Source: Verrucomicrobiota bacterium (GTDB lineage Bacteria > Verrucomicrobiota > Verrucomicrobiia > Verrucomicrobiales > DEV007). Taken from it: 64,000 nucleotides of DNA. A model generated the notes under the pieces. The model saw nothing but the letters and a program-made list of their open reading frames with translations. It was not told the origin of the DNA and ran no database searches. Below, piece after piece: positions 1 to 64,000 of the stretch; position 1 is the first letter of the stretch; each line of letters starts with the position of its first letter. Made by a program: the position numbers and the translations under genes. The stretch is from the NCBI GenBank assembly GCA_018970725.1, contig JAGWVU010000016.1, positions 1-64,000 of the forward strand. Reading direction: 5' to 3'.

Positions 1-579
1 CACGCCCGCGTGGAACCTGACGGATCGCTGGAGGCCTTCCTCGATCTGTCCACGTCAGGCATCGGCTTTCGTGGGCATGACAAGACTGATGACCTGGGCC
101 GGGCCGTGGTGCATGTGAAGCGGGGCGACCGGTTCCCTCTCTCGGTCACGTTCCTCAAAGGCATCGAGGTGATCGATCTGGCGGTGACGAGCCTGGCGAT
201 CGTGCTCAAGGAATTCGAGCCCGAGAGCCGCATCCTCTTGAATCCCTCCGGTCACTTGGAGAAGCAGGGCATCGAGGACACGGCTCGTTGGATCACGTTC
301 GTCGAGTTCTCCGATCCAACGCTCGCCACCATGCTGGGGAACTACAGCGCACCGTTAAGTGGGATGATGGTTCTTTTTTGGATATTCCCCATCCAAACCC
401 AAAAGCGTGCTCTGAATCTGCCGCGTCGTGAATTGCATCCCCCCTCCCAGGCCGACCGGTCATTCAGGCGACACGGTCCGGTTCTTCCTTGCCGGCGAGG
501 TAGGCGGAGAGGTTGCGGTGGACGCCTTGGAGGAGGCGGATTCTGGATTCGGTGGTGGCCCAGGCGGTGTGGGGGGTGA
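1..579 (+). CDS. Partial ORF, hypothetical protein, gene start outside window
   Basis: The frame is open from the first base, so the true start is probably upstream; an internal GTG lies at 10. Residues up to about position 370 look protein-like, with a segment resembling KRGDRFPLSVTFLKGIEVID and then LKEFEPESRILL. From about 430 the frame becomes Arg/Gly-rich and runs antisense into the end of the dehydrogenase gene at 464, so the real product may end earlier or the tail may be altered. I do not recognise the family. The beta-rich look with a charged 'KRGD' entry is reminiscent of small phage-type structural proteins, but this is only an impression. Reality as a functional gene is uncertain. 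Confidence 0.35.
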   Translation, partial: HARVEPDGSLEAFLDLSTSGIGFRGHDKTDDLGRAVVHVKRGDRFPLSVTFLKGIEVIDLAVTSLAIVLKEFEPESRILLNPSGHLEKQGIEDTARWITFVEFSDPTLATMLGNYSAPLSGMMVLFWIFPIQTQKRALNLPRRELHPPSQADRSFRRHGPVLPCRRGRRRGCGGRLGGGGFWIRWWPRRCGG

Positions 580-1450
580 TAAGGAGATTCGGTAAATTGG
601 CGCGGAGGAGGGGATGATCCGGGGCGGGGGGTTCAGTGGCGAGGACGTCGAGCGCGGCGCCTCCGATCCGGCCTTCTTTGAGTGCTTGGAGGAGGGCGGA
701 TTCGTCGATCAGCGGTCCCCGGGCGGTGTTGATGAGGCAGGCCGTGGGCTTCATGAGGCGGAGGGTATCCGCGTTGATGAGTTTCTCGGTCTCCGGGGTT
801 AGGGGACAGTGGAGGGAGATGAAATCGGCCCGGGCGAAAAACTCCGGGGCGGGGAGGCGGGGGATGCCGTTGGGCATGGCCGGGGTGGCTTGGGCGGAGG
901 GGGTGGGGCCGGGGCGTTGCAGGCCGATGAGGTTCATCCCGAGGGCTCGGCCGAGGTCCGCGACGCAAGTTCCGATGCCGCCGAGGCCGACGATGCCGAG
1001 GGTGAGACCGGAGACTTCGCGCATGGGGTGATCCAGCCGGGTGAAATGGGGGCTCCGGGCCCAGGCGTCCGCCTCGTGGGCGAAGCGGTGGATGTTGGTG
1101 GCCAGATTGAGCAGGAGGCAGAGGGTGTGTTGGGCCACGCTGGGGGTGGAATACCCGCGCACGTTGGTCACGCGGATGCCGAGGTCGCGGGCGGCGGCGA
1201 GATCCACGTTGTTGGTGCCGGTGGCGGTGATGGCGACGAGGCGCAGCCCGGGGCAAGCGGCGAGGGTGGCGCGGTTGAGCTGGGTTTTGTTGGTGAGCAC
1301 GATCTCCGCGCCATGGCAACGCGGCAGGATTTGATCGGGCGGGGTGAACGGATGGAGCACCAATTCCCCGAGAGCGGCGAGGGGTTCGAAGGAGATGTCA
1401 CCGGCATCGACGGTGGAGCTATCGAGGAAAACAAGGCGCGGGCGGTTCAT
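464..1450 (-). CDS. D-2-hydroxyacid dehydrogenase (glycerate dehydrogenase / hydroxypyruvate reductase type)
   Basis: A cytosolic NAD(P)-dependent oxidoreductase of the D-isomer 2-hydroxyacid dehydrogenase family, 328 aa, the usual length. The nucleotide-binding glycine motif GLGGIG is at residues 155-160. The catalytic set is visible: Arg in NTARGPLID (R244), Glu in ATEPP (E273) and His in ITPHTAW (H294). This family reduces 2-keto acids such as hydroxypyruvate or glyoxylate to D-hydroxyacids; the exact substrate cannot be read from the sequence. Divergent from the sulfatase at 1577. A second paralogous dehydrogenase lies at 34268-35230. The start ATG at 1450 gives the normal N-terminus MNRPRLVFLDSS. 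Confidence 0.9.
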   Translation of the reverse strand: MNRPRLVFLDSSTVDAGDISFEPLAALGELVLHPFTPPDQILPRCHGAEIVLTNKTQLNRATLAACPGLRLVAITATGTNNVDLAAARDLGIRVTNVRGYSTPSVAQHTLCLLLNLATNIHRFAHEADAWARSPHFTRLDHPMREVSGLTLGIVGLGGIGTCVADLGRALGMNLIGLQRPGPTPSAQATPAMPNGIPRLPAPEFFARADFISLHCPLTPETEKLINADTLRLMKPTACLINTARGPLIDESALLQALKEGRIGGAALDVLATEPPAPDHPLLRANLPNLLITPHTAWATTESRIRLLQGVHRNLSAYLAGKEEPDRVA

Positions 1451-1576
1451 CGGGGCCCAGTCTGGTGTGCGTCCGGCGTGGATTCAAATTCTATTCACGG
1501 GGGCGGCTTTGCTGGTGGGGGGGGCGAAAGTCCTTGCCAGGTTTAGCGGGGATGGGGCAGATGAAGGGAAGACCTG

Positions 1577-3073
1577 ATGAAGACGTTCGTGAGACTTTGG
1601 CTTCCCGTGTGGCTGGCGCTCTCCGCCTGGTGCGGAGCGGCGACGCGCCCGAACATTCTGTTCCTTTTCAGTGACGACCAATCTTACAAGACGGTCTCCT
1701 GTTATCCCGGGGCCTTACCGGGGGCGCAAACGCCGAACCTGGATGATTTGGCGCGGCGGGGGATCCGGTTTTCCCATGCCTACATGGGATCCTGGTGCAT
1801 GCCGTCGCGCGCCAGTCTCCTCACCGGACGCCATCCTCACGGGATCGAGACGATGCGGATGGAGGGGAAATATCCGGGAAGCACCTACGATCCGGCGGTG
1901 TGCCGGTTCTGGCCCGCGGTATTCCGGGAACACGGTTATGTGACGGCGCAGATCGGCAAGTGGCATACGGGCACCGACGCCGGTTACGGGCGTGATTGGG
2001 ATTATCAGGCGGTGTGGAACCGCCCGGCCTTCCCCGACAACGCGGGCTCCTACTACGAGGACCAGAAGATCGTGGAAAACGGCAAGGAGCGGCAGGTGTC
2101 GGGATACTCGACGGACAACTACACGGATTGGGCCTGTGATTTTATCCGTGGCCGGCACCGGGACCCGTCCAAGCCGTGGTATCTGTGGCTCTGTTACGGG
2201 GCAATCCACGGGCCGACGACGCCGGCGGAGCGTCACAAAGGGAAACATGCGGATGATCCGGTGCAAACGCCCGCGGACATCTTGGGGCCGTGGCCGGGCA
2301 AACCGGCTTGGCTCCAGCAGACCAACGCCTGGGTGAAGGGTGAGGACGGCCGCATCTATGCGAGGAAGAGCGGCGCGGAGTTCGGAGACATCGATGAAGC
2401 CAGCCGGACTACCTTTGACGCGTTCGTCCATCAGTCGCTCGATTGTGTGGAGGCGTTGGACGAGGGGATCGGCCGGGTGCTTGCGGCCTTGCAGGAGAGC
2501 GGGCAGGTGGAGGACACCTTGGTGGTCTTCACCGCGGATCAAGGATTCGGGATGGGGGAACACGGGTTCCGGTCGAAACTGGCACCCTGGGAGGCGACCT
2601 ATCGCTCGCCGCTCATCGTTTCCATGCCCTCACGGTTGCCCTCGGGGAAGGTGTGTGCGCAACCGGTGCACGGGGTGGATCTGGTGAGCACGTTTTTTGC
2701 CTGGGCGGGGATCGCGGAGCCGTGGGAGATGCACGGGCGGGACTTGAGCGGATGGCTGCGGGAGCCGGAGGCGCCGGGACCGCTGCGTCCCTGTTTCTAC
2801 GAGCATACGGGAAAAGCGTTTGGTCGTGACGTGGCCCGGGTGCTCCGGGAGCGGCCGGAGGAAGCGGAGCACAGCCATGTGCCGTGGTATGTGGCGCTGA
2901 ACGACGGCCGCTGGAAATACATCCGCTATCTTCACGGCGGCGGGGAGGAGCTCTACGACCTCCAGGCTGATCCGGAGGAGTTGACCAATTTACTGGGGCA
3001 ATTTCCCGCCGAAGCCGGGCGGCTCCGCGGTCTCATGGCGGCGGAATTGAAGCGGACGCGCGCGGATTTTTAG
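1577..3073 (+). CDS. Secreted sulfatase (type I, formylglycine-dependent)
   Basis: A 498-aa arylsulfatase-family hydrolase that removes sulfate esters, probably from polysaccharides or other sulfated compounds, outside the cytoplasm. Residues 1-21 form a signal peptide (charged start, hydrophobic core, cleavage near CGAA). The metal-binding start RPNILFLFSDDQ carries D33/D34. The sulfatase signature CMPSRASLLTG is at 74-84, with C74 the residue converted to formylglycine by a maturase not seen in this window. A second metal-site motif FTADQGFGMGEHGF follows at about residue 315. The C-terminal DLQADPEELTNLL is typical of bacterial sulfatases. Sulfatases are numerous in Planctomycetes and Verrucomicrobiota. 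The natural substrate is not predictable. Confidence 0.93.
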   Translation: MKTFVRLWLPVWLALSAWCGAATRPNILFLFSDDQSYKTVSCYPGALPGAQTPNLDDLARRGIRFSHAYMGSWCMPSRASLLTGRHPHGIETMRMEGKYPGSTYDPAVCRFWPAVFREHGYVTAQIGKWHTGTDAGYGRDWDYQAVWNRPAFPDNAGSYYEDQKIVENGKERQVSGYSTDNYTDWACDFIRGRHRDPSKPWYLWLCYGAIHGPTTPAERHKGKHADDPVQTPADILGPWPGKPAWLQQTNAWVKGEDGRIYARKSGAEFGDIDEASRTTFDAFVHQSLDCVEALDEGIGRVLAALQESGQVEDTLVVFTADQGFGMGEHGFRSKLAPWEATYRSPLIVSMPSRLPSGKVCAQPVHGVDLVSTFFAWAGIAEPWEMHGRDLSGWLREPEAPGPLRPCFYEHTGKAFGRDVARVLRERPEEAEHSHVPWYVALNDGRWKYIRYLHGGGEELYDLQADPEELTNLLGQFPAEAGRLRGLMAAELKRTRADF

Positions 3074-3107
3074 GTTGGGAAGCAGGGGGAACCGCGCGCG
3101 GTGTCTC

Positions 3108-4277
3108 CTATCCCAGCGGATTGGTCCGGTCCGTCAGTGGCCAGGCCACCCGTTTTCCGCCGGCTTGATGGGAAGCGAATACGGCGCAGACCATTTCCAC
3201 GAAGGTCCGGCCCTGGTGGTCATCGCAGCCCGGGGCGCGGTCTTTGGTGATGGCGTCGATGAGGTCCGCTCCTGCGATTTCGTGGGAGGCGAGCCGTTTT
3301 GCGAGGTCCGGGACAGGTTCGGGGCGGCCGATGCCGGTGCTGGAGACCGGTTGCCAGGGTTGCGTCGGGCCGCCGGGGTGGAAGGGGTTTCCGGCGCGGA
3401 AATGGACGAGCGGCTGGCGATCGATGCGGAAGTCGAGGACTCCCTTGGTGCCGATGACTTGGAGACCGAACCCGGCTTCCTTGGTTCCGTGGTTTTGGGT
3501 GGAGTCGAAGAAAAACGGGGTGCCGGAAGCGAGCTCGAACCGGGCGTGCACCGCATTTCCAGCCATTTTGCCGAGACCTTCGTCGCCTTCCCGGATGTCC
3601 GCCGGAGTGCAGGGGCGGTCCCCTTGATACAGCATGGCGGAGCAGGCCACCGGATCGCCGCCCAGACCGGTGGCGAGATTGCCGACGTGGGAGCCGAGAA
3701 CCCAGAGATCGAGCGCGCCGCCGCGGGCGTCCTCCTTGCCGCGGCCCCGGTATTCGAGGATGGTCCCGAGGTCCCCCTGCGCGACCATTTCTTTGGCGAA
3801 GGCATAGGCCGGATCATAGCGATTGCGGTGGGCGATAGCGATTTTGGTGTTGGCCCGGGCGGCAGCGTCCACGATGGTGTCGGCCTCGGCCGGGGTGCGG
3901 CAGAACGGTTTTTCGATATAGATTCCGCGGGCTCCGGCCTGAATGGCGGCGAGGCACATGTCCAGATGCTGGTCGGCGTGACGCGGGCAGATGGCGACGA
4001 GGTCCGGCCGGATCTTTTCCAACATGGCGCGGTAATCCGGGAAGGGGGAGGGAGAACCGAGCCGGGTCACGGCGGAGGCTAAGCCGGCCGGGTCGGGATC
4101 GGCGACGGCGACGACGCTGGTTTGCGGGAGGGAGAGCCACATGGTATCGAGCCCGTGGCCATAGTTCCCGCGGCCGGTGTGGCCGATGACGGCGACGCGG
4201 AGAGGCGGGGCGGCGGCGCGGAGGTGGGTGGTGAGCAGGGCGGAAGCTCCGGAGGCGAGCAGTTGGCGTCGGTTCAT
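3108..4277 (-). CDS. Gfo/Idh/MocA-family oxidoreductase, probably Tat-exported
   Basis: A 389-aa NAD(P)-dependent sugar-type oxidoreductase. The N-terminus MNRRQLLASGASALL has a twin-arginine-like pair followed by a hydrophobic stretch and an Ala-rich cleavage region, so the enzyme is probably exported folded with its cofactor. The Rossmann start LRVAVIGHTGRGNYG follows at about 26-40 and the family's EKP motif (IEKPFCRTPAEA) at 122-124. Exported Gfo/Idh/MocA proteins with such leaders are common in Verrucomicrobiota and Planctomycetes and are often linked to carbohydrate breakdown, which fits the neighbouring sulfatase. The two genes are convergent, so no shared operon. The substrate is unknown. 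Confidence 0.88.
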   Translation of the reverse strand: MNRRQLLASGASALLTTHLRAAAPPLRVAVIGHTGRGNYGHGLDTMWLSLPQTSVVAVADPDPAGLASAVTRLGSPSPFPDYRAMLEKIRPDLVAICPRHADQHLDMCLAAIQAGARGIYIEKPFCRTPAEADTIVDAAARANTKIAIAHRNRYDPAYAFAKEMVAQGDLGTILEYRGRGKEDARGGALDLWVLGSHVGNLATGLGGDPVACSAMLYQGDRPCTPADIREGDEGLGKMAGNAVHARFELASGTPFFFDSTQNHGTKEAGFGLQVIGTKGVLDFRIDRQPLVHFRAGNPFHPGGPTQPWQPVSSTGIGRPEPVPDLAKRLASHEIAGADLIDAITKDRAPGCDDHQGRTFVEMVCAVFASHQAGGKRVAWPLTDRTNPLG

Positions 4278-4358
4278 TGGAAGTTTTCGGAATCGTAACC
4301 ACGTTCACGCTGGGGAATCCATTGATTTTCCGGCAAGAGCGCCCAAGCTAGGCCTCCC

Positions 4359-5906
4359 ATGTCAGCAACGCCGAAAAAAGGAGCCAGGCAAGGTGCCGCC
4401 CCGGAGGAAACCCCGGAGGTGCCGCCCGCGGTCGTGTCCGAGGTTCACGGGGAGCACAAGCTCGTCCAGGTGCGCCGCGAGAAGTTGGAGAAGTTGCAGG
4501 CGATGGGGATCGATCCTTACGGGGCGCGCTTTGCGACGACGCACCAGCCCGGGGCCTTGCGGGCGGAGTTCGCGGAGAATCTGGAGGTGAAGGTCGCGGG
4601 GCGGATCGTGGCCTGGCGGGACATGGGGAACAGCCAGTTCTTCGAGATCGCGGATGTGGACGGCAGGATCCAGTGTTTCCTCAATCCCAAGAGCGTGGGG
4701 GAGGAAGCGTTCGGCGTCTTCAAGCTGTTGGACGTGGGCGACTGGATCGGGGTGGGCGGGGAGACTTTCACGACGCGGACGGGTGAACCGACCATCAAGG
4801 TAACGACCCTGACGGTGCTCGCGAAGTCCTTGCGGCCGTTGCCGGACAAGTGGCATGGGATCGCGGACCGGGAGTTGCAGTATCGGAAGCGGTATTTGGA
4901 CTTGATTGCCAGCGAGCGGAGCCGGGACATCTTCCGGAAGCGCAGTCTGATGGTGGCGGAGATCCGTTCCTTTCTCACGGCGCGCGGGTTTTTGGAAGTG
5001 GAGACGCCGATGTTGCACGGGGTGGCGGGGGGAGCGGCGGCGCAGCCGTTCCGGACGCGGCACAACGCGCTCGGCATGGATTTGAATTTGCGGATCGCGC
5101 CGGAGCTGCACTTGAAGCGGTTGTTGGTGGGCGGATTTCCCAAGGTTTTCGAGTTGAACCGGAATTTCCGCAACGAGGGGATCAGCCGCCGGCACAACCC
5201 GGAGTTCACCATGCTGGAAGCCTACTGGGCCTATTCGGATTTCGAGCAGATGGCGGAATTGGTGGAGGAGATGGTTTGCCATCTGGCGGAGAAATTTTGC
5301 GGCGGGCTGCAGATCGAGCATCGCAACGCGGAGGGCGGGTTGCTGAAGACGATTGATCTGCGTCGCCCGTGGAAGCGCCAGGACTACCGGTCGCTGATCG
5401 AGGAAGTTGATCCCGGCTGGTTCAGCCGCACGGCGGAGGACCGGCGGAGGCGGGCGGAGGAACTGGGGGTGCAGCTTGGGGAGGACCTGGTGGATCACGA
5501 GGTGACCCAGCAGATTTTCGAGAAGCTGGTGGAAGAAAAGACGGACAACCCCTGTTTCGTGACCCATGTCCCGGCCTTGCTGGTGCCGCTGGCGAAGCAA
5601 AACCGGGCGGACGCCAGTCTTGTGGATGTCTATGAACTGATCATCAACGGTCAGGAGATTTCACCCGGTTATTCGGAGTTGAACGATCCCGTGGTGCAGC
5701 GCCAGCGGCTCGAGCATCAGGCGGGGGAGGAGGTGCAGAAGGTGGATGAGGACTTTTTGGAGGCCCTGGAATACGGGATGCCGCCGGCCGGAGGGATTGG
5801 CATCGGGATCGATCGACTGGTCATGATGCTCACCGGCGCGGAGTCGATCCGGGACGTGGTCCTGTTTCCGCACATGAAGCCGCTGCCCAAAGCGGGCGGA
5901 AGTTGA
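4359..5906 (+). CDS. lysS: Lysine--tRNA ligase, class II
   Basis: A 515-aa cytosolic class II lysyl-tRNA synthetase that charges tRNA-Lys. An OB-fold anticodon-binding domain (VAGRIVAWRDMGNSQFFEI) comes first, then the class II catalytic core. Motif 2 is visible as NRNFRNEGISRRHNPEFTMLE and motif 3 as GIGIGIDRLVMML near the C-terminus. The first 30 residues are a low-complexity Ala/Pro/Lys extension; the ATG at 4359 is kept because the frame is continuous and the next domain starts at EHKLVQVRREKLE. It stands alone on the plus strand, followed 30 bases later by clpS. Confidence 0.97.
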   Translation: MSATPKKGARQGAAPEETPEVPPAVVSEVHGEHKLVQVRREKLEKLQAMGIDPYGARFATTHQPGALRAEFAENLEVKVAGRIVAWRDMGNSQFFEIADVDGRIQCFLNPKSVGEEAFGVFKLLDVGDWIGVGGETFTTRTGEPTIKVTTLTVLAKSLRPLPDKWHGIADRELQYRKRYLDLIASERSRDIFRKRSLMVAEIRSFLTARGFLEVETPMLHGVAGGAAAQPFRTRHNALGMDLNLRIAPELHLKRLLVGGFPKVFELNRNFRNEGISRRHNPEFTMLEAYWAYSDFEQMAELVEEMVCHLAEKFCGGLQIEHRNAEGGLLKTIDLRRPWKRQDYRSLIEEVDPGWFSRTAEDRRRRAEELGVQLGEDLVDHEVTQQIFEKLVEEKTDNPCFVTHVPALLVPLAKQNRADASLVDVYELIINGQEISPGYSELNDPVVQRQRLEHQAGEEVQKVDEDFLEALEYGMPPAGGIGIGIDRLVMMLTGAESIRDVVLFPHMKPLPKAGGS

Positions 5907-5936
5907 AAATCCGGGAAAGCTGGTCCAGACTACGCC

Positions 5937-6305
5937 GTGTCCACTCCCCGACATGGTGCAGATTCCGACTTGCTCGGTTCATTCCGGGCCGCCCAGCCGT
6001 CGGCGGATCCGCTTCCGTCCCAAGCGCTCCCCGCCTTCGAGCCACCGTATCACGTGGTGTTGCATGACGATGACAAGCACACCTATGACTACGTGATGGA
6101 AATGTTGCGGGCCATTTTCGGGTATGACTTGGACAAGACTTACGCGATGGCCCGGGAGGTGGACGTGAGCGGGCGGGTCATCGTGGCCACGGTGCACAAG
6201 GAACTGGCCGAGCTGCGGGTGGAACAGATCCGGGAATATGGTCCGGACCCGCGGATTCGCCACAGCCCGGGATCGATGCGGGCCTCGATGGAACCCGCCG
6301 GCTGA
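5937..6305 (+). CDS. clpS: ATP-dependent Clp protease adaptor ClpS
   Basis: A 122-aa adaptor that binds N-degron substrates and delivers them to ClpA for ClpAP degradation. The core PYHVVLHDDDKHTYDYVMEML corresponds to the N-end-rule pocket region of ClpS; DLDKTYAMAREVDVSGRVIVAT and the terminal helix with VHKELAELRVEQI follow. The start is GTG at 5937, leaving a flexible 35-residue N-terminal arm, which in this family contacts ClpA. clpA is not adjacent. The gene lies between lysS and the RDD operon with short gaps on both sides. Confidence 0.9.
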   Translation: MSTPRHGADSDLLGSFRAAQPSADPLPSQALPAFEPPYHVVLHDDDKHTYDYVMEMLRAIFGYDLDKTYAMAREVDVSGRVIVATVHKELAELRVEQIREYGPDPRIRHSPGSMRASMEPAG

Positions 6306-6322
6306 GCCCTCCGGAAAATCCG

Positions 6323-7096
6323 TTGGCTTTCTGCGCGGCCTGTGGTTGGATGGCAGGGTTTCGAATGCTCAGGAAGCTGGACACATTGCAGAGGATCGAG
6401 ATCGCGGAGGGGGTGGAGATCCAGCTTCACGTGGCCGGACCGCTGCCGAGGGGGATCGCCTTCGCGTTGGACGTGATCGTCAGGGGACTGATTTTCGGGT
6501 TGGTCATGCTGGCCGAGTCTTTCTTGGCGGATTTGATTTTTCCGGAGATTTTCGCGGACCCGAAGGTTCAGGGTGGGATGGCGCTCCTGCTGTGGTTCGT
6601 TTTGGATTTCGGCTATTTCATCTGTTTTGAAGCGTCCGACCGTGGAGCGACGCCGGGAAAACGGTGGTTGGGGCTGAAAGTGGTGCGGCCTTCGGGCGTT
6701 CCGGTGACCTGGCACCAGTCCGTGGTGCGCACGATGCTGCGCGGGGTCGATCTTTTGCCGTTCTGCGGGTTGGTCGGGTTCATTGCGAGTTTGTGCAACG
6801 ACCGTTTTCAGCGGTTGGGCGATCTGGCGGCGGACACGATGGTGGTCTATGCCGAACCGGGTGACTCGAAGGATCGGTTGGAGGCGATGGATGAGGTGGC
6901 TCCGTTCCGGCCGCCGGCTTCCCTGACCCGGGAGGATCAGGCCGCGATCGTCCAATACGCGGACCGGTTCGGGGAGTGGCCGGCGCAGCGTGCCGAGGAA
7001 CTGGCGGGGTATGTGCAGGAGTTGACCCGGGTGAAGGGTCGGGAGGGCGTCACCCGGCTCCTCGGGATCGCCCAATGGATCCGTGGCGCGGGCTGA
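6323..7096 (+). CDS. RDD-family integral membrane protein
   Basis: A 257-aa protein with the RDD domain. The family's charged residues sit in PLPRGIAFALDVIVRGLIFG (first helix) and later in NDRFQRLGDLAADTMVVY. Three hydrophobic segments are visible at about residues 44-62, 84-102 and 133-152, followed by a cytoplasmic C-terminal helical tail. The frame opens at TTG 6323, but the ATG at 6365 (MLRKLDTLQRIEI) removes a Cys-rich 14-residue leader and is the likelier start. It opens a six-gene cluster with overlapping ends; the same RDD-SpoIIM-DUF4129-DUF4350-MoxR-DUF58 order occurs in other bacteria, but the role of this module is unproven. Confidence 0.85.
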   Translation: MAFCAACGWMAGFRMLRKLDTLQRIEIAEGVEIQLHVAGPLPRGIAFALDVIVRGLIFGLVMLAESFLADLIFPEIFADPKVQGGMALLLWFVLDFGYFICFEASDRGATPGKRWLGLKVVRPSGVPVTWHQSVVRTMLRGVDLLPFCGLVGFIASLCNDRFQRLGDLAADTMVVYAEPGDSKDRLEAMDEVAPFRPPASLTREDQAAIVQYADRFGEWPAQRAEELAGYVQELTRVKGREGVTRLLGIAQWIRGAG

Positions 7097-7102
7097 GCGA
7101 TC

Positions 7103-8074
7103 ATGAAACCTTCTGCGTTTGCACGGCGGGGAGAGAACCGCTGGAGGGAGATCGAGGGGATGCTCGATGATTTGGATCGTTCCGGGGGAGTGGTTCCCGA
7201 GGCCTCACGGATCCCGGCCCTGTTCCGACAGCTTTGCGGAGACATGTCGCTGGCGCAATACCGGATGTATGGCTTGAAGCTCTGTGAGCGGCTGAATCGA
7301 CTCGTCATCCGGGGTTACCGTCATTTGGGGCGGGATCGATCCAACCCCTTGGAGGCGCTCTGGTTGGGCATCTGGCGTGATTTTCCGGTCCTGATCCGGG
7401 AGGAATGGCGGCTGTTTTGCGTGGTCCTGGTCTGTTTCTGGGGGCCGTTCCTGGGGATGTATTTCTCCAGTTTTCACGACATGCAATGGACGGTCTCCTG
7501 TCTCGGGCCCGGGACGATGGAGTCTTTGGAGAAACAATACGGGATAGGTTCTGGCGCGAGGGATTACCGGGACTCGTTCGGGGAGAACTTTCAAATGTTC
7601 GGTTTCTATATTGCCAACAACGTGGGGATCGATTTCCGGACCTTCGCGGGCGGTATTTTGGGCGGGGTGGGAACGCTTTTTTCCGTAGTTTTCAATGGGC
7701 TGTATTTGGGGGCGGCCGCCGGGTTCGTGCGGCAGGAAGGGGACTTTGCCAAGTTCCTCGATTGGATTTCGGGACATTCGGCCCCGGAGTTTCTCGGCCT
7801 GGTCTTTTCGGCGATGGCCGGGTTCCGGCTCGGGATGGCCTTGATCCGGCCGGGTCGGCTGACGCGGGGTCATGCCCTGGCGCTGGCGGCGAAGCGGGCG
7901 GTGAAACTGCTTTACGCAGCGGCCGTGATGACGATGTTGGCGGCGGTGATCGAGGGATTCTGGTCTCCGTTGGTGTTGCCTTGGGAATTCAAATTCCTGT
8001 TCGGTGCGCTGGTGACATTTTTGCTCTTGGCCTGGATGCTTCTGGTGGGGAAGGAGGGGCGGCGTGCGGATTGA
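7103..8074 (+). CDS. SpoIIM-like (stage II sporulation protein M family) membrane protein
   Basis: A 323-aa polytopic membrane protein. A cytoplasmic N-terminal helical region of about 105 residues is followed by hydrophobic segments at about 107-125, 182-205, 230-247, 268-286 and 292-313. The segment GFYIANNVGIDFRTFAGGIL is the most characteristic part of the SpoIIM/DUF95 family (helix with NNV, then a Gly-rich loop). Despite the name, the family is widespread in non-sporulating bacteria and here belongs to the MoxR cluster. It starts 6 bases after the RDD gene and overlaps the next gene by 11 bases, which suggests translational coupling. Confidence 0.85.
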   Translation: MKPSAFARRGENRWREIEGMLDDLDRSGGVVPEASRIPALFRQLCGDMSLAQYRMYGLKLCERLNRLVIRGYRHLGRDRSNPLEALWLGIWRDFPVLIREEWRLFCVVLVCFWGPFLGMYFSSFHDMQWTVSCLGPGTMESLEKQYGIGSGARDYRDSFGENFQMFGFYIANNVGIDFRTFAGGILGGVGTLFSVVFNGLYLGAAAGFVRQEGDFAKFLDWISGHSAPEFLGLVFSAMAGFRLGMALIRPGRLTRGHALALAAKRAVKLLYAAAVMTMLAAVIEGFWSPLVLPWEFKFLFGALVTFLLLAWMLLVGKEGRRAD

Positions 8075-9515
8075 AGATCTCATCGCCGAGGTGCGGCCGA
8101 GGAATCGTTGGGAGGCGATGGACCTTGGTCTGCTGATGGCGCGGAAGCACCTGGGGGCCATCCTGCGGGCCTGGGTCATCTTGGTCTGGCCGGTCTGGGC
8201 CGTGATCCTTCTGGCGTTTCAAGGCAATCTTCCTTGGGGCATGATGGTGATTTGGTTGACCAAACCACTGGCCGAGCGGGTGCCCTTGCTGGTGCTGAGC
8301 CGGGAGCTTTTCGGAGAGAGCCTCACCCTCCGACAATTGGTGGGCCAATGGCGGATGATTTGGCTGAGTGATCTTTGGTATGCGTTGTCCGGCGGTCGGA
8401 TTTCGACCCGGCGGCATGTGGTTCTGCCGCTCAGGCAGTTGGAGGGGCTGCGCTCCCGGCCGTTCACCCTGCGCGAGGTCCGTTTCAAAGGCCCGTGCGG
8501 AACACTGCCCCTGGCGATGCAGATCGGCCACCTGATCGTTTTGCACGGGTTGTGGATAACGGTCGCGGGGTTCATCGTATCCATGGCACCGCACGAACTT
8601 CAGGAGGAGGTGGTCTCTGTCTGGCAGGATGGGTTGTGGTTTGAGGAAATCGGGGCCCCGTTGCGATGGATCTGCGTCCTTTGCTACCTTGCGGCCCTGA
8701 GCCTGGTGACCCCGTTTTGCGTGGGGTCGGGATTCGGGCTCTATCTCAATCTGAGGACCAAGATGGAAGGTTGGGACATCGAGATCTCCTTCCGCAAGTT
8801 GGCCGCGCGGTTGGCGAGAGCGGCGCTGGGGGTCTTGTTGCTTCTCCCCTGGTTGGCGGGAGACTGTCTGGCGCAGGATGTCTGGCAGCCCGAAAAGGCT
8901 GTGAATGAGATTCTGGAGGATCCGGCGTTCACGATCCACACGAAACGCATCTGGGTGCCGGATCTCCCCGATGCCCCCGACCCACCCGATGCCCCGAAGC
9001 TTCCGGAGATCGCCCCGGTCCCGGTTTCCTGGCTCAATCCCCTGTTCCTCCAGCCCGTGCTCGTGTTGCTCGGCCTGATTTTGCTCGTGGCCGTGGTCTG
9101 GAAGTTCCGGAAGACGTGGGGCGGCTTCCAGCGGACCGACATCCGGAAGTCCGTGGTCTCGACGGTGATGGGGATGAGTGTGCGGGAGGAATCGCTGCCG
9201 AAGAACCTCATCGACCGGGTGCGCAGCCTGCTGGCCGGGGGGGATTTTGAGGGGGCCATGGGCCTGCTTTACCGGGGGGCGTTGGTCTGGCTGATCCATC
9301 GGGGGCAGGTTCCGATCCAGGAGAGCGACACGGAGTCGGATTGCCTGATGCGGGTGGAGGCGTTGCAAGGGGTTTCGGCGGACTACTTCGGGAGGCTGAC
9401 GCAGGTGTGGAGTGCGGCAGCTTACGGGGCGCGCCGGGCCGGGATGGAGGAGGTGGAGCATCTGCTGCGGGCCTGGCCCTATGACCTCGCGGGAAAGGAG
9501 GCCGGGAAACCATGA
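8064..9515 (+). CDS. Membrane protein with C-terminal DUF4129 domain
   Basis: A 483-aa protein. The N-terminal half has several hydrophobic segments (about 36-55, 165-186, 205-226, 248-267). A Pro/Asp-rich stretch (about 293-315, exterior side) leads into one strong transmembrane helix (ILLVAVVWKF, about 325-348), and the rest is a soluble C-terminal domain. Its features GDFEGAMGLLYRGALVWLIHRG and VWSAAAYGARR match DUF4129, usually found next to MoxR/DUF58 genes. The GTG start at 8064 overlaps the end of the SpoIIM gene by 11 bases. Probably scaffolds the envelope complex assembled with the MoxR ATPase; this is inferred from context. Confidence 0.82.
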   Translation: MRIEDLIAEVRPRNRWEAMDLGLLMARKHLGAILRAWVILVWPVWAVILLAFQGNLPWGMMVIWLTKPLAERVPLLVLSRELFGESLTLRQLVGQWRMIWLSDLWYALSGGRISTRRHVVLPLRQLEGLRSRPFTLREVRFKGPCGTLPLAMQIGHLIVLHGLWITVAGFIVSMAPHELQEEVVSVWQDGLWFEEIGAPLRWICVLCYLAALSLVTPFCVGSGFGLYLNLRTKMEGWDIEISFRKLAARLARAALGVLLLLPWLAGDCLAQDVWQPEKAVNEILEDPAFTIHTKRIWVPDLPDAPDPPDAPKLPEIAPVPVSWLNPLFLQPVLVLLGLILLVAVVWKFRKTWGGFQRTDIRKSVVSTVMGMSVREESLPKNLIDRVRSLLAGGDFEGAMGLLYRGALVWLIHRGQVPIQESDTESDCLMRVEALQGVSADYFGRLTQVWSAAAYGARRAGMEEVEHLLRAWPYDLAGKEAGKP

Positions 9516-10672
9516 TCTTTTCGGGCTGGTTTTGTGGTCTTGCGATGGCCGGGGGGCTGCTTCTGGCGTTCCCGGGATTCCCGGGGTATCATGAGGTGGT
9601 CATTGAAACGGGCTACCGCGGGGAGGCGCGGCGCAAGCCGTTTTTGGCGGCGTGGCGTTTGCTGGAGAGCCGGGGCTGGGAGGTGGAAGAGCGGCACGGG
9701 TTGTCGAGCCTGCCCGGGCATGACCGGGTGATGGTGGTCACCGCGGGGAACGAGTGGCGCCGGTCCCAGCGGGATGCGGTGGCAGACTGGGTTCGGGCCG
9801 GAGGGCATCTCGTCTATTTGATGGCGGGTTTTGAGCCTTACGGATTTGAGGCTGAAGCCGGGATGGAGGATGCCGGAGGGGAACTGGAAAGGATCGGGAA
9901 AGAGGCGCATCCGGTTTTGGAGAAGTTCGGGGTGCGCCCGGTTCTTCGGCGCAACCGGACCGGGGAGTGCCGGATCCGCGGAATGCGTCTGGAAATCGGG
10001 ATGCCGCCGGGGCACGGAGTGGAAGGGCCGGAGGCGATTCGGGGGGCGCCGGGCGTGGTCCGCTCGGAGGAGACCGGAGGCGCCGGGGTGCTCAGTTTCC
10101 CGGTCGACAAGGGGCGGCTCACGGTTTTGGGGGATGCCCGGGTTTGGCGCAACCTGGAGATCGGGACGATGCGGCACGCCACGCTGTTCTGGGAATTGAT
10201 CCGCCTGCACGGGGAGCCGGGCGGGGTCTGGGTGGTGGAGGGGAGCGACCTTTCGTTTTCCGGGTTGCTCTGGAGCCGGGGCTGGATGCCTTTGAGTGCG
10301 TTTGGCTTGTTCGTGATTGGCTGGCTTTGGCGGAGCCTGCCGCGCTTCGGGCCGGTCGTTCCGCCTCCGGAACCGGCGGCGCGGGACTTCCTGAGCCATC
10401 TGGCTCAGGCAGGCGCGTTTCTTTGGAGCCGCGGCGGACCGGACACCTTGGTGATGCCGTTGCGCCGCTTCATCCTGCGGAATGTGCACCGGGCCACCGG
10501 CGAAGCGGTGCCCGGGACGTTGACGGGGGAACAGTGGGAATCGCTGTCCCGGCTCACCGGTCTGTCCGTCGTGACCCTGCGTCAGGCCTTGTTCGGCGAG
10601 GTGCCGAAGCAGCCGCGTGATGGTGTCGAGTTGCTTTCCACCCTGCAAAAAATCGTTCTCTCCCTTTCATGA
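9512..10672 (+). CDS. DUF4350 domain protein
   Basis: A 386-aa protein with an N-terminal hydrophobic anchor (residues 1-22). A globular domain follows, with HEVVIETGYRGEARRKPFLAAWRLL, then RVMVVTAGNEW and a Rossmann-like step WVRAGGHLVYLMAG. This is the DUF4350 pattern (resembling a glutamine-amidotransferase-like fold without a visible catalytic Cys). A second transmembrane helix is at about 255-275. It starts by ATGA overlap with the DUF4129 gene and ends by ATGA overlap with the MoxR gene. It is expected to sit in the membrane with the domain outside the cytoplasm; no enzymatic activity can be assigned. Confidence 0.8.
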   Translation: MIFSGWFCGLAMAGGLLLAFPGFPGYHEVVIETGYRGEARRKPFLAAWRLLESRGWEVEERHGLSSLPGHDRVMVVTAGNEWRRSQRDAVADWVRAGGHLVYLMAGFEPYGFEAEAGMEDAGGELERIGKEAHPVLEKFGVRPVLRRNRTGECRIRGMRLEIGMPPGHGVEGPEAIRGAPGVVRSEETGGAGVLSFPVDKGRLTVLGDARVWRNLEIGTMRHATLFWELIRLHGEPGGVWVVEGSDLSFSGLLWSRGWMPLSAFGLFVIGWLWRSLPRFGPVVPPPEPAARDFLSHLAQAGAFLWSRGGPDTLVMPLRRFILRNVHRATGEAVPGTLTGEQWESLSRLTGLSVVTLRQALFGEVPKQPRDGVELLSTLQKIVLSLS

Positions 10673-11745
10673 ACCCGCCCTTTCCGCCCGATTCCTCTTT
10701 TCCTCCTCCGATGCCGCCCATCCCGCCCATTCCGTCGGCAGCTCCGCCCTTGCCGGGGGTTGCTTTGCCCCCGGTGTTGGCGGGGCCGACGCTGACGGCG
10801 ACCGCCATGATGCTGGACCAGATCCGGGCCCAGGTGCGGCGGGTCTTCGCGGGACAGGACGAAGTGGTTGACCAGGTGCTCGCCACGTTGATTGCCGGAG
10901 GGCACATTCTGCTGGAAGGCAAACCGGGCCTGGGCAAAACGCACCTCGTGCTCGCCCTGGCGCAGACGTTCGGCGGGGGATTCGGCCGGATCCAATTCAC
11001 GCCGGACCTGATGCCCTCCGATGTCACCGGGCACTCTCTTTACGACATGGCCAGCCAGCGGTTTGAGATCCGCAGGGGACCGGTGTTCGCCAATCTTCTC
11101 CTGGCGGACGAAATCAATCGCGCCCCGGCCAAGACCCAGTCCGCGTTGCTCGAGGTGATGCAGGAGGCGCAGGTGACGATCGACGGCAAATCGATCCCCC
11201 TCGAGCTGCCGTTCATGACCATCGCCACGCAGAACCCGATTGAACAGGACGGGACCTACCCCTTGCCGGAGGCCCAACTCGACCGCTTTCTCATGAAGGT
11301 CACGTTGGACTATCCCCAGGCGGCGCATGAGGAATGGATCGTGGCGGCGGTTTCCTCCGGGGAATCCGGCCGGGGACTCCGGCCCGATCAGGTGGCCCGC
11401 GTCTGCACCCCGGCGAACATCATCCAATCACAGAGGGAGGTCGCCGCCGTGCAGGCCGTTCCGGAGGTGGTCGCCTACGCCGTGAGAATCGCACGAGCCA
11501 CCCGGACGGCCCAGGGAATCGCCTTGGGGGCGGGAACGCGCGGAGCGATCGGCTTGGTGCGGGTGGCCAAAGCTTACGCCGTGATGCAGGGGAGGGACTA
11601 CATCACCCCGGCGGATGTGAAACGGGCAGCGTTGCCGGTCTTGCGGCACCGGGTGCAACTGGCCCCCGAACTGGTCATCAGCGGGGATACGGTGGACAGC
11701 GTGTTGCGGTCGATCCTCGACACGGTGGAAGCGCCGCGGGGTTGA
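10669..11745 (+). CDS. MoxR-type AAA+ ATPase
   Basis: A 358-aa cytosolic AAA+ ATPase of the MoxR group, chaperone-like proteins that often mature or insert partners carrying von Willebrand A domains. Walker A GKPGLGKT is at 84-91, Walker B with LLADEINRAP at 144-153, sensor 1 within IATQNPIEQDGTYPLPEAQLD, and an arginine-rich lid domain in the C-terminal third. The first 40 residues are unusually proline-rich (runs of PPxPP), possibly a docking tail; a start at the later Met pair (about residue 47) would remove it, but the ATGA overlap with the upstream gene supports the longer form. Its likely client is the DUF58 protein encoded 9 bases downstream. Confidence 0.93.
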   Translation: MNPPFPPDSSFPPPMPPIPPIPSAAPPLPGVALPPVLAGPTLTATAMMLDQIRAQVRRVFAGQDEVVDQVLATLIAGGHILLEGKPGLGKTHLVLALAQTFGGGFGRIQFTPDLMPSDVTGHSLYDMASQRFEIRRGPVFANLLLADEINRAPAKTQSALLEVMQEAQVTIDGKSIPLELPFMTIATQNPIEQDGTYPLPEAQLDRFLMKVTLDYPQAAHEEWIVAAVSSGESGRGLRPDQVARVCTPANIIQSQREVAAVQAVPEVVAYAVRIARATRTAQGIALGAGTRGAIGLVRVAKAYAVMQGRDYITPADVKRAALPVLRHRVQLAPELVISGDTVDSVLRSILDTVEAPRG

Positions 11746-11754
11746 GCGGGGGCG

Positions 11755-13062
11755 ATGATGAGACCGACGTGGATCATGCTGGGCCTGCTCCTTGGCTGGA
11801 GCGCGCTGGGGTTGGCGGCTTCGTTGGTCGAGTGGTTGCGTCCGGTCTGGGTGGTGAACGGAGTGTTCCTCGCGTTTTTCATCCTGATCGATGCGCTGCT
11901 CTTGCTGTCCGCGCGTCCTCTGACCGTGGAGCGGGTGTTGCCTTCGCGGTTCGCCCTGGGGGTTTCCCGGGAAGTATCCCTGACCATTCACAATCCGGGG
12001 AGCCGGCCCGTCCGGGTGCAAGTTTTCGATGGTCTGCCGTTCACGGCGGAGACGGAGGCGTTTCCCTGGTGGGGATGGATTCCCGCGCGAGGATGGTGCT
12101 CGGTGAATTATCCGGTGCGTTTGCTGCGGCGCGGGCGGGCGGAATTCGCGCCCACCCATTTGCTGCGTCGGTCGCCGTTCGCCTGTTGGTTGCTCGCCTC
12201 GCGTTCCGGAGATGCGGAGGCGGTGCCCGTGTTTCCGGATTACGAGCCCGTGCTCCATTACGCCTTGCTGGCCTTGGCCAACCAGGAACAGATGATGGGG
12301 ATCCAGCACAAGCAACGCAAGGGAGTCAGCCGGGAGTTTCACCAGTTGCGCGATTATCAAGAGGGCGATTTGCTCTCCCAGGTCGATTGGAAGGCCACCT
12401 CGCGACGCGGCGTGCTGCTCAGCCGGGAATTTCGTGAGCAACGGGATCAGAACATCGTGTTTCTCATCGACGCCGGTCGTCGGATGCGGGCCATGGACGG
12501 GTCTCTGCCGCAGTTCGATCACTGCCTCAATGCCGTGCTCCTCCTCTGTTACATCGCGCTTCGACAAGGGGACAACGTGGGCGTCTCCGCCTTTGGAGGG
12601 GTCCAAAAATGGCTGCCGCCGGTCAAGGGGCCCCGGGCGATGGCCACGTTTTTGCAGCACCTGCACGATTATGAGACCACGCTGAATCCGAGCGATTTTT
12701 CAGAGGCGGCGGCGCAAATCCTGACCCGGCAGCGCAAACGGGCCCTCGTGGTTCTCGTGACCAACCTGCGCGGAGAGGACGCGGAAGACGTGCTTCTGGC
12801 CGTGCAGACCCTCCGGCAACGGCATGTGGTCATCGTCGCCACCCTCCGGGAACGGTCCGTCGAGGAACTCCGCGACCTGCCGTTGGAAACGTTCGACGAC
12901 GCGGTGCGCTTTGGGGCGAGCCATTTGTATCTGGAGGAACGCCATGCCCTGCTGAGGGAAGTCGGCGCCGCCGGGGCCGTGGTGGTCGATACCCTGGCGT
13001 CGCAATTGCCGGTCGCCTTGGCCAACGCGTATCTTCAGGTGAAGCGCTCCGGCCGCCTTTGA
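11755..13062 (+). CDS. DUF58 protein with von Willebrand A-like region
   Basis: A 435-aa protein with two hydrophobic helices at the N-terminus (about 8-23 and 33-52) that anchor it in the membrane. A beta-rich region follows, then the DUF58 signature REFHQLRDYQEGDLLSQVDW around 198-217. The vWA-like part has FLIDAGRRMRAMDG, in place of the classic DxSxS metal motif, so metal binding by this site is doubtful. DUF58 proteins are the usual partners of MoxR ATPases. It is the last gene of the operon; the next gene is convergent on the minus strand. Confidence 0.88.
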   Translation: MMRPTWIMLGLLLGWSALGLAASLVEWLRPVWVVNGVFLAFFILIDALLLLSARPLTVERVLPSRFALGVSREVSLTIHNPGSRPVRVQVFDGLPFTAETEAFPWWGWIPARGWCSVNYPVRLLRRGRAEFAPTHLLRRSPFACWLLASRSGDAEAVPVFPDYEPVLHYALLALANQEQMMGIQHKQRKGVSREFHQLRDYQEGDLLSQVDWKATSRRGVLLSREFREQRDQNIVFLIDAGRRMRAMDGSLPQFDHCLNAVLLLCYIALRQGDNVGVSAFGGVQKWLPPVKGPRAMATFLQHLHDYETTLNPSDFSEAAAQILTRQRKRALVVLVTNLRGEDAEDVLLAVQTLRQRHVVIVATLRERSVEELRDLPLETFDDAVRFGASHLYLEERHALLREVGAAGAVVVDTLASQLPVALANAYLQVKRSGRL

Positions 13063-13152
13063 ACTGAAAAATGGTAATGGTTTGGCCTCTGCGCGAGATG
13101 ATTCCATTTCCGCTTGCAGGGGCAGCGGCAAAGGAGCCGGCATGACGGGCCG

Positions 13153-14127
13153 TTACTTCTTCTTCGGCGCTTCGGGCAGGGCTTGGAGCGGCGTGGTGTC
13201 GATGGCGGACTCGAGGCCGCGGAGGATCTTGTCCGTGAACTGCTGCCCGCGGATTCTGACCTCCGGATGGCTCACGGAACCATGGCCGCCATCGGTGATC
13301 GGCACGAGCAGGGAGGGCACGCCCGCCTTTTGCAGGGCCGTGTGGATCGTCTCCGCATGACGAAACGCCACCCGCTGATCTTTCGTGCCATGGAACGTGA
13401 TGAACGGTGGGTCGTCCTTCGTCACGTGCGTCACCGGCGATGCCGCTTCGGCAGTTGCCTGTTTTTCCCGGGCCTGGCCGCCGAGCAGACCGCTCACGGC
13501 GTCATCTTTCCAGATCGGCCGGCTCTCTTGGTCGAACATGAGCGGCTGCGAGAAGTCCTCCGGCCCGCACAGGTTCACCACGCACTGCACGCGGCTGCTG
13601 AAGCTGGTGTTGGGGCCGAGATCGCCCTCCAGCTCCTTCACCTCGCCACTCGTGCCGAGCAAGGACGACAAATGCCCGCCCGCCGAACTGCCCCACACGG
13701 CGATCTTGTCGCCATCGATGTTGTATTCCTTCGCGTGGGCACGGATCCAGCGGATTGCCGCCTTGCAGTCATGGATCTGCGCTGGCCACGCGGCCTCCCC
13801 GGTCAAGCGATACCCCACACCGACCGCGGCGTAGTCGCCTGAGCGCGCGAGCTGGATCGCCTGAGACGCGTAACCGATGCGGTCGCCATTCACCCAGCCG
13901 CCGCCATGGATCAGCGCGATGACAGGCAGCGGCCTGTCACTGTTGCGTTTTTTTGGGAGATACAAGTCTACCATTTGCTTCGGGTTCTCATGGCCCGCAT
14001 AGGGCTGATCCAGCCGCACCTCGACCTGGCTCCTCCCGGCTGCACGGAGTGCGTTTTGCTTGGTGTCAGGGACCGTCTGGCCAACGGCCGTGGCGATGAT
14101 GAGGAGTGAGGAAAGCAAGGGTTTCAT
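13153..14127 (-). CDS. Secreted alpha/beta-hydrolase (esterase/lipase family)
   Basis: A 324-aa hydrolase with a signal peptide (residues 1-16, cleavage near AVGQ). The oxyanion-hole motif HGGGW is at 74-78 and the nucleophile elbow GSSAG places the catalytic Ser at S148. The acid is probably Asp in HGTKDQRV and the base His in DGGHGSVSH. This corresponds to the hormone-sensitive-lipase/BD-FAE-like esterases often found with carbohydrate degradation genes in Verrucomicrobiota, where they remove acyl groups from polysaccharides. The substrate is not determinable. Convergent with the DUF58 gene and divergent from the cytochrome-type gene at 14307. Confidence 0.88.
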   Translation of the reverse strand: MKPLLSSLLIIATAVGQTVPDTKQNALRAAGRSQVEVRLDQPYAGHENPKQMVDLYLPKKRNSDRPLPVIALIHGGGWVNGDRIGYASQAIQLARSGDYAAVGVGYRLTGEAAWPAQIHDCKAAIRWIRAHAKEYNIDGDKIAVWGSSAGGHLSSLLGTSGEVKELEGDLGPNTSFSSRVQCVVNLCGPEDFSQPLMFDQESRPIWKDDAVSGLLGGQAREKQATAEAASPVTHVTKDDPPFITFHGTKDQRVAFRHAETIHTALQKAGVPSLLVPITDGGHGSVSHPEVRIRGQQFTDKILRGLESAIDTTPLQALPEAPKKK

Positions 14128-14306
14128 GGCAGGATGAAAACTTCGATAAAGGGCCGAACCAGCGGTGTGGCGCCAGGGAAAGGATGGCTCGGTGCGGTGG
14201 CGGGATCAAGATTTGTCAGATTGGATGGCGAACTGTTGCCATACCAAGCGTGAAAATCCTTTTGCGCAACTTCCGGTCTGGAACGGGGTTACAGAGGACG
14301 GCAACG

Positions 14307-16745
14307 ATGATGAGGCGATCGATTCCTGCATGGGTGAGCGCCGGTCTGCTCGCGACCGGCGGATGGGCAACCGCCGGTGTTTCGGCGGAAGACACGGCGT
14401 TTTTTGAATCCAAGGTGCGTCCCCTTCTGAGCAAGCATTGTGGCGAATGCCATTCCGCCAAGGCGGAGAAGGTCAAGGGCGGGCTCCTGCTGGACTCCCG
14501 GGAGGGATGGATGGCTGGTGGCGACAGCGGGGAGGTGATCGTCCCGGGACGCCCGGCGGAAAGTCTCTTGTTGCGGACGGTGCTCCATACCGATCCCGAC
14601 CTCCAGATGCCCCCGAAATACAAGCTGGCGGAGGGAGAAATCGAGGTCCTCGAAACTTGGATTGCGATGGGGGCTCCAGACCCGAGATCGGGAACCGGCG
14701 TGGCCAAGGTCAGCCCGGTCGATCAGGCAAAGGCCCGCTCGCACTGGGCCTATCAGCCGATGGCGCGCCCGGAAGTGCCCAAGGTGGCGGATGCTTCGTG
14801 GCCCCGGAGTGAGACCGACCACTTCATCTTGCGCCGGATCGAGGACGCCGGCTTGCGACCCGTGGGGGACGCGGACCGTTCCAGTCTGCTGCGTCGCGTT
14901 TTCCTCGATTTGACCGGGTTGCCGCCCACCCTGGAAGAGATCCGGTCGTTCCTCGCCCACCCCGGGAGTGACGAGGAAGCCCTGGCGCAGACGGTGGATC
15001 GCCTTCTGGCCTCTCCCGCTTTCGGAGAGCGTTGGGGACGGCACTGGTTGGATGTGGCGCGTTACGCGGATTCCGTGGGCAAAACGCGCAACGTGCCGTT
15101 TCCCTTTGCGTGGCGATACCGCAACCATGTGATCGACGCCTTCAACGCAGGGCAACCCTACGATCGTTTTCTGATGGAGCAGATCGCCGGGGACTTGTTG
15201 CCTGCGGAAAATCGTCAGTCCGGATTGGTGGCGACCGGTCTTCTGGCCCTGGGGTCGATGGATCTCAATGAGCGGGATTCGGACCAATTTCTTCTGGACC
15301 GCATCGATGATCAGCTCGACACACTCGGGCGTTCCACCATGGCGCTCACCTTGGGATGCGCCCGCTGCCACGACCACAAGTTCGACCCGATCACCCAGGC
15401 GGAGTATTATGCTTTGGCCGGGATCTTCGCCAGCACGCGAACGCTGAGCGGGCAAACCTATCGCAAGGGTGGTTCCAAGGAATACACGCAAGTGCGTTTG
15501 TTGGCGAGTTTGGATGGATCCAAGCCGCAGGGGAAATCCGGGCCGGAGGAGATTGAAAGCCGCATCCGCGAGCTGCGTGAAGAAGCGGGCCGGGGGGAAA
15601 CCACGGAGCAGCGGCGTCGGGCCCTCCGGGAAGAGGCGAACCAACTCCGGCAACAGTTGGCCGGGATGGAATCGGACCGGGCCGAAAAGAAATCCAAAAA
15701 GCAGAGGAGCGACGGGCAGATCGACCTGAAGGCGCCGTTGGCCATGGCGGTTTGTGAGGGCGAGGTCTGTGATCTGGAGTTGCGGGTGCGTGGCGAACCG
15801 GACATCAAGGGGGCGGTGGTGCCACGCGGTTTTCCCGGGATTCTCAGTGGACCGGGAACGCCGGAGATCCCGGCGGAAGGCAGCGGCCGGTTGGAGTTGG
15901 CCCGCTGGTTGACCTCCCCGGACCACCCGCTGACGGCCCGGGTCATGGTCAACCGGGTCTGGAGTCATCTTTTCGGGCGGGGGTTGGTCGAGACGGTGGA
16001 TAACTTCGGCCTGTCCGGTGCCGAGCCGACCCATCCGGAACTGCTTGATCACCTCGCCTCCGGCTTTGTGGCGGAGGGATGGTCCGTCAAGAAACTGGTC
16101 CGGAGCCTTGTGATGAGCCGGACGTATCGGCTGGGGATTGACTATCCGGCGGCGAATGTGGCGAAGGACGAGGCCAACCGGTGGTGGTGGCGGGCGAACC
16201 TGCGTCGGCTCGAGGCGGAGGCGATCCGTGATTCCCTCCTTGCTTCGAGCGGGCTTTTGGAGCCCGACCGACCGGAGGGGGCTCCGTTCGATCGTTTCAT
16301 CGGCTCGGATGTGGGCAAGGTTGCCAAACGAGGTGGCGGGATGTCTTCCGACCTGATTTTGCGTCCGGAACGAAGCGTCTATCTTCCGGTTTTCCGGTCC
16401 CGCCTGCCGGGGATGTTCACCGTGTTCGATTTCGCGGAACCGGATCAGGTGAACGGTCAGCGGGATGTCACCACGGTGCCCACCCAGGCTTTGTTCTTCC
16501 TGAACAATCCGTTGGTGCTCCAGTGCGCGGAATCGTGCGCCCGGCAGTTGTTGGCCCCGGAAGATGCCTCCTTGGCCGGCCGGATCGAAAGCGCCTACCT
16601 GCGCATCCTCGGTCGGGTTCCCGGACCCGCGGAGTCGGGAAGTGCCGAAGCCTTCGTCCGGGAAAGCGAGGCCCCACCGGAAAAGGCTTGGGCGGCGCTG
16701 GTCCAAGCGCTCTATGCATCCGCTGAATTTCGTTATGTCCGCTGA
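14307..16745 (+). CDS. PSD1-type protein: cytochrome c-like domain + DUF1549 + DUF1553
   Basis: An 812-aa secreted protein. A signal peptide spans residues 1-26. A cytochrome c-like domain follows with heme motif CGECH (C45, C48, H49) and a GGLLLDSREG segment typical of these domains. DUF1549 holds the motif CARCHDHKFDPI, a second C-x-x-C-H, and a charged helical linker rich in E/R/K lies near the middle. DUF1553 (ELARWLTSPDHPLTARVMVNRVW) ends the protein. The frame is open from 14106, but that start would overlap the divergent esterase, so the ATG pair at 14307/14310 behind an AGAGGA sequence is chosen. This architecture is characteristic of Planctomycetes and Verrucomicrobiota; function is unproven, usually linked to polysaccharide use or extracellular electron transfer. 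Confidence 0.9.
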   Translation: MMRRSIPAWVSAGLLATGGWATAGVSAEDTAFFESKVRPLLSKHCGECHSAKAEKVKGGLLLDSREGWMAGGDSGEVIVPGRPAESLLLRTVLHTDPDLQMPPKYKLAEGEIEVLETWIAMGAPDPRSGTGVAKVSPVDQAKARSHWAYQPMARPEVPKVADASWPRSETDHFILRRIEDAGLRPVGDADRSSLLRRVFLDLTGLPPTLEEIRSFLAHPGSDEEALAQTVDRLLASPAFGERWGRHWLDVARYADSVGKTRNVPFPFAWRYRNHVIDAFNAGQPYDRFLMEQIAGDLLPAENRQSGLVATGLLALGSMDLNERDSDQFLLDRIDDQLDTLGRSTMALTLGCARCHDHKFDPITQAEYYALAGIFASTRTLSGQTYRKGGSKEYTQVRLLASLDGSKPQGKSGPEEIESRIRELREEAGRGETTEQRRRALREEANQLRQQLAGMESDRAEKKSKKQRSDGQIDLKAPLAMAVCEGEVCDLELRVRGEPDIKGAVVPRGFPGILSGPGTPEIPAEGSGRLELARWLTSPDHPLTARVMVNRVWSHLFGRGLVETVDNFGLSGAEPTHPELLDHLASGFVAEGWSVKKLVRSLVMSRTYRLGIDYPAANVAKDEANRWWWRANLRRLEAEAIRDSLLASSGLLEPDRPEGAPFDRFIGSDVGKVAKRGGGMSSDLILRPERSVYLPVFRSRLPGMFTVFDFAEPDQVNGQRDVTTVPTQALFFLNNPLVLQCAESCARQLLAPEDASLAGRIESAYLRILGRVPGPAESGSAEAFVRESEAPPEKAWAALVQALYASAEFRYVR

Positions 16746-18140
16746 ATGATGATGAACTCTCGCGCCCAAACTTCCCTCCGGCCCAGCCGCCGGGACCTCT
16801 TGCAACACGGGGCCGCCGGTTTCGGTTGGTTGGCCTTGTCCGCCCTCCTCGCGGAACAGACTTCCGCCGCCTCCTCTCCTTTGGCTCCCAAGGCCCCCCA
16901 TTTCCCCGCAAGGGCGAAGCGGGTGATTTTTCTCTTCATGCAGGGAGGACCGAGTCATGTGGATACGTTTGACTGGAAGCCGGGGCTCAAAGAGCGGTCC
17001 GGCAAGACATTCGGGGCGGCCGACGGCGGTTCCCGTCCCGGTGTTTTGCTGGCTCCCCAGTTCGAGTTCTCCCGGCACGGCAAAAGCGGGTTGCCCATCA
17101 GCTCTCTGTTTCCGGAACTGGCGAAGCACGCGGATGACCTTTGTCTCCTCAACGGCATGCACACCAGCAACGCCGCCCATCCCCAGGCCAGCATTGCGCT
17201 CCACACCGGAAGCGTGAATTTCGTCCGGCCGTCTCTCGGCTCATGGGTGGTTTACGGATTGGGCAGTGAAAGTTCGGATCTCCCGGGCTTCGTGACCATC
17301 AACCCGCCCCAGGGACAGGGCGGAGCGCAGAACTACGGTTCCTCCTTCCTGCCGGCTTCCTACCAAGGCACCCGGGTGGATTTGGATCAGGGGGGCATCC
17401 CGGACATCAGGAACCGCAACCTCTCGCCGTCCCGCCAACGGACGCAGATCGATTTGATCCAGGGGATGAATCGGCAACTCGTCTCGGATCATCCGGGCCA
17501 TCTCGAACTGGAGGGCGTGATTCAATCTTACGAAATGGCCTACCAAATGCAGTCGTCGATTCCCAAGGTCCTTGACTTGGCCGGGGAGAGCGCCGCCACC
17601 CGCGAACGCTACGGGATCGGTCAGGACGCCACCAACTCCTTCGGCACCCAATGTCTCGTGGCACGACGCCTCGCGGAGGCCGGAGTCCGTTTCATCCAGA
17701 TCAGCAAGTCCGGTTGGGATCAGCACAAGTCCCTGAAGTCCGCCCTCAAGGAAAATTGTGAGGCCACGGACCGGCCGATCGCCGCCCTCCTTCAGGACCT
17801 CAAGGAGCGGGACATGCTCAAGGATACCTTGGTGGTTTGGGGTGGGGAATTTGGTCGCAGCCCCCAGGATCAGGCAAACTCGGGCGATGGCCGTCGGCAC
17901 AACAACCGCGGTTACACCATGTGGATGGCCGGTGGCGGGGTCAAGGGCGGGCTGCGTCACGGGGCTACCGATGAGGTGGGGGATACCGCCGTGGAAGGCA
18001 AGGTCGGAACCCATGATCTCCACGCCACCCTCCTCCATTTGCTCGGGTTGGAGCACACCAAATTGACTTACCGGTATTCCGGCCGCGATTTCCGGCTTAC
18101 CGACGTCTACGGAGAGGTGGTTCGGGAGATCCTCGCCTGA
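16746..18140 (+). CDS. DUF1501 protein, Tat-exported
   Basis: A 464-aa protein of the DUF1501 family (alkaline-phosphatase/sulfatase-like fold). The leader holds SRRDLLQHGAAGFGWLALSA, a clear twin-arginine signal. The family start follows as RVIFLFMQGGPSHVDTFDWKP, then later WGGEFGRSPQ and a Tyr/His-rich tail GTHDLHATLLHLLGLEHTKL. It begins on the base after the stop of the DUF1549/DUF1553 gene, so the two are co-translated. This pairing recurs in Planctomycetes and Verrucomicrobiota genomes and suggests the products act together outside the cytoplasm; the reaction is unknown. Confidence 0.92.
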   Translation: MMMNSRAQTSLRPSRRDLLQHGAAGFGWLALSALLAEQTSAASSPLAPKAPHFPARAKRVIFLFMQGGPSHVDTFDWKPGLKERSGKTFGAADGGSRPGVLLAPQFEFSRHGKSGLPISSLFPELAKHADDLCLLNGMHTSNAAHPQASIALHTGSVNFVRPSLGSWVVYGLGSESSDLPGFVTINPPQGQGGAQNYGSSFLPASYQGTRVDLDQGGIPDIRNRNLSPSRQRTQIDLIQGMNRQLVSDHPGHLELEGVIQSYEMAYQMQSSIPKVLDLAGESAATRERYGIGQDATNSFGTQCLVARRLAEAGVRFIQISKSGWDQHKSLKSALKENCEATDRPIAALLQDLKERDMLKDTLVVWGGEFGRSPQDQANSGDGRRHNNRGYTMWMAGGGVKGGLRHGATDEVGDTAVEGKVGTHDLHATLLHLLGLEHTKLTYRYSGRDFRLTDVYGEVVREILA

Positions 18141-18178
18141 TCGGGCTGTTGGATCGGGCCCCGGCTTCCACAGCGCCA

Positions 18179-19069
18179 TCAGGCGCGGCGCACCGCGATC
18201 ATCCAGTTTGCCAGCAGGATCACGACGGCTCCGGCGATTTGCCATGGGCCGAAGTGTTCGCCGAAGAGGAGAATCCCGCCCACGGAGGTCAGCACCGGCC
18301 AGATCATCTGGATGGACGCTCCGGTGGCCACGGCGAGGCAACGATACCCCTCGTTCATGGCGAGCTGGCCATAGCTCGCGGCAATGGCCGCCACCGTGAG
18401 ATAGGCCAGGGAGGTGGGGGAAAGATCACGCAACTCCGGCAGGGTGAAGGGCAGGATGGGAAAGAAAATCCAGACGCACTGGGCGAGGTAAATGGTCCCG
18501 ATGGAGTGGACCGTGCTGAGTTTGCGGATCAGGACGACCGTGACTGCGGCGGTGATCGCACCGATCAGGGCCACGATTTCAGGAAGCCCGAACAGGCCGG
18601 TGCCCTTGGCCCCGGAAAGCATCGCGATTCCGGCGAAGGCGAGGAGCATCCAAAGCAACCGGACCAAGGTCAGATGTTCCCGGAGGATCCAAGCCGCGAT
18701 GAGGGCGGCAAAAACCGCATAGGTCATGGAAATGAGGGTGGCTTTGCCGGCTCCCAGAGGCGGGATGGTCCAATAGTAACAGGCCGTGCCGAGAAGGCCG
18801 GTAAGGCCTCTGGAGATGAGGCGGACCTCCGTGAACACGGGCCGGAACCGGGCCGGGCTTTTGCCCCGGAAAAAGAGCATGACGATGACGATCCCCGCCA
18901 AAGCGCGGAAGAACAGGGCCGATAAAGTGGAGACCTGTTCCGCGGAGCCGAGGTGCTTGAGGAGCAGGGTATTCACCGTGAACGCTGCCACGGAAAAAAG
19001 CATGACCGCCAGGCCCCGGCGCGCGAGAGAGGGATCGGCGCTTGGGACCGGAGAGGGGGGGAGACTCAT
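18179..19069 (-). CDS. EamA/DMT-superfamily transporter
   Basis: A 296-aa inner-membrane permease of the drug/metabolite transporter superfamily with about ten hydrophobic helices arranged as two EamA repeats. The second repeat starts near GLPEIVALIGAITAAVTVVLIRKL. The frame is open further upstream to 19219, but the first 50 residues of that form are not membrane-like and the ATG at 19069 (MSLPPSPVPSADPSLARRG) gives the usual short N-terminus. The last helix ends in RRA. The substrate is unknown; relatives export amino acids or other small metabolites. A terminator for the upstream minus-strand transcript lies about 75-110 bases before it, so it probably has its own promoter. Confidence 0.85.
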   Translation of the reverse strand: MSLPPSPVPSADPSLARRGLAVMLFSVAAFTVNTLLLKHLGSAEQVSTLSALFFRALAGIVIVMLFFRGKSPARFRPVFTEVRLISRGLTGLLGTACYYWTIPPLGAGKATLISMTYAVFAALIAAWILREHLTLVRLLWMLLAFAGIAMLSGAKGTGLFGLPEIVALIGAITAAVTVVLIRKLSTVHSIGTIYLAQCVWIFFPILPFTLPELRDLSPTSLAYLTVAAIAASYGQLAMNEGYRCLAVATGASIQMIWPVLTSVGGILLFGEHFGPWQIAGAVVILLANWMIAVRRA

Positions 19070-19141
19070 GGACAAGGGCACCAAGCCCAGCATCGGGCCG
19101 ACTGCAAGAGGATGGGAGTCCTTCAACAGACTCCGCGCATG

Positions 19142-19180
19142 AAAAAAGGAGCGGCCCGTGTCCACCCGGACACGGGCCGC
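19142..19180 (-). terminator. Rho-independent terminator A (minus strand)
   Basis: On the minus strand a perfect 13-bp stem (arms at 19168-19180 and 19151-19163) closes a 4-base loop and is followed by TCC and six T. It lies 40 bases after the stop of the small ORF at 19220-19438 and upstream of the EamA transporter. The sequence just 5' of the stem contains a 12-mer (19183-19194) that recurs at terminator B. Confidence 0.85.
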
Positions 19181-19219
19181 GAGCCACGCGCACAATTCAA
19201 CACACTTGAAGAAAGCCAA

Positions 19220-19438
19220 TCAAAGGGGACCGGAGCCGGCCGCTCGCGGATCGAGCAGCGGGGAATCGGTCTGGTTTGGAAAACGGAGGCGACTGACGCT
19301 GTTGCGCAGAAGCGGTTGGATTGTCTCGGTCAAACGATAGGTCCAAGTGGTTTGCGCTCCACTCACACTGACTTGGTGAGCGATTGAGTGCAGGCGTTGC
19401 GCCTTGGTTTGGAGACCGTGCAGGGGAAGATGGGCCAT
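19220..19438 (-). CDS. Small hypothetical protein (72 aa)
   Basis: A 72-residue product starting MAHLPLHGLQTKAQRLHS and ending ahead of terminator A by 40 bases. Codon use matches neighbouring real genes (mostly G/C third positions) and composition is ordinary, with a segment resembling WTYRLTETIQPLLRNSVSRL. I recognise no family, signal peptide or membrane helix. The frame is also open upstream to 19660, but that part reads through another terminator and is not protein-like, so the ATG at 19438 is preferred. Support comes from its own terminator and a hairpin in its presumed leader (19475-19493). An untranslated RNA in this transcript is the alternative. Confidence 0.4.
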   Translation of the reverse strand: MAHLPLHGLQTKAQRLHSIAHQVSVSGAQTTWTYRLTETIQPLLRNSVSRLRFPNQTDSPLLDPRAAGSGPL

Positions 19439-19474
19439 GGCCGGAAAGTCAGGATCAGGGTTTTTGGGTGAGGC

Positions 19475-19493
19475 GGTGAGGAAGATCCTCACC
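19475..19493 (-). promoter_or_regulatory. Perfect inverted repeat in presumed leader of small ORF
   Basis: Two 8-base arms (GGTGAGGA and TCCTCACC) flank a 3-base centre, 37-55 bases upstream of the ATG at 19438 as read on the minus strand. It could be a leader hairpin or a protein-binding operator. The rest of 19439-19743 holds terminator B and no other gene I can support. Confidence 0.4.
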
Positions 19494-19602
19494 CTCACTG
19501 ATAAAAGCGGAGACCTCCGGGTGTTTTGTGTATGGCAGAGGAAAAAAGATTGATGCCGCGCACCAGACCCGGCCGAAGCGCCCAAATGCGGGGGAGGGCC
19601 GG

Positions 19603-19642
19603 AAAAGAAATGAGCCGTGCCCCACCCGGAGCACGGCTCATT
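19603..19642 (-). terminator. Rho-independent terminator B (minus strand)
   Basis: On the minus strand a perfect 12-bp stem (arms 19631-19642 and 19609-19620) with a 10-base loop precedes a T-rich run broken by one C. It lies about 100 bases after the stop of the membrane-protein gene at 19744. The 12-mer GCCACGCGCACA at 19644-19655 is identical to the one beside terminator A, and the loops share CACCCGGA/ACCCGGA. Confidence 0.75.
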
Positions 19643-19743
19643 TGCCACGCGCACATTCACAACACTGAAGACCCGCCCTACGCCGCAGACCCTGCCGGAG
19701 CAGGATGGATTGGGTTCGGTCGAGCCAAAACGTTCATGCCCGG

Positions 19744-20223
19744 TTACTTGGATTCCACCGGGCCGAGAGCCGGTTCCCAGTAGGCGCGGTCGCCATGCTG
19801 GTAGTGCCGGTAAGCCTTGCCATCGATCACGCGGATTCCCTTGTAGGAAGCCCGCTCCATGACCTGTTGGTTTGAGGAGCGCACCAATCGGCCGTTGACC
19901 ACTTGATAAAGAGGACGGACTTCGCGATCGGTGGCCGGGCTTGATTCTTCCATGGCCAGAGGGGCGATGGAGGGGGGCCGGAGGGTCGACTCGAAGGCCA
20001 AGCCCATCGCCAGCACCAGAGCGGCGGCGGCGGCGGTCCAGCGCACGAAGGGGTGGAAGATGATCTTGGACGAGGCCTGCCGCTCTTCTTCGGCGAGGTG
20101 GAGGGCCATCTCCAGACGGTGGACTAGCGTCGCATCCATTTCCACGGGGCGGAGCCGGGCCAGTTTCAAGGCGAACTCATCGGGTTCCGGGCCGTCGTGC
20201 GGAGATATGTCGGAAGAATTCAT
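19744..20223 (-). CDS. Hypothetical single-pass membrane protein
   Basis: A 159-aa protein with a cytoplasmic N-terminus containing the helical segment ALKLARLRPVEMDATLVHRL, one transmembrane helix at about 62-78 (TAAAAALVLAMGLAFE), and a periplasmic C-terminal domain with PLYQVVNGRLVRSSNQQ and the aromatic end HYQHGDRAYWEPALGP. The topology resembles small anti-sigma-type or assembly-factor proteins, but no zinc motif or sigma gene is present, so no function is assigned. It is divergent from the secreted protein gene at 20346 and ends at terminator B. Confidence 0.7.
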   Translation of the reverse strand: MNSSDISPHDGPEPDEFALKLARLRPVEMDATLVHRLEMALHLAEEERQASSKIIFHPFVRWTAAAAALVLAMGLAFESTLRPPSIAPLAMEESSPATDREVRPLYQVVNGRLVRSSNQQVMERASYKGIRVIDGKAYRHYQHGDRAYWEPALGPVESK

Positions 20224-20345
20224 CGTAAAAGTTCCCGGAGGAAGCGGAGTCGCGGGTCGTCTTTGTCTTTTTCATGTCGTTTTTTTTCCGATTTTTCTCA
20301 TTCATATCGTTTGAACACTCCCGGATGCGGCGCTACTAAAGCAGC

Positions 20346-20852
20346 ATGAAATCCCGTTTTGCCGCCGTCGGTGCCCTTTTTGTCCTTGCCTCCCCGGCCT
20401 TCGCTGAGGACCTCAAGATCGGAGAGTTTGTCTTTGATGCCAAAGAGCCTTGGGTTTCCCAACAACCGGCCAACGCGATGCGGGCCGCGGAGCTCAAATT
20501 CGATGCCGCCGGTGACGTGGATCCGGTGGCGATCTTCTTCACGTTCGGTCCCGGGCAGGGGGGCGACGCCCAAAGCAATATCGATCGTTGGAAGGGAATG
20601 TTTCAAGGTGGGGCTCCCGCGGAAGAGCGGATCGAGCTGGCCAAGGGGACCATCATGGTGGTTTTGACCGGCACCTACCTCGACGGCCCTCCGTTCGGTG
20701 GCGCCAAGACGCCCCGCGAAGGTTACCGGATGCTGGCGGCGTTTCTCCCGAGCGCCCAGGGGGCTGTTTACGTCCGCCTCACCGGCCCCCAGGCGGCGGT
20801 CGATGAAGCCCGCACGGCTTTCGATGCCCTCATCAAGAGCGCACTCGAGTAA
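20346..20852 (+). CDS. Secreted hypothetical protein
   Basis: A 168-aa protein with a clean signal peptide (MKSRFAAVGALFVLASPAFA, cleavage after residue 20). The mature part contains FTFGPGQGGDAQSNIDRWKGMF followed by GTYLDGPPFGGAKTPREGYRMLAAF, then an amphipathic terminal helix. This looks like a small periplasmic alpha/beta domain of a type often seen in Planctomycetes and Verrucomicrobiota. No catalytic residues or metal motif are evident. It converges on the SOUL heme protein gene with an 8-base gap. Confidence 0.75.
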   Translation: MKSRFAAVGALFVLASPAFAEDLKIGEFVFDAKEPWVSQQPANAMRAAELKFDAAGDVDPVAIFFTFGPGQGGDAQSNIDRWKGMFQGGAPAEERIELAKGTIMVVLTGTYLDGPPFGGAKTPREGYRMLAAFLPSAQGAVYVRLTGPQAAVDEARTAFDALIKSALE

Positions 20853-20859
20853 ATCTGGG

Positions 20860-21435
20860 TCAGCGAACGCGAATCAACACCTCGTTGCGCCGGAGGGCGG
20901 GCAGGGTGAACGGCGGGTCGTAGTAAGCGAACAGGGGACCTCCGGTGAGCCCAACCCCGTTCGCCTCAGCCCATTCCCTAAGAGTCTTCGCGGCGGTTGC
21001 TTCGGCTGGGTCGGATCGCGCTCCGGTGAAGCGGAATACGGCGAATTTTCCCCCGGAGAATTCCGTGAGGGAGACGGTAGTTCCGGAAGGGGCCGGCGCC
21101 CCGGTTCGTGCAGTGGCCGCGGGGAGCACGAAACTCATCTCCTGCTCCGTCATGAAGACCGGCGTGGTCATCGCGATTTTCGCGGACGTCTCGTTCTGGC
21201 CCGAGATGTAGCCGAAGAGGGAGCCGAAGCTCGTGTTCGCGCCGTTGTCCCGGGCAAGCGGCATTTTGGCGGTCGCGAGCTTGAGGGCAGGATATTGCCG
21301 GATCTCGACCCGGCCATCGCTTGAAAGGACTTCGTAAGGGGCGGTTTCGTATCGGTCCCGATGCGGACCGCACCAAGACCAGGCGGCGGTCGCAAAAATG
21401 ATGAGAGCCACGAGGAGGGTGAAACGTAAGGTCAT
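20860..21435 (-). CDS. SOUL-family heme-binding protein
   Basis: A 191-aa protein of the SOUL/HBP family. A hydrophobic N-terminus (residues 1-20) would export or anchor it. The family pattern is clear: YEVLSSDGRVEIRQYPALKLA near the start, FGSLFGYISGQNETSAKIAMTTPVFM in the middle (the IAMTTPV motif is diagnostic), and AYYDPPFTLPALRRNEVLI at the end. Family members bind heme or other tetrapyrroles. It lies back to back with a CxxCH protein gene starting at 21445 or 21526, so the two may share a control region and both handle heme. Confidence 0.9.
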   Translation of the reverse strand: MTLRFTLLVALIIFATAAWSWCGPHRDRYETAPYEVLSSDGRVEIRQYPALKLATAKMPLARDNGANTSFGSLFGYISGQNETSAKIAMTTPVFMTEQEMSFVLPAATARTGAPAPSGTTVSLTEFSGGKFAVFRFTGARSDPAEATAAKTLREWAEANGVGLTGGPLFAYYDPPFTLPALRRNEVLIRVR

Positions 21436-21444
21436 GATGGAGCA

Positions 21445-22761
21445 ATGCGTGTGAAGGCGATGAAATACGCCGCTTGGATGAAACTTGGTTGCGGTCCGCT
21501 CCTGCTTTCAGGAAAATGCGGGGGCATGAACGGAATCGTCTCCGGCGCATGGTCGGTCTGGCTCGCCGCCGGCTTAGTCTCATTCGGCGCCACCCCGGAC
21601 GCCGCGGTCGATTTCGAGGGACCGGAGCACGCCTACTTCGAATCCGTGCCGCGCGATCCCTTCTCGAAATTCATTCCGGACATCGAACAGAACCGGCTCG
21701 GGCTCGACCTGTCCGGTGAGTCCGCCTATCTCCGCGGGTTGCTCAAGATCTTGAACGTGCCCGAGTCTTCCCAGACGCTCGTCTATTCCGCCACCAGCCT
21801 GCAGCTGGCGAACATCTCGATTCGCAAGCCGCGCGCGATCTATTTCAACGAGGATGTCTACGTCGGTCACGTCCGGGGAGGAAGAATCGAGGTCATTTCG
21901 ATCGACCCCAACCTCGGGGCCGTCTTTTTCATCTTCGATATCCCGGGCCGGGCCGGCCAATCGGTCGTGGTGGAGCGGTCCGGACGCTGCATGAACTGCC
22001 ATGCAAATCTCTCCACCGGCAAGGTTCCAGGCGTGGTCATCAAATCGGTCATGCCGGGGCCGAACAACGGTTCCCTGGATGCATTCCGGCGGGATCAGTT
22101 GGGGCATCAGGTGCCCTTGGCGGAGCGGTTTGGCGGATGGCACGTGACCGGGGCGGACGCCTTCACCGGGCACCGGGGCAATCTTTTGGGCCGATACGTC
22201 CGAGGCACCATCGAAACCAGTCCGGCCAAGGTCGGCCAGTTCGCGGATCTGTCGGACTATCTGCGGGCCACGAGCGACATCCTCCCGTTGCTGGTGATGG
22301 AGCATCAGGCGGGATTTAGTAATCGGCTCACCGAGTTGGTTTACCGGTGGCGCGAGGCGCGGGGGCAGTCGGCGGGGCAGGCTTTGGAGCGGCACGTCGA
22401 GAGTTTCGTGCGCTACGCCCTCTTCGCGGAGGAGACCGGACTCCCGCCCGGCGGGGTGCAGGGGGACGCGGATTTCCGGCGAGACTTCGTGCAGGCCGGG
22501 CGCAAAGATCCCGGCGGACGGTCGCTCCGCGATTTTGATCTGAGGACGCGGCTCTTCAAATACCGCTGCAGCTACATGATCGACAGCGGGCACTTCCGCG
22601 GAATTCCCCAAGGTCTCAAGGACCTGATTTTCGCCCGGATGCGGCGGGCTCTGGATGTGGCGGTGCCCGATCCGCTGTTTGCCTACCTCCCGGCGGGGGA
22701 AAAGCAGGCCATTGTGGAAATCCTCCGCGGCACGATGTTTGCCAGGGCGTCCGGCGGTTGA
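21445..22761 (+). CDS. Secreted protein with a single cytochrome-type heme motif (CMNCH)
   Basis: A 438-aa product, or 411 aa if the ATG at 21526 (MNGIVSGAWSVWLAAGLVSF, a good signal peptide) is used; the latter is likelier because the longer form leaves only 9 bases to the divergent SOUL gene. One covalent heme-binding motif CMNCH lies in SGRCMNCHANLSTGKVPG at about residue 190 of the long form. The N-terminal part has YFESVPRDPFSKFI and the C-terminal half is helical and charged. I recall this layout from uncharacterised Planctomycetes and Verrucomicrobiota proteins. Probably a periplasmic electron carrier or heme-containing enzyme; the reaction is unknown. Confidence 0.75.
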   Translation: MRVKAMKYAAWMKLGCGPLLLSGKCGGMNGIVSGAWSVWLAAGLVSFGATPDAAVDFEGPEHAYFESVPRDPFSKFIPDIEQNRLGLDLSGESAYLRGLLKILNVPESSQTLVYSATSLQLANISIRKPRAIYFNEDVYVGHVRGGRIEVISIDPNLGAVFFIFDIPGRAGQSVVVERSGRCMNCHANLSTGKVPGVVIKSVMPGPNNGSLDAFRRDQLGHQVPLAERFGGWHVTGADAFTGHRGNLLGRYVRGTIETSPAKVGQFADLSDYLRATSDILPLLVMEHQAGFSNRLTELVYRWREARGQSAGQALERHVESFVRYALFAEETGLPPGGVQGDADFRRDFVQAGRKDPGGRSLRDFDLRTRLFKYRCSYMIDSGHFRGIPQGLKDLIFARMRRALDVAVPDPLFAYLPAGEKQAIVEILRGTMFARASGG

Positions 22762-22956
22762 CCCCGTCAAATCCGTTTTTCCCGCTTGCCACCGGGCGTG
22801 ACGGCTCTTAGCTTGATTCCCCCGCGTTCGGTCCGGGCCGGTTGGTGCCCCGCTTGGCTCAGACGGATCGGCGCGGTTCAATCATCCTCACAAGACAGCG
22901 CGGGGCGGCGTCGGCAGGCTGAACGAACCCAACAACCCAACTCCAACCAACATACC

Positions 22957-24699
22957 ATGGCAGCGATTGCCTCTTCAAACCCGGAGCTTTCCAAGCTCAT
23001 CTCCCAAAATTTCCGGACCTTCCGGGAAAACTCCATCGTCAACGGACGCATTCTGGAGATCAAACAGCAGGTCGTGCTGGTCGATATCGGCTACAAATCG
23101 GAGGGCGCGATCCCGATTTCCGAGTTCGAGGATGAGGAATTCAATGTGGGCGACGAGATCGAAGTGCTGCTTGAGCGTTTGGAGAACGATGAAGGGATGG
23201 TCGTCCTTTCCAAGGAGAAGGCGGCGCACAAGCAGAACTGGGACAAGATCGTCAAGGTTTACGAAGATGGCGGTCTGGTGCGAGGGAAGGTCAAGGGGGT
23301 TGTCAAGGGCGGTCTCACCGTTAACGTCGGGGTGGAAGCCTTCCTGCCCGGGTCGCAAATCGACATCATTCCGCCGAAGGATCTCAACGAATACGTCGGC
23401 AACGTTTACGAGTTCAAGATCGTCAAGGTCAACGACGACCGGAAGAACATCGTTCTCTCCCGCCGCGAGGTGATCGAGGCTGAGCGGGCGGAACAGCGCT
23501 CCCAGTTCCTCGACACGGTCCGCATCGGAGATCATGTGGAGGGCGTGGTGAAGAACCTGACCGATTTCGGCGCGTTCGTCGATCTGGCGGGCATGGACGG
23601 GTTGCTGCACATCACCGACATGAGTTGGGGCCGCATCAATCACCCGAGCGAGATGCTGACGATCGGGCAGACCATCGCGGTGCAGATCCTCGACGTCGAC
23701 AAGCAGAAAGAGCGTGTCTCCCTCGGGCTCAAGCAGTTGCAGAACAATCCCTGGGAGAACATCGAGGCTCGGTTCCCGGCGGGGCATCGGGTCCGTGGAA
23801 AAATCACCAAGCTGGTTCCCTACGGTGCATTCGTGGAGATCGAGCCCGGTGTGGAAGGTTTGATTCACGTCTCGGAGTTGTCCTGGACCAAGCGCATCAC
23901 CCGTCCGAGCGACGTGTTGGATCTCGATCAGGTGATCGATGCCGTGGTGCTCAGTGTGAACACCGAAGAGCAGAAGATCAGCCTCGGCGTCCGACAGCTC
24001 GAGTCCAACCCATGGGACATCATCGACGAGAAGTATCCCCGTGGCAGCCAGATCAAGGGCAAGATCCGCAACCTCACGGCTTACGGTGCCTTCGTGGAAC
24101 TCGAGGACGGCATCGACGGCATGATCCACGTTTCCGACATGAGTTGGACGCGGAAGATCAATCATCCGAGCGAAGTCCTCAAGAAAGGGGACGAGGTGGA
24201 GGCCCAGGTCATCGAGATCGACAAGGCGAACCAGCGCATTTCCCTCGGGCTCAAGCAGCTTGAGACGGATCCGTGGGACAACATTGACACCCGCTTCAAG
24301 GTGGGGGATCTGGTCAAGGGGACGGTGGCGAAGATCGCCAGCTTCGGCGCGTTCGTCGAGCTTCAGGATGACATCGATGGCCTCGTGCACATCAGCCAGC
24401 TGAGCGAGGAGCATGTGGCCAAGGTGAAAGATATCATCAAGGTGGGGGACGAAGTCACGGCCCGGGTCATCAAGGTCGACAAACAGGAGCGCCGGATTGG
24501 TCTCTCCATCAAGGCGGTGGAATACAACGAGGATCAGCTGATGAAGGAGAGCCAAGCCTTCGATCAGTTGCGTCCGACCACCGACATGGTGGGGCTGGAG
24601 CACGCATTCAGTCTGGCCAGCGAGGAATGGTCTCCGAGCGCCGGTGCGATGAGTGCCTTGGATCAGCTCAAGTTCGACGAAGACGCCAAGGGCGAGTGA
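22957..24699 (+). CDS. rpsA: 30S ribosomal protein S1
   Basis: A 580-aa protein with six S1 RNA-binding repeats: the first two diverged (ribosome-binding part), the last four close to consensus, each with GAFVxL and a VSxLSW/VSDMSW-type motif (for example YGAFVELEDGIDGMIHVSDM). It unfolds and recruits mRNA to the 30S subunit, which matters here because many genes lack a Shine-Dalgarno sequence. The frame is open from 22786, but the N-terminus before MAAIASSNPELSKLI is not S1-like, so ATG 22957 is chosen. The upstream 195 bases hold no other gene; no autoregulatory element was recognised. Confidence 0.95.
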   Translation: MAAIASSNPELSKLISQNFRTFRENSIVNGRILEIKQQVVLVDIGYKSEGAIPISEFEDEEFNVGDEIEVLLERLENDEGMVVLSKEKAAHKQNWDKIVKVYEDGGLVRGKVKGVVKGGLTVNVGVEAFLPGSQIDIIPPKDLNEYVGNVYEFKIVKVNDDRKNIVLSRREVIEAERAEQRSQFLDTVRIGDHVEGVVKNLTDFGAFVDLAGMDGLLHITDMSWGRINHPSEMLTIGQTIAVQILDVDKQKERVSLGLKQLQNNPWENIEARFPAGHRVRGKITKLVPYGAFVEIEPGVEGLIHVSELSWTKRITRPSDVLDLDQVIDAVVLSVNTEEQKISLGVRQLESNPWDIIDEKYPRGSQIKGKIRNLTAYGAFVELEDGIDGMIHVSDMSWTRKINHPSEVLKKGDEVEAQVIEIDKANQRISLGLKQLETDPWDNIDTRFKVGDLVKGTVAKIASFGAFVELQDDIDGLVHISQLSEEHVAKVKDIIKVGDEVTARVIKVDKQERRIGLSIKAVEYNEDQLMKESQAFDQLRPTTDMVGLEHAFSLASEEWSPSAGAMSALDQLKFDEDAKGE

Positions 24700-24733
24700 A
24701 GTTTGCCGGGCGTGCCCCGGGCCAGTTCGTGAT

Positions 24734-24784
24734 CCGCCGGTTTCCAGGGCCCTCCGGGGTCAAGGGACCGGCGGTTTGCTTTCC
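24734..24784 (+). terminator. Possible terminator after rpsA
   Basis: An 8-bp stem (CCGCCGGT at 24734-24741 with ACCGGCGG at 24767-24774) with internal G/C-rich pairing is followed by a T-rich but interrupted run. The position 35 bases after rpsA fits, but the T-tract is weak. Confidence 0.35.
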
Positions 24785-24910
24785 GGGCGCATCTCTGGAG
24801 CGATTTCACAAGAGACGGAATCCGGGATTGAAATTGAGCGGATTGCGATGACGTTATGTCCCTATTTTGGAATCATTCCAGTTCCATTTGAACCTCAACC
24901 CAACAAACGC

Positions 24911-25273
24911 ATGTCTGAAAACGTCCGCATCACCGCTTACCTGAAAACCTTTTGCGGCTGGAGCGAAGGAGTCCGTGCCATCTTCCGGAAATACGATCTG
25001 CCGTATGAAGAGAAGGACATCATCAAGAACCCTGCGTTCCGTTGGGAGATGGAACAACGCAGCGGTCAACCGCTTTCGCCCTGTGTGGAAATCAACGGCC
25101 AGATGCTGGCGGATGTGAGCGGGGAAGAAGTGGAAGCGTGGATGTTGGGCCAAGGGATCGTGAATCCGAATGAGAAAGCGCCGGACGCGCCGATTGATTC
25201 CGCTTGTTCCGACGAGCAGCACGCGGCGATGAACGCCGCCGCCCAAGCGGGACGGATCCGGATTCTGGATTGA
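24911..25273 (+). CDS. Glutaredoxin-like protein with CGWS active site
   Basis: A 120-aa protein. The first 80 residues have the glutaredoxin fold pattern: ITAYLKTFCGWSEGVRAIFRKY puts a single active-site Cys in CGWS, close to the CGFS motif of monothiol glutaredoxins, followed by the cis-Pro region LSPCVEINGQMLADVSGEEV. The C-terminal 35 residues (DAPIDSACSDEQHAAMNAAA) are an extension with one further Cys. Monothiol glutaredoxins handle iron-sulfur clusters or glutathione redox; that role is possible but the Trp in the motif is unusual. The frame is open upstream, but ATG 24911 starts at the first strand of the fold. Confidence 0.7.
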   Translation: MSENVRITAYLKTFCGWSEGVRAIFRKYDLPYEEKDIIKNPAFRWEMEQRSGQPLSPCVEINGQMLADVSGEEVEAWMLGQGIVNPNEKAPDAPIDSACSDEQHAAMNAAAQAGRIRILD

Positions 25274-25394
25274 GCCGGGGAAAGCTCCGGCGGCTTGATC
25301 GGATCCCGTGGAGGTGCGGATAATCAGGGAAATTTAGAATTCGGGCCTTTTTCTGGTGGCAATCTCCGGAAGTCTGGGTCAGAATCCTAACACG

Positions 25395-26414
25395 ATGACG
25401 AACAAGAAGCCAGCACTGGGACGGGGCTTGGGTGCTTTGATCAAAGCTCCCCCGGCGGTGACCGGGCTTGGCGCCCCTGTCCATGGAGCCGTTCCCGCCG
25501 GGACGCCAGTGACCGCGCTGCCTCTGCCGCCTCCGCTTCCCGGGATCTCGGTCTCCGAGCCCGAGTCGAAGGATCACGTCCGCCGGGTCCCGCTCGCGGA
25601 GGTGGTTCCCAGTCGGTTCCAACCGAGGAAGCGTTTCGCGGACGAGCCGATCAATGAATTGATGGCGTCCATCCGGGAGCATGGCGTGATCCAACCGCTG
25701 ATCGTCCGTCCCTCCGGGGACAAGTTTGAGTTGATCGCCGGGGAGCGTCGTTACCGGGCTTCGGTATTGCTCAAGCTGGGTGAGGTGCCCGTGGTGGTGC
25801 GCGAGGCCACCGACCGGGAAGTCCTTGAGATGTCGTTGATCGAGAACTTGCAGCGGGAGGATCTCAATCCGATGGAGGAGGCGGAGGCTTACGTCCGTCT
25901 GGCCAAAGAGTTTCATCTGCGTCAGGAGGATATTGCGCAGAAAGTGGGGAAAAGCCGGGCCACGGTGGCCAACGCAATGCGTTTGCTCGAGCTTGAGGAG
26001 TCGGTTCAGGCGCTCTTGGCGCAGGGGAGGATCACGACCGGGCATGCCAAGGCGATTCTCGGGCTGAAGACGGAGGATGACCAGCGCATGATTGCGGATC
26101 TGGTGCTGCGTCAGGCGTTGAACGTGCGCGACACGGAGAAGCTGGTGGCCCAGCATTTGCAAAGAGGTTCCGCGGAAGCGGTGGCGCAGCCGGCGCGGAA
26201 CGTGGCCCAGAGGACCCCGCTGCCGTCCTATCTCCTTTCGATCCAGAGCGAGCTTTGCAGCCACTTTTCCGCGAAGGTGACGATTCGCCAGAACAGCGGG
26301 GAAACCGGCCGGATCGAGATCGAATACACCGGTGACGAGGAGCTCGACCGCATTCTCTTTGTGATTGGAGGCAAGTTCGCCAAAGACATCGAGAGTGAAC
26401 CGCTGAACGCGTGA
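25395..26414 (+). CDS. parB: Chromosome-partitioning protein ParB
   Basis: A 339-aa centromere-binding CTPase. The N-terminal ALGRGLGALI signature (the arm that engages ParA) follows ATG 25395, chosen over an upstream in-frame start for that reason. The ParB/Srx catalytic region shows VVPSRFQPRKRF and ELIAGERRYRAS (GERRY/R motif); SLIENLQREDLNPMEEAEAY is next, then the helix-turn-helix EDIAQKVGKSRATVANAMRLL and a C-terminal dimerisation domain. parA, normally upstream, is not in the window, and no good parS palindrome was noticed. It overlaps the M28 peptidase by GTGA. dnaA is 28 kb away. Confidence 0.93.
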   Translation: MTNKKPALGRGLGALIKAPPAVTGLGAPVHGAVPAGTPVTALPLPPPLPGISVSEPESKDHVRRVPLAEVVPSRFQPRKRFADEPINELMASIREHGVIQPLIVRPSGDKFELIAGERRYRASVLLKLGEVPVVVREATDREVLEMSLIENLQREDLNPMEEAEAYVRLAKEFHLRQEDIAQKVGKSRATVANAMRLLELEESVQALLAQGRITTGHAKAILGLKTEDDQRMIADLVLRQALNVRDTEKLVAQHLQRGSAEAVAQPARNVAQRTPLPSYLLSIQSELCSHFSAKVTIRQNSGETGRIEIEYTGDEELDRILFVIGGKFAKDIESEPLNA

Positions 26415-27376
26415 GAGCCGGGCCTGTTCGTGCGCCATTCGGCTGGTTTTATACGCCATTCGGCTTGGTAATCGCCCTTTTGTCGGGGGCGTGCCAGCCG
26501 GTCGGGGGTGGGGCGGGTGATGTGCATTTCGATCCCGGGCAGGCGGTTTGGTCGAATTTCTCCGGAGAGGCGGCCCGCCGGCATTGCGCCGCGCTGGTCG
26601 GGTTCGGCCCGCGTCCTTCGGGCTCTCCGGCGCTGGAACGGGCCCGGGTTTACTTGGAAACGCAGCTCAAGGCCGCGGGTTGGACGGTCGAGCGCCAAAC
26701 ATTCACCGAGCCCACGCCGCGGCGCCAGGTTGAGTTCGTGAATCTCCGCGCAAGGTTTGGAACGGTCGATTTCAAGAAGCCGGTGCGGGTGCTTATCGGG
26801 TCGCATTACGACACGAAATACTTTCCGGACATCCGCTTCACGGGGGCCAACGACGGGGGATCGAGTTCCGGAGCCTTGTTGGAGATTGCGAGGGTGGTGG
26901 CGTTGCGGCCCGTTTTGGCTCAGCGGATGGAACTCGTTTTTTTCGATGGCGAGGAGGCGGTTGAAGACTACACCGCCACGGATGGCCTGTATGGCAGCCG
27001 CCACTACGCGCGGGAGATCACCCGTCGTCAGAAACCGGGGGAGCGCCCCCGCGCTGTCGTGATTCTCGACATGATCGGGGATCCGGATTTGCACGTCCGG
27101 ATTCCCTCGGACACGCCGCGGGATCTCGCGGAGGGGCTGTTTGCCGCCGCCCGGGACGCGGGAACAGCCTCGTATTTTGGTTGGTCGGCCACCCCAATCA
27201 CCGATGATCATGCGCCGTTCCAACGCGAGGGCGTGCCTGCCATCGATCTCATCGACCTCGATTTCGCGCCGTGGCACACGTCCGGCGATGCGATGGAGCA
27301 GGTCAGCTCGCAAAGTTTGGAAGCGGTTGGGCGCAGCGCGTTGCTTTTTGTGGAGCAGCACTTGGTCCCGCCCTGA
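26411..27376 (+). CDS. M28-family zinc peptidase / glutaminyl cyclase-like, probable lipoprotein
   Basis: A 321-aa exported enzyme. A hydrophobic leader ends in LLSGAC, a loose lipobox with C28. The M28 zinc ligands fit: HYDTK (His, Asp), GANDGGSSSGALLE (Asp), FFDGEEAVEDY (Glu), DMIGD (Asp) and a terminal His in PWHTSGD. The motif order, with a short GANDG loop and WHTSGDAMEQ, resembles animal and bacterial glutaminyl-peptide cyclotransferases more than large M28 aminopeptidases, so either activity is possible. The GTG start overlaps the last codons of parB, so the two are translationally coupled. Confidence 0.85.
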   Translation: MRAGPVRAPFGWFYTPFGLVIALLSGACQPVGGGAGDVHFDPGQAVWSNFSGEAARRHCAALVGFGPRPSGSPALERARVYLETQLKAAGWTVERQTFTEPTPRRQVEFVNLRARFGTVDFKKPVRVLIGSHYDTKYFPDIRFTGANDGGSSSGALLEIARVVALRPVLAQRMELVFFDGEEAVEDYTATDGLYGSRHYAREITRRQKPGERPRAVVILDMIGDPDLHVRIPSDTPRDLAEGLFAAARDAGTASYFGWSATPITDDHAPFQREGVPAIDLIDLDFAPWHTSGDAMEQVSSQSLEAVGRSALLFVEQHLVPP

Positions 27377-27563
27377 CCGGGCCAAGCGTGGAGGGGGCGC
27401 AGATTCGGAAATTTTCCTTTGAGGGCGGGCTCCTTGACCGGCGAACCCATCCGGGCTATCGCTGAGATGATGAAATCTGCAGCGGTCCCGTTTTCGGCTT
27501 GGGGGCCCGTTTCGTGGGAACGGATGAGCGCAGGTATCGGAAAGGTCAGGGATCGATTATGCG

Positions 27564-28061
27564 GTGATCGGAGGAAACGCGGTAGCGGCTTGGGTATCGC
27601 GCGTCGATGAATCCGTGGTCCGCGCCACCCAACACGTGGATCTTTTGGTGCGGCGCGAGGACATGCCGGCGATCACCGAAGCGCTGGAGAGAGCGGGTTT
27701 TCGGCATCGCACGGGTTCGATTTTGGGAGGGAAGGGAACGAACGAGATGTTTCTCGATGGTCCCGGTGCGAAAGCGCGCGATGCCGTTCACCTGATTTTT
27801 GCCAGGGAGAAGGTCAACCCGGAGTCGATCGAACCATCTCCGGATGTCGTTGAGGTGGAGGAAGATGCGGGGGCGACCGGATTTCGGCTCATCGCCCTCG
27901 AAGCCTTGGTCACGATGAAGTTGACCTCGTATCGAAGAAAAGATCAGCTGCATCTGCTCGACCTGATGGAAACAGGTCAGCTCGACGCCACCTGGCTCGA
28001 CCGGGTTCCGGTTTCCCTGCGTGACCGCTTGCAGGCGCTGCTCGATGATCCGGAGGGCTGA
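27564..28061 (+). CDS. Nucleotidyltransferase-like protein, N-terminus apparently short
   Basis: A 165-aa protein whose start IGGNAVAAWVSRVDESVVRATQHVDLLV matches a family of small MNT-fold nucleotidyltransferase proteins (AbiEii-like): GG, then D of HVDLLV as an expected metal ligand, then FLDGPGAKARDAVHLIFA. The family normally has about 25 more residues before YAVIGGN; here Asp-Tyr-Ala are encoded just upstream of the GTG at 27564, but no start codon lies between them and an in-frame stop TGA at 27525-27527. A frameshift, an unusual start or a decayed gene are possible. No cognate antitoxin gene is adjacent. Annotated function (toxin or transferase) is unproven. Confidence 0.65.
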   Translation: MIGGNAVAAWVSRVDESVVRATQHVDLLVRREDMPAITEALERAGFRHRTGSILGGKGTNEMFLDGPGAKARDAVHLIFAREKVNPESIEPSPDVVEVEEDAGATGFRLIALEALVTMKLTSYRRKDQLHLLDLMETGQLDATWLDRVPVSLRDRLQALLDDPEG

Positions 28062-28122
28062 ACCCGCGACAAATAGTTGACCCGCCTCAAGGGGAGGGCA
28101 TGGTGCCGTTCCCCCACGGTTC

Positions 28123-29088
28123 ATGCCTTCTTCCCTCCGGCTTCTCCCTCGTCTTGTTCTCGGAACCCGCGGCAGCGATCTTGCCCTGGCGCAGGAGCGT
28201 CTGGTGCGCGGCGCATTGGAAGGCACCGGTCTGGTGGATGAGATCGTGAAGGAGGTCATCGCCACCACGGGAGACAAGCGGCTCGATCTCCGGCTCGGGG
28301 TTCCCGGTGCGGACAAAGCGGTGTTCATCAAGGAATTGGAGGAAGCGCTCCTCGAGGGAACCATTGACGCCGCGGTGCATAGTTTGAAGGATGTTCCGGG
28401 AGAGTTGGACCCGGCCTTCGCTTTGGTTGCCACTTTGCCGCGGGCCCCGATCGAAGATGTCCTGGTGACGCGTGATCCGGCCCATGCCGCAAAAGGGCTC
28501 GCCAGCCTGCCCGACGGTGCGGTGGTCGCCACCAGCAGCGTGCGCCGCTGCCGCTTGATTCAGCAATTCCGGCCTGGCCTGCGTGTCGTGGAAATCAGGG
28601 GAAATGTGCCGACCCGACTGGGAAAAGTGGCGATCTCGAGAGAATTTGATGCCACCATCCTCGCCAGAGCGGGGCTGGAGCGTCTCGGGTTTGACTTGAG
28701 AGGGGCAACGTTGACCACTCCGGGCGGTGGCATCGCGGGATGTTCGATTCTGGATCCCCGGGAGTTCCTTCCCGCTGCCGGGCAGGGGGCGATCGTGGTT
28801 GAAATCCGTGCGGCGGACACCGGGATTGCGGACATCTTCAGACGGATCAACGACGTGCCCACTTGGAACCGGATCCAGGCGGAGCGAGCCTGGCTCCGGG
28901 TATTGGGCGCCGGTTGCCAGACGCCCGTGGGGGTGTTTTCCGAAACTTGCGACGACGGGCGCCGCTTGCGCGTATCCACGGTGGTTTTTGATGAGAACGG
29001 CGGTCAGACCCGCAAAGCCGTTGCGGAGGGCGACGCCAGTGCGCCCGAGGAGATCGCGAGGGAATTGAAACGACAAATGGATCAATGA
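28123..29088 (+). CDS. hemC: Hydroxymethylbilane synthase (porphobilinogen deaminase)
   Basis: A 321-aa cytosolic enzyme of tetrapyrrole synthesis that polymerises four porphobilinogen units into hydroxymethylbilane. The family pattern is complete: LVLGTRGSDLALAQ at the start, VHSLKDVPGELDPAF, TSSVRRCRLIQQFRPGLRVVEIRGNVPTRLGK, and the dipyrromethane-cofactor cysteine in LGAGCQTPVGVF (C265). Its last codons overlap the start of the cobA/hemD gene by ATGA, so the two consecutive steps are coupled in translation. Confidence 0.97.
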   Translation: MPSSLRLLPRLVLGTRGSDLALAQERLVRGALEGTGLVDEIVKEVIATTGDKRLDLRLGVPGADKAVFIKELEEALLEGTIDAAVHSLKDVPGELDPAFALVATLPRAPIEDVLVTRDPAHAAKGLASLPDGAVVATSSVRRCRLIQQFRPGLRVVEIRGNVPTRLGKVAISREFDATILARAGLERLGFDLRGATLTTPGGGIAGCSILDPREFLPAAGQGAIVVEIRAADTGIADIFRRINDVPTWNRIQAERAWLRVLGAGCQTPVGVFSETCDDGRRLRVSTVVFDENGGQTRKAVAEGDASAPEEIARELKRQMDQ

Positions 29089-30623
29089 GTGGAAACCCGT
29101 CAAGCGCACCTGCCCCCGGCACGGTCTATCTCGTTGGGGCCGGCCCCGGCGACTTGGGATTGATCACGGTGAAAGGGAAGGAGTGCCTGGAAAAAGCCGA
29201 CGTGGTCATTTACGACTACCTTTCCAATCCCCGGATGCTGGAGTGGACCCGAACGGATGCGGAGTTGATTTACGTCGGCAAGAAAGCCAAGGCGCACACG
29301 CTTCCCCAGGGCGGGATCAACGAGTTGTTGGTCGAGCGCGCCATGGCCGGGAAAACGGTTTGCCGGTTGAAAGGTGGCGATCCCATGATCTTCGGCCGTG
29401 GGGGGGAGGAGGGGGCGGAGCTGCACGCCGCCGGGATTCCCTTCGAGATTGTGCCGGGGATTTCTTCGGCCATTGCCGGGCCGATGTATGCGGGGATCCC
29501 GGTGACGCACCGGGAACATTGCAGCCAATTGACGGTCTTCACCGGGCATGAAGATCCCACCAAGACGGAGTCCTCGCTCGATTTCCGGAAACTCGCCGAA
29601 GCGGATGGCACCAAAGTCATGTTGATGGGCGTCGAGCGCATGCGGTCGATCACCGACGCCCTCCTGCAGGAAGGCATGAAACCGGAGACCCCGGTCGCTC
29701 TCGTGAGGTGGGCGACCACGGGCCGTCAACAAACACTGAGTGGGACCCTGGCCGATATCGCGGGGAAGGTTGAGTCCTCGGGCTTTCAGGCTCCGGCGGT
29801 GGCCGTTTTCGGGGACGTCGTGAACCGGCGGGACGAACTGAATTGGTTCGAGAGCAAACCGTTGTTCGGGAAAAGGATCGTGGTGACCCGGACGCGCAAG
29901 CAGGCCGGCGTCCTCAGCAAGCAACTTGCGGACCTCGGGGCCGACGTCTTCGAGCTACCCACCATCCGGATTGATCCGGCCCTTGATCAATTGGGTTTCG
30001 GTGAACTCATTCTCGACGCCCACACCTACGATTGGATCCTTTTCACCAGCCCGAACGGAGTGGAGGCTTTCTTCGAACTTTTCTACAAGATTTACGAGGA
30101 CGCCCGCTCGATCGGCGGAGTCAAGATCGCCGCCATGGGTCCCGGCACCGCGGCCAAGATCAAGGAATATCGCATCGGCGTGGATCTCATTCCCAAAAAA
30201 TCGGTCGCGGAAGGTCTCGTGGAGGCTCTCGTTGAAGAAATCGGGGATCTCTCCAGCTTCAAAATGCTCTGGGTCAAGGCGGAGGAAACGCGGGAAGTTC
30301 TTTCCAAGGCCCTCACGGATCGGGGCGTGATCCTCGACGAGGCCATTGCTTACCGGACGGTGCCTGAAACCACCGACCGGACCGGCGCGGTGGAGCGGTT
30401 CCGGACGGAGGGAGCCGATGTGATCACCTTCACCAGTTCGTCCACCGTCGAGCATTTTCTCGATCTCCGGCTGCCTTGGCCGGATGGCATGAAGGTGGCC
30501 TCGATCGGCCCGATCACTTCCCAAACACTTGAGGAACACGGCTTGCAGGTGGACATCGAAGCCGGGGAATACGACATCCCTGGATTGGTGAAAGCGGTGG
30601 TCGAGCTCTGCCGCCGCCGTTGA
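29085..30623 (+). CDS. cobA/hemD: Fused uroporphyrinogen-III C-methyltransferase / uroporphyrinogen-III synthase
   Basis: A 512-aa two-domain protein. Residues about 12-250 are the SAM-dependent methyltransferase: VYLVGAGPGDLGLITVKG, then VCRLKGGDPMIFGRGGEE and VPGISSAIAGPMYAGIPVTHR. Residues about 262-512 are the synthase HemD: GKRIVVTRTRKQAGVLSKQL, then DWILFTSPNGVEAFF and, near the end, ITFTSSSTVEHFLD. The synthase closes hydroxymethylbilane to uroporphyrinogen III; the methyltransferase diverts it to precorrin-2 (siroheme or cobalamin branch). With hemC the operon covers the branch point. Confidence 0.95.
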   Translation: MSGNPSSAPAPGTVYLVGAGPGDLGLITVKGKECLEKADVVIYDYLSNPRMLEWTRTDAELIYVGKKAKAHTLPQGGINELLVERAMAGKTVCRLKGGDPMIFGRGGEEGAELHAAGIPFEIVPGISSAIAGPMYAGIPVTHREHCSQLTVFTGHEDPTKTESSLDFRKLAEADGTKVMLMGVERMRSITDALLQEGMKPETPVALVRWATTGRQQTLSGTLADIAGKVESSGFQAPAVAVFGDVVNRRDELNWFESKPLFGKRIVVTRTRKQAGVLSKQLADLGADVFELPTIRIDPALDQLGFGELILDAHTYDWILFTSPNGVEAFFELFYKIYEDARSIGGVKIAAMGPGTAAKIKEYRIGVDLIPKKSVAEGLVEALVEEIGDLSSFKMLWVKAEETREVLSKALTDRGVILDEAIAYRTVPETTDRTGAVERFRTEGADVITFTSSSTVEHFLDLRLPWPDGMKVASIGPITSQTLEEHGLQVDIEAGEYDIPGLVKAVVELCRRR

Positions 30624-30725
30624 GGTCCGGCGAGAAATGCGGGTTAATTGGTTGACCGTTTTTGGGTTCGCGGCAAGGATGGGCCCTCATTTTCCCACAG
30701 GCTGGAATCAATTACCCAGGAAGAT

Positions 30726-31754
30726 ATGGCAGCGAAAATCTACACGGACAAAGACGCGGATCTGGAAGTGCTCAGCGGAAAGACCTGCGCCGTCATTGGC
30801 TTCGGCTCTCAAGGCCATGCCCACGCCCTGAATCTCAAGGACAGCGGCGTCAAAGTCATCATCGGTCTTTATCCGAAAAGCAAATCGGTCGAAGTCGCCA
30901 AGGAGCGTGGCTTCGAAGTTTACGACGCGGCGGAAGCCGTGAAAAAGGCGGATGTCATTTTCATGGCGGTGCCCGATACGAAGATCCCGTCCATTTTCGC
31001 CGCGGATGTGGAACCGCACCTCCGGCCCGGGCAGACGTTGCTCTTCAGCCATGGCTTTGCCGTGCATTTCGGTTTCGTCAAGGCTCCCGACTTTGTCAAT
31101 GTCATCATGGTCGCCCCCAAGGGACCAGGACACACGGTCCGCAGCCAATATCTCGAGGGCAAGGGAGTTCCGAGCCTGATTGCCATCCATCAGAATCCCG
31201 GCAAAGACGCCAAGAAGATCGCCTTGGCTTGGGCCAAGGGCATCGGAGGCACCCGGGCCGGCGTTTTCGAGACGGATTTCAAGGAGGAAACCGAGACCGA
31301 TCTTTTCGGTGAGCAGACCGTTCTTTGTGGCGGTGTTACCGCTTTGATCACGGCTGGCTTCGAAGTGCTCGTGGAGGCTGGGTATCAGCCTGAAATGGCC
31401 TACTTCGAGTGTCTCCACGAGATGAAACTGATTGTCGATCTCATCAACGAGTCCGGGATCGGCGGCATGCGTTTCTCGATCTCCGAGACGGCCGAATACG
31501 GAGATCTCACCGTGGGTCCCAAGATCATCGATGCCTCGGTGAAGAAGCGCATGGAAAAGGCTCTCAAGCGAATCCAGAGTGGCGCCTTCGCCAAGGAGTG
31601 GATGGAAGAATACCAGTCGGGATGCGAAAACTTCAACGCCTTGCGCAAAGCGGGCGAGGCCCATGACATCGAGAAAGTCGGCAAGCGTCTTCGTGATCGC
31701 ATGCCGTGGATCAAGAAACGCAATCTCAAGGGGGCTCAAGCCGCTTATTCGTGA
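30726..31754 (+). CDS. ilvC: Ketol-acid reductoisomerase
   Basis: A 342-aa class I enzyme of branched-chain amino acid synthesis that isomerises and reduces 2-acetolactate and 2-aceto-2-hydroxybutyrate. The nucleotide-binding start [20 protein letters not shown] is at about 20-40 and the substrate region contains [23 protein letters not shown], with the Mg-binding segments [10 protein letters not shown] and [18 protein letters not shown]. The loop after strand 2 reads LYPKSKS, whose Ser and Lys residues suggest NADP(H). The upstream start at 30648 would add 26 unrelated residues; ATG 30726 is preferred. ilvB/ilvN are not adjacent. Confidence 0.96.
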
Positions 31755-31805
31755 TCCGCAGGGATCGCCTCCGGGCCTGCCCGGGTAGGTCTCAACCCCG
31801 CTTTC

Positions 31806-31845
31806 CGCCCGTCGATCGATTCCCGGTCGGCGGGCGCTCGTCTTT
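31806..31845 (+). terminator. Possible terminator after ilvC
   Basis: A 10-bp stem with one G-U pair (31806-31815 with 31827-31836) and an 11-base loop lies 50 bases after the ilvC stop; the following CTCGTCTTT is only mildly T-rich. The stem is long enough to be real, but the terminator strength is uncertain. Confidence 0.4.
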
Positions 31846-31860
31846 CCAGCCCTTGACCGA

Positions 31861-33381
31861 TCAGTCGTAAAGTCCTTCGACAAACCATTTTTCTCGTTCA
31901 AGGACCAATCGGTAGCAGGCTCCGGATTCGTGGCGGACATCCCATTCCGCCCGTTGCCAATCCGCCTCCCGCCACCAGTCGCCCGAAGTGGTCCAAGGAC
32001 CGTTTTGCGCGGATAGGCTCCCCTTGAGAGGGCCGCTGAGAATGGCATCCGGCCGGCGGCAACCCTGGCCAACCGCTGTTTTCACCACGACTGGTCGGCG
32101 CGGTCGGAAGCGGCGCAACGGAGGGCCGGAGGGCACGCGGTCCCCGGGAACCGGGACTTGTCTTGGAAGATGAACGGATTCCGGGGGGGCATCCAACGAA
32201 AACGGGTGCATTTGAAAGCTGTCGGGGCGATGGGATATTCCGCTTCGAGGGGTTCCCATTCGCTCTGCGCCGAGCAAGGCTTCCACGCGGGCCAGTGTGT
32301 CCGCCAAGCGATTGGGATCTTTCCATGATCGGGTGAAGAGATTGGCTTGGCCGCTGACCACGCGGGTGGGAAATGCTTCCAGAGCCACGGCAACAACCGG
32401 CGACGGGGCGGTGAACCGTTCCAGATGGGTCTGAAGAATGCGGAGAAGAATTTCCACTTCGCGCACCGGTTCGGGAATTCGAAACATGCGGCGGTGGCTC
32501 GGGGAACTCTCCAGGGTGAGGACTAATTCCATCGATCCCGCCGCCAGATGGGCTGCCGTCAGGCGGGCGCAAATCCGATCCAGAAAGCGGCGTAGCCAGA
32601 AGAGCAGGGGCTCGGTGGAATCGGTGGGGATTTCCAAGTCGGTGGATTCCTGATACACTTCGGGAGCGCGCACCAAGCGCAGCAACCGCCGGGAACAGCC
32701 ATGGGCCTGGTCCCAGCAGCGTCCGGCGCCCGGGCCGAGGCGCTCCACCAGTTCATGGCGTGGGAGAGCGCCGAGATCACCGACGGTGTGAATGCCCCAG
32801 AGCTGGAAAAGCCCGAGCCACTCCGGCAATGGTTGCAAGACGGTGACAGGAAGCGGGGCCAATCGCTCGTGAATCTGGCCCGGGGGACCGTTGAACTGCA
32901 GCACCGGATCCGCCAGCCGGGCCGCCAAAAAGGCCAGATCCGGATTCTCCGCCAATCCGGCCCGTGCCGCCAAGCCGAGCGATTTTAACCAATCGATGCG
33001 ATCGATCGCCAGTTGCCGGTGGTCTTGACGCACTCCGTGCAGATCGAGGGTTACCAGTCCAGGTCCGGAAGCCTCGAAATCCCGGGACACTCCCGCCGTG
33101 CAATCCCAAAGCGCTTCCCGTGCTGATTCCTCGTCTTCCGGCTGGCGGTGGATCAGGAGAAGATGCGGACATCTGGCTTGGGCCCGGGTCGCGGTCATTC
33201 CGGGACTCACCCCGTGAAGTCTTGCCTCACGGGTCAGTTGAAAGACACGGGATTTCCCTCTCTCCCCGGCCGCACCTCCTTGAATCCCCTCCAAAAGGGC
33301 GACGGGCAACCCACGCCACTCCGGCCGGAGCCGTAGTTGCGCCTGAAGGTGGAAGTCCGGGAGGTGAAACGTCGCGAACAT
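31861..33381 (-). CDS. imuB: ImuB-like Y-family DNA polymerase homologue
   Basis: A 506-aa member of the Y-family polymerase-like proteins. The N-terminus MFATFHLPDFHLQAQLRLRP aligns with the DinB palm start but the polymerase metal triad is degenerate (the SxDE region reads LVTLDLHGV), as is known for ImuB, which is not itself a polymerase and instead links ImuA, DnaE2 and the beta clamp in damage-induced mutagenesis. A C-terminal tail extends past residue 350. It is 139 bases after imuA on the minus strand. dnaE2, the usual third member, is not in the window; downstream is ilvC. Confidence 0.85.
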   Translation of the reverse strand: MFATFHLPDFHLQAQLRLRPEWRGLPVALLEGIQGGAAGERGKSRVFQLTREARLHGVSPGMTATRAQARCPHLLLIHRQPEDEESAREALWDCTAGVSRDFEASGPGLVTLDLHGVRQDHRQLAIDRIDWLKSLGLAARAGLAENPDLAFLAARLADPVLQFNGPPGQIHERLAPLPVTVLQPLPEWLGLFQLWGIHTVGDLGALPRHELVERLGPGAGRCWDQAHGCSRRLLRLVRAPEVYQESTDLEIPTDSTEPLLFWLRRFLDRICARLTAAHLAAGSMELVLTLESSPSHRRMFRIPEPVREVEILLRILQTHLERFTAPSPVVAVALEAFPTRVVSGQANLFTRSWKDPNRLADTLARVEALLGAERMGTPRSGISHRPDSFQMHPFSLDAPPESVHLPRQVPVPGDRVPSGPPLRRFRPRRPVVVKTAVGQGCRRPDAILSGPLKGSLSAQNGPWTTSGDWWREADWQRAEWDVRHESGACYRLVLEREKWFVEGLYD

Positions 33382-33520
33382 GATCTCGAAACCCGGGGGT
33401 GTTCAGGAGACGGCGGCCCTGCTTCGGGACCGCCCGAAGGATTTCTCCGGGGAACGCGGGCCCGGCTTGGTGGCGAGGCTGCTCATGGCGAAAGGTCCAT
33501 CCGGGTTCATGACGTTCAGG

Positions 33521-34204
33521 TCATCCCTGCATGGCGCCGCGGAGTGACCTTTGCCGCAGCGGCACGGGGCTCAACCGTTCGGAGAAATCGTTTCGCGTGC
33601 TTTCCCAATCGGGGGCTCCTGCGAGGGGGCGCAGAGCAAAGCGGCGGTGCGCGCTGACCACGAGAGGGGAGGTGGTTATGACGAGCAGTCCGGTGCCGGC
33701 CTGTTCCGACAGCGCGCGAAAGCGGTGCCAAACATTCGGGGCGAACGAGCGGATCTCGGGGAATGGATTGAGTTGCAGGTCCAGCACGATCTCCGGAAGG
33801 TTGCCGTCCCTCAGCAGCAGATCAGTCGCTTGCATGGCCTGCTCCGCGTCCCGGCATCGGAGCCAAAGCATCCGGCGGCAGAGGCTGGGGCCGAAGGAAT
33901 CGGGATCGAAACTGTCTTTTCCATCCACCAGGGTGAGTGTCCGGCCTCCGGCTTCGGCGCGGGCCAGAAGTTCGCCAAGGAGGAGGGCGCTGCCGCATCC
34001 GGGGCGTTCCGCGACCACTTCCTGAATTTCGCCCGGTGAGAACGCGACGGTCACGGGGGCCTGAACGGGCAGGCGGGATCCGGCCGTCGTGGGGGTGGAG
34101 GGAGGGAGGTCAGCGAGGCCCGGAAGGTCGGCATGAGCCGAGGGAAAACGTTCCCGAAGCAAAGCGCGTAAGGCAATGGCCCGATGGGCGGCGAGGTTCT
34201 CCAT
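33521..34204 (-). CDS. imuA: ImuA-like (RecA-related) SOS mutagenesis protein
   Basis: A 227-aa RecA/SulA-related protein, the usual upstream partner of imuB. The part around AERPGCGSALLLGELL takes the place of a P-loop but lacks the GK(S/T) core, so ATP binding is doubtful. The strand LTLVDGKDSFDPDSFG, then RRMLWLRCRDAEQAMQATDLLL and the segment LPEIVLDLQL follow a RecA-like order. LexA-like boxes abut the start codon at 34204, supporting SOS control. The start ATG lies directly beside box 1. Confidence 0.75.
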   Translation of the reverse strand: MENLAAHRAIALRALLRERFPSAHADLPGLADLPPSTPTTAGSRLPVQAPVTVAFSPGEIQEVVAERPGCGSALLLGELLARAEAGGRTLTLVDGKDSFDPDSFGPSLCRRMLWLRCRDAEQAMQATDLLLRDGNLPEIVLDLQLNPFPEIRSFAPNVWHRFRALSEQAGTGLLVITTSPLVVSAHRRFALRPLAGAPDWESTRNDFSERLSPVPLRQRSLRGAMQG

Positions 34205-34205
34205 A

Positions 34206-34219
34206 TGTTCTGTCGAACG
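34206..34219. promoter_or_regulatory. LexA-type box 1 upstream of imuA
   Basis: TGTTC-TGTC-GAACG on the plus strand, i.e. a GTTC-N4-GAAC inverted repeat abutting the imuA start codon at 34204. The reported LexA-binding motif of Verrucomicrobia is TGTTC-N4-GAACA, which this matches at nine of ten defined positions. Confidence 0.75.
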
Positions 34220-34264
34220 TATGGAGATTCCGTGGGTTGTCGAGAAAGGAGTTCAAAAATCTTA

Positions 34265-34278
34265 CGTTCAATCGAACT
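34265..34278. promoter_or_regulatory. LexA-type box 2 upstream of imuA
   Basis: CGTTC-AATC-GAACT, again a perfect GTTC-N4-GAAC core, 59 bases beyond box 1. It overlaps the last codon and stop of the preceding dehydrogenase gene. Two such cores this close are unlikely by chance and would allow cooperative repressor binding. Confidence 0.6.
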
Positions 34279-35230
34279 GATTGAGGGCGCCCGGCGGTCT
34301 GCGGCCGAGAAGGGCCGCCGCCACGTTGGTCGCCGCTTCGATGCGGGCCTGGTGTCGCGCCTCCCGCGTGGCTCCTCCGAGGTGCGGGGTCAAGACCACC
34401 TGCTTCATGCCGAGCAAAGCCGGGTGCACCTTTGGTTCCGCTTCGAACACGTCGAGCGCCGCTCCTGCGAGCCGGCCGCTTTGCAAGGCGTCGACGAGGT
34501 CCTGCTCGTTCACCACGGGGCCGCGGCTCACGTTGACAAACCGGGTCCCGGGTCTCATCAGATCGAAGGCGCGCGCGTCGATCAAATGCCGGGTCTCCGC
34601 GCTGAGCGGGACCAGAACCACCACCACGTCGGATTCCTCCAACAACCGTGCGAAATCCCGCTGCCGGGAATCTCCGGTGGCCCCCCTGCGGTGGAAGATC
34701 ACCGTCATGCCGAACGCCTCCGCGCGCCGGGCCACGGCCTGGCCGATCTTGCCGAAACCGATGATGCCCAGGGTTTTTCCGCTCAAACCCATCCCGGACC
34801 ATCGGTCGCCCTGAGGCCCCTCCTGTTCCCATCGACCGGTGCGGACATAGGCGTCGCCGGCGGCGATTCCCCGGGCCAGGGCCAGAATCAGCCCCAAGGT
34901 GGCATCCGCGGTGGCCGCGGTGAAGGCGTCGGGGGTATTGGTTCCCCAGATGCGCCGGCGGCTCAGCTCGGCGAGCGGCAGATTGTTGTATCCGGCCGCG
35001 GTGTTGGCAATGACCTGAAGGTCCGGAAGATCCTCCAGCAGTGCGGGAACGATGGGGAATTCACCGGGCACGATCAACCCGGACACGGGATGTTCCTTTT
35101 GAAAACGGCGGATCTGTTCCTCCCCGAATTGGGTGGAGTCCCCGGGAAAGCGGACCTCGGCGAGCCCGGCCAGAGGGGCGAACGATTCCGGGGCCGCGGG
35201 GGCGAGGGCGACGACGAATGGGAGAGACAT
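34268..35230 (-). CDS. D-2-hydroxyacid dehydrogenase (glyoxylate/hydroxypyruvate reductase type)
   Basis: A 320-aa NAD(P)-dependent dehydrogenase. The nucleotide-binding motif GFGKIGQAVARRAEAFGM, the catalytic Arg in NVSRGPVVNE, Glu in FEAEPKVHP and His in LTPHLGGAT are all present. Family members reduce glyoxylate or hydroxypyruvate. The ATG at 35230 (MSLPFVVALAPAAPESF) is favoured over one five codons upstream. Its 3' end carries LexA-type box 2. It is divergent from the ribosomal array. A paralogue with a different substrate loop is at 464-1450. Confidence 0.88.
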   Translation of the reverse strand: MSLPFVVALAPAAPESFAPLAGLAEVRFPGDSTQFGEEQIRRFQKEHPVSGLIVPGEFPIVPALLEDLPDLQVIANTAAGYNNLPLAELSRRRIWGTNTPDAFTAATADATLGLILALARGIAAGDAYVRTGRWEQEGPQGDRWSGMGLSGKTLGIIGFGKIGQAVARRAEAFGMTVIFHRRGATGDSRQRDFARLLEESDVVVVLVPLSAETRHLIDARAFDLMRPGTRFVNVSRGPVVNEQDLVDALQSGRLAGAALDVFEAEPKVHPALLGMKQVVLTPHLGGATREARHQARIEAATNVAAALLGRRPPGALNQFD

Positions 35231-35377
35231 GGTGCGCCAATCCAAGCCCTGATCCGCGACTGGTCAATGGCGGGAATTGGATGGGGCGCGCTTTGGGATC
35301 GAATTTTCCATCCTGAAGGGCCTGCCCCTCCCGGAAAGGATCAGGGCAACAAAAACACAAATTTTGCGGTTTAGCGG

Positions 35378-35405
35378 TTGCACGGAAGGATTCGGCCAAT
35401 ATACT
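35378..35405 (+). promoter_or_regulatory. Candidate promoter of the rpsL ribosomal operon
   Basis: TTGCAC (35378-35383), a 16-base spacer, then TATACT (35400-35405) resemble a sigma70 promoter (weak -35, good -10). Transcription would begin near 35412, leaving a leader of about 160 bases before rpsL that holds no gene. The stretch 35231-35377 is the remaining divergent intergenic region, with nothing else I can support. Confidence 0.55.
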
Positions 35406-35574
35406 GCCCGCCCTTTTCCAGTTCGCGATGCCGCACCCGGACCACGACTGAGAGTTGAAGAGAGGTCGCCCGAAAGCGACGCTCCAAAAGACTCTCGGCA
35501 GACGGGCGGGGGGTCGGAGGTGGGAGAGCACTCGCCGGATTCAAGACGGATTTCGATTCCAAGCCATTTTTCGT

Positions 35575-35961
35575 ATGCCAACCATCAACCAGCTCGTCAG
35601 GAAAGGTCGTCAAGATAAGGCGGACAAGAGCAAGGCTCCCGCTCTGTCGAGTTGCCCCCAACGTCGTGGTGTCTGTTTGCAAGTGATGACCCGGACGCCG
35701 AAGAAGCCGAACTCGGCTCTGCGGAAAGTGGCCAAGGTTCGCCTCACCAACGGGTTTGAGGTGATTGCCTACATTGGGGGGGAGGGGCATAACCTTCAGG
35801 AGCACTCCATCGTTCTGGTCCGTGGCGGCCGGGTGAAGGACCTTCCGGGGGTTCGCTACCACATTGTCCGCGGGGCGCTCGACTGTCTGGGAGTCGACAA
35901 GCGTCGCAAGAGTCGTTCCAAGTATGGGGCGAAGCGACCCAAGGCAACGAAGGCGAAATAG
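35575..35961 (+). CDS. rpsL: 30S ribosomal protein S12
   Basis: A 128-aa decoding-centre protein. [20 protein letters not shown] and the [15 protein letters not shown] motif are intact. The Lys residues of TPKKPNS (K43/K44) are the sites of known streptomycin-resistance mutations and are wild-type here. The frame is open upstream from 35455, but the 40 added residues are not S12; ATG 35575 begins [11 protein letters not shown]. First gene of the array; no rpoC upstream. Confidence 0.97.
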
Positions 35962-36037
35962 GTTTTCCTGCGGGTCTTCCCCGGAATACCAGTTTCCTCT
36001 TCGATGATACGAAAGTTTTATTGATTGAAATTATCCT

Positions 36038-36511
36038 ATGTCTCGAAGAAAAAGAACTTACGCTAAGCCGGATTATTCCGACGCGCGTTACGAGAGCCCT
36101 TTGGTGGCTCGGCTCATCAGCAAGGTGATGAGGGACGGCAAGAAGTCCACTGCTGAACGCATCGTGTATGCGGCGATCGATCGGGTGAACCAAGGGGCCG
36201 AGTCGGTCGATCCTCTTGAGGCGATCAACCGGGCCATCGAGAACGCCAAGCCGCGGGTCGAGGTCAAGAGTCGCCGGGTTGGTGGGGCCACCTACCAGGT
36301 TCCCCTTGAGGTGACCGGTGAGCGTCAGGAATCTCTGGCCATGCGTTGGATGGTTACCGCTGCCCGCAAGCGCAAAGGCACTCCGATGCATGTTGCCCTT
36401 TCCAACGAGCTCCGCGATGCCGCTGCCAACACCGGTAGTGTCATTCGGAAGAGGGATGAGACGCACAAGATGGCGCAGGCCAACCGTGCCTTTGCCCACT
36501 TCCGCTGGTAA
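36038..36511 (+). CDS. rpsG: 30S ribosomal protein S7
   Basis: A 157-aa protein that nucleates the 30S head and contacts the 3' domain of 16S rRNA. It starts MSRRKRTYAKPDYSD, with the conserved VGGATYQVPLEV and MRWMVTAARKR segments. The 76-base gap after rpsL is AT-rich with no Shine-Dalgarno sequence before the ATG. Length is normal. Confidence 0.97.
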   Translation: MSRRKRTYAKPDYSDARYESPLVARLISKVMRDGKKSTAERIVYAAIDRVNQGAESVDPLEAINRAIENAKPRVEVKSRRVGGATYQVPLEVTGERQESLAMRWMVTAARKRKGTPMHVALSNELRDAAANTGSVIRKRDETHKMAQANRAFAHFRW

Positions 36512-36552
36512 ACCTTGGCCCCTGTCCCGACGATTGCCGCCGACTCACCCCA

Positions 36553-38721
36553 ATGACCGTTCTTGCGTCAGCTCCCCTGCTGGGGAATCCCAATCATCCC
36601 GCGCGGAAACGTCCGCTCGAGAGGACGCGGAATATTGGGATTGCGGCGCACATTGACGCGGGGAAGACGACGTTGACCGAGCGGATCTTGTTCTACACCG
36701 GGTTGATTCACCGGATGGGCGAAGTTCACGAAGGGGCGGCGACGACGGATTGGATGGAGCAGGAGAGGGAGCGTGGGATCACTATCACGGCTGCGGCGGT
36801 GACGTGCGAGTGGACCCAGCGGGTCGAGCCGGGCATGGTCAAGCTCCGGGATGGGCAGCCAATCCGGGTGAACATCATCGACACCCCGGGTCACGTGGAT
36901 TTCACTGCCGAGGTTGAGCGCTCTTTGCGCGTGCTTGACGGGGTGATTGCCGTCTTCTGCGGGGTCGCCGGAGTGCAGCCCCAGTCTGAGACGGTGTGGC
37001 GGCAAGCGGAGAAGTATCGGGTGCCCCGGATTGCGTTCATCAACAAGATGGATCGGGTTGGAGCGGATTTCGAATTCGTCTTGGCGGATATCCGGGAAAA
37101 GCTCGGGGCGGTGGCGGTGCCGATCCTGATCCCGATCGGGGCCGAGGAGGCTTTGCAGGGTCAGTATGACGTGCTCAATCGGAAGGCGATTGTCTATACG
37201 GAAAGCGGCGATTGCGGTTCGACCTACCGGATCACGGAAATCCCCTCCGGTGATATGCGTATGGTCGAAGGAGCGTTCGAGTTTTTGAAGGAGTCCCTCA
37301 TCGATCTGGATGAGGAACTGGGTCTCCGGTTTCTTGCGGAAGAGTCGATTGGGGTCGAGGATTTGAAGGAAGCGCTCCGTAGGCAGACCATTGCCGGGCG
37401 GGTGGTCCCTGTCGCCGGAGGTTCGGCGTTCAAGAACAAAGGAGTCCAAGGGCTTCTTGACGCGGTGGTGGACTATCTGCCGAGCCCTGTCGATCTGCCG
37501 CCGGCCCAGGGGCATGATGTCGAAGATCATGAGAAGCTAATCGAGGTCGTTCCCAGTGATCATGCCAAGGCTTGCTCGCTCGCCTTCAAGTTGTGGTCGG
37601 ACAAGTATGTCGGCAAATTGGTCTTCTTCCGGGTTTATTCCGGAATGATCAGCCGGGGGGATCAGCTGTTGAACCCGCGGACCGGAAAGAAGGAGCGGGT
37701 CGGGCGACTCATCCAGATCCAGGCGAACGAGCATCAGGACATTGATGTCGCCTATTGCGGCGACATCGCGGCGATGGTCGGGGTCAAGAATGTGACGACC
37801 GGGGATACCCTTTGTGATGCGTCCTTCCCCATCCTGCTTGAGCCTCCGTCGTTCCCGGAGCCGGTGATTTCGATGGCGCTCGAGGTCCGGTCGACCGCTG
37901 ACCAGGACAAGATGGCGACCGCTTTGCAGCGTCTCCGCGATGAGGACCCGACGTTCATGGTGCGGACCGATGACGATACCGGGCAGACCATCATTTCCGG
38001 CATGGGAGAATTGCATCTTGAGGTGATCCGGGACCGGATGCTTCGTGAATTCAAAGTGGCCACCAATGCAGGCAAGCCCCAGATCGCTTATCGGGAGACA
38101 CTGACCCGGCCGGCTGATGGCGAGGGCAAGTTGATCAAGCAGAGCGGGGGTAAGGGGCAGTATGGCCACGTCATCCTGAAGGTGACGCCCTGCGAGCGGG
38201 GGCATGGGCTCACCCGCGAGAGCAAGGTGGTCGGAGGGGAGATTCCCAAGGAGTTCATCAACGCCTGTTTTTCCGGGATCCAAGAGGCCACAACGAACGG
38301 GGTCATCGCGGGATATCCGGTGGTGGATCTCCACGTCGATCTGCTCGGTGGGTCCAGCCATGACGTGGATTCCAGTGAGGCCGCCTTCAAGATGGCCGCG
38401 ATTTTTGCGATGAAAGAAGCCTTCCGCCATGGGGAGCCTTCGCTTCTGGAACCGGTCATGGCTCTGGAAGTGACCACCCCGGATGAATTTCAAGGGGATA
38501 TCATGGGGGACTTGAGCCGACGGAGGGGGCGCATTCTTTCCATTGAGTCCCGGGGGAACGTGAGTGCCATCCGGGCCGACGTTCCGCTTTCGGAGGTTTT
38601 CGGCTACGCGACGGATGTCCGCACGCTCTCGAGCGGACGGGCCTCCTATTCGATGCAGCCCGCCCGTTTTGAAGAGGTTCCGCCGGCGCTGGTGGAACGG
38701 ATTATCGCTGAGCGCACCTGA
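36553..38721 (+). CDS. fusA: Elongation factor G
   Basis: A 722-aa translational GTPase that drives translocation and ribosome recycling. G1 AHIDAGKTTL, G3 DTPGHVDFTAEV and G4 NKMD are intact, followed by domains II-V ending in a standard EF-G C-terminus. About 20 extra residues precede the GTPase domain (MTVLASAPLLGNPNHPARKR), compared with typical EF-G. tuf does not follow, unlike in many str operons; the next gene is rpsJ after 18 bases. Confidence 0.96.
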   Translation: MTVLASAPLLGNPNHPARKRPLERTRNIGIAAHIDAGKTTLTERILFYTGLIHRMGEVHEGAATTDWMEQERERGITITAAAVTCEWTQRVEPGMVKLRDGQPIRVNIIDTPGHVDFTAEVERSLRVLDGVIAVFCGVAGVQPQSETVWRQAEKYRVPRIAFINKMDRVGADFEFVLADIREKLGAVAVPILIPIGAEEALQGQYDVLNRKAIVYTESGDCGSTYRITEIPSGDMRMVEGAFEFLKESLIDLDEELGLRFLAEESIGVEDLKEALRRQTIAGRVVPVAGGSAFKNKGVQGLLDAVVDYLPSPVDLPPAQGHDVEDHEKLIEVVPSDHAKACSLAFKLWSDKYVGKLVFFRVYSGMISRGDQLLNPRTGKKERVGRLIQIQANEHQDIDVAYCGDIAAMVGVKNVTTGDTLCDASFPILLEPPSFPEPVISMALEVRSTADQDKMATALQRLRDEDPTFMVRTDDDTGQTIISGMGELHLEVIRDRMLREFKVATNAGKPQIAYRETLTRPADGEGKLIKQSGGKGQYGHVILKVTPCERGHGLTRESKVVGGEIPKEFINACFSGIQEATTNGVIAGYPVVDLHVDLLGGSSHDVDSSEAAFKMAAIFAMKEAFRHGEPSLLEPVMALEVTTPDEFQGDIMGDLSRRRGRILSIESRGNVSAIRADVPLSEVFGYATDVRTLSSGRASYSMQPARFEEVPPALVERIIAERT

Positions 38722-38739
38722 AATTTCCAACTATCGTCC

Positions 38740-39048
38740 ATGCAAAAACAACGCATCAGAATCCGGCTCAACGCCTACGATCACCGACTCTTGGACAAGA
38801 GTGCCGGGGATATCGTGGAAACCGCCAAACGCACCGGCGCGTTGGTTGCCGGTCCCATTCCGCTGCCCACCCGGATCGAAAAATTCAGCGTGAACCGGTC
38901 GCCCCACGTCAACAAGAAGAGCGCCGAACAGTTTGAGATGCGCACGCACAAGCGTTTGCTGGATATCGTGAACCCCACCGCGCGCACGGTGGATGAATTG
39001 AAGAAACTCAACTTGCCTGCCGGGGTCGACATCAAGATCATCATCTGA
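38740..39048 (+). CDS. rpsJ: 30S ribosomal protein S10
   Basis: A 102-aa protein (also the antitermination factor NusE). [20 protein letters not shown] begins it and the conserved [24 protein letters not shown] loop and the GVDIKI end are present. No Shine-Dalgarno sequence precedes ATG 38740. First gene of the S10 block. Confidence 0.97.
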
Positions 39049-39073
39049 GGCAGCATCCAACCGGAGAATTTTC

Positions 39074-39727
39074 ATGAGCTTGGGATTGATTGGCAAAAAG
39101 ATCGGGATGACTCGCGTTTTCGACGACAGCGGCAAGGCTGTTGCCGTGACGGTGATCGACGTGAGTGGCAACGAGTTCGTCCAGCGCAAGAGCGCGGAGA
39201 CGGATGGTTACGAAGCCGTGCAGATTGGGTTTGATGCCCAGAAGCCGCAACGGTTGACGAAGCCGGTGGCGAAACATTTCGAGAAGCATGGCGCGAACCC
39301 GAAGAAGATGGTCCGCGAATTCCGCTTCGAAGAGGGGGAATCGCTTCCCGAGGGGGAGCACCCCGGGGTGGGCGTTTTCCAGCCCGGCCAATGGGTCGAT
39401 GTCATCGGCACTTCGAAGGGCAAGGGTTTCCAAGGGGTCTACAAGCGCTACAACTTCGGAGGTCTTCCGATGTCGCACGGATCGATGATGCACCGCCGGA
39501 CCGGATCGGTGGGAGCGGGCACGACTCCTGGCCGGGTGTGGAAGAACATGCGGATGCCGGGACAGCACGGGAATGATCGCAAGACGGTCCAGAATCTCCG
39601 GGTGGTGCAGACCCGTCCGGACGACAACGTCATTTTGGTGAGCGGCGCGGTGCCCGGAGCGAAGGGTGGTTATGTGATCATCCGGCCGGCCATCAAGAAA
39701 CCCGGCGGAGAGGCTCCCGCAGCCTGA
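39074..39727 (+). CDS. rplC: 50S ribosomal protein L3
   Basis: A 217-aa early-assembly protein near the peptidyl transferase centre. The start GLIGKKIGMTRVFDDSGKA and the internal loop FGGLPMSHGSMMHRRTGSVG with TTPGRVWKNMRMPG are standard. A GGAG lies about 10 bases before the ATG. Confidence 0.97.
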   Translation: MSLGLIGKKIGMTRVFDDSGKAVAVTVIDVSGNEFVQRKSAETDGYEAVQIGFDAQKPQRLTKPVAKHFEKHGANPKKMVREFRFEEGESLPEGEHPGVGVFQPGQWVDVIGTSKGKGFQGVYKRYNFGGLPMSHGSMMHRRTGSVGAGTTPGRVWKNMRMPGQHGNDRKTVQNLRVVQTRPDDNVILVSGAVPGAKGGYVIIRPAIKKPGGEAPAA

Positions 39728-39757
39728 GTTTGTCTGTAACCTGATTCAAAAGCAACC

Positions 39758-40399
39758 ATGGCACATGTTTTTTCCATTGAGGATGCCGGCAAGGCTGGCA
39801 TCGTGACCATCGCGGACGGACGGGGCGGGCAAGCCGTGCACGATCTGGTCGTCGCCTTCGCCGCGAACCGTCGTTCCGGAACCGCCTGCGCCAAGACGCG
39901 CGGAGAGGTGAAGGCCTCGGGCAAGAAGCCCTACCGGCAGAAAGGGACCGGAAACGCCCGGCGCGGAGGGAACGCCTCGCCCCTTCACCGGGGAGGCGGT
40001 GTCGTCTTCGGCCCGAGGCCGCGCGACTACTCGAAGGACGTTCCGAAGAAGGTGCGTCGTCTCGCTTTCGCCCGGGCGCTGACCGCTCGGATCGAGGCTG
40101 GCGATGTATTGTTGAGCGAGCCGCTGGCCATTGCGGATGGCAAGACCAAAAACGTAGTGGCCGCGATTTCCAAAATCACCGACGCGAGGAAGGTGCTCTT
40201 CATCGGGAACTTCGACGAAGTGACGTTCCGGGCCGCGCGCAACGTCCAACCCTTGCTGTTGATGTCGCCCGAGGAGGTGAACGTCGAGCACCTGCTGTAT
40301 TACGACAAGATCGTTGTCACCGAGAATGGCCTAGGGGTTCTCGCCGGACGGACCAAGGGCGTCCTGTCCGAGCGCCCGGCCGAAGCTGCAACCGAGTGA
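39758..40399 (+). CDS. rplD: 50S ribosomal protein L4
   Basis: A 213-aa protein lining the exit tunnel. The tunnel loop with KPYRQKGTGNARRGG and GGGVVFGPRPRDYS is recognisable (macrolide-contact region). In some bacteria L4 represses its own S10 operon; no leader for that was identified. No clear Shine-Dalgarno. Confidence 0.96.
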   Translation: MAHVFSIEDAGKAGIVTIADGRGGQAVHDLVVAFAANRRSGTACAKTRGEVKASGKKPYRQKGTGNARRGGNASPLHRGGGVVFGPRPRDYSKDVPKKVRRLAFARALTARIEAGDVLLSEPLAIADGKTKNVVAAISKITDARKVLFIGNFDEVTFRAARNVQPLLLMSPEEVNVEHLLYYDKIVVTENGLGVLAGRTKGVLSERPAEAATE

Positions 40400-40406
40400 G
40401 AATCAC

Positions 40407-40691
40407 ATGAAAGACCTGTTTCAAGTCATCAAGACCATCCGCCTCAGCGAAAAGGCGACATTGCTGGGCGAGATCAACAATGAGTTCGTTTTCCGGGTGG
40501 ACCGGCGCGCGAACAAGTTGGAGATCAAGCAGGCTGTCGAACAGCTTTTCGGGAAGAAGGTCGTGGCGGTCCGCACAGCGAACTACCGCGGCAAGAAGAA
40601 GCGCGAAAGGCGTGCCGACTTCGGACGCACGGCCCATTGGAAGAAGGCGATCGTCCGGCTCGCCGAAGGTGAGACGATCGAGTTGGTGTAA
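40407..40691 (+). CDS. rplW: 50S ribosomal protein L23
   Basis: A 94-aa protein at the tunnel exit that docks trigger factor and SRP. The pattern RLSEKATLLGEINNEFVFRV, then QAVEQLFGKKVVAVRTANYRGKKK, is typical. It is 7 bases after rplD, with a weak GAG before the start. Confidence 0.95.
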   Translation: MKDLFQVIKTIRLSEKATLLGEINNEFVFRVDRRANKLEIKQAVEQLFGKKVVAVRTANYRGKKKRERRADFGRTAHWKKAIVRLAEGETIELV

Positions 40692-40729
40692 CCGGAAGCC
40701 CGCACTAGAGACCCAAACAGAAAGCTGTC

Positions 40730-41569
40730 ATGGCATTGAAAGATTACCGTCCCTTCACTCCCTCGAGCCGCTACAAAGAGTTGCCGAGCTTTGAGGAGAT
40801 CACCAAGAAGAAGCCCGAGAAGAGCCTTACCGCGCCTCTCAAGAAGTCCGGTGGCCGCAACAACCATGGACGGATCACTTGCCGCCACATGGGCGGGGGT
40901 CACAAACGCAAGTATCGGATCATCGATTTCAAGCGCCGTCGCCATGGCGATGTCGCCACGGTGATGTCGATCGAGTACGATCCCAACCGGAGCGCCCGGA
41001 TTGCCCTGTTGCAATACGCGGATGGCGAGAAGACTTACATTCTGGCGCCCGGCAAGCTTGGGGTCGGTGACAAGGTGCAGTCGGGAGAGAACGCGCCTCC
41101 GAAAGTGGGCAATTGCCTTCCTTTGGACCGGATTCCGCCGACCACTTCGATCCATTGTGTCGAACTGACGCCTGGTCGCGGAGCCAAGGTGGCGCGCAGC
41201 GCGGGGCAAGCGGCGGTTCTCACCAATACGGACGGGCAATACGCTTTGGTTCGGCTGCCCTCCGGGGAATCCCGTCGGATCAACGCCCGTTGCTACGCCA
41301 CCATCGGCGTGGTCGGAAACGCGGAGCACATGAACGAGAGTTCGGCCAAGGCGGGACGGACGCGCTGGCTGGGGGTCAGACCCACGGTCCGCGGGATGGC
41401 GATGAACCCGGTCGATCACCCGAACGGTGGTGGGGAAGGAAAGAGCAAGTCAGGTGGTGGCCGCCAGCACCTGAAGAGTCCGTGGGGACATCCGAAGGGG
41501 CTCAAGACACGCAAGCGGAAGAAGCCAGGCACCCGGTTCATCGTGGAGCGCCGGACGGCCAAAAAGTAA
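40730..41569 (+). CDS. rplB: 50S ribosomal protein L2
   Basis: A 279-aa protein essential for peptidyl transferase centre assembly. The RNA-binding core [20 protein letters not shown] and the C-terminal [20 protein letters not shown] with [15 protein letters not shown] are diagnostic. No Shine-Dalgarno sequence. Confidence 0.97.
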
Positions 41570-41600
41570 CCATTCATCAAGCCAATCACTCTGATCCCAG

Positions 41601-41879
41601 ATGCCTAGATCACTCAAAAAGGGTCCTTTCGTGGACATGAAGTTGCTCGACAAGGTTGACGCCATGAACGAGTCCGGCAAGAAGCGTCCCATCAAGACGT
41701 GGTCCCGCCGCTCCATGGTCATCCCGGACTTCGTCGGTCACACGTTTCTCGTTCACAACGGACGCGAGTTCATTAGCGTTTTCGTCTCGGAAAACATGGT
41801 GGGCCACAAGCTCGGTGAATTCTCCCCGACCCGGAAATTCGTCGGTCATAGTGGACACAACCCGAAGATCAAGGGCTGA
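41601..41879 (+). CDS. rpsS: 30S ribosomal protein S19
   Basis: A 92-aa head protein with [10 protein letters not shown] at the start and [20 protein letters not shown] and [16 protein letters not shown] toward the end. Its stop is 38 bases before an unrelated secreted-protein gene that separates it from rplV; normally rplV follows directly. Confidence 0.96.
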
Positions 41880-41916
41880 ACATTTCTTCCGCCGACCGTC
41901 CCATCCTCAGAATTTC

Positions 41917-42783
41917 ATGAAACCCACCCTGCAACCTTCCGCTGCCCTGCTCGCCCGCGCTTGCGCCGGGTTGTGTGTGGTTGCCGGACTTTTGCCGGGG
42001 GCGGTCCAACTGGGGGCCGGGGAAGCAGTGACCGCACCCGGTGCGGATTTGTTGATCGAAGAGTTGCAGTTCGCCTTGGAGACGGCCCACCGCCGGATTG
42101 AGGCACTCGAGAAGCAATTGGCCAATGCGGGTCCGGGCGGGGACGCCGGGCAAGGCACCTTGGCTGCCTCGCTTGCGGCCGCCAACCAAGAGGCGGAGCA
42201 GTATCGGGTGCGGTATCGTGATCTCTTGGTCCGGGTGGAGTCGCTGGGGCTGGCCACGATCCGTTCAGACCGGGCCCTTGAAGACCGCATGATCAAGGCG
42301 GTGCGGGAGCGCCAGCATTATTTGGAGCGGACCGAAGAGTCTCAGGAGCAGATGATGCGATTGAGCGAGGCGGTGATGGATTACCTCAAGGCTTCGAGCA
42401 GCACGAGTCCTGACGTGCGCCTCCGGCTTGAGGCGGAGCTTCGCCGCGCGGATGAGGTTCTTGGGTTGGGGCAGGTGCGCCGCTCTACTTTGGACTCGGT
42501 GGTTGGGGAAACGGGTGGCAGTGCCAACCTGGGGGATGGACATGTCGTCGGTTTCAAGTCGGAGCTGAGATTGGCCGTGATCGATATCGGCAGCCGCAAC
42601 GGGATCAGGGTGGGGATGCCTTTGAACATCGTCCGCAAGGATCGGGTCGTGGGCACCGCGATGGTCGTGGACGTGAGGGACACTGTTTCCGGCGCGTTGG
42701 TGGAGGAGTATTTTCGAGAAGGGGACCGGGTGGAAGTCCGGGACCGGGTCGAGCCGCGGACCATTGCGGGCTCGGACCTGTAA
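41917..42783 (+). CDS. Secreted coiled-coil protein inside the S10 operon
   Basis: A 288-aa protein not normally found between rpsS and rplV. An N-terminal hydrophobic leader (AALLARACAGLCVVAGLLPG, about 8-28) predicts secretion or an anchor. A long helical/coiled-coil part spans about 45-185, with regular heptad-like hydrophobics (LLIEELQFALETAHRRIEAL). A small beta-rich domain follows at about 208-270, containing DIGSRNGIRVGMPLNIVRKD and VGTAMVVDVRDTVSGALVEE. The layout (signal, coiled coil, beta domain) is MreC-like in outline, but this is only a structural resemblance. The earlier start at 41815 overlaps rpsS and is rejected. It is co-directional with gaps of 37 and 35 bases, so probably co-transcribed. 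Confidence 0.8.
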   Translation: MKPTLQPSAALLARACAGLCVVAGLLPGAVQLGAGEAVTAPGADLLIEELQFALETAHRRIEALEKQLANAGPGGDAGQGTLAASLAAANQEAEQYRVRYRDLLVRVESLGLATIRSDRALEDRMIKAVRERQHYLERTEESQEQMMRLSEAVMDYLKASSSTSPDVRLRLEAELRRADEVLGLGQVRRSTLDSVVGETGGSANLGDGHVVGFKSELRLAVIDIGSRNGIRVGMPLNIVRKDRVVGTAMVVDVRDTVSGALVEEYFREGDRVEVRDRVEPRTIAGSDL

Positions 42784-42818
42784 GGATGGCTGGATGAACT
42801 TTTGATTTGGAAACCGAG

Positions 42819-43292
42819 ATGGAAATCAGAGCAACACACAGATACGCCCGTATTTCAGCGCTCAAGGCGCGTGACGTGGCCCGCGAGGTAACCGGCATGG
42901 CGGTATCCGACGCCTTGGATGTCATTCGTTTCACGCCGAAAAAGGCGGCGTATTTGATTGGCAAGACCTTGAAGTCGGCCATCGCGAATGCGGAAGCCAA
43001 TCATGACATCAGTGCCGATCTCCTGGTGGTGAAGTCGGCCACCGTCAACGAGGGACCGGCCCTGAAGCGCTGGAGCCCCGCGGCACGGGGGGGAGCTTCC
43101 CCGATCCGGAAGCGCACCAGCCATATCTTCATCGTGCTGACCGACGAGGGCGGCGAGGCTTCTGCTCGCAGGGAGCGCACCCAGGAGGCCAGGCCGGCCA
43201 AGAAGAAGGTGGCGAAGACCGCGCCTCAGAGCGGTGGGGACGAAGCGCCGGAGGCGGGTTCGGGCGAAGCTTCCGAGTCGTCGGCGAAATGA
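42819..43292 (+). CDS. rplV: 50S ribosomal protein L22, with C-terminal extension
   Basis: A 157-aa protein; E. coli L22 has 110 residues. The core runs from EIRATHRYARISALKARDVA through FTPKKAAYLIGKTLKSAIANA to RTSHIFIVLTD. The last 45 or so residues are an Ala/Lys/Glu-rich tail (ARRERTQEARPAKKK), likely on the ribosome surface. ATG 42819 is preferred over TTG 42807. Confidence 0.95.
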   Translation: MEIRATHRYARISALKARDVAREVTGMAVSDALDVIRFTPKKAAYLIGKTLKSAIANAEANHDISADLLVVKSATVNEGPALKRWSPAARGGASPIRKRTSHIFIVLTDEGGEASARRERTQEARPAKKKVAKTAPQSGGDEAPEAGSGEASESSAK

Positions 43293-43334
43293 ACCGGGAA
43301 TCGAAACAAATCAAAAACTCAAAGGCGTTGCGTT

Positions 43335-44102
43335 ATGGGACAGAAGGTTAATCCAATCGGGTTTCGGCTCGCGGTCAGCAAGGACTGGCATTCGAAGTGG
43401 TATGCACCGAGGGGCGAGTATGCCTCCATGTTGCACAGCGATCTCATGGTCAGGGAATACCTGAAATCAAAGCTTCAGTTCGCTGCGGTGGCGAGGATCG
43501 TCATCGAGCGGGCTTGGAACAGCGTGCGGGTCACTCTTTACAGCGCCCGGCCGGGCTTGGTGATCGGTCGCAAAGGGGCCGAGATCGAAGGGGTCACGGC
43601 CACCGTTTCGGAAATGTGCGGGGGCAAGCAGGTCAAGATCGACATCGTGGAGATCAAACAGCCGGAGACCGATGCACAATTGGTCGCGGAAGGAGTTGCA
43701 TCCCAGTTGGAAAAGCGTATTTCTTTCCGCCGCGCGATGAAGCGCGCTCTCCAGACCGCAATGGATTTCGGCGCCGACGGCATCCGGATCCGTTGTGCGG
43801 GACGGTTGGGCGGTGCTGACATTGCTCGGGCGGAGTGGTATAAGGAGGGCAAGGTGCCTCTGCAAACGCTTCGTGTGCCGATCGATTACGGATTTGCCGA
43901 GGCTTCCACGGTGTATGGAATCATTGGCGTGAAGTGTTGGATCAACCGGAACCCCGATTCCGAAAAAGCGAGGGCCGCCCGGCCCGGCGGTGGACAGCGG
44001 GAGCGAAGGGGAGGTGGTGAGCGGCGTCCGGGGCCCGATCGTCGTTCTTATGGCGGCGGCGGCGGCGGAGGCGGTGCACCGCGCGTGGAGAGCGAGGGCT
44101 AA
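43335..44102 (+). CDS. rpsC: 30S ribosomal protein S3, with Gly/Arg-rich tail
   Basis: A 255-aa protein at the mRNA entry site. The KH domain with VIGRKGAEIEGVTATVSEM and the C-terminal domain with GADGIRIRCAGRLGGADIAR are standard; beyond about residue 215 follows a Gly/Arg-rich tail with an eight-Gly run. An AAAGG lies upstream of the start. Confidence 0.96.
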   Translation: MGQKVNPIGFRLAVSKDWHSKWYAPRGEYASMLHSDLMVREYLKSKLQFAAVARIVIERAWNSVRVTLYSARPGLVIGRKGAEIEGVTATVSEMCGGKQVKIDIVEIKQPETDAQLVAEGVASQLEKRISFRRAMKRALQTAMDFGADGIRIRCAGRLGGADIARAEWYKEGKVPLQTLRVPIDYGFAEASTVYGIIGVKCWINRNPDSEKARAARPGGGQRERRGGGERRPGPDRRSYGGGGGGGGAPRVESEG

Positions 44103-44163
44103 ATACTCTCGGTGAGGCGAAGGCTGAACCGGATCAATCGGAGATTTTTCAAAGGAGACGATT

Positions 44164-44574
44164 ATGGCATTGATGCCGAGAAAAGTGAAGTATCGCAAGA
44201 GCCACCGCGGGAGCCGAGCCGGCACTCCGGAGCGTGGCACTCGCGTGTCTTACGGTGACTTCGGGCTGCAGTCGATTGGCCGGGACTGGGTGACCAACAA
44301 CCAGATCGAGGCTTGCCGGATTGCGATCAACCGCTTCCTGAAGAGGAAGGGGAAGGTCTGGATCCGGGTGTTCCCGCACAAATCGGTGACCCAGCGGCCG
44401 CCGGAAACCCGGATGGGTAAGGGCAAGGGCGCCGTGGAAAAGTGGGTCGCGGTGGTTCGCCCGGGAATCATGCTGTTTGAAGTGGCCGGTGTTCCGGAGT
44501 CCCAGGCTCGCGAAGCGATGCGGCTGGCGGCCAACAAGCTCGGGATCCCCACCCGTTTCGTGGCCCGCCATTGA
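44164..44574 (+). CDS. rplP: 50S ribosomal protein L16
   Basis: A 136-aa protein near the A-site tRNA and 5S r[14 protein letters not shown]-like start (here [19 protein letters not shown]), then [20 protein letters not shown] and [17 protein letters not shown] strong AAAGGAG precedes the ATG. Confidence 0.96.
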
Positions 44575-44604
44575 TCGGCAACCTCAACTGATGGAGATCG
44601 AAGA

Positions 44605-44811
44605 GTGAAGAAAATCAAGGAACTCAAGGAATTGACCAACGAGGAACTCGGTGCGAGGCGCCGGGACCTCAAGCATGAGAGCCTGAATCTGCGGATCCAG
44701 CAGCAGAGCGGGCAACTCGAGAACACCGCCCTGCTTCGCAACAACCGCCGGGAAGTCGCGAGGATCGAGACGATCCTCACCAGCCGGCACAAGCAGGCCG
44801 GGACGCATTGA
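44605..44811 (+). CDS. rpmC: 50S ribosomal protein L29
   Basis: A 68-aa helical protein at the tunnel exit. [20 protein letters not shown] and the second helix with [20 protein letters not shown] are characteristic. Starts at GTG 44605 behind GGAGATCGAAGAG. Confidence 0.92.
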
Positions 44812-44828
44812 GCAACGAACCAGATACG

Positions 44829-45116
44829 ATGAGCCAAGAAAGTCCAGAAACGGTGGCAGGTTCCGCCGAAGAGAAGCGCAACCGCAAGACCCGGGTCGGT
44901 GTCGTGGTGTCCGACAAGATGACCAAGACCATCGTGGTCAACGTGGAACGTCGGGTGCCGCACCCGCAGTTCGGCAAGATCGTCCGACGTTCCAAGAAGT
45001 TCTACGTCCATGACGAGGATGGGGCGGCCAAGCAAGGGGACAAGGTTCTCATCGAAGAAACGATTCCCCTGAGCAAGACCAAGTGCTGGAAGCTGGTTCA
45101 GGTGTTGGCTCACTGA
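44829..45116 (+). CDS. rpsQ: 30S ribosomal protein S17
   Basis: A 95-aa OB-fold protein. The core [20 protein letters not shown] with [20 protein letters not shown] and the end [12 protein letters not shown] is typical, after an acidic 15-residue N-terminal extension. The ATG at 44829 is preferred over TTG 44808, which would overlap rpmC. Confidence 0.95.
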
Positions 45117-45181
45117 TTGAGTTGGGGCCCACGGGTATTTTTGATCAAACAATCTTAACGAACGAGAGGAAGGAGACTGCA

Positions 45182-45547
45182 ATGGTTCAGATGGAAAGCA
45201 GCCTCGACGTGGCGGACAACACCGGAGCACGGGTTGCCAAGATGATCGGGGTGATCGGCAAACGCACCAGGCACGCCGGGGTGGGTGACATCATTACGAT
45301 TCACATCCGGGAGAGCACCCCCACGGCGAACGTCAAGAAGGGTGATGTGGCCAAGGCCGTCGTCGTCCGGACTAAGTCCCCGATCCGGCGTCCGGATGGG
45401 TCTGTCCTTCGCTTCGACAGCAACGCGGTGGTGATCATCGACAACAACCGGGAGCCGAAGGGGACTCGGATTTTCGGCCCGGTGGCCCGGGAGTTGCGGG
45501 ATCAGAACTTCATGAAAATCGTCTCGCTCGCTCCCGAGGTCCTCTAA
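45182..45547 (+). CDS. rplN: 50S ribosomal protein L14
   Basis: A 121-aa protein at the 30S interface. [20 protein letters not shown] and [20 protein letters not shown] with [13 protein letters not shown] are diagnostic. A strong GAGGAAGGAG lies before the ATG, which decides the start over the longer open frame. Confidence 0.97.
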
Positions 45548-45562
45548 GCAACATTCTTTCCC

Positions 45563-45817
45563 ATGAAACGCAGTCGTATCAAAACCCACGTTGCCAAGAA
45601 CGATGACGTTGAGGTCATTTCCGGCAACCACCGTGGCGCCACCGGCAAGGTGCTTCAGGTGTTTCCGGCGAAGCAGCAGGTCATTGTGGAGGGCGTGCGC
45701 ATGATCAAGAAGCATGCACGCAAGTCTCAGGAGCATCCGGAGGGGGCCATCATCGAGCGCGAGGGGCCCATCCATATTTCCAACGTGCGGCGCCTCGACG
45801 CGAAGGGCAATTCCTGA
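45563..45817 (+). CDS. rplX: 50S ribosomal protein L24
   Basis: An 84-aa assembly-initiator protein with a KOW motif: KNDDVEVISGNHRGATGKVL, then VIVEGVRMIKKHARKS. Somewhat shorter than the usual 100-105 residues because the C-terminal part after the EREGPIHISNV segment is brief. No Shine-Dalgarno sequence. Confidence 0.93.
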   Translation: MKRSRIKTHVAKNDDVEVISGNHRGATGKVLQVFPAKQQVIVEGVRMIKKHARKSQEHPEGAIIEREGPIHISNVRRLDAKGNS

Positions 45818-45850
45818 GTCGCGGACCCCTAGCCCAACATCCTCACTGAA

Positions 45851-46438
45851 ATGGAACCGAATTTGAAGATGCATTACCGCCAAGTGGTGGTACCGGCCCT
45901 GAAGGCGAAGTTCGCTTATGGGAACGTGATGGAGATCCCCCGGATCGAAAAGGTTGTGATCAACAGCGGCATCGGGAAGGCCGAGGATCGCAAGGCGGCC
46001 GCCGAGGAGGTGGCTCGTGAGATCGGGTTGATCACCGGCCAGCGTCCCGTGCAGACCCGGGCGAAGAACGCGATTTCCAACTTCAAGCTCCGGCAGAACG
46101 AAGTGATCGGCATCAAGGTCACCCTCCGGGGAACCCGGATGTATGAGTTCCTCGAGCGTCTCATGAGGATCGCGATTCCGACCATCCGCGACTTCCGCGG
46201 GGTTTCCCCCAAGAGTTTCGATGGACGGGGCAACTACACTCTGGGGATCCAGGACCAGACGATTTTCCCCGAGATCGAACTCGACAAGGTGAAGAGAACG
46301 ACCGGGTTCGATATCTCGATCGTGACCTCCGCCAACACGGACGACGAAGCCCGTGAATTGCTCCGCCATATGGGCATGCCCTTCCGGAAGGTGGAAGGCA
46401 AGAAGGCCGAGGCAGCAGAAGCCCCAGCCGCCGCATAA
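45851..46438 (+). CDS. rplE: 50S ribosomal protein L5
   Basis: A 195-aa protein that binds 5S rRNA. IPRIEKVVINSGIGKAEDRK, TGQRPVQTRAKNAISNFKLR and GNYTLGIQDQTIFPEIELDK match the family, with a 15-residue Ala-rich tail. rpsN (S14), which normally follows, is absent; rpsH starts 26 bases later. Confidence 0.96.
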   Translation: MEPNLKMHYRQVVVPALKAKFAYGNVMEIPRIEKVVINSGIGKAEDRKAAAEEVAREIGLITGQRPVQTRAKNAISNFKLRQNEVIGIKVTLRGTRMYEFLERLMRIAIPTIRDFRGVSPKSFDGRGNYTLGIQDQTIFPEIELDKVKRTTGFDISIVTSANTDDEARELLRHMGMPFRKVEGKKAEAAEAPAAA

Positions 46439-46464
46439 CCCATCCCTGATATCAAGTCTTTGAA

Positions 46465-46863
46465 ATGAGTGCCCTGACAGACCCAATCGCCGATTTCCTC
46501 ACCCGCTTCAAGAATGCGAGCCGTGCCCGCAAGGAGGAATTCACGGCGCCCTACTCCAAGATCAAGGCGGAGATCGCCCGAATTTTGAAGGAGGAAGGCT
46601 ATCTTTGGAATTACGAGGTGGACACCACCGGCCATTTCCCCGAGATCCGGTGCAAGGCGAAATACGTCGACGGTGCCCCGGTGCTGACCGATCTGAAGCG
46701 GATCAGCCGTCCCGGATTGCGGCAATACGTCGGGGCCGAGGAAATTCCGAAGGTTCTCGGAGGGATGGGGATCACGATTTTGTCCACCTCCAAGGGAATC
46801 ATGACCGGGCACAAGGCGCGCAAAGAGAACATCGGAGGCGAGTTGGTGGCCAAGGTTTGGTGA
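46465..46863 (+). CDS. rpsH: 30S ribosomal protein S8
   Basis: A 132-aa protein of the 30S platform. DPIADFLTRFKNASRARKEE at the start and KGIMTGHKARKENIGGELVA at the end are typical. S8 is the repressor of the spc operon in E. coli, binding an RNA site near rplE; such a site was not recognised here. Confidence 0.95.
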   Translation: MSALTDPIADFLTRFKNASRARKEEFTAPYSKIKAEIARILKEEGYLWNYEVDTTGHFPEIRCKAKYVDGAPVLTDLKRISRPGLRQYVGAEEIPKVLGGMGITILSTSKGIMTGHKARKENIGGELVAKVW

Positions 46864-46906
46864 GGCTTTTGGTGGCCTTTGGTAAGACTTCAAACGATAA
46901 GAGAAT

Positions 46907-47446
46907 ATGTCACGGATTGGAAAATTGCCCGTTGCGGTGCCAGACAAAGTCAAGGTGGAGGTTGGGAAGGACCGCGTCGTGGTCGTCGAGGGACCGAAGG
47001 GCCGGCTCCAACTGTCCCTCCCCGAGGGCGTGAGCGTGGATCGGGAGGGGGCCAATCTGGCCGTGGTCCGGGAGAGTGAGCAGCGTCGCCACCGGGCCAA
47101 TCACGGCACCGCAAGGGCCCTGCTTTCCAACATGATCACCGGGGTGACCAAGGGATTCACCAGGCAGCTGGAAATCCGTGGGGTGGGCTATCGTGCGAAG
47201 GTCGAAGGACAATTCCTCGACCTCCAGTTGGGCTATTCACACCCGGTGAAGCACCCGATCCCGACCGGCCTCGAGGTGAAGGTGGATGAGAACACCAAGA
47301 TCACGATCAACGGGATCGACAAGCAGGAGGTGGGACAGTTTGCCGCCGAGGTACGCTCCTACCGTCCGCCGGAGCCCTACAAGGGCAAGGGAGTGCGTTA
47401 CTCCGATGAATATGTTCGCCGCAAGGCCGGCAAGAGTGTCAAGTAA
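46907..47446 (+). CDS. rplF: 50S ribosomal protein L6
   Basis: A 179-aa protein near the sarcin-ricin loop. SRIGKLPVAVPDKVKVEVGK, then HGTARALLSNMITGVTKGF and the terminal PPEPYKGKGVRYSDEYVRRK are diagnostic; normal length. Confidence 0.97.
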   Translation: MSRIGKLPVAVPDKVKVEVGKDRVVVVEGPKGRLQLSLPEGVSVDREGANLAVVRESEQRRHRANHGTARALLSNMITGVTKGFTRQLEIRGVGYRAKVEGQFLDLQLGYSHPVKHPIPTGLEVKVDENTKITINGIDKQEVGQFAAEVRSYRPPEPYKGKGVRYSDEYVRRKAGKSVK

Positions 47447-47485
47447 GGTTGACCCGAAGGAACCCAGGGAAGGAATCAAGACGTC

Positions 47486-47842
47486 ATGGCTCATCAGAAT
47501 CGCAAGGAAGTCAGGAACCGGGTCCACCGGAGAATCCGCCGCAAGCTTCGCGGCACGGCCGAGCGCCCCCGTCTGGCGGTGCATTTTTCGAACTCCAATA
47601 TTTACGCCCAGTTGATCGACGATGACGCCGGCAGGACGCTGGTGGCCGCGAGCACGCTCGACAAGTCGTTGGAGAAGAAGGCCGCGAACATGGAGACCGC
47701 CGCGAAGATCGGCGAACTCATTGCCACCCGCGCGGCGGGCAGCAAAATCGCCGATGTCGTTTTCGACCGGGGCGGGCATCGCTATCACGGGAAGGTCAAG
47801 GCGCTGGCCGATGCAGCGCGGGAGAAGGGCCTCAAATTCTAA
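47486..47842 (+). CDS. rplR: 50S ribosomal protein L18
   Basis: A 118-aa 5S rRNA-binding protein. [20 protein letters not shown] and the end [20 protein letters not shown] match the family. An AGGGAAGGAA stretch precedes the ATG. Confidence 0.96.
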
Positions 47843-47874
47843 TCAGCCGTCGGCAGACCATTATTTTACATACT

Positions 47875-48414
47875 ATGTCAGCAGGGAACCCCAGGAGCCG
47901 TTCGATGGGCATCGATGATTCGGCCGATCAGAAGTCGGAATTGTTGGAGAAGGTCGTGCACATCAACCGGTGCGCCAAGGTCGTGAAGGGCGGTCGTCGC
48001 TTCAGCTTCAGTGCCTTGGTCGTGGTTGGGGACAAGAACGGTCGGGTCGGCTGTGGATTCGGGAAGGCCAAGGAGGTTTCCGAGTGCATCCGCAAGGCGA
48101 GCGACGCGGCCCGGAAAGCGATGCGGCCGGTGGTGGTCGGACAGAACACCATCCCGCATGAGGCGATTGGTGAGCACGGCGGTGGCCGGGTGCTGCTATT
48201 GCCTGCCTGCCCTGGAACGGGGATCATTGCCGGAGGAAGCGTCCGGGCGGTGGTCGAGGCGGCCGGGATCAAGGACGTGATGGCCAAGTCGCAGGGATCC
48301 AAGAACCATGCCAACGTGGTGAAGGCCACCTTGAAGGCGCTTCAGGGACTCCGGTCCAAAGATCAGATTTACAGCTCCCGGGGCAAGCGAACCGCCGACC
48401 AGCAGGCCCTCTGA
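47875..48414 (+). CDS. rpsE: 30S ribosomal protein S5
   Basis: A 179-aa protein acting in decoding fidelity and mRNA unwinding. [20 protein letters not shown], then [17 protein letters not shown] and the loop [20 protein letters not shown] are standard. The leader before the ATG is AT-rich with no Shine-Dalgarno. rpmD (L30) does not follow. Confidence 0.96.
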
Positions 48415-48456
48415 TCTGCTTTTCTCTTTTTTCCATTCCATCCGAATTCTTACACC

Positions 48457-48951
48457 ATGAGACTCAATAACCTCAGTCCCAACAAGGGAGCCAAACACCG
48501 CCGCAAGCGTTTGGGCAAAGGAGAGAGCTCCGGCCTCGGCAAGACGTCGGGTCGGGGCAACAAGGGCCACAAGGCCCGTTCCGGCGGTGGGGTTCGTCCC
48601 GGGTTTGAAGGTGGGCAAATGCCCTTGGCCCGTCGCCTTCCCAAGAAAGGTTTCAACAACGCCCAGTTCACCACCCGGTATGCGATCGTCAACGTCGGCG
48701 ATCTCCAGGAGAAGTTCGAGGGTGGACTCGTTGATGAGCAAGCGCTCCGCGCCGCCGGTTTGGTGAGCGGGGCATGGGACGGGGTGAAGATTCTCGGAGA
48801 TGGAGAAATCTCCCGTAAGCTCACCGTCCAGGTCGACAAGATCAGTGCCTCTGCCCGCGAGAAGATCGTGGCTGCCGGAGGTGAGGTGGTGGAGATCAAG
48901 AAGGCGGCTCCGGTGGCGAAGCTGCCCCGGAAGGCGAAAAAGCAGGCCTGA
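48457..48951 (+). CDS. rplO: 50S ribosomal protein L15
   Basis: A 164-aa assembly protein. The start RLNNLSPNKGAKHRRKRLGK with GKTSGRGNKGHKARSGGGVR and FEGGQMPLARRLPKKGF is diagnostic; the C-terminal part carries a Lys/Ala tail. It precedes secY, as in the classical spc operon. Confidence 0.96.
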   Translation: MRLNNLSPNKGAKHRRKRLGKGESSGLGKTSGRGNKGHKARSGGGVRPGFEGGQMPLARRLPKKGFNNAQFTTRYAIVNVGDLQEKFEGGLVDEQALRAAGLVSGAWDGVKILGDGEISRKLTVQVDKISASAREKIVAAGGEVVEIKKAAPVAKLPRKAKKQA

Positions 48952-49013
48952 AAAGTGGGAGTGACTGAAGGTCGGGCCCGGAGACGGGTTTGCTTTCGTT
49001 CCACGCAACATCC

Positions 49014-50531
<1,518 letters not shown>

Positions 50532-50604
50532 GTGGTGGTCGTGAGGCCCGGGGATCGGGTCCGGCCCCCTGGACGGCCCTTGGGATTTGATTCGGCTTCC
50601 GGAG

Positions 50605-51423
50605 ATGGGCGAAGGCAAGATTCATATCCGGCGAGGGCCGGAGGTCGAGATGGCGCGGGAGGCGGGGCATTTGGCCGCCGAGATTCTCCGCCTGACCAGC
50701 GAGTCGGTGCGGCCCGGGATCACGACCTTGGAAGTGGAGGAGGTGGCGGTCGGTCTGATGCGCGAGCGCAACTGCCGCAGTGCTTTCTATCAATATCGCA
50801 AGTTTCCCGGTCACATCTGTATTTCGATCAACGAGGAAGTCGTCCATGGAATTGCCTCCGCGAGCCGGGTGATTCAGGAGGGGGACATCGTCAAGATCGA
50901 CATCGGGATCGTGAGGAACGGCTGGGTGGGGGATAACGCGGTGACGGTTCCGGTCGGGCAGGTGGACCCGGAGACCCTTCAGTTGCTTTGGGCGACGGAG
51001 GAGTCCTTGCACGTGGGAATCGCCTACGCGCGCGAAGGCAGGAGGCTCGGAGATCTTTGCTCGGCGATCGAGCGGACGGTCAAAGGGTTCCGCTACTCCG
51101 TCGTTGAGGAATTCGTCGGACACGGCGTGGGGCGTAAGCTTCATGAGCCGCCGCAAATTCCGAACCATGGAACGCCGGGAGAAGGACCGAAGCTGCGGGC
51201 GGGGATGATTCTGGCGATCGAGCCGATGGTCAACCTGGGGACGAAGCGGGTGGAAATCTTGAGCGACAACTGGACGGTCAAGACACTGGACCGGAAACCC
51301 TCGGCCCATTTTGAACACATGATTTTGGTGACCAAGGGAGATCCGGAGATCCTGACGCCGAGGGCGCGGTTGTTTCCCTCGAAGCCGGTCAAAGAAGGGG
51401 AAGGAGCCGCCGGGGAACCATGA
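50605..51423 (+). CDS. map: Methionine aminopeptidase, type I
   Basis: A 272-aa metalloenzyme that removes the initiator Met from nascent proteins. The five metal ligands are present: D in VKIDIGIV, D in WVGDNAV, H in GHGVGRKLHEPP, E in ILAIEPMVNLG and E in SAHFEHMILV. Numbering from ATG 50605; TTG 50587 would add six residues. It follows secY in the usual adk-map slot. The last 20 residues are a short Pro/Glu-rich tail. Confidence 0.95.
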   Translation: MGEGKIHIRRGPEVEMAREAGHLAAEILRLTSESVRPGITTLEVEEVAVGLMRERNCRSAFYQYRKFPGHICISINEEVVHGIASASRVIQEGDIVKIDIGIVRNGWVGDNAVTVPVGQVDPETLQLLWATEESLHVGIAYAREGRRLGDLCSAIERTVKGFRYSVVEEFVGHGVGRKLHEPPQIPNHGTPGEGPKLRAGMILAIEPMVNLGTKRVEILSDNWTVKTLDRKPSAHFEHMILVTKGDPEILTPRARLFPSKPVKEGEGAAGEP

Positions 51424-51577
51424 GATCAGGAATCAGAATTTTCCCCTTGATGGGCGGCCTTTCTGTGATAAAGCTGACGACCCGGTTGGTTGTCCGAGTT
51501 GGGGGGGAGTTTCTTCGAGGCAAGGGATCTCCTGAAGGCTGGCGAAAGCAGCGGACAAGAAAGTTTTTAATATCGCG

Positions 51578-51952
51578 ATGGCTAGATTACTTGGCGTTGA
51601 AATCCCGAATGAGAAGCGGATCGAAGCTTCTCTTCCCTACATTTACGGGATTGGTTGGAGCACCAGCAAGAAGATCCTCGATCAGGCCGGGATTGACCCC
51701 GGGACGAGGACAGGGGAGTTGAACGACGACCAGTTGGCCAAGATCGCGCATGTGGTGAACGCGGCGGGCATTGTGATCGAGGGCGACCTGCGACGGGAGA
51801 TCCAAGCCAACATGAAGCGGCTTAACTCGATCAACTGTTATCGCGCGTTGCGGCACAGGCGCGGATTGCCGGTGCGTGGGCAGCGGACTTCGACGAACGC
51901 GAGAACGCGGAAGGGCAAGCGCCGGACGGTGGGTGTGATCCGCAAGAAGTAA
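51578..51952 (+). CDS. rpsM: 30S ribosomal protein S13
   Basis: A 124-aa head protein contacting P-site t[23 protein letters not shown] and the tail [20 protein letters not shown] with [14 protein letters not shown] are diagnostic. The 154-base gap before it, where infA and rpmJ usually sit, contains neither. No Shine-Dalgarno sequence. Confidence 0.97.
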
Positions 51953-51971
51953 TCGACAGAGGACGTAGAAC

Positions 51972-52505
51972 ATGGCGGACAAGGCAGACGAGAAGACGAA
52001 GGCGGCAGCACCGGTGGCGAACGATCCCAAGGCTCCGGCCGAGGTGGCGGAAGTGAAAGAGGTGCGTCCCGCGCAGCCCCAGACGGCCGAGGAGGTCTTT
52101 CTGGCGCTTGAGGGGGGCGAGGAAAAGGTCCGGATCCTCCGGGCCAAAGGGAGCAAGAACGTTTTCACGGGCGTGGTTCATGTCCTCGCGACCTACAACA
52201 ACACGAAGGTCACGATCACGGATCTGAACGGAAATGTGATCGGGTGGTCGAGCTCCGGGAAAATGGGTTTTCGCGGTTCGCGCAAGAGTACCGCTTACGC
52301 CGCCCAGCTGGTTTCCCAAGATGCCTGCCGTCAGGCGATGGGTCACGGGTTGCGCTCTGCCGAGGTCCGCGTCAAAGGTCCCGGAGCCGGTCGCGAGTCG
52401 GCCGTTCGTGCGGTGCAGAACATCGGGGTGGAAATCACCATGATCCGGGATGTGACCCCGGTGCCCCACAACGGTTGCCGCCCCAAAAAGGCGCGCCGCG
52501 TTTGA
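51972..52505 (+). CDS. rpsK: 30S ribosomal protein S11 with long N-terminal extension
   Basis: A 177-aa protein; usual S11 is about 129 residues. The core begins near residue 60 with [20 protein letters not shown] and ends with the typical [20 protein letters not shown]. The preceding 50-60 residues are Ala/Glu/Lys-rich ([20 protein letters not shown]) and in frame behind AGAGGAC and an ATG, with no internal ATG near the core start, so the extension is probably translated. Confidence 0.94.
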
Positions 52506-52549
52506 TCAACTTCGAGTTTTGAGTCAGTAAACATTTTTCGTATTCTGTC

Positions 52550-53161
52550 ATGGCAAGATATTGTGGCCCAACGGAGAAAATCAGCCGCCGCTTCGGTGTG
52601 CCGCTTTTCGGTTCCTCGAAGGAGTTCGAACGCAAGCCTTACGGTCCCGGCCAGCACGGAGCCCGTAATGTCAGGAAGAAGCGTTCCGACTTTGCGGTTG
52701 CGCTTGGGGAGAAGCAGAAGCTCCGGATGCAGTATGGTGTGATGGAGAAGCAGTTTCGCGGCTATTACGAGGAAGCCTCGCACCGCAAGGGCGTCACCGG
52801 CCACATTATGCTGCAGCTCCTCGAGACCCGTCTCGACAATGTTTGTTATCGCATGGGCTTGGGGAATACGCGCCGGGCTGCGCGTCAGTTTGTCAGTCAC
52901 GGACACATCACGGTCAATGGCCGCCGCGTGAACATTGCTTCCTACCAGTGCAAGCCGGGCGATGTCATCAAGGTTTCCGACAACCGTCGCTCCGCGGGAT
53001 TGGCCGACAAGATGTTGGATCTTACCCAGGCGGCCCCTGTGCCGGCTTGGATCAACATGGACCGCACGCACCGGAATGGGGTGGTGGTCCGCTTGCCCGA
53101 GCGGGACGAGGTCAACCCGATGGTCAACGAGCAGCTCGTCGTTGAGTTGTATTCCCGTTGA
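52550..53161 (+). CDS. rpsD: 30S ribosomal protein S4
   Basis: A 203-aa assembly nucleator and fidelity protein. ARYCGPTEKISRRFGVPLFG, then FRGYYEEASHRKGVTGHIML and the S4 domain LGNTRRAARQFVSHGHITVN are intact; no zinc-binding cysteine set. It ends the array: rpoA and rplQ, normally next, are absent and a strong terminator follows. Confidence 0.96.
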   Translation: MARYCGPTEKISRRFGVPLFGSSKEFERKPYGPGQHGARNVRKKRSDFAVALGEKQKLRMQYGVMEKQFRGYYEEASHRKGVTGHIMLQLLETRLDNVCYRMGLGNTRRAARQFVSHGHITVNGRRVNIASYQCKPGDVIKVSDNRRSAGLADKMLDLTQAAPVPAWINMDRTHRNGVVVRLPERDEVNPMVNEQLVVELYSR

Positions 53162-53193
53162 GGCCGGGCCTTCCGCACCTTGCGTTTTTCAGC

Positions 53194-53229
53194 GGAGGGG
53201 ATGTCATTTGGCATCCTCTCCTTTTTTTT
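53194..53229 (+). terminator. Strong rho-independent terminator after rpsD
   Basis: A 10-bp stem with one G-U pair (53194-53203 with 53212-53221), an 8-base loop and eight T. It ends the long ribosomal-protein transcript. The same bases encode the last codons (Lys-Lys-Gly-Glu-Asp-Ala-Lys, stop) of the convergent gene on the minus strand. Confidence 0.9.
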
Positions 53230-53455
53230 GGGGGGCCTTGAGGTGTTCGAGCGCCTTGCTGTAGCTGGCTTGGGAGAGGTAGTGATGCAGCCGGGCGTCG
53301 ATGTCTGGGCGCAACTGCTCGTGAGCCGAGACAATCCCTTCCGATACCTCTTTGAGTTGGTGCAAGTGCCCCTCCGGATCGCGGTCGCGAAAGGCGTGAT
53401 CCGCGATGATTTGGAGCCGGCGCTCCAAGAGGTGCTGGAGGATTTCGATCGTCAT
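53204..53455 (-). CDS. Small hypothetical protein (83 aa)
   Basis: A helical, charged 83-residue cytosolic protein: MTIEILQHLLERRLQIIADH, then a middle with LHQLKEVSEGIVSAHEQLRP and the tail SKALEHLKAPQKKGEDAK. Codon use is like its neighbours and the sequence is strongly protein-like, so I take it as real; I do not recognise the family. It converges on rpsD and its stop codon lies inside the rpsD terminator. Confidence 0.7.
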   Translation of the reverse strand: MTIEILQHLLERRLQIIADHAFRDRDPEGHLHQLKEVSEGIVSAHEQLRPDIDARLHHYLSQASYSKALEHLKAPQKKGEDAK

Positions 53456-53778
53456 CCCGGACCATCGGAGCGGGGTCAGGGAACATCAAGGATCCGTTTT
53501 CCGGGTGCGGTCGAAAGGCTGTCCGGAGGGGCGTGGCAGGGGGGGAATTGTCGCGCCGATGCTTGCCAAGGGAGCTGAAAACCATGCCATCCGGCGGGGC
53601 CTCGCGACACGATGCTTGGGAAATGGGGGCTAACTCGGAATGAAGTGCTACTGAATTCATCGTGACGGCGAGAGTTGGGGGCAGCCATCCCGAAAGCCGT
53701 GCCTTGCTCCTGAAGGAATCTGCACGACGATCCAAAGATGGTGGCACACCGTGAAGAGGCGGTCCTATCCCGCATTTC

Positions 53779-54021
53779 TCAAGCCCTCGCTGCCGCGGCT
53801 TGCGTAATGGCTGTCCTGCTGCGTTCCGCTCGAATTCCAGGATTCACGGTAGAGGCCGATCCCCGGACGTTCAAAAGCACGAATAGAACCCTGCGCACCC
53901 CGTGGGCGTCGAACCGCCCGTCGCTGCCGATCACGCCGAGTCTCTCGATCAGGGGCTTGGTGATGAGCATGCGACCGAATGCAGCGTAGGCACAAACGGC
54001 TTCCAGCCGGGCCCGAACGAG
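53779..54021 (-). pseudogene. Coding-like fragment without clear ends
   Basis: On the minus strand this frame is open from just after a stop at 54022-54024 and reads RLEAVCAYAAFGRMLITKPL, then IERLGVIGSDGRFDAHGVRR and VLFVLLNV, with good codon use up to about 53865. An internal ATG lies at 53970. The C-terminal part is not protein-like. It may be the remains of a gene lost from this spot; I do not recognise it. The rest of 53456-54722 holds the oriC candidate and no other supportable gene. Confidence 0.25.
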
Positions 54022-54217
54022 TCACCGCTTCCCGTCTCTTTGCCCTGACGGGACTGGGTTTCACCCCACTTCCGGTGGGAGCCTCCTTCATGCCCAAGTG
54101 GCGCAGTCGACTTCCCCGCCGACTGTTAAATTGAAAGGACGCGTTTGCCCGGACGGGCGAGATCCTGAAAGCAAGGAGGACTTGACGATAAGTTGCAGGA
54201 TCAGGGAGGCTGGCGAG

Positions 54218-54252
54218 CTATATAAAAACAATAATAATAATATTTTATAAAC
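54218..54252. other. Very AT-rich tract: candidate DNA-unwinding element / oriC region
   Basis: Only about three of 35 bases are G or C in an otherwise GC-rich chromosome, 470 bases upstream of dnaA. With the DnaA-box-like TGTGTGTAA at 54317-54325 (one mismatch to the reverse-complement consensus TGTGNATAA) and a palindrome beside it, this makes the 54180-54722 region the best oriC candidate. DnaA boxes are few and poor, so the call is tentative. Confidence 0.45.
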
Positions 54253-54300
54253 TGGCTTAGGGATCGTCATAGGGTGAGGGGATGAAATATGTAAAAACAG

Positions 54301-54316
54301 CGCATTTCAAAATGCG
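54301..54316. repeat. Perfect 16-base palindrome upstream of dnaA
   Basis: CGCATTT-CA-AAATGCG: two 7-base arms around a 2-base centre, directly beside the DnaA-box-like site. It may be a protein-binding operator of dnaA or a component of the origin. Confidence 0.45.
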
Positions 54317-54722
54317 TGTGTGTAATTGGGTAATCTTGCGTGTGGCGCGAAGCGATTCTGAATCGGTTTTGAAGCGGTTTGCGGCGAAAATTGAGAAGAG
54401 GTGCCTGTCAGGAAAGTGTTCACGCGATAGGTTGGAGGGAGGGCTGTAGGGGGGGGCGGTTTTTGGCAAGCGATTTCTTTAATCCTAAAAAAATAGAAGG
54501 GTTCCGACGGGCTTGGAGGGGTTGAGAATAAAAAAACAGGTTGTTGTTAGGATACTTTTGTTTTTATTCGAACCTCACACTTGCTTTCTGAGGGCGGTCC
54601 GAGGATCGCCCCGTCCGGAGAGATCGAGTCATGCCGGGGAGAGATCCCGAAGGGCCAATGCGGTCCGGGGCATGGCGCGGTTTTGAAGGATGGGAGGCGG
54701 GTGTGGATTGACGAACCAAACC

Positions 54723-56204
54723 ATGAAGACAGATGAACATTTCGTTGCCCGGGCGGCAGCGCAGGGCGAAGCTTTGACAGGACGCGGGCGGGCACGAGTG
54801 ACGAAGCCGGCGGGAGATGGATCGGCCACCCTTTGGGCCAGCATTTGCAAAGGGTTGGGCAAGCGGGTGGGCAAGGATGTGGTGGAACGCTGGTTTTCCG
54901 AGGGCCGCATCCGGTCTCTCGATCAGGACAAGCTGCGCATCCGGTTTCCGACGAGCCTGCACGTGACGTGGGCGGAGACCTATTACCGGAAGGACTTGGA
55001 ACTGGTGGTGGAAGAGCAGATCGCCTCGAAGCCGGAGATCTTGCTGGAGGCTGCGACGGAAGAGGAGGCGGCTCCCCAGATCGCGGAGGAAGAGAGAGCG
55101 GTGCCGGAAGCGGCTGCGGAAGAGGTGGAGCCGGTGAGTCTTCCGGTTTTGGGGGCGACACCGGCCTCCCGGATCACCGAGGCCCGGTTGAATCCGAAGC
55201 ACACCTTTGAGAACTTTGTGGTTGGCGACAACATCGCCTACTGCCATGCGGCGGCCAAGGCGGTGGCGGAGCGGCCGGGCGGGCATTACAATCCGGTGCT
55301 GTTCTATGGAAACAGCGGCTTGGGGAAGACGCACCTGCTTTCCGCGATCGGGCTTTCGGTGCTGCAGCGGCATCCGAGGAAGCGGGTGCTGTTAGTCACG
55401 GGTGAGGAATTCACCAATGAGTTCATCGAGGCGGTGCAGCACGGGAAGTTGTCCCAATTCAGGGCGCGCTACCGGCGGGTGGACGTGCTGCTGATCGACG
55501 ATGTGCAGTTTGTGGCGGGGAAGGACGCGACCCAGGAGGAGTTCTTCCACACCTTCAACGCGTTGGTGAATCATCGGAGTCAGATCGTGCTGGTGAGCGA
55601 CCGGGCGCCGGCGGACATTCCGCGTTTGGAAAAGCGCCTGTTGTCGCGGTTCCAATGGGGAATCAGCGCGGAGTTGTTGGCTCCCTCGGTGGAGACGAGG
55701 ATCGCCATCCTGCGGCAAAAGGCGCACGAGTGGCGGGTGGAGATCGACATGGACGTGATCGAGTTTCTGGCGGACCGGATCCGGAAGAACGTGCGGATGT
55801 TGGAAGGCGCGCTGTTGCGGGTGTCGTCCTACGTGTCGCTGTATCGGGGAGGGATCTCGCTGCAGCAGGTGGAAAGCCATTTGCAGGACATGCTTAGTCA
55901 GGAATCCCGGACCGGGATGGTGACGGTGGGAGCGATCCAGAAAGAGGTGGCCTCGTATTTCGACGTGCGTCTTGGGGATTTGAACGGGCGGAGCCGCACG
56001 CAACTGATCATCCAGCCGCGGCATATCGCGATGTATTTGAGCCGCGAGCTGACGAATGCGTCGCTGAAAGACATCGGGCACGCGTTCGGGGGGCGGGACC
56101 ACGGCACGGTCATCCATGCCTGCCGGAGGGTTGACGAGGAGATGGGAGGCAGCGGGGAGACGCGCCGGGTGGTTGAGTTCCTCCGGGATAAGATCACCGG
56201 CTAG
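54723..56204 (+). CDS. dnaA: Chromosomal replication initiator protein DnaA
   Basis: A 493-aa initiator. Domain I (LWASICKGLGKRVGKDVVER) and a Glu/Ala-rich domain II lead into the AAA+ domain with Walker A YGNSGLGKTHLL and Walker B LLIDDVQF, and domain IV with the DNA-binding signature GGRDHGTVIHACRRV. ATG 54723 (MKTDEHF) is used rather than 54690, whose 11 extra residues are Gly/Cys-rich. The gene follows the candidate origin and is 274 bases before dnaN, which holds no other gene. Confidence 0.96.
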   Translation: MKTDEHFVARAAAQGEALTGRGRARVTKPAGDGSATLWASICKGLGKRVGKDVVERWFSEGRIRSLDQDKLRIRFPTSLHVTWAETYYRKDLELVVEEQIASKPEILLEAATEEEAAPQIAEEERAVPEAAAEEVEPVSLPVLGATPASRITEARLNPKHTFENFVVGDNIAYCHAAAKAVAERPGGHYNPVLFYGNSGLGKTHLLSAIGLSVLQRHPRKRVLLVTGEEFTNEFIEAVQHGKLSQFRARYRRVDVLLIDDVQFVAGKDATQEEFFHTFNALVNHRSQIVLVSDRAPADIPRLEKRLLSRFQWGISAELLAPSVETRIAILRQKAHEWRVEIDMDVIEFLADRIRKNVRMLEGALLRVSSYVSLYRGGISLQQVESHLQDMLSQESRTGMVTVGAIQKEVASYFDVRLGDLNGRSRTQLIIQPRHIAMYLSRELTNASLKDIGHAFGGRDHGTVIHACRRVDEEMGGSGETRRVVEFLRDKITG

Positions 56205-56478
56205 ACCGCATTTCTGAAGCTGTCGTGGCCCGGCTTCCCGGGGGAGGAGGCGACTCCTTGAACGGGGGCGGGCACCCCACCGGGGATGGGTGTCGCAAGG
56301 CAGGAGAAGGGGATCAGCAAGATCCTAGGTGCAGCGGGAGGGCGGTGTTGGCGACACTGTCAGGTTCCTTCTCGTGCCGGATTTCATTAGACAGGTGGGG
56401 AAAGTCCGTTCTAGTGTGAGCGGAAGGGTTTCGGCTGGGGACCCTGCCAGGACACCAGAGTCCACGGAAGAGAAGCTA

Positions 56479-57579
56479 ATGAAATTCAAGATCACCAAGG
56501 AGAAGTTCATCGAGGGGTTGCAACAGGTGCAGCATGTGGTCAGCACCCGGACGACTTTGCCGATTCTCTCGAACGTATTGATCCGGGCCAAAGGGGGGAT
56601 GGTGGAGTTGACCACGACCGATTTGGATGTCGGGGTGCGCGGGGCGGTGAGTGCGGATGTGGACGAGGATGGCATCACGACGCTTCCGGCGCGCAAGTTG
56701 GCCTCGATTGTCAAGGAGTTGCCGACGAGTGAGATTTTGATCGAGGTCAACGGGAACAACATTGCCGCGATCAAGTCGGGGCCGAGCTTTTTCAAGATTC
56801 TCGGGTTGAGCCGGGACGAGTTTCCGGAGCTTCCGGATTTCTCCGGGGCGCAGGAGATCGTGCTCGATCAGAAGTTGGTGAAGGACGGCTTGAAGAAGAC
56901 GTTTTACGCCATTTCCACGGATGAAACGCGGTATGTGCTGAACGGGGTCAACTGGTCGTTCGCCGGGGGGAAATTGACCTTGGTGGCGACGGATGGCCGT
57001 CGGTTGGCGATGGTGGATCAGGACGTGGAAATTCCCGATCTGCCGACTCGTGACGTGATCGTGCCGACGAAGGCGATCAACGAGTTGCAGCGCCTTTTGA
57101 CGGATGCCGGCCAGGTCCGGATTCGGATTGGCGAGAGCCAGATTGCGTTCGAGTTGAACGGCTATCTTTTGACCAGCAAACTGATCGACGGAACGTTTCC
57201 GAACTTTCGTCAGGTGATTCCCGGGGCTCCGCGGCACCGGGTGACGATGGATCGCTCGTTGCTGCTGGAGACGGTGAAGCGGGTTTCTTTGCTGACGAGT
57301 GACCGGACGAGTTCGATCAAGCTGGTGTTCACGGAAGACAACATCGAGATCATGGCGAACGCCCCCGAGGTTGGAGAGGCGCGGGAGTCGTTGCCGGTGA
57401 GTTACAAGGGGGAGAAGATGTCGATCGCCTTCAACCCTGAATTCCTGATGGCGCCATTGCGGAATCTGGATAGTGACGAGGTCCATCTTGATCTGATTGA
57501 CGAGGGCAGTCCCGGGGTCTTGCGGATCAACGAGCCGTTCCTTTACGTCATCATGCCGATGCGCGTGACCGGGCCCTGA
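56479..57579 (+). CDS. dnaN: DNA polymerase III beta subunit (sliding clamp)
   Basis: A 366-aa clamp that tethers the replicative polymerase; three similar domains. MKFKITKEKFIEGLQQVQHV starts it, with the typical SRTTLPILSNVL-like segment (here STRTTLPILSNVLIRAKGG) and the C-terminus NEPFLYVIMPMRVTG. A GGAAGAG precedes ATG 56479, which decides the start over the longer open frame from 56329. Confidence 0.96.
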   Translation: MKFKITKEKFIEGLQQVQHVVSTRTTLPILSNVLIRAKGGMVELTTTDLDVGVRGAVSADVDEDGITTLPARKLASIVKELPTSEILIEVNGNNIAAIKSGPSFFKILGLSRDEFPELPDFSGAQEIVLDQKLVKDGLKKTFYAISTDETRYVLNGVNWSFAGGKLTLVATDGRRLAMVDQDVEIPDLPTRDVIVPTKAINELQRLLTDAGQVRIRIGESQIAFELNGYLLTSKLIDGTFPNFRQVIPGAPRHRVTMDRSLLLETVKRVSLLTSDRTSSIKLVFTEDNIEIMANAPEVGEARESLPVSYKGEKMSIAFNPEFLMAPLRNLDSDEVHLDLIDEGSPGVLRINEPFLYVIMPMRVTGP

Positions 57580-57714
57580 GATTTTTGTGGTTTGCGTCGT
57601 TCGTGCGCCGGGTTTTGGCGTCAATCGTGCTTGGAGCGGGGAATCGGGTTTCTTCCGCGGATTGGCCTCGTCTTGGGTCGAATGCGGTGAGGCCGCTTCA
57701 AGACTAATGGTTTG

Positions 57715-58893
57715 ATGCAAGAGAATCGAGCGGCATCGCGGTTTTTGCCATCTGCGTTCGACGAGGAATCCCTTCGCGAGACCGTGGAATCGGCGCGGAG
57801 AGAACTGGGTGGGGATCCCTCGGTGATTTTCGCGCACGTCAGTTCGGACTGGCTGCCCTACTTGAAGGAGGCGGTGGAGATCATCCGGGTGTTCGGCCAT
57901 GCGCGGCATGTGATCGGGAGCACGGCCGAGGGGTTTGTGGGGGTGGGGGTGGACAGTGAGCGGGTATCGGGTTGTTCCCTGTTGTTCCTGCGCTTGCCCG
58001 GGACGCGGATGGAGTTCCTGAAAGTGAAAACCGGGGAGGTGGAGAGTTTTGTGGGGGACGCCGGGAGTGGTGCCGGGGTTTGGCTGGCCCTCTGCAACCC
58101 CTATCTCGCGCACGGCGAGCGTTGGATGCAACGATGGAACCTGATGGTGGGGGACGCGGCGACCTATGGTGGCTTGGCGAGCGGAATTAGCGGGGCGGAG
58201 GGGACGGCGGTTTTTCTGGATGCCGAGTGGGAGGAAATGGCCGCGGTGGCGGTCAGGTTCTCCGGGGGGATCCAGGTTCGCGGGGTGGTTAGCCAAGGGT
58301 GTCGGCCCATCGGATTGCCTTACACGGTGACGGGGGTGCGGCAGAATGTGGTGACCTCGATCGGTTCGCGGCAGGCCTTCAAGGTGCTGGAGGAGGCGTT
58401 TCAGGATTTGAACAGTGCGGAGAGGCAGTCCGCGCCGGGGAACCTGTTCGCTGGCTTGGCGTTGAGTGAGTATCGTGAGGATTTCGGGCGGGGAGACTTT
58501 TTGGTCCGCAACATCCTTGGAGCCGATCCGGAGAGGGGAGTGGCTCTGGGGGCGTTCCCGCGGAGTGGTCAGACCTTGCAGTTCCAAGTAAGGGACAAGG
58601 AGACGGCGGACGCGGATTTGCGGCGTCTCTGTCTCGCGCTGGGGCGGACGCATGAACGGCCTTTCGCCGGGATGTTGTTCAGTTGTTTGGGACGAGGCTC
58701 ACGCATGTTCGGGGTTCCGAATCATGATGCGCGGGTTATCGAGGAGGTGCTCGGTAAGATTCCGTTGGGGGGATTTTTGGGGAACGGCGAGATTGGGCCG
58801 GTTGGAGGGCGGAATTATCTGCACGGTTACACTGCCTCCACGGCGTTCTTTTACGCTGGTGAGGGGGCAGAAGAGAACCATCACCCCGCTTGA
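57715..58893 (+). CDS. FIST-domain sensor-type protein (FIST_N + FIST_C)
   Basis: A 392-aa cytosolic protein with the FIST N domain (PSVIFAHVSSDWLPYLKEAV, then VIGSTAEGFVGVGVDSERVS) and FIST C domain (QAFKVLEEAFQDLN through FSCLGRGSRMFGVPNHDARV and GGFLGNGEIGPVGG). FIST domains are thought to sense small ligands such as amino acids; here there is no fused kinase or methyl-accepting part. ATG 57715 follows TTG 57712. It lies 135 bases after dnaN and on the same strand; co-transcription is unclear. Confidence 0.85.
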   Translation: MQENRAASRFLPSAFDEESLRETVESARRELGGDPSVIFAHVSSDWLPYLKEAVEIIRVFGHARHVIGSTAEGFVGVGVDSERVSGCSLLFLRLPGTRMEFLKVKTGEVESFVGDAGSGAGVWLALCNPYLAHGERWMQRWNLMVGDAATYGGLASGISGAEGTAVFLDAEWEEMAAVAVRFSGGIQVRGVVSQGCRPIGLPYTVTGVRQNVVTSIGSRQAFKVLEEAFQDLNSAERQSAPGNLFAGLALSEYREDFGRGDFLVRNILGADPERGVALGAFPRSGQTLQFQVRDKETADADLRRLCLALGRTHERPFAGMLFSCLGRGSRMFGVPNHDARVIEEVLGKIPLGGFLGNGEIGPVGGRNYLHGYTASTAFFYAGEGAEENHHPA

Positions 58894-58965
58894 CGGTCCG
58901 CTTGTCTCAAGATTGACGGGCCGAAGAGGGTTGCCGTCCGGGGGGCGGGCCTGTAAGGTCAGGGC

Positions 58966-59430
58966 ATGAGCAGGAGTTGCTTTGCAGGGTTCTGTTGTTT
59001 GATTGGGTTGATGGCCCCGGTTCGGGCGGCGTCCATGGAAGATCAATTCATGGAGCGGATGCGTGAGGCGGACTTGACCGGGACTTGGATTCCCTTGCAG
59101 GGCGGGGCGCTTGGTTCCGGCAAGCCGGATACGTATCGGGTGGTGCGGGCCACGCGGAAAGAGGGGGACCGGTGGGAGATCGTTTGGCGGGTGACGCAGC
59201 GGGGGCAGGCCCTGGAGTTACCGCTTCCCTGTGTCGTCACGTTTGCCGGGGATGTGGCGGTGCTGATTCTGGATGAATTCGGGATGGGAGAGGGGCGGCG
59301 CTATTCCGCGCGGGTGATGTTTCACGGGAAGATCTACACCGGGCATTGGTGGGGGGCGGGGGGAGAGAGCGGCTTGATCCAGGGAACGGTCGCCCCTGGG
59401 GCGGCGGACGGTTCCCGGGATGGTTCTTGA
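58966..59430 (+). CDS. Secreted hypothetical protein
   Basis: A 154-aa protein with a signal peptide (residues 1-22, ending PVRAAS). The mature part begins with a helix (MEDQFMERMREADLTGTWIP) and has a beta-rich body with YRVVRATRKEGDRWEIVWRV, then FGMGEGRRYSARVMFHGKIY and an end GHWWGAGGESGLIQG. It resembles small lipocalin-like or avidin-like barrel proteins in rhythm, but no family is recognised. Confidence 0.65.
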   Translation: MSRSCFAGFCCLIGLMAPVRAASMEDQFMERMREADLTGTWIPLQGGALGSGKPDTYRVVRATRKEGDRWEIVWRVTQRGQALELPLPCVVTFAGDVAVLILDEFGMGEGRRYSARVMFHGKIYTGHWWGAGGESGLIQGTVAPGAADGSRDGS

Positions 59431-59548
59431 TCCGGCGTGGATCCCCGGTTGGTGTGGGCTTCATGGCCGTCCTCCCGCGGGCTGGCCAGAGCCAAAACTC
59501 CGCGCAAATCATTCGCCATCTCAGGATTGACGGTCCACTGGGTTGCTG

Positions 59549-62215
59549 ATGAACAAGGTGGATCGAGCGCCGTTTGCGGCCGGACTGGTCTTTTTGTGGG
59601 TGTGGGGAGGATTGCGTGAACTGGGCGCGGAAATGCACACCCATGGAGGATGGCGCTTGTGTGCCTGCAAGCGGGCTTTCCACGAAGAGGTTCCCTTTGA
59701 ACCGGATGCCCCGCATGCCGGGAACGGACGCAAGTATGCCCGGGACCGGGAGATCGATGTGCGGCACGTCCGGTTGGAGCTGGACCCGGATTTCACGCGG
59801 CGGGGGCTGGCCGGAGTGGCCACCTTGAACTTCACTCCGATTGCGAAGCCGTTGCGGCGGTTGCGGCTGGATGCGGTGGATTTGCGGGTTGGAAAGGTGG
59901 AGGCATCGGTTCCGGTGGAGGCTTGGGACGCGGACAAGACCGCGCTCACGGTGACCTTCGCGAAGCCCTTGGAACCGGACGTGGAGGCGTGGGTCACGGT
60001 GCGCTATGAGGCCGAGCCGCGGGACGGTTGGTATTTCCGGACATCGGCCATGGGCTATCCGGAGGGAGACGACCATTTTTGGACCCAGGGGGAGCCGGAG
60101 AAACACCGGCACTGGTTTCCGGGTTACGACTATCCGAACGAGCGATTCACGAGCGAGGTGATTTGCCGCGTGCCCGCGGGAATGACCGTGGTTTCCAACG
60201 GTCGGTTGGTGGAGGAGAGGGCGGAGGGGAATCGGACACGGTTCCATTGGCATCAGGAGGCGGAGCACGTGAACTACCTGATCTCCGTGGTGGGCGGGTA
60301 TTTCCGCCGTTTGGAGGGAAAACACGGGGACTTGGCCTTGGCCTTCCTGACCCCGCCATCGGAATTCGCGGTAGCGGAAAACTCGTTTCGGGACACGGCG
60401 GCGATCCTCGATTTTTTCGAAGGGGAGATCGGGATCGATTTCCCGTGGGCGAAATACTTCAGCGTGTGTGTGACCGACTTCATTGCGGGGGGGATGGAAA
60501 ACACGAGTGTGACGACCCTGACGACGGGGACGCTGTTTTCCGCGGAATCCGGGAATCTGCGAACCTCGCACCGACTGGACGCGCACGAGGCGGCGCACCA
60601 ATGGTTCGGGGATTTGGTGACCTGCAAGGATTGGTCGCACCTGTGGTTGAACGAGGGGTTCGCGACCTACTACACCCACCTTTACGACGGGAAGAAATCC
60701 GGCGAAGACGAGATGCGCTACCAGCTCTTCCGGGATGCCGAAGAAATTCTGAAGGGGACGGACGAGAAGCCGATCGTGTGGCGCGGTTATGCGGATCCGA
60801 TGGAGCAGTTTGATTACCGGGCCTATCCGAAAGGGGCTTGGGTGTTGCACATGATCCGGAGCCAAATCGGGCCCGATCTCTTCCGGAAGACGATCCGGAC
60901 CTATCTGGAGAAGCACCGCAGCGGAGCGGTGGTGACCCAGGATTTGGCGGATGTGCTCGAGACGGTGACAGGCCGTTCTTGGGATGAGTTTTTCGATCAA
61001 TGGGTCTTCCACGGAGGTCAGCCAGCACTGCGGGTTGCCTATGCGTGGGACCAGACGAAAAAGCAGGCGAAGCTCACGATTGAGCAGACTCATAAGGTGA
61101 GCGAGGCGGTGCTCTTGTTCGACTTTCCCCTTCCGGTGCGTTTCGTCGACCAGAGTGGCGTGGCTCATGAGTTCACGCCCCGGGTCCATGAGGTGCGGGA
61201 GGATTTCTTTTTCGATCTGCCATCCCAGCCGGTGATGGTGCGGATCGATCCGGAACTGGCGGTGCTGGCGCGGATCGCGTTCACTCCGGCCGATGGGTTG
61301 CTTTTCGCCCAAGGTGAGGATGCGTCGGACGCGATCGGACGTCTCCTCGCCGTGCAAGCGGTGGCGGGGCGCACGGATTCGCGCAGCCTGGCGTTCTTGC
61401 AGAAGCGTGCCTCGGAAGATCCATTTTACGGGGTGCGGATCGAGGCGATCGAGGCGCTGGGCAAGGTGCCATCTCCGGAGCGGATGCGGGCATTGATGGA
61501 AAGCCTCGTCCAGCCGGACGACCGGGTGCGGCAAGCGGCGGTGCGCGGGTTGGGGCGTTTTTACGATGAGGCGGCGGCCGCCAGGCTCAAGGAGATCGTG
61601 GCGGCGGAACGGAACCCCGAAATCGTCGCGGACGCCCTGAAAGCGCTCGGTAAGTTTCCCGGGAAGGAGATCGACGTCTTGTTGCGGGCGGGTTTGCAGC
61701 GGAGTTGTCACCGGGAACGGATCGCGGTCGCGGCCGTGGAAGCGATGCGGCAACGGGGGGACGCGGGGAGCGCCGTGCCCCTCCTGTCTCATTTGCGGGC
61801 GAAGGCCGGGGCCTTTTCCTCCGCAGATCTGGGGCGGGCTTGGGACAGCCTGGCCTATTTGGCGAGGGAGGCTGACGAAGAGGTCCGGGAAGAAGTGCGG
61901 CTTCATTTGGCGGATCAGGTGGATCATCCAAAGGAAAGTTTGAGGCATCACGCGATCGCGGCTTTGGGGCGTTTGGAGGACCGGCGGTCCGAGGGGTTGC
62001 TCCGGGGGGTGGCCGAGGCCGGGGAAGCCGGTCGACCGGAGACAAAGGCGGCGGAGGAAGCCTTGAAGAAAATCCATGCGGGCCGGAGGCAGGCGGAAGA
62101 GGTGGAGGCCTTGCGCAAGGAACTCCTCGACTTGCAGCGCGAGCTGCGCGGGATGAAGGAGGGGATGGAGGAACTCCGCAAAAAGGTCAGCCCCGAAACG
62201 GCCGGGGCGAAGTGA
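59549..62215 (+). CDS. M1-family metallopeptidase (aminopeptidase N-like) with HEAT-like C-terminus
   Basis: An 888-aa probably exported zinc aminopeptidase. After a hydrophobic leader (FAAGLVFLWVWGGL) comes the M1 N-terminal beta domain, the GGMENTSVTTL motif, and the zinc site HEAAHQWFG: H346, E347, H350 and E369 with the exact HExxH-18-E spacing. The catalytic Tyr is in the following segment DYRAYPKGAWVLHM. From about 590 the sequence turns into HEAT-like alpha-solenoid repeats, and the last 40 residues form a Glu/Leu/Arg coiled coil (LRKELLDLQRELRGM). ATG 59549 follows TTG 59543. A periplasmic or cell-surface peptidase is likely. Confidence 0.9.
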   Translation: MNKVDRAPFAAGLVFLWVWGGLRELGAEMHTHGGWRLCACKRAFHEEVPFEPDAPHAGNGRKYARDREIDVRHVRLELDPDFTRRGLAGVATLNFTPIAKPLRRLRLDAVDLRVGKVEASVPVEAWDADKTALTVTFAKPLEPDVEAWVTVRYEAEPRDGWYFRTSAMGYPEGDDHFWTQGEPEKHRHWFPGYDYPNERFTSEVICRVPAGMTVVSNGRLVEERAEGNRTRFHWHQEAEHVNYLISVVGGYFRRLEGKHGDLALAFLTPPSEFAVAENSFRDTAAILDFFEGEIGIDFPWAKYFSVCVTDFIAGGMENTSVTTLTTGTLFSAESGNLRTSHRLDAHEAAHQWFGDLVTCKDWSHLWLNEGFATYYTHLYDGKKSGEDEMRYQLFRDAEEILKGTDEKPIVWRGYADPMEQFDYRAYPKGAWVLHMIRSQIGPDLFRKTIRTYLEKHRSGAVVTQDLADVLETVTGRSWDEFFDQWVFHGGQPALRVAYAWDQTKKQAKLTIEQTHKVSEAVLLFDFPLPVRFVDQSGVAHEFTPRVHEVREDFFFDLPSQPVMVRIDPELAVLARIAFTPADGLLFAQGEDASDAIGRLLAVQAVAGRTDSRSLAFLQKRASEDPFYGVRIEAIEALGKVPSPERMRALMESLVQPDDRVRQAAVRGLGRFYDEAAAARLKEIVAAERNPEIVADALKALGKFPGKEIDVLLRAGLQRSCHRERIAVAAVEAMRQRGDAGSAVPLLSHLRAKAGAFSSADLGRAWDSLAYLAREADEEVREEVRLHLADQVDHPKESLRHHAIAALGRLEDRRSEGLLRGVAEAGEAGRPETKAAEEALKKIHAGRRQAEEVEALRKELLDLQRELRGMKEGMEELRKKVSPETAGAK

Positions 62216-62305
62216 AAGAATGGCGGGCGAGGGGGGGCTCTGTTCTTATAATTATCAAAAAATAGATGCAAAAAAACGAATCGGACCATATGGTTTTTCA
62301 TCTTG

Positions 62306-63994
62306 ATGGCGGATTTCGAGGAGCAGATTCTTTCTTTGGGCCGGGCTGCCGGGTGCCGGCAGTTGGAGCGCTTGGGCGAGGTGGTGCGGCGGGCGACGGG
62401 AGAAGGCTGGTTGAAGGAGGTGTTGGAAGCCGGGTTGGTGGAGGAGGAGGCCTTCCTGCGTGGGATTTCGGGCGCGATGGGGATGCCATGGTGGGACGGG
62501 AATTTTGGGACCGACGAGGTGGAGAGCTTGCGCCAGCCGTTTCCGGCGGAGTTGGCGAGCCGGTTTGAGTTGTTGCCGGTGGGGGTGGATGGGGGGAGCT
62601 TGGAATTGGCGACCTGGGATCCGTTTGATGTGACGCGGACCTCGGTCATTTCGCGTCTGGTGGACCGGCCTGTGGCGTGGCGGATGAGCACGCGGACCCG
62701 GATTCAGGAGGGGCTACGGCAGATTTACGGGGTGGGAGCGGAGACCTTGGACGAGATCATCCGCAAGCGGGATCCGCGGGTGGAGGAAGCGTTGTTGATC
62801 GAGGAGACGACTTCGCTGGACAGGGTGAGCGAGGAAGAGGCATCGGTGCTGAAGTTCGTGAACCATATTTTGCGGGGGGCGCTGGAGCAGCGGGCCACGG
62901 ACATTCATCTCGAGCCGATGGAGGATCGGTTCCGGATTCGGTTCCGGGTGGATGGGACGCTGACGGAGGTTTCGGCGCCCGCGAACATCAAGGCGATCCA
63001 GGCCTCGGTGGTTTCCCGGTTGAAGATCATGGCGCGGCTCGATATTGCGGAGAAGCGCCTCCCTCAGGACGGCCGGATGAACCTGAGGTTGGGCGGGAAG
63101 AAGATCGACGTGAGGGTGGCGACGATTCCTTCGGTGGAAGGGGAGACAGTGAGTCTGCGGTTGTTGGGGCAGGAGAGTTTTTCGTTGGCCAAGCTCGGGT
63201 TGCCTGCGTCTTTGCAGCGCAATGTGGACGAGCTGTTGGCGATGCCGAACGGGATCATCCTGATCACGGGGCCGACCGGTTCGGGGAAATCGACTTCGCT
63301 CTACTGTTTTCTGTCGGCGATCAACACGGTGGACCGGCGGATCGTGACGATCGAGGACCCGGTGGAGAACAAACTTCCCGGGGTGGTGCAGATCGCTGTG
63401 AAGCCGGACATCGATCTGACGTTCGCCAAGGGATTGCGGAGTATTTTGCGGGGTGATCCGGATGTGGTGATGGTCGGCGAGATGCGGGATGCGGAGACGG
63501 CGGAGATCGCGATTCGCGCGGCATTGACGGGCCATCTGGTGTTCAGCACGTTGCACACCAACGATGCGGTGAGCGGGATCACGAGGTTGTTGGACATGGG
63601 CATCGAGCCGTTTTTGGTTTCGTCCGCGGTGCGGGCTTTTCTGGCGCAGCGGTTGGTGCGGCGATTGTGTCCGGAATGCCGGAAGCCGCTGGACCTGGGG
63701 CCGGAAGAGCGGGAGCGCTTGGGATTTCCGCCGGGAGCGGGCGAGGTGATTTACCGCGCGGAAGGTTGTGCCCGGTGCCGGCATACCGGGTATCATGGCC
63801 GGGTCGCTTTGTTCGAGATCGTGCGGGTGACGGCGGCCTTGGAGGACTTGATCAACCACGGGGCCTCCAGGTCCCGGTTGTTGGCGCAGGCGGAGGCGGA
63901 TGGTTTTGTGCGGATGCGTCAGGATGGCTGGGAAAAAGTGATGCAGGGGTTGACCACCATCGAGGAGGTCTTGAGCGTCACGCCTGAAAGCTGA
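62306..63994 (+). CDS. Type II secretion / type IV pilus assembly ATPase (GspE/PilB family)
   Basis: A 562-aa hexameric ATPase. An N-terminal MshEN-like domain (residues about 10-150) precedes the catalytic part: ATDIHLEPMEDRFRIRFRVD, Walker A GPTGSGKSTSLY, Asp-box region IVTIEDPVENKLPG, Walker B RGDPDVVMVGEMRDAETAEI, His-box ALTGHLVFSTLHTNDA and a Cys4 zinc motif CPECRK and CARCRH. It powers pilus extension or protein secretion from the inner membrane. The remaining cluster (pilC, gspD etc.) would lie beyond the window end; the stop is six bases from it. Confidence 0.93.
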   Translation: MADFEEQILSLGRAAGCRQLERLGEVVRRATGEGWLKEVLEAGLVEEEAFLRGISGAMGMPWWDGNFGTDEVESLRQPFPAELASRFELLPVGVDGGSLELATWDPFDVTRTSVISRLVDRPVAWRMSTRTRIQEGLRQIYGVGAETLDEIIRKRDPRVEEALLIEETTSLDRVSEEEASVLKFVNHILRGALEQRATDIHLEPMEDRFRIRFRVDGTLTEVSAPANIKAIQASVVSRLKIMARLDIAEKRLPQDGRMNLRLGGKKIDVRVATIPSVEGETVSLRLLGQESFSLAKLGLPASLQRNVDELLAMPNGIILITGPTGSGKSTSLYCFLSAINTVDRRIVTIEDPVENKLPGVVQIAVKPDIDLTFAKGLRSILRGDPDVVMVGEMRDAETAEIAIRAALTGHLVFSTLHTNDAVSGITRLLDMGIEPFLVSSAVRAFLAQRLVRRLCPECRKPLDLGPEERERLGFPPGAGEVIYRAEGCARCRHTGYHGRVALFEIVRVTAALEDLINHGASRSRLLAQAEADGFVRMRQDGWEKVMQGLTTIEEVLSVTPES

Positions 63995-64000
63995 GGCGGG

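Follow-up and report, generated by a model that had tools for sequence, protein, structure and literature searches.

The window analyzed was a 64,000-nucleotide stretch of contig JAGWVU010000016.1 from a Verrucomicrobiota bacterium (GenBank assembly GCA_018970725.1). Within it, an S10 ribosomal protein operon has the gene order fusA, rpsJ, rplC, rplD, rplW, rplB, rpsS, an additional open reading frame (ORF), rplV, rpsC, and rplP, an order that is otherwise standard. We refer to the additional ORF as the S10-operon gene (Table 1). It is intact, with 288 codons for a 288-amino-acid protein, an ATG start, and a TAA stop. The distance from the rpsS stop codon to the ORF is 37 nt and that from the ORF to the rplV ATG is 35 nt, with all three genes on the same strand, confirming the description in the initial annotation of an ORF between rpsS and rplV with short codirectional gaps. 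The initial annotation also noted a composition similar to that of the neighboring genes. This is true at the codon level: GC3 was 0.760, matching the ribosomal genes, and codon adaptation to the operon was 0.740, compared with 0.69 to 0.79 for the neighbors. Elsewhere in the operon, the C-terminal tail of the rplV product (window 43143-43292) is rich in lysine, alanine, and glutamate, and the end of the rpsC product is rich in glycine and arginine, in both instances beyond the conserved domain.

Table 1. Positions of the S10-operon gene, its predicted parts, and its surroundings in the window
Feature	Position	Strand	Basis or remark
rpsS (S19), 5' neighbor	41601..41879	+	Mapped in the window
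37-nt intergenic gap	41880..41916	+	No + strand promoter-like or terminator-like site
S10-operon gene, 288-aa putative exported coiled-coil and beta-barrel protein	41917..42783	+	Place conserved in relatives
Hydrophobic core of putative N-terminal export signal, residues 15-26	41959..41994	+	Own rule-based scan
Predicted helical/coiled-coil region, residues 43-196	42043..42504	+	AlphaFold2 and family motif
Predicted C-terminal six-stranded beta barrel, residues 206-283	42532..42765	+	AlphaFold2, conservation, and fold matches
35-nt intergenic gap before rplV	42784..42818	+	Sequence
rplV (L22), 3' neighbor	42819..43292	+	Linkage to the S10-operon gene outlasts operon split
rpsC (S3), next operon gene	43335..44102	+	Mapped in the window

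The predicted protein begins with a leader whose core has a mean Kyte-Doolittle hydropathy of 2.45, with two K/R residues before it and no D/E. A hydrophobic core was present in 64 of 67 named relatives, followed by an AxA-like site in 63 of the 67. The n-region charge, hydrophobic core, and AxA-like site expected for Sec export were all found with our own rule-based scan for these features, which was used in place of SignalP. The leader thus fits a Sec signal, suggesting that it would be cleaved and that the protein would be located in the periplasm. AlphaFold2 modeling with 67 sequences predicted helices from residue 43 to residue 196 and a six-stranded barrel from residue 206 to residue 283, the barrel with a pLDDT of ~97. 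The barrel alone folded with a pTM of 0.80. The pTM of the full-length model was only 0.39, and therefore the overall shape, the relation of the parts to each other, and the oligomeric state are not fixed by the model. Conservation is highest in the barrel, which has the motif G...GvrvGmP..v.R...ig.a.VvDvRd.isGA.....vGD, and next highest in a helical family motif, EALG...LEQRLLKAVRDL...LSEA. This predicted anatomy agrees with the hydrophobic leader, long coiled coil, and small beta domain initially proposed.

Searches of Pfam and NCBIfam yielded no model above the cutoff for the S10-operon protein. We regarded hits to Bac_luciferase, Rnk_N, and eukaryotic coiled-coil families as chance similarities, and weak PDB sequence matches to MexC-like 9j3d (E value, 0.0012) and TsaP (E value, 0.04) were set aside. 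The top fold match to the barrel was the C-terminal domain of FlgT (VIA Z, 10.6 to 11.1; rmsd, 1.9 to 2.8 over 73 to 80 residues; Foldseek TMq, 0.66), and the N-terminal barrels of F1-ATPase matched within 1 Z of FlgT. Because this barrel fold is common to unrelated proteins such as F1-ATPase, it cannot by itself be taken as proof that the protein is a scaffold. FlgT_C (PF16538) was also the most frequent weak Pfam match among the relatives (14 of 67; best E value, 1.1e-4), and the window protein had no match to the PF16538 model. The FlgT C-terminal domain (PF16538; PDB 3w1e and 8z5n) has the six-stranded barrel in common with the S10-operon protein, and FlgT is likewise an envelope protein. 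However, FlgT is a flagellar H-ring protein that lacks the long helical region, and the identity between the two is ~15%. The C-terminal region of TsaP (PDB 3jc8), which accounts for the weak barrel-motif sequence match, was also a Foldseek match, but TsaP is a LysM-domain protein found at type IV pilus secretins, whereas the S10-operon protein has no LysM match.

The initial annotation considered the protein to be MreC-like in outline. The loose architectural likeness stands: MreC (PF04085) also has a hydrophobic N-terminus, a helical segment, and an extracytoplasmic beta domain, and a short motif of its first barrel is common to the S10-operon protein. One proposal could be that the S10-operon gene encodes a second MreC, a diverged paralogue with a scaffold function in cell-wall elongation that is expressed together with ribosomes. 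In addition to the shared outline, MreC structure 7eft ranked first in a Foldseek search with the full model, and the NCBIfam MreC model (NF010513) matched residues 139 to 237 with an E value of 2e-4. However, that match scored 20.7 bits against a cutoff of 380, and a comparison of the window protein with PF04085 gave no hit. The window genome encodes a separate MreC (G000:C47:40042-40533; E value, 2.6e-35), as part of a broader pattern in which 15 of the 16 genomes tested, this one included, have a true MreC at another locus. Profile comparison (hhalign) of the S10-operon family with those MreCs was weak, with a probability of 34% over 48 columns. MreC aligned to ~57 of 90 barrel residues with a TMq of 0.45, well below the value for FlgT, and it has two barrels and is anchored, whereas a single barrel and a likely cleaved signal are predicted for the S10-operon protein. 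Furthermore, one complete Akkermansia-like genome (G043) has the S10-operon protein and no PF04085 match. Membership in MreC was ruled out by the score below the cutoff, the separate MreC, and the weak profile similarity, and a divergent paralogue with an MreC-like task is improbable.

Proteins with the same architecture are encoded elsewhere. Tandem membrane-anchored proteins with a coiled coil and a barrel were found in the window genome (contig C29 of G000; L184:4047-4835 and 4878-5657) and at a second locus (L199:2310-4035). The tandem proteins of the window genome are homologous to the S10-operon protein by profile (hhalign, 99.2%) and are also uncharacterized. Unlike the S10-operon protein, they are anchored and are not linked to ribosomal genes. 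In the window genome the tandem genes are near an M23-peptidase-like ORF (L184:2987-3736, recognized by eye) and a Fur-like ORF. The proximity to a putative M23 peptidase, a single observation, hints at a task in the cell wall.

The S10-operon gene is not confined to one genome. Of 57 genomes belonging to its genus, family, or order, 56 had a relative that was detected in a protein search. Among fetched genomes that had a full-length relative and both neighboring genes on the contig, a sample that includes loci from ~20 further families, the relative was between rpsS and rplV in every case (74 of 74). When the whole class was searched with a profile, 195 of 286 genomes had a match at an E value of ≤0.001, some of them weak. 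A scan of contigs from named genomes with peptide patterns of the family, which distant forms elsewhere may escape, yielded 69 confirmed loci, all in Verrucomicrobiota. These include Chthoniobacter flavus Ellin428, a metagenome-assembled genome labeled Prosthecobacter debontii, Akkermansiaceae, and Terrimicrobiaceae. The relative was between rpsS and rplV in all 67 of the named loci with both neighbors on the contig, with median gaps of 29 nt on the rpsS side and 27 nt on the rplV side. Fourteen genomes from other Verrucomicrobiota classes have diverged relatives in the rpsS-rplV slot, and these carry an anchor, a lipobox, or a signal. All of these figures for presence or absence of the gene were obtained from samples rather than from a census. 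They demonstrate that the gene is conserved in place across the phylum, a positive outcome of the comparison of rpsS-rplV neighborhoods that the initial annotation had proposed. The earlier reading of an envelope protein inside the S10 operon is supported.

Among three congeners dN/dS was ~0.13 to 0.17, values that are approximate because dS, at 1.3 to 1.8, was near saturation. The gene is under purifying selection. The ORF is a conserved gene and not a chance ORF, because relatives are present in nearly all of the genomes searched in its genus, family, and order, in the same slot in every fetched locus, and with these low dN/dS values. The same slot in distant relatives is as expected of a resident gene of the S10 operon. 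Distances between the S10-operon proteins were correlated with those of S19, L22, and L2 (Mantel r, 0.70; 122 loci); the highest correlation in 999 permutations was 0.16. This correlation points to vertical inheritance of the gene in step with the ribosomal proteins, with the S10-operon protein evolving ~4 times faster (median distance, 1.64 versus 0.41).

Recent import on a mobile element, for which only the unusual place of the gene speaks, is at odds with the phylum-wide conservation, the vertical signal, and the native codon usage. Furthermore, searches of plasmid (72,556 records) and phage (50,697 records) sequences gave no match. Recent or mobile insertion was ruled out by the distribution, the codon usage, and these negative searches, and we assign such an origin almost no probability. 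The recent insertion that the initial annotation had offered as an alternative is thus refuted by the distribution of the relatives. Restriction to a single strain with deviant codon usage, which would have pointed to a chance insertion, was not what was found; the gene is widespread, and its codons are like those of the operon.

In further families rpsS and rplV have become separated; in G333, G384, G407, G410, and G429, for example, they are on a single contig but a long distance from each other. A split of the S10 operon after rpsS, which leaves rplV-rpsC-rplP elsewhere, occurs in many genomes of the phylum (loci L204-L249 and L254-L279); the families with a split operon are f66, f71, f72, f76, f77, f82, f88, f90, f91, f92, and f94. 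In split operons a relative is directly upstream of rplV, heading the rplV-rpsC-rplP half. A profile identified such a relative in 16 genomes, and alignment alone identified it in three others; in six split genomes in which a relative before rplV was sought, none was detected. The split-lineage form matched the full form with a probability of 98.2% in a profile-profile comparison. In the rpsS-rplV slot, families f13, f37, and f45 and part of f16 have short forms of 112 to 130 amino acids that comprise only the putative export signal and the barrel (profile match to the full form, 98.1%). Thus, the coiled coil is dispensable in these families. In many families nothing recognizable was found in the rpsS-rplV slot, where the gap was mostly 3 to 130 nt and in a few cases up to ~220 nt, and thus the S10-operon gene is not indispensable throughout the phylum. 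One genome (G101, family f27; locus L087) has a 556-nt rpsS-rplV gap with a 127-amino-acid ORF that has no likeness to the family and is possibly a decayed copy. The simplest history consistent with these comparisons is that the gene was present at one site in the ancestor of the phylum and was then repeatedly lost or shortened; independent gains at one site seem unlikely.

It is possible that the gene is a passive passenger, an ancestral insertion kept only because breaking the operon is costly, in which case the protein itself would be useful and its position would have no regulatory meaning. The repeated absence or shortening of the gene and its faster evolution relative to its neighbors are consistent with this explanation. 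However, many lineages have a broken operon, with the break immediately 5' to the gene, and there the gene has remained with rplV as the first gene. Codon usage like that of highly expressed genes also argues against a passive role. We consider this explanation unlikely. The linkage to rplV that was kept after breakage argues that the position matters. Possible reasons are coupling of dose, a link to cotranslational export, or a promoter or leader of rplV that lies within or ahead of the gene.

A scan for promoters and terminators, which is a weak test, found no + strand promoter-like site and no terminator-like site in the gaps. The S10-operon gene is likely on one transcript with rpsS and rplV, because the gaps are short and codirectional and no promoter or gap terminator was predicted. 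The reading that we favor, with a probability of roughly 0.55, is that the gene is a resident, vertically inherited member of the S10 operon that encodes an exported housekeeping protein, likely an envelope scaffold, whose dose follows that of ribosomes. According to this model, an N-terminal signal peptide would direct the protein to the periplasm, with a membrane anchor or lipobox serving instead in some relatives. The long helices would probably oligomerize as a coiled coil, and the C-terminal FlgT-C-type barrel would be the part under the strongest constraint. The protein would most likely have a structural or scaffolding role in the cell envelope. Translation from a ribosomal protein transcript would make its amount rise and fall with ribosome synthesis and growth rate. 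A stronger proposal, which we advance only tentatively, is that this phylum-specific exported protein is functionally tied to ribosome production, with adjacency to rplV setting its dose and having been selected through the break of the operon.

Nonribosomal genes are known in ribosomal protein operons, as exemplified by secY, adk, map, and rpoA. Like these, the S10-operon gene is a codirectional, nonribosomal, putative housekeeping gene, and it shares a connection to the envelope with secY. It differs in that its product is apparently exported, in its location between rpsS and rplV, and in being found, as far as tested, only in Verrucomicrobiota. A gene for an exported protein that holds a fixed place within the S10 operon of a single phylum appears to be a new form of this arrangement. 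The presence of secY in the neighboring spc operon is an established precedent for another explanation, in which the protein would be a periplasmic partner of the ribosome-bound secretion machinery (SecYEG/YidC), which would account for the link to ribosomal genes. Predicted export and conservation beside rplV across the phylum are in accordance with such a partnership. Yet neither sequence nor fold matched known translocon accessory proteins, and we judge this role to be improbable.

No description of the gene was found in literature searches, which covered its locus, the gene order of the S10 operon in the phylum, and Akkermansia locus tags. A transposon study of Verrucomicrobium spinosum identified 618 essential proteins, 100 of which are of unknown function (PMC12283558). 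The main text of that study (PMC12283558) does not mention the S10-operon gene, which is a candidate for one of those 100 proteins.

Few bacterial gene neighborhoods are as stable as the rpsS-rplV pair. The S10-operon gene could be used as both a synteny marker and a protein marker for Verrucomicrobiota. How envelope growth is coupled to ribosome synthesis is a long-standing question, and a putatively exported protein that is kept in this neighborhood, and that stays with rplV after the operon splits, would provide a natural case of such coupling.
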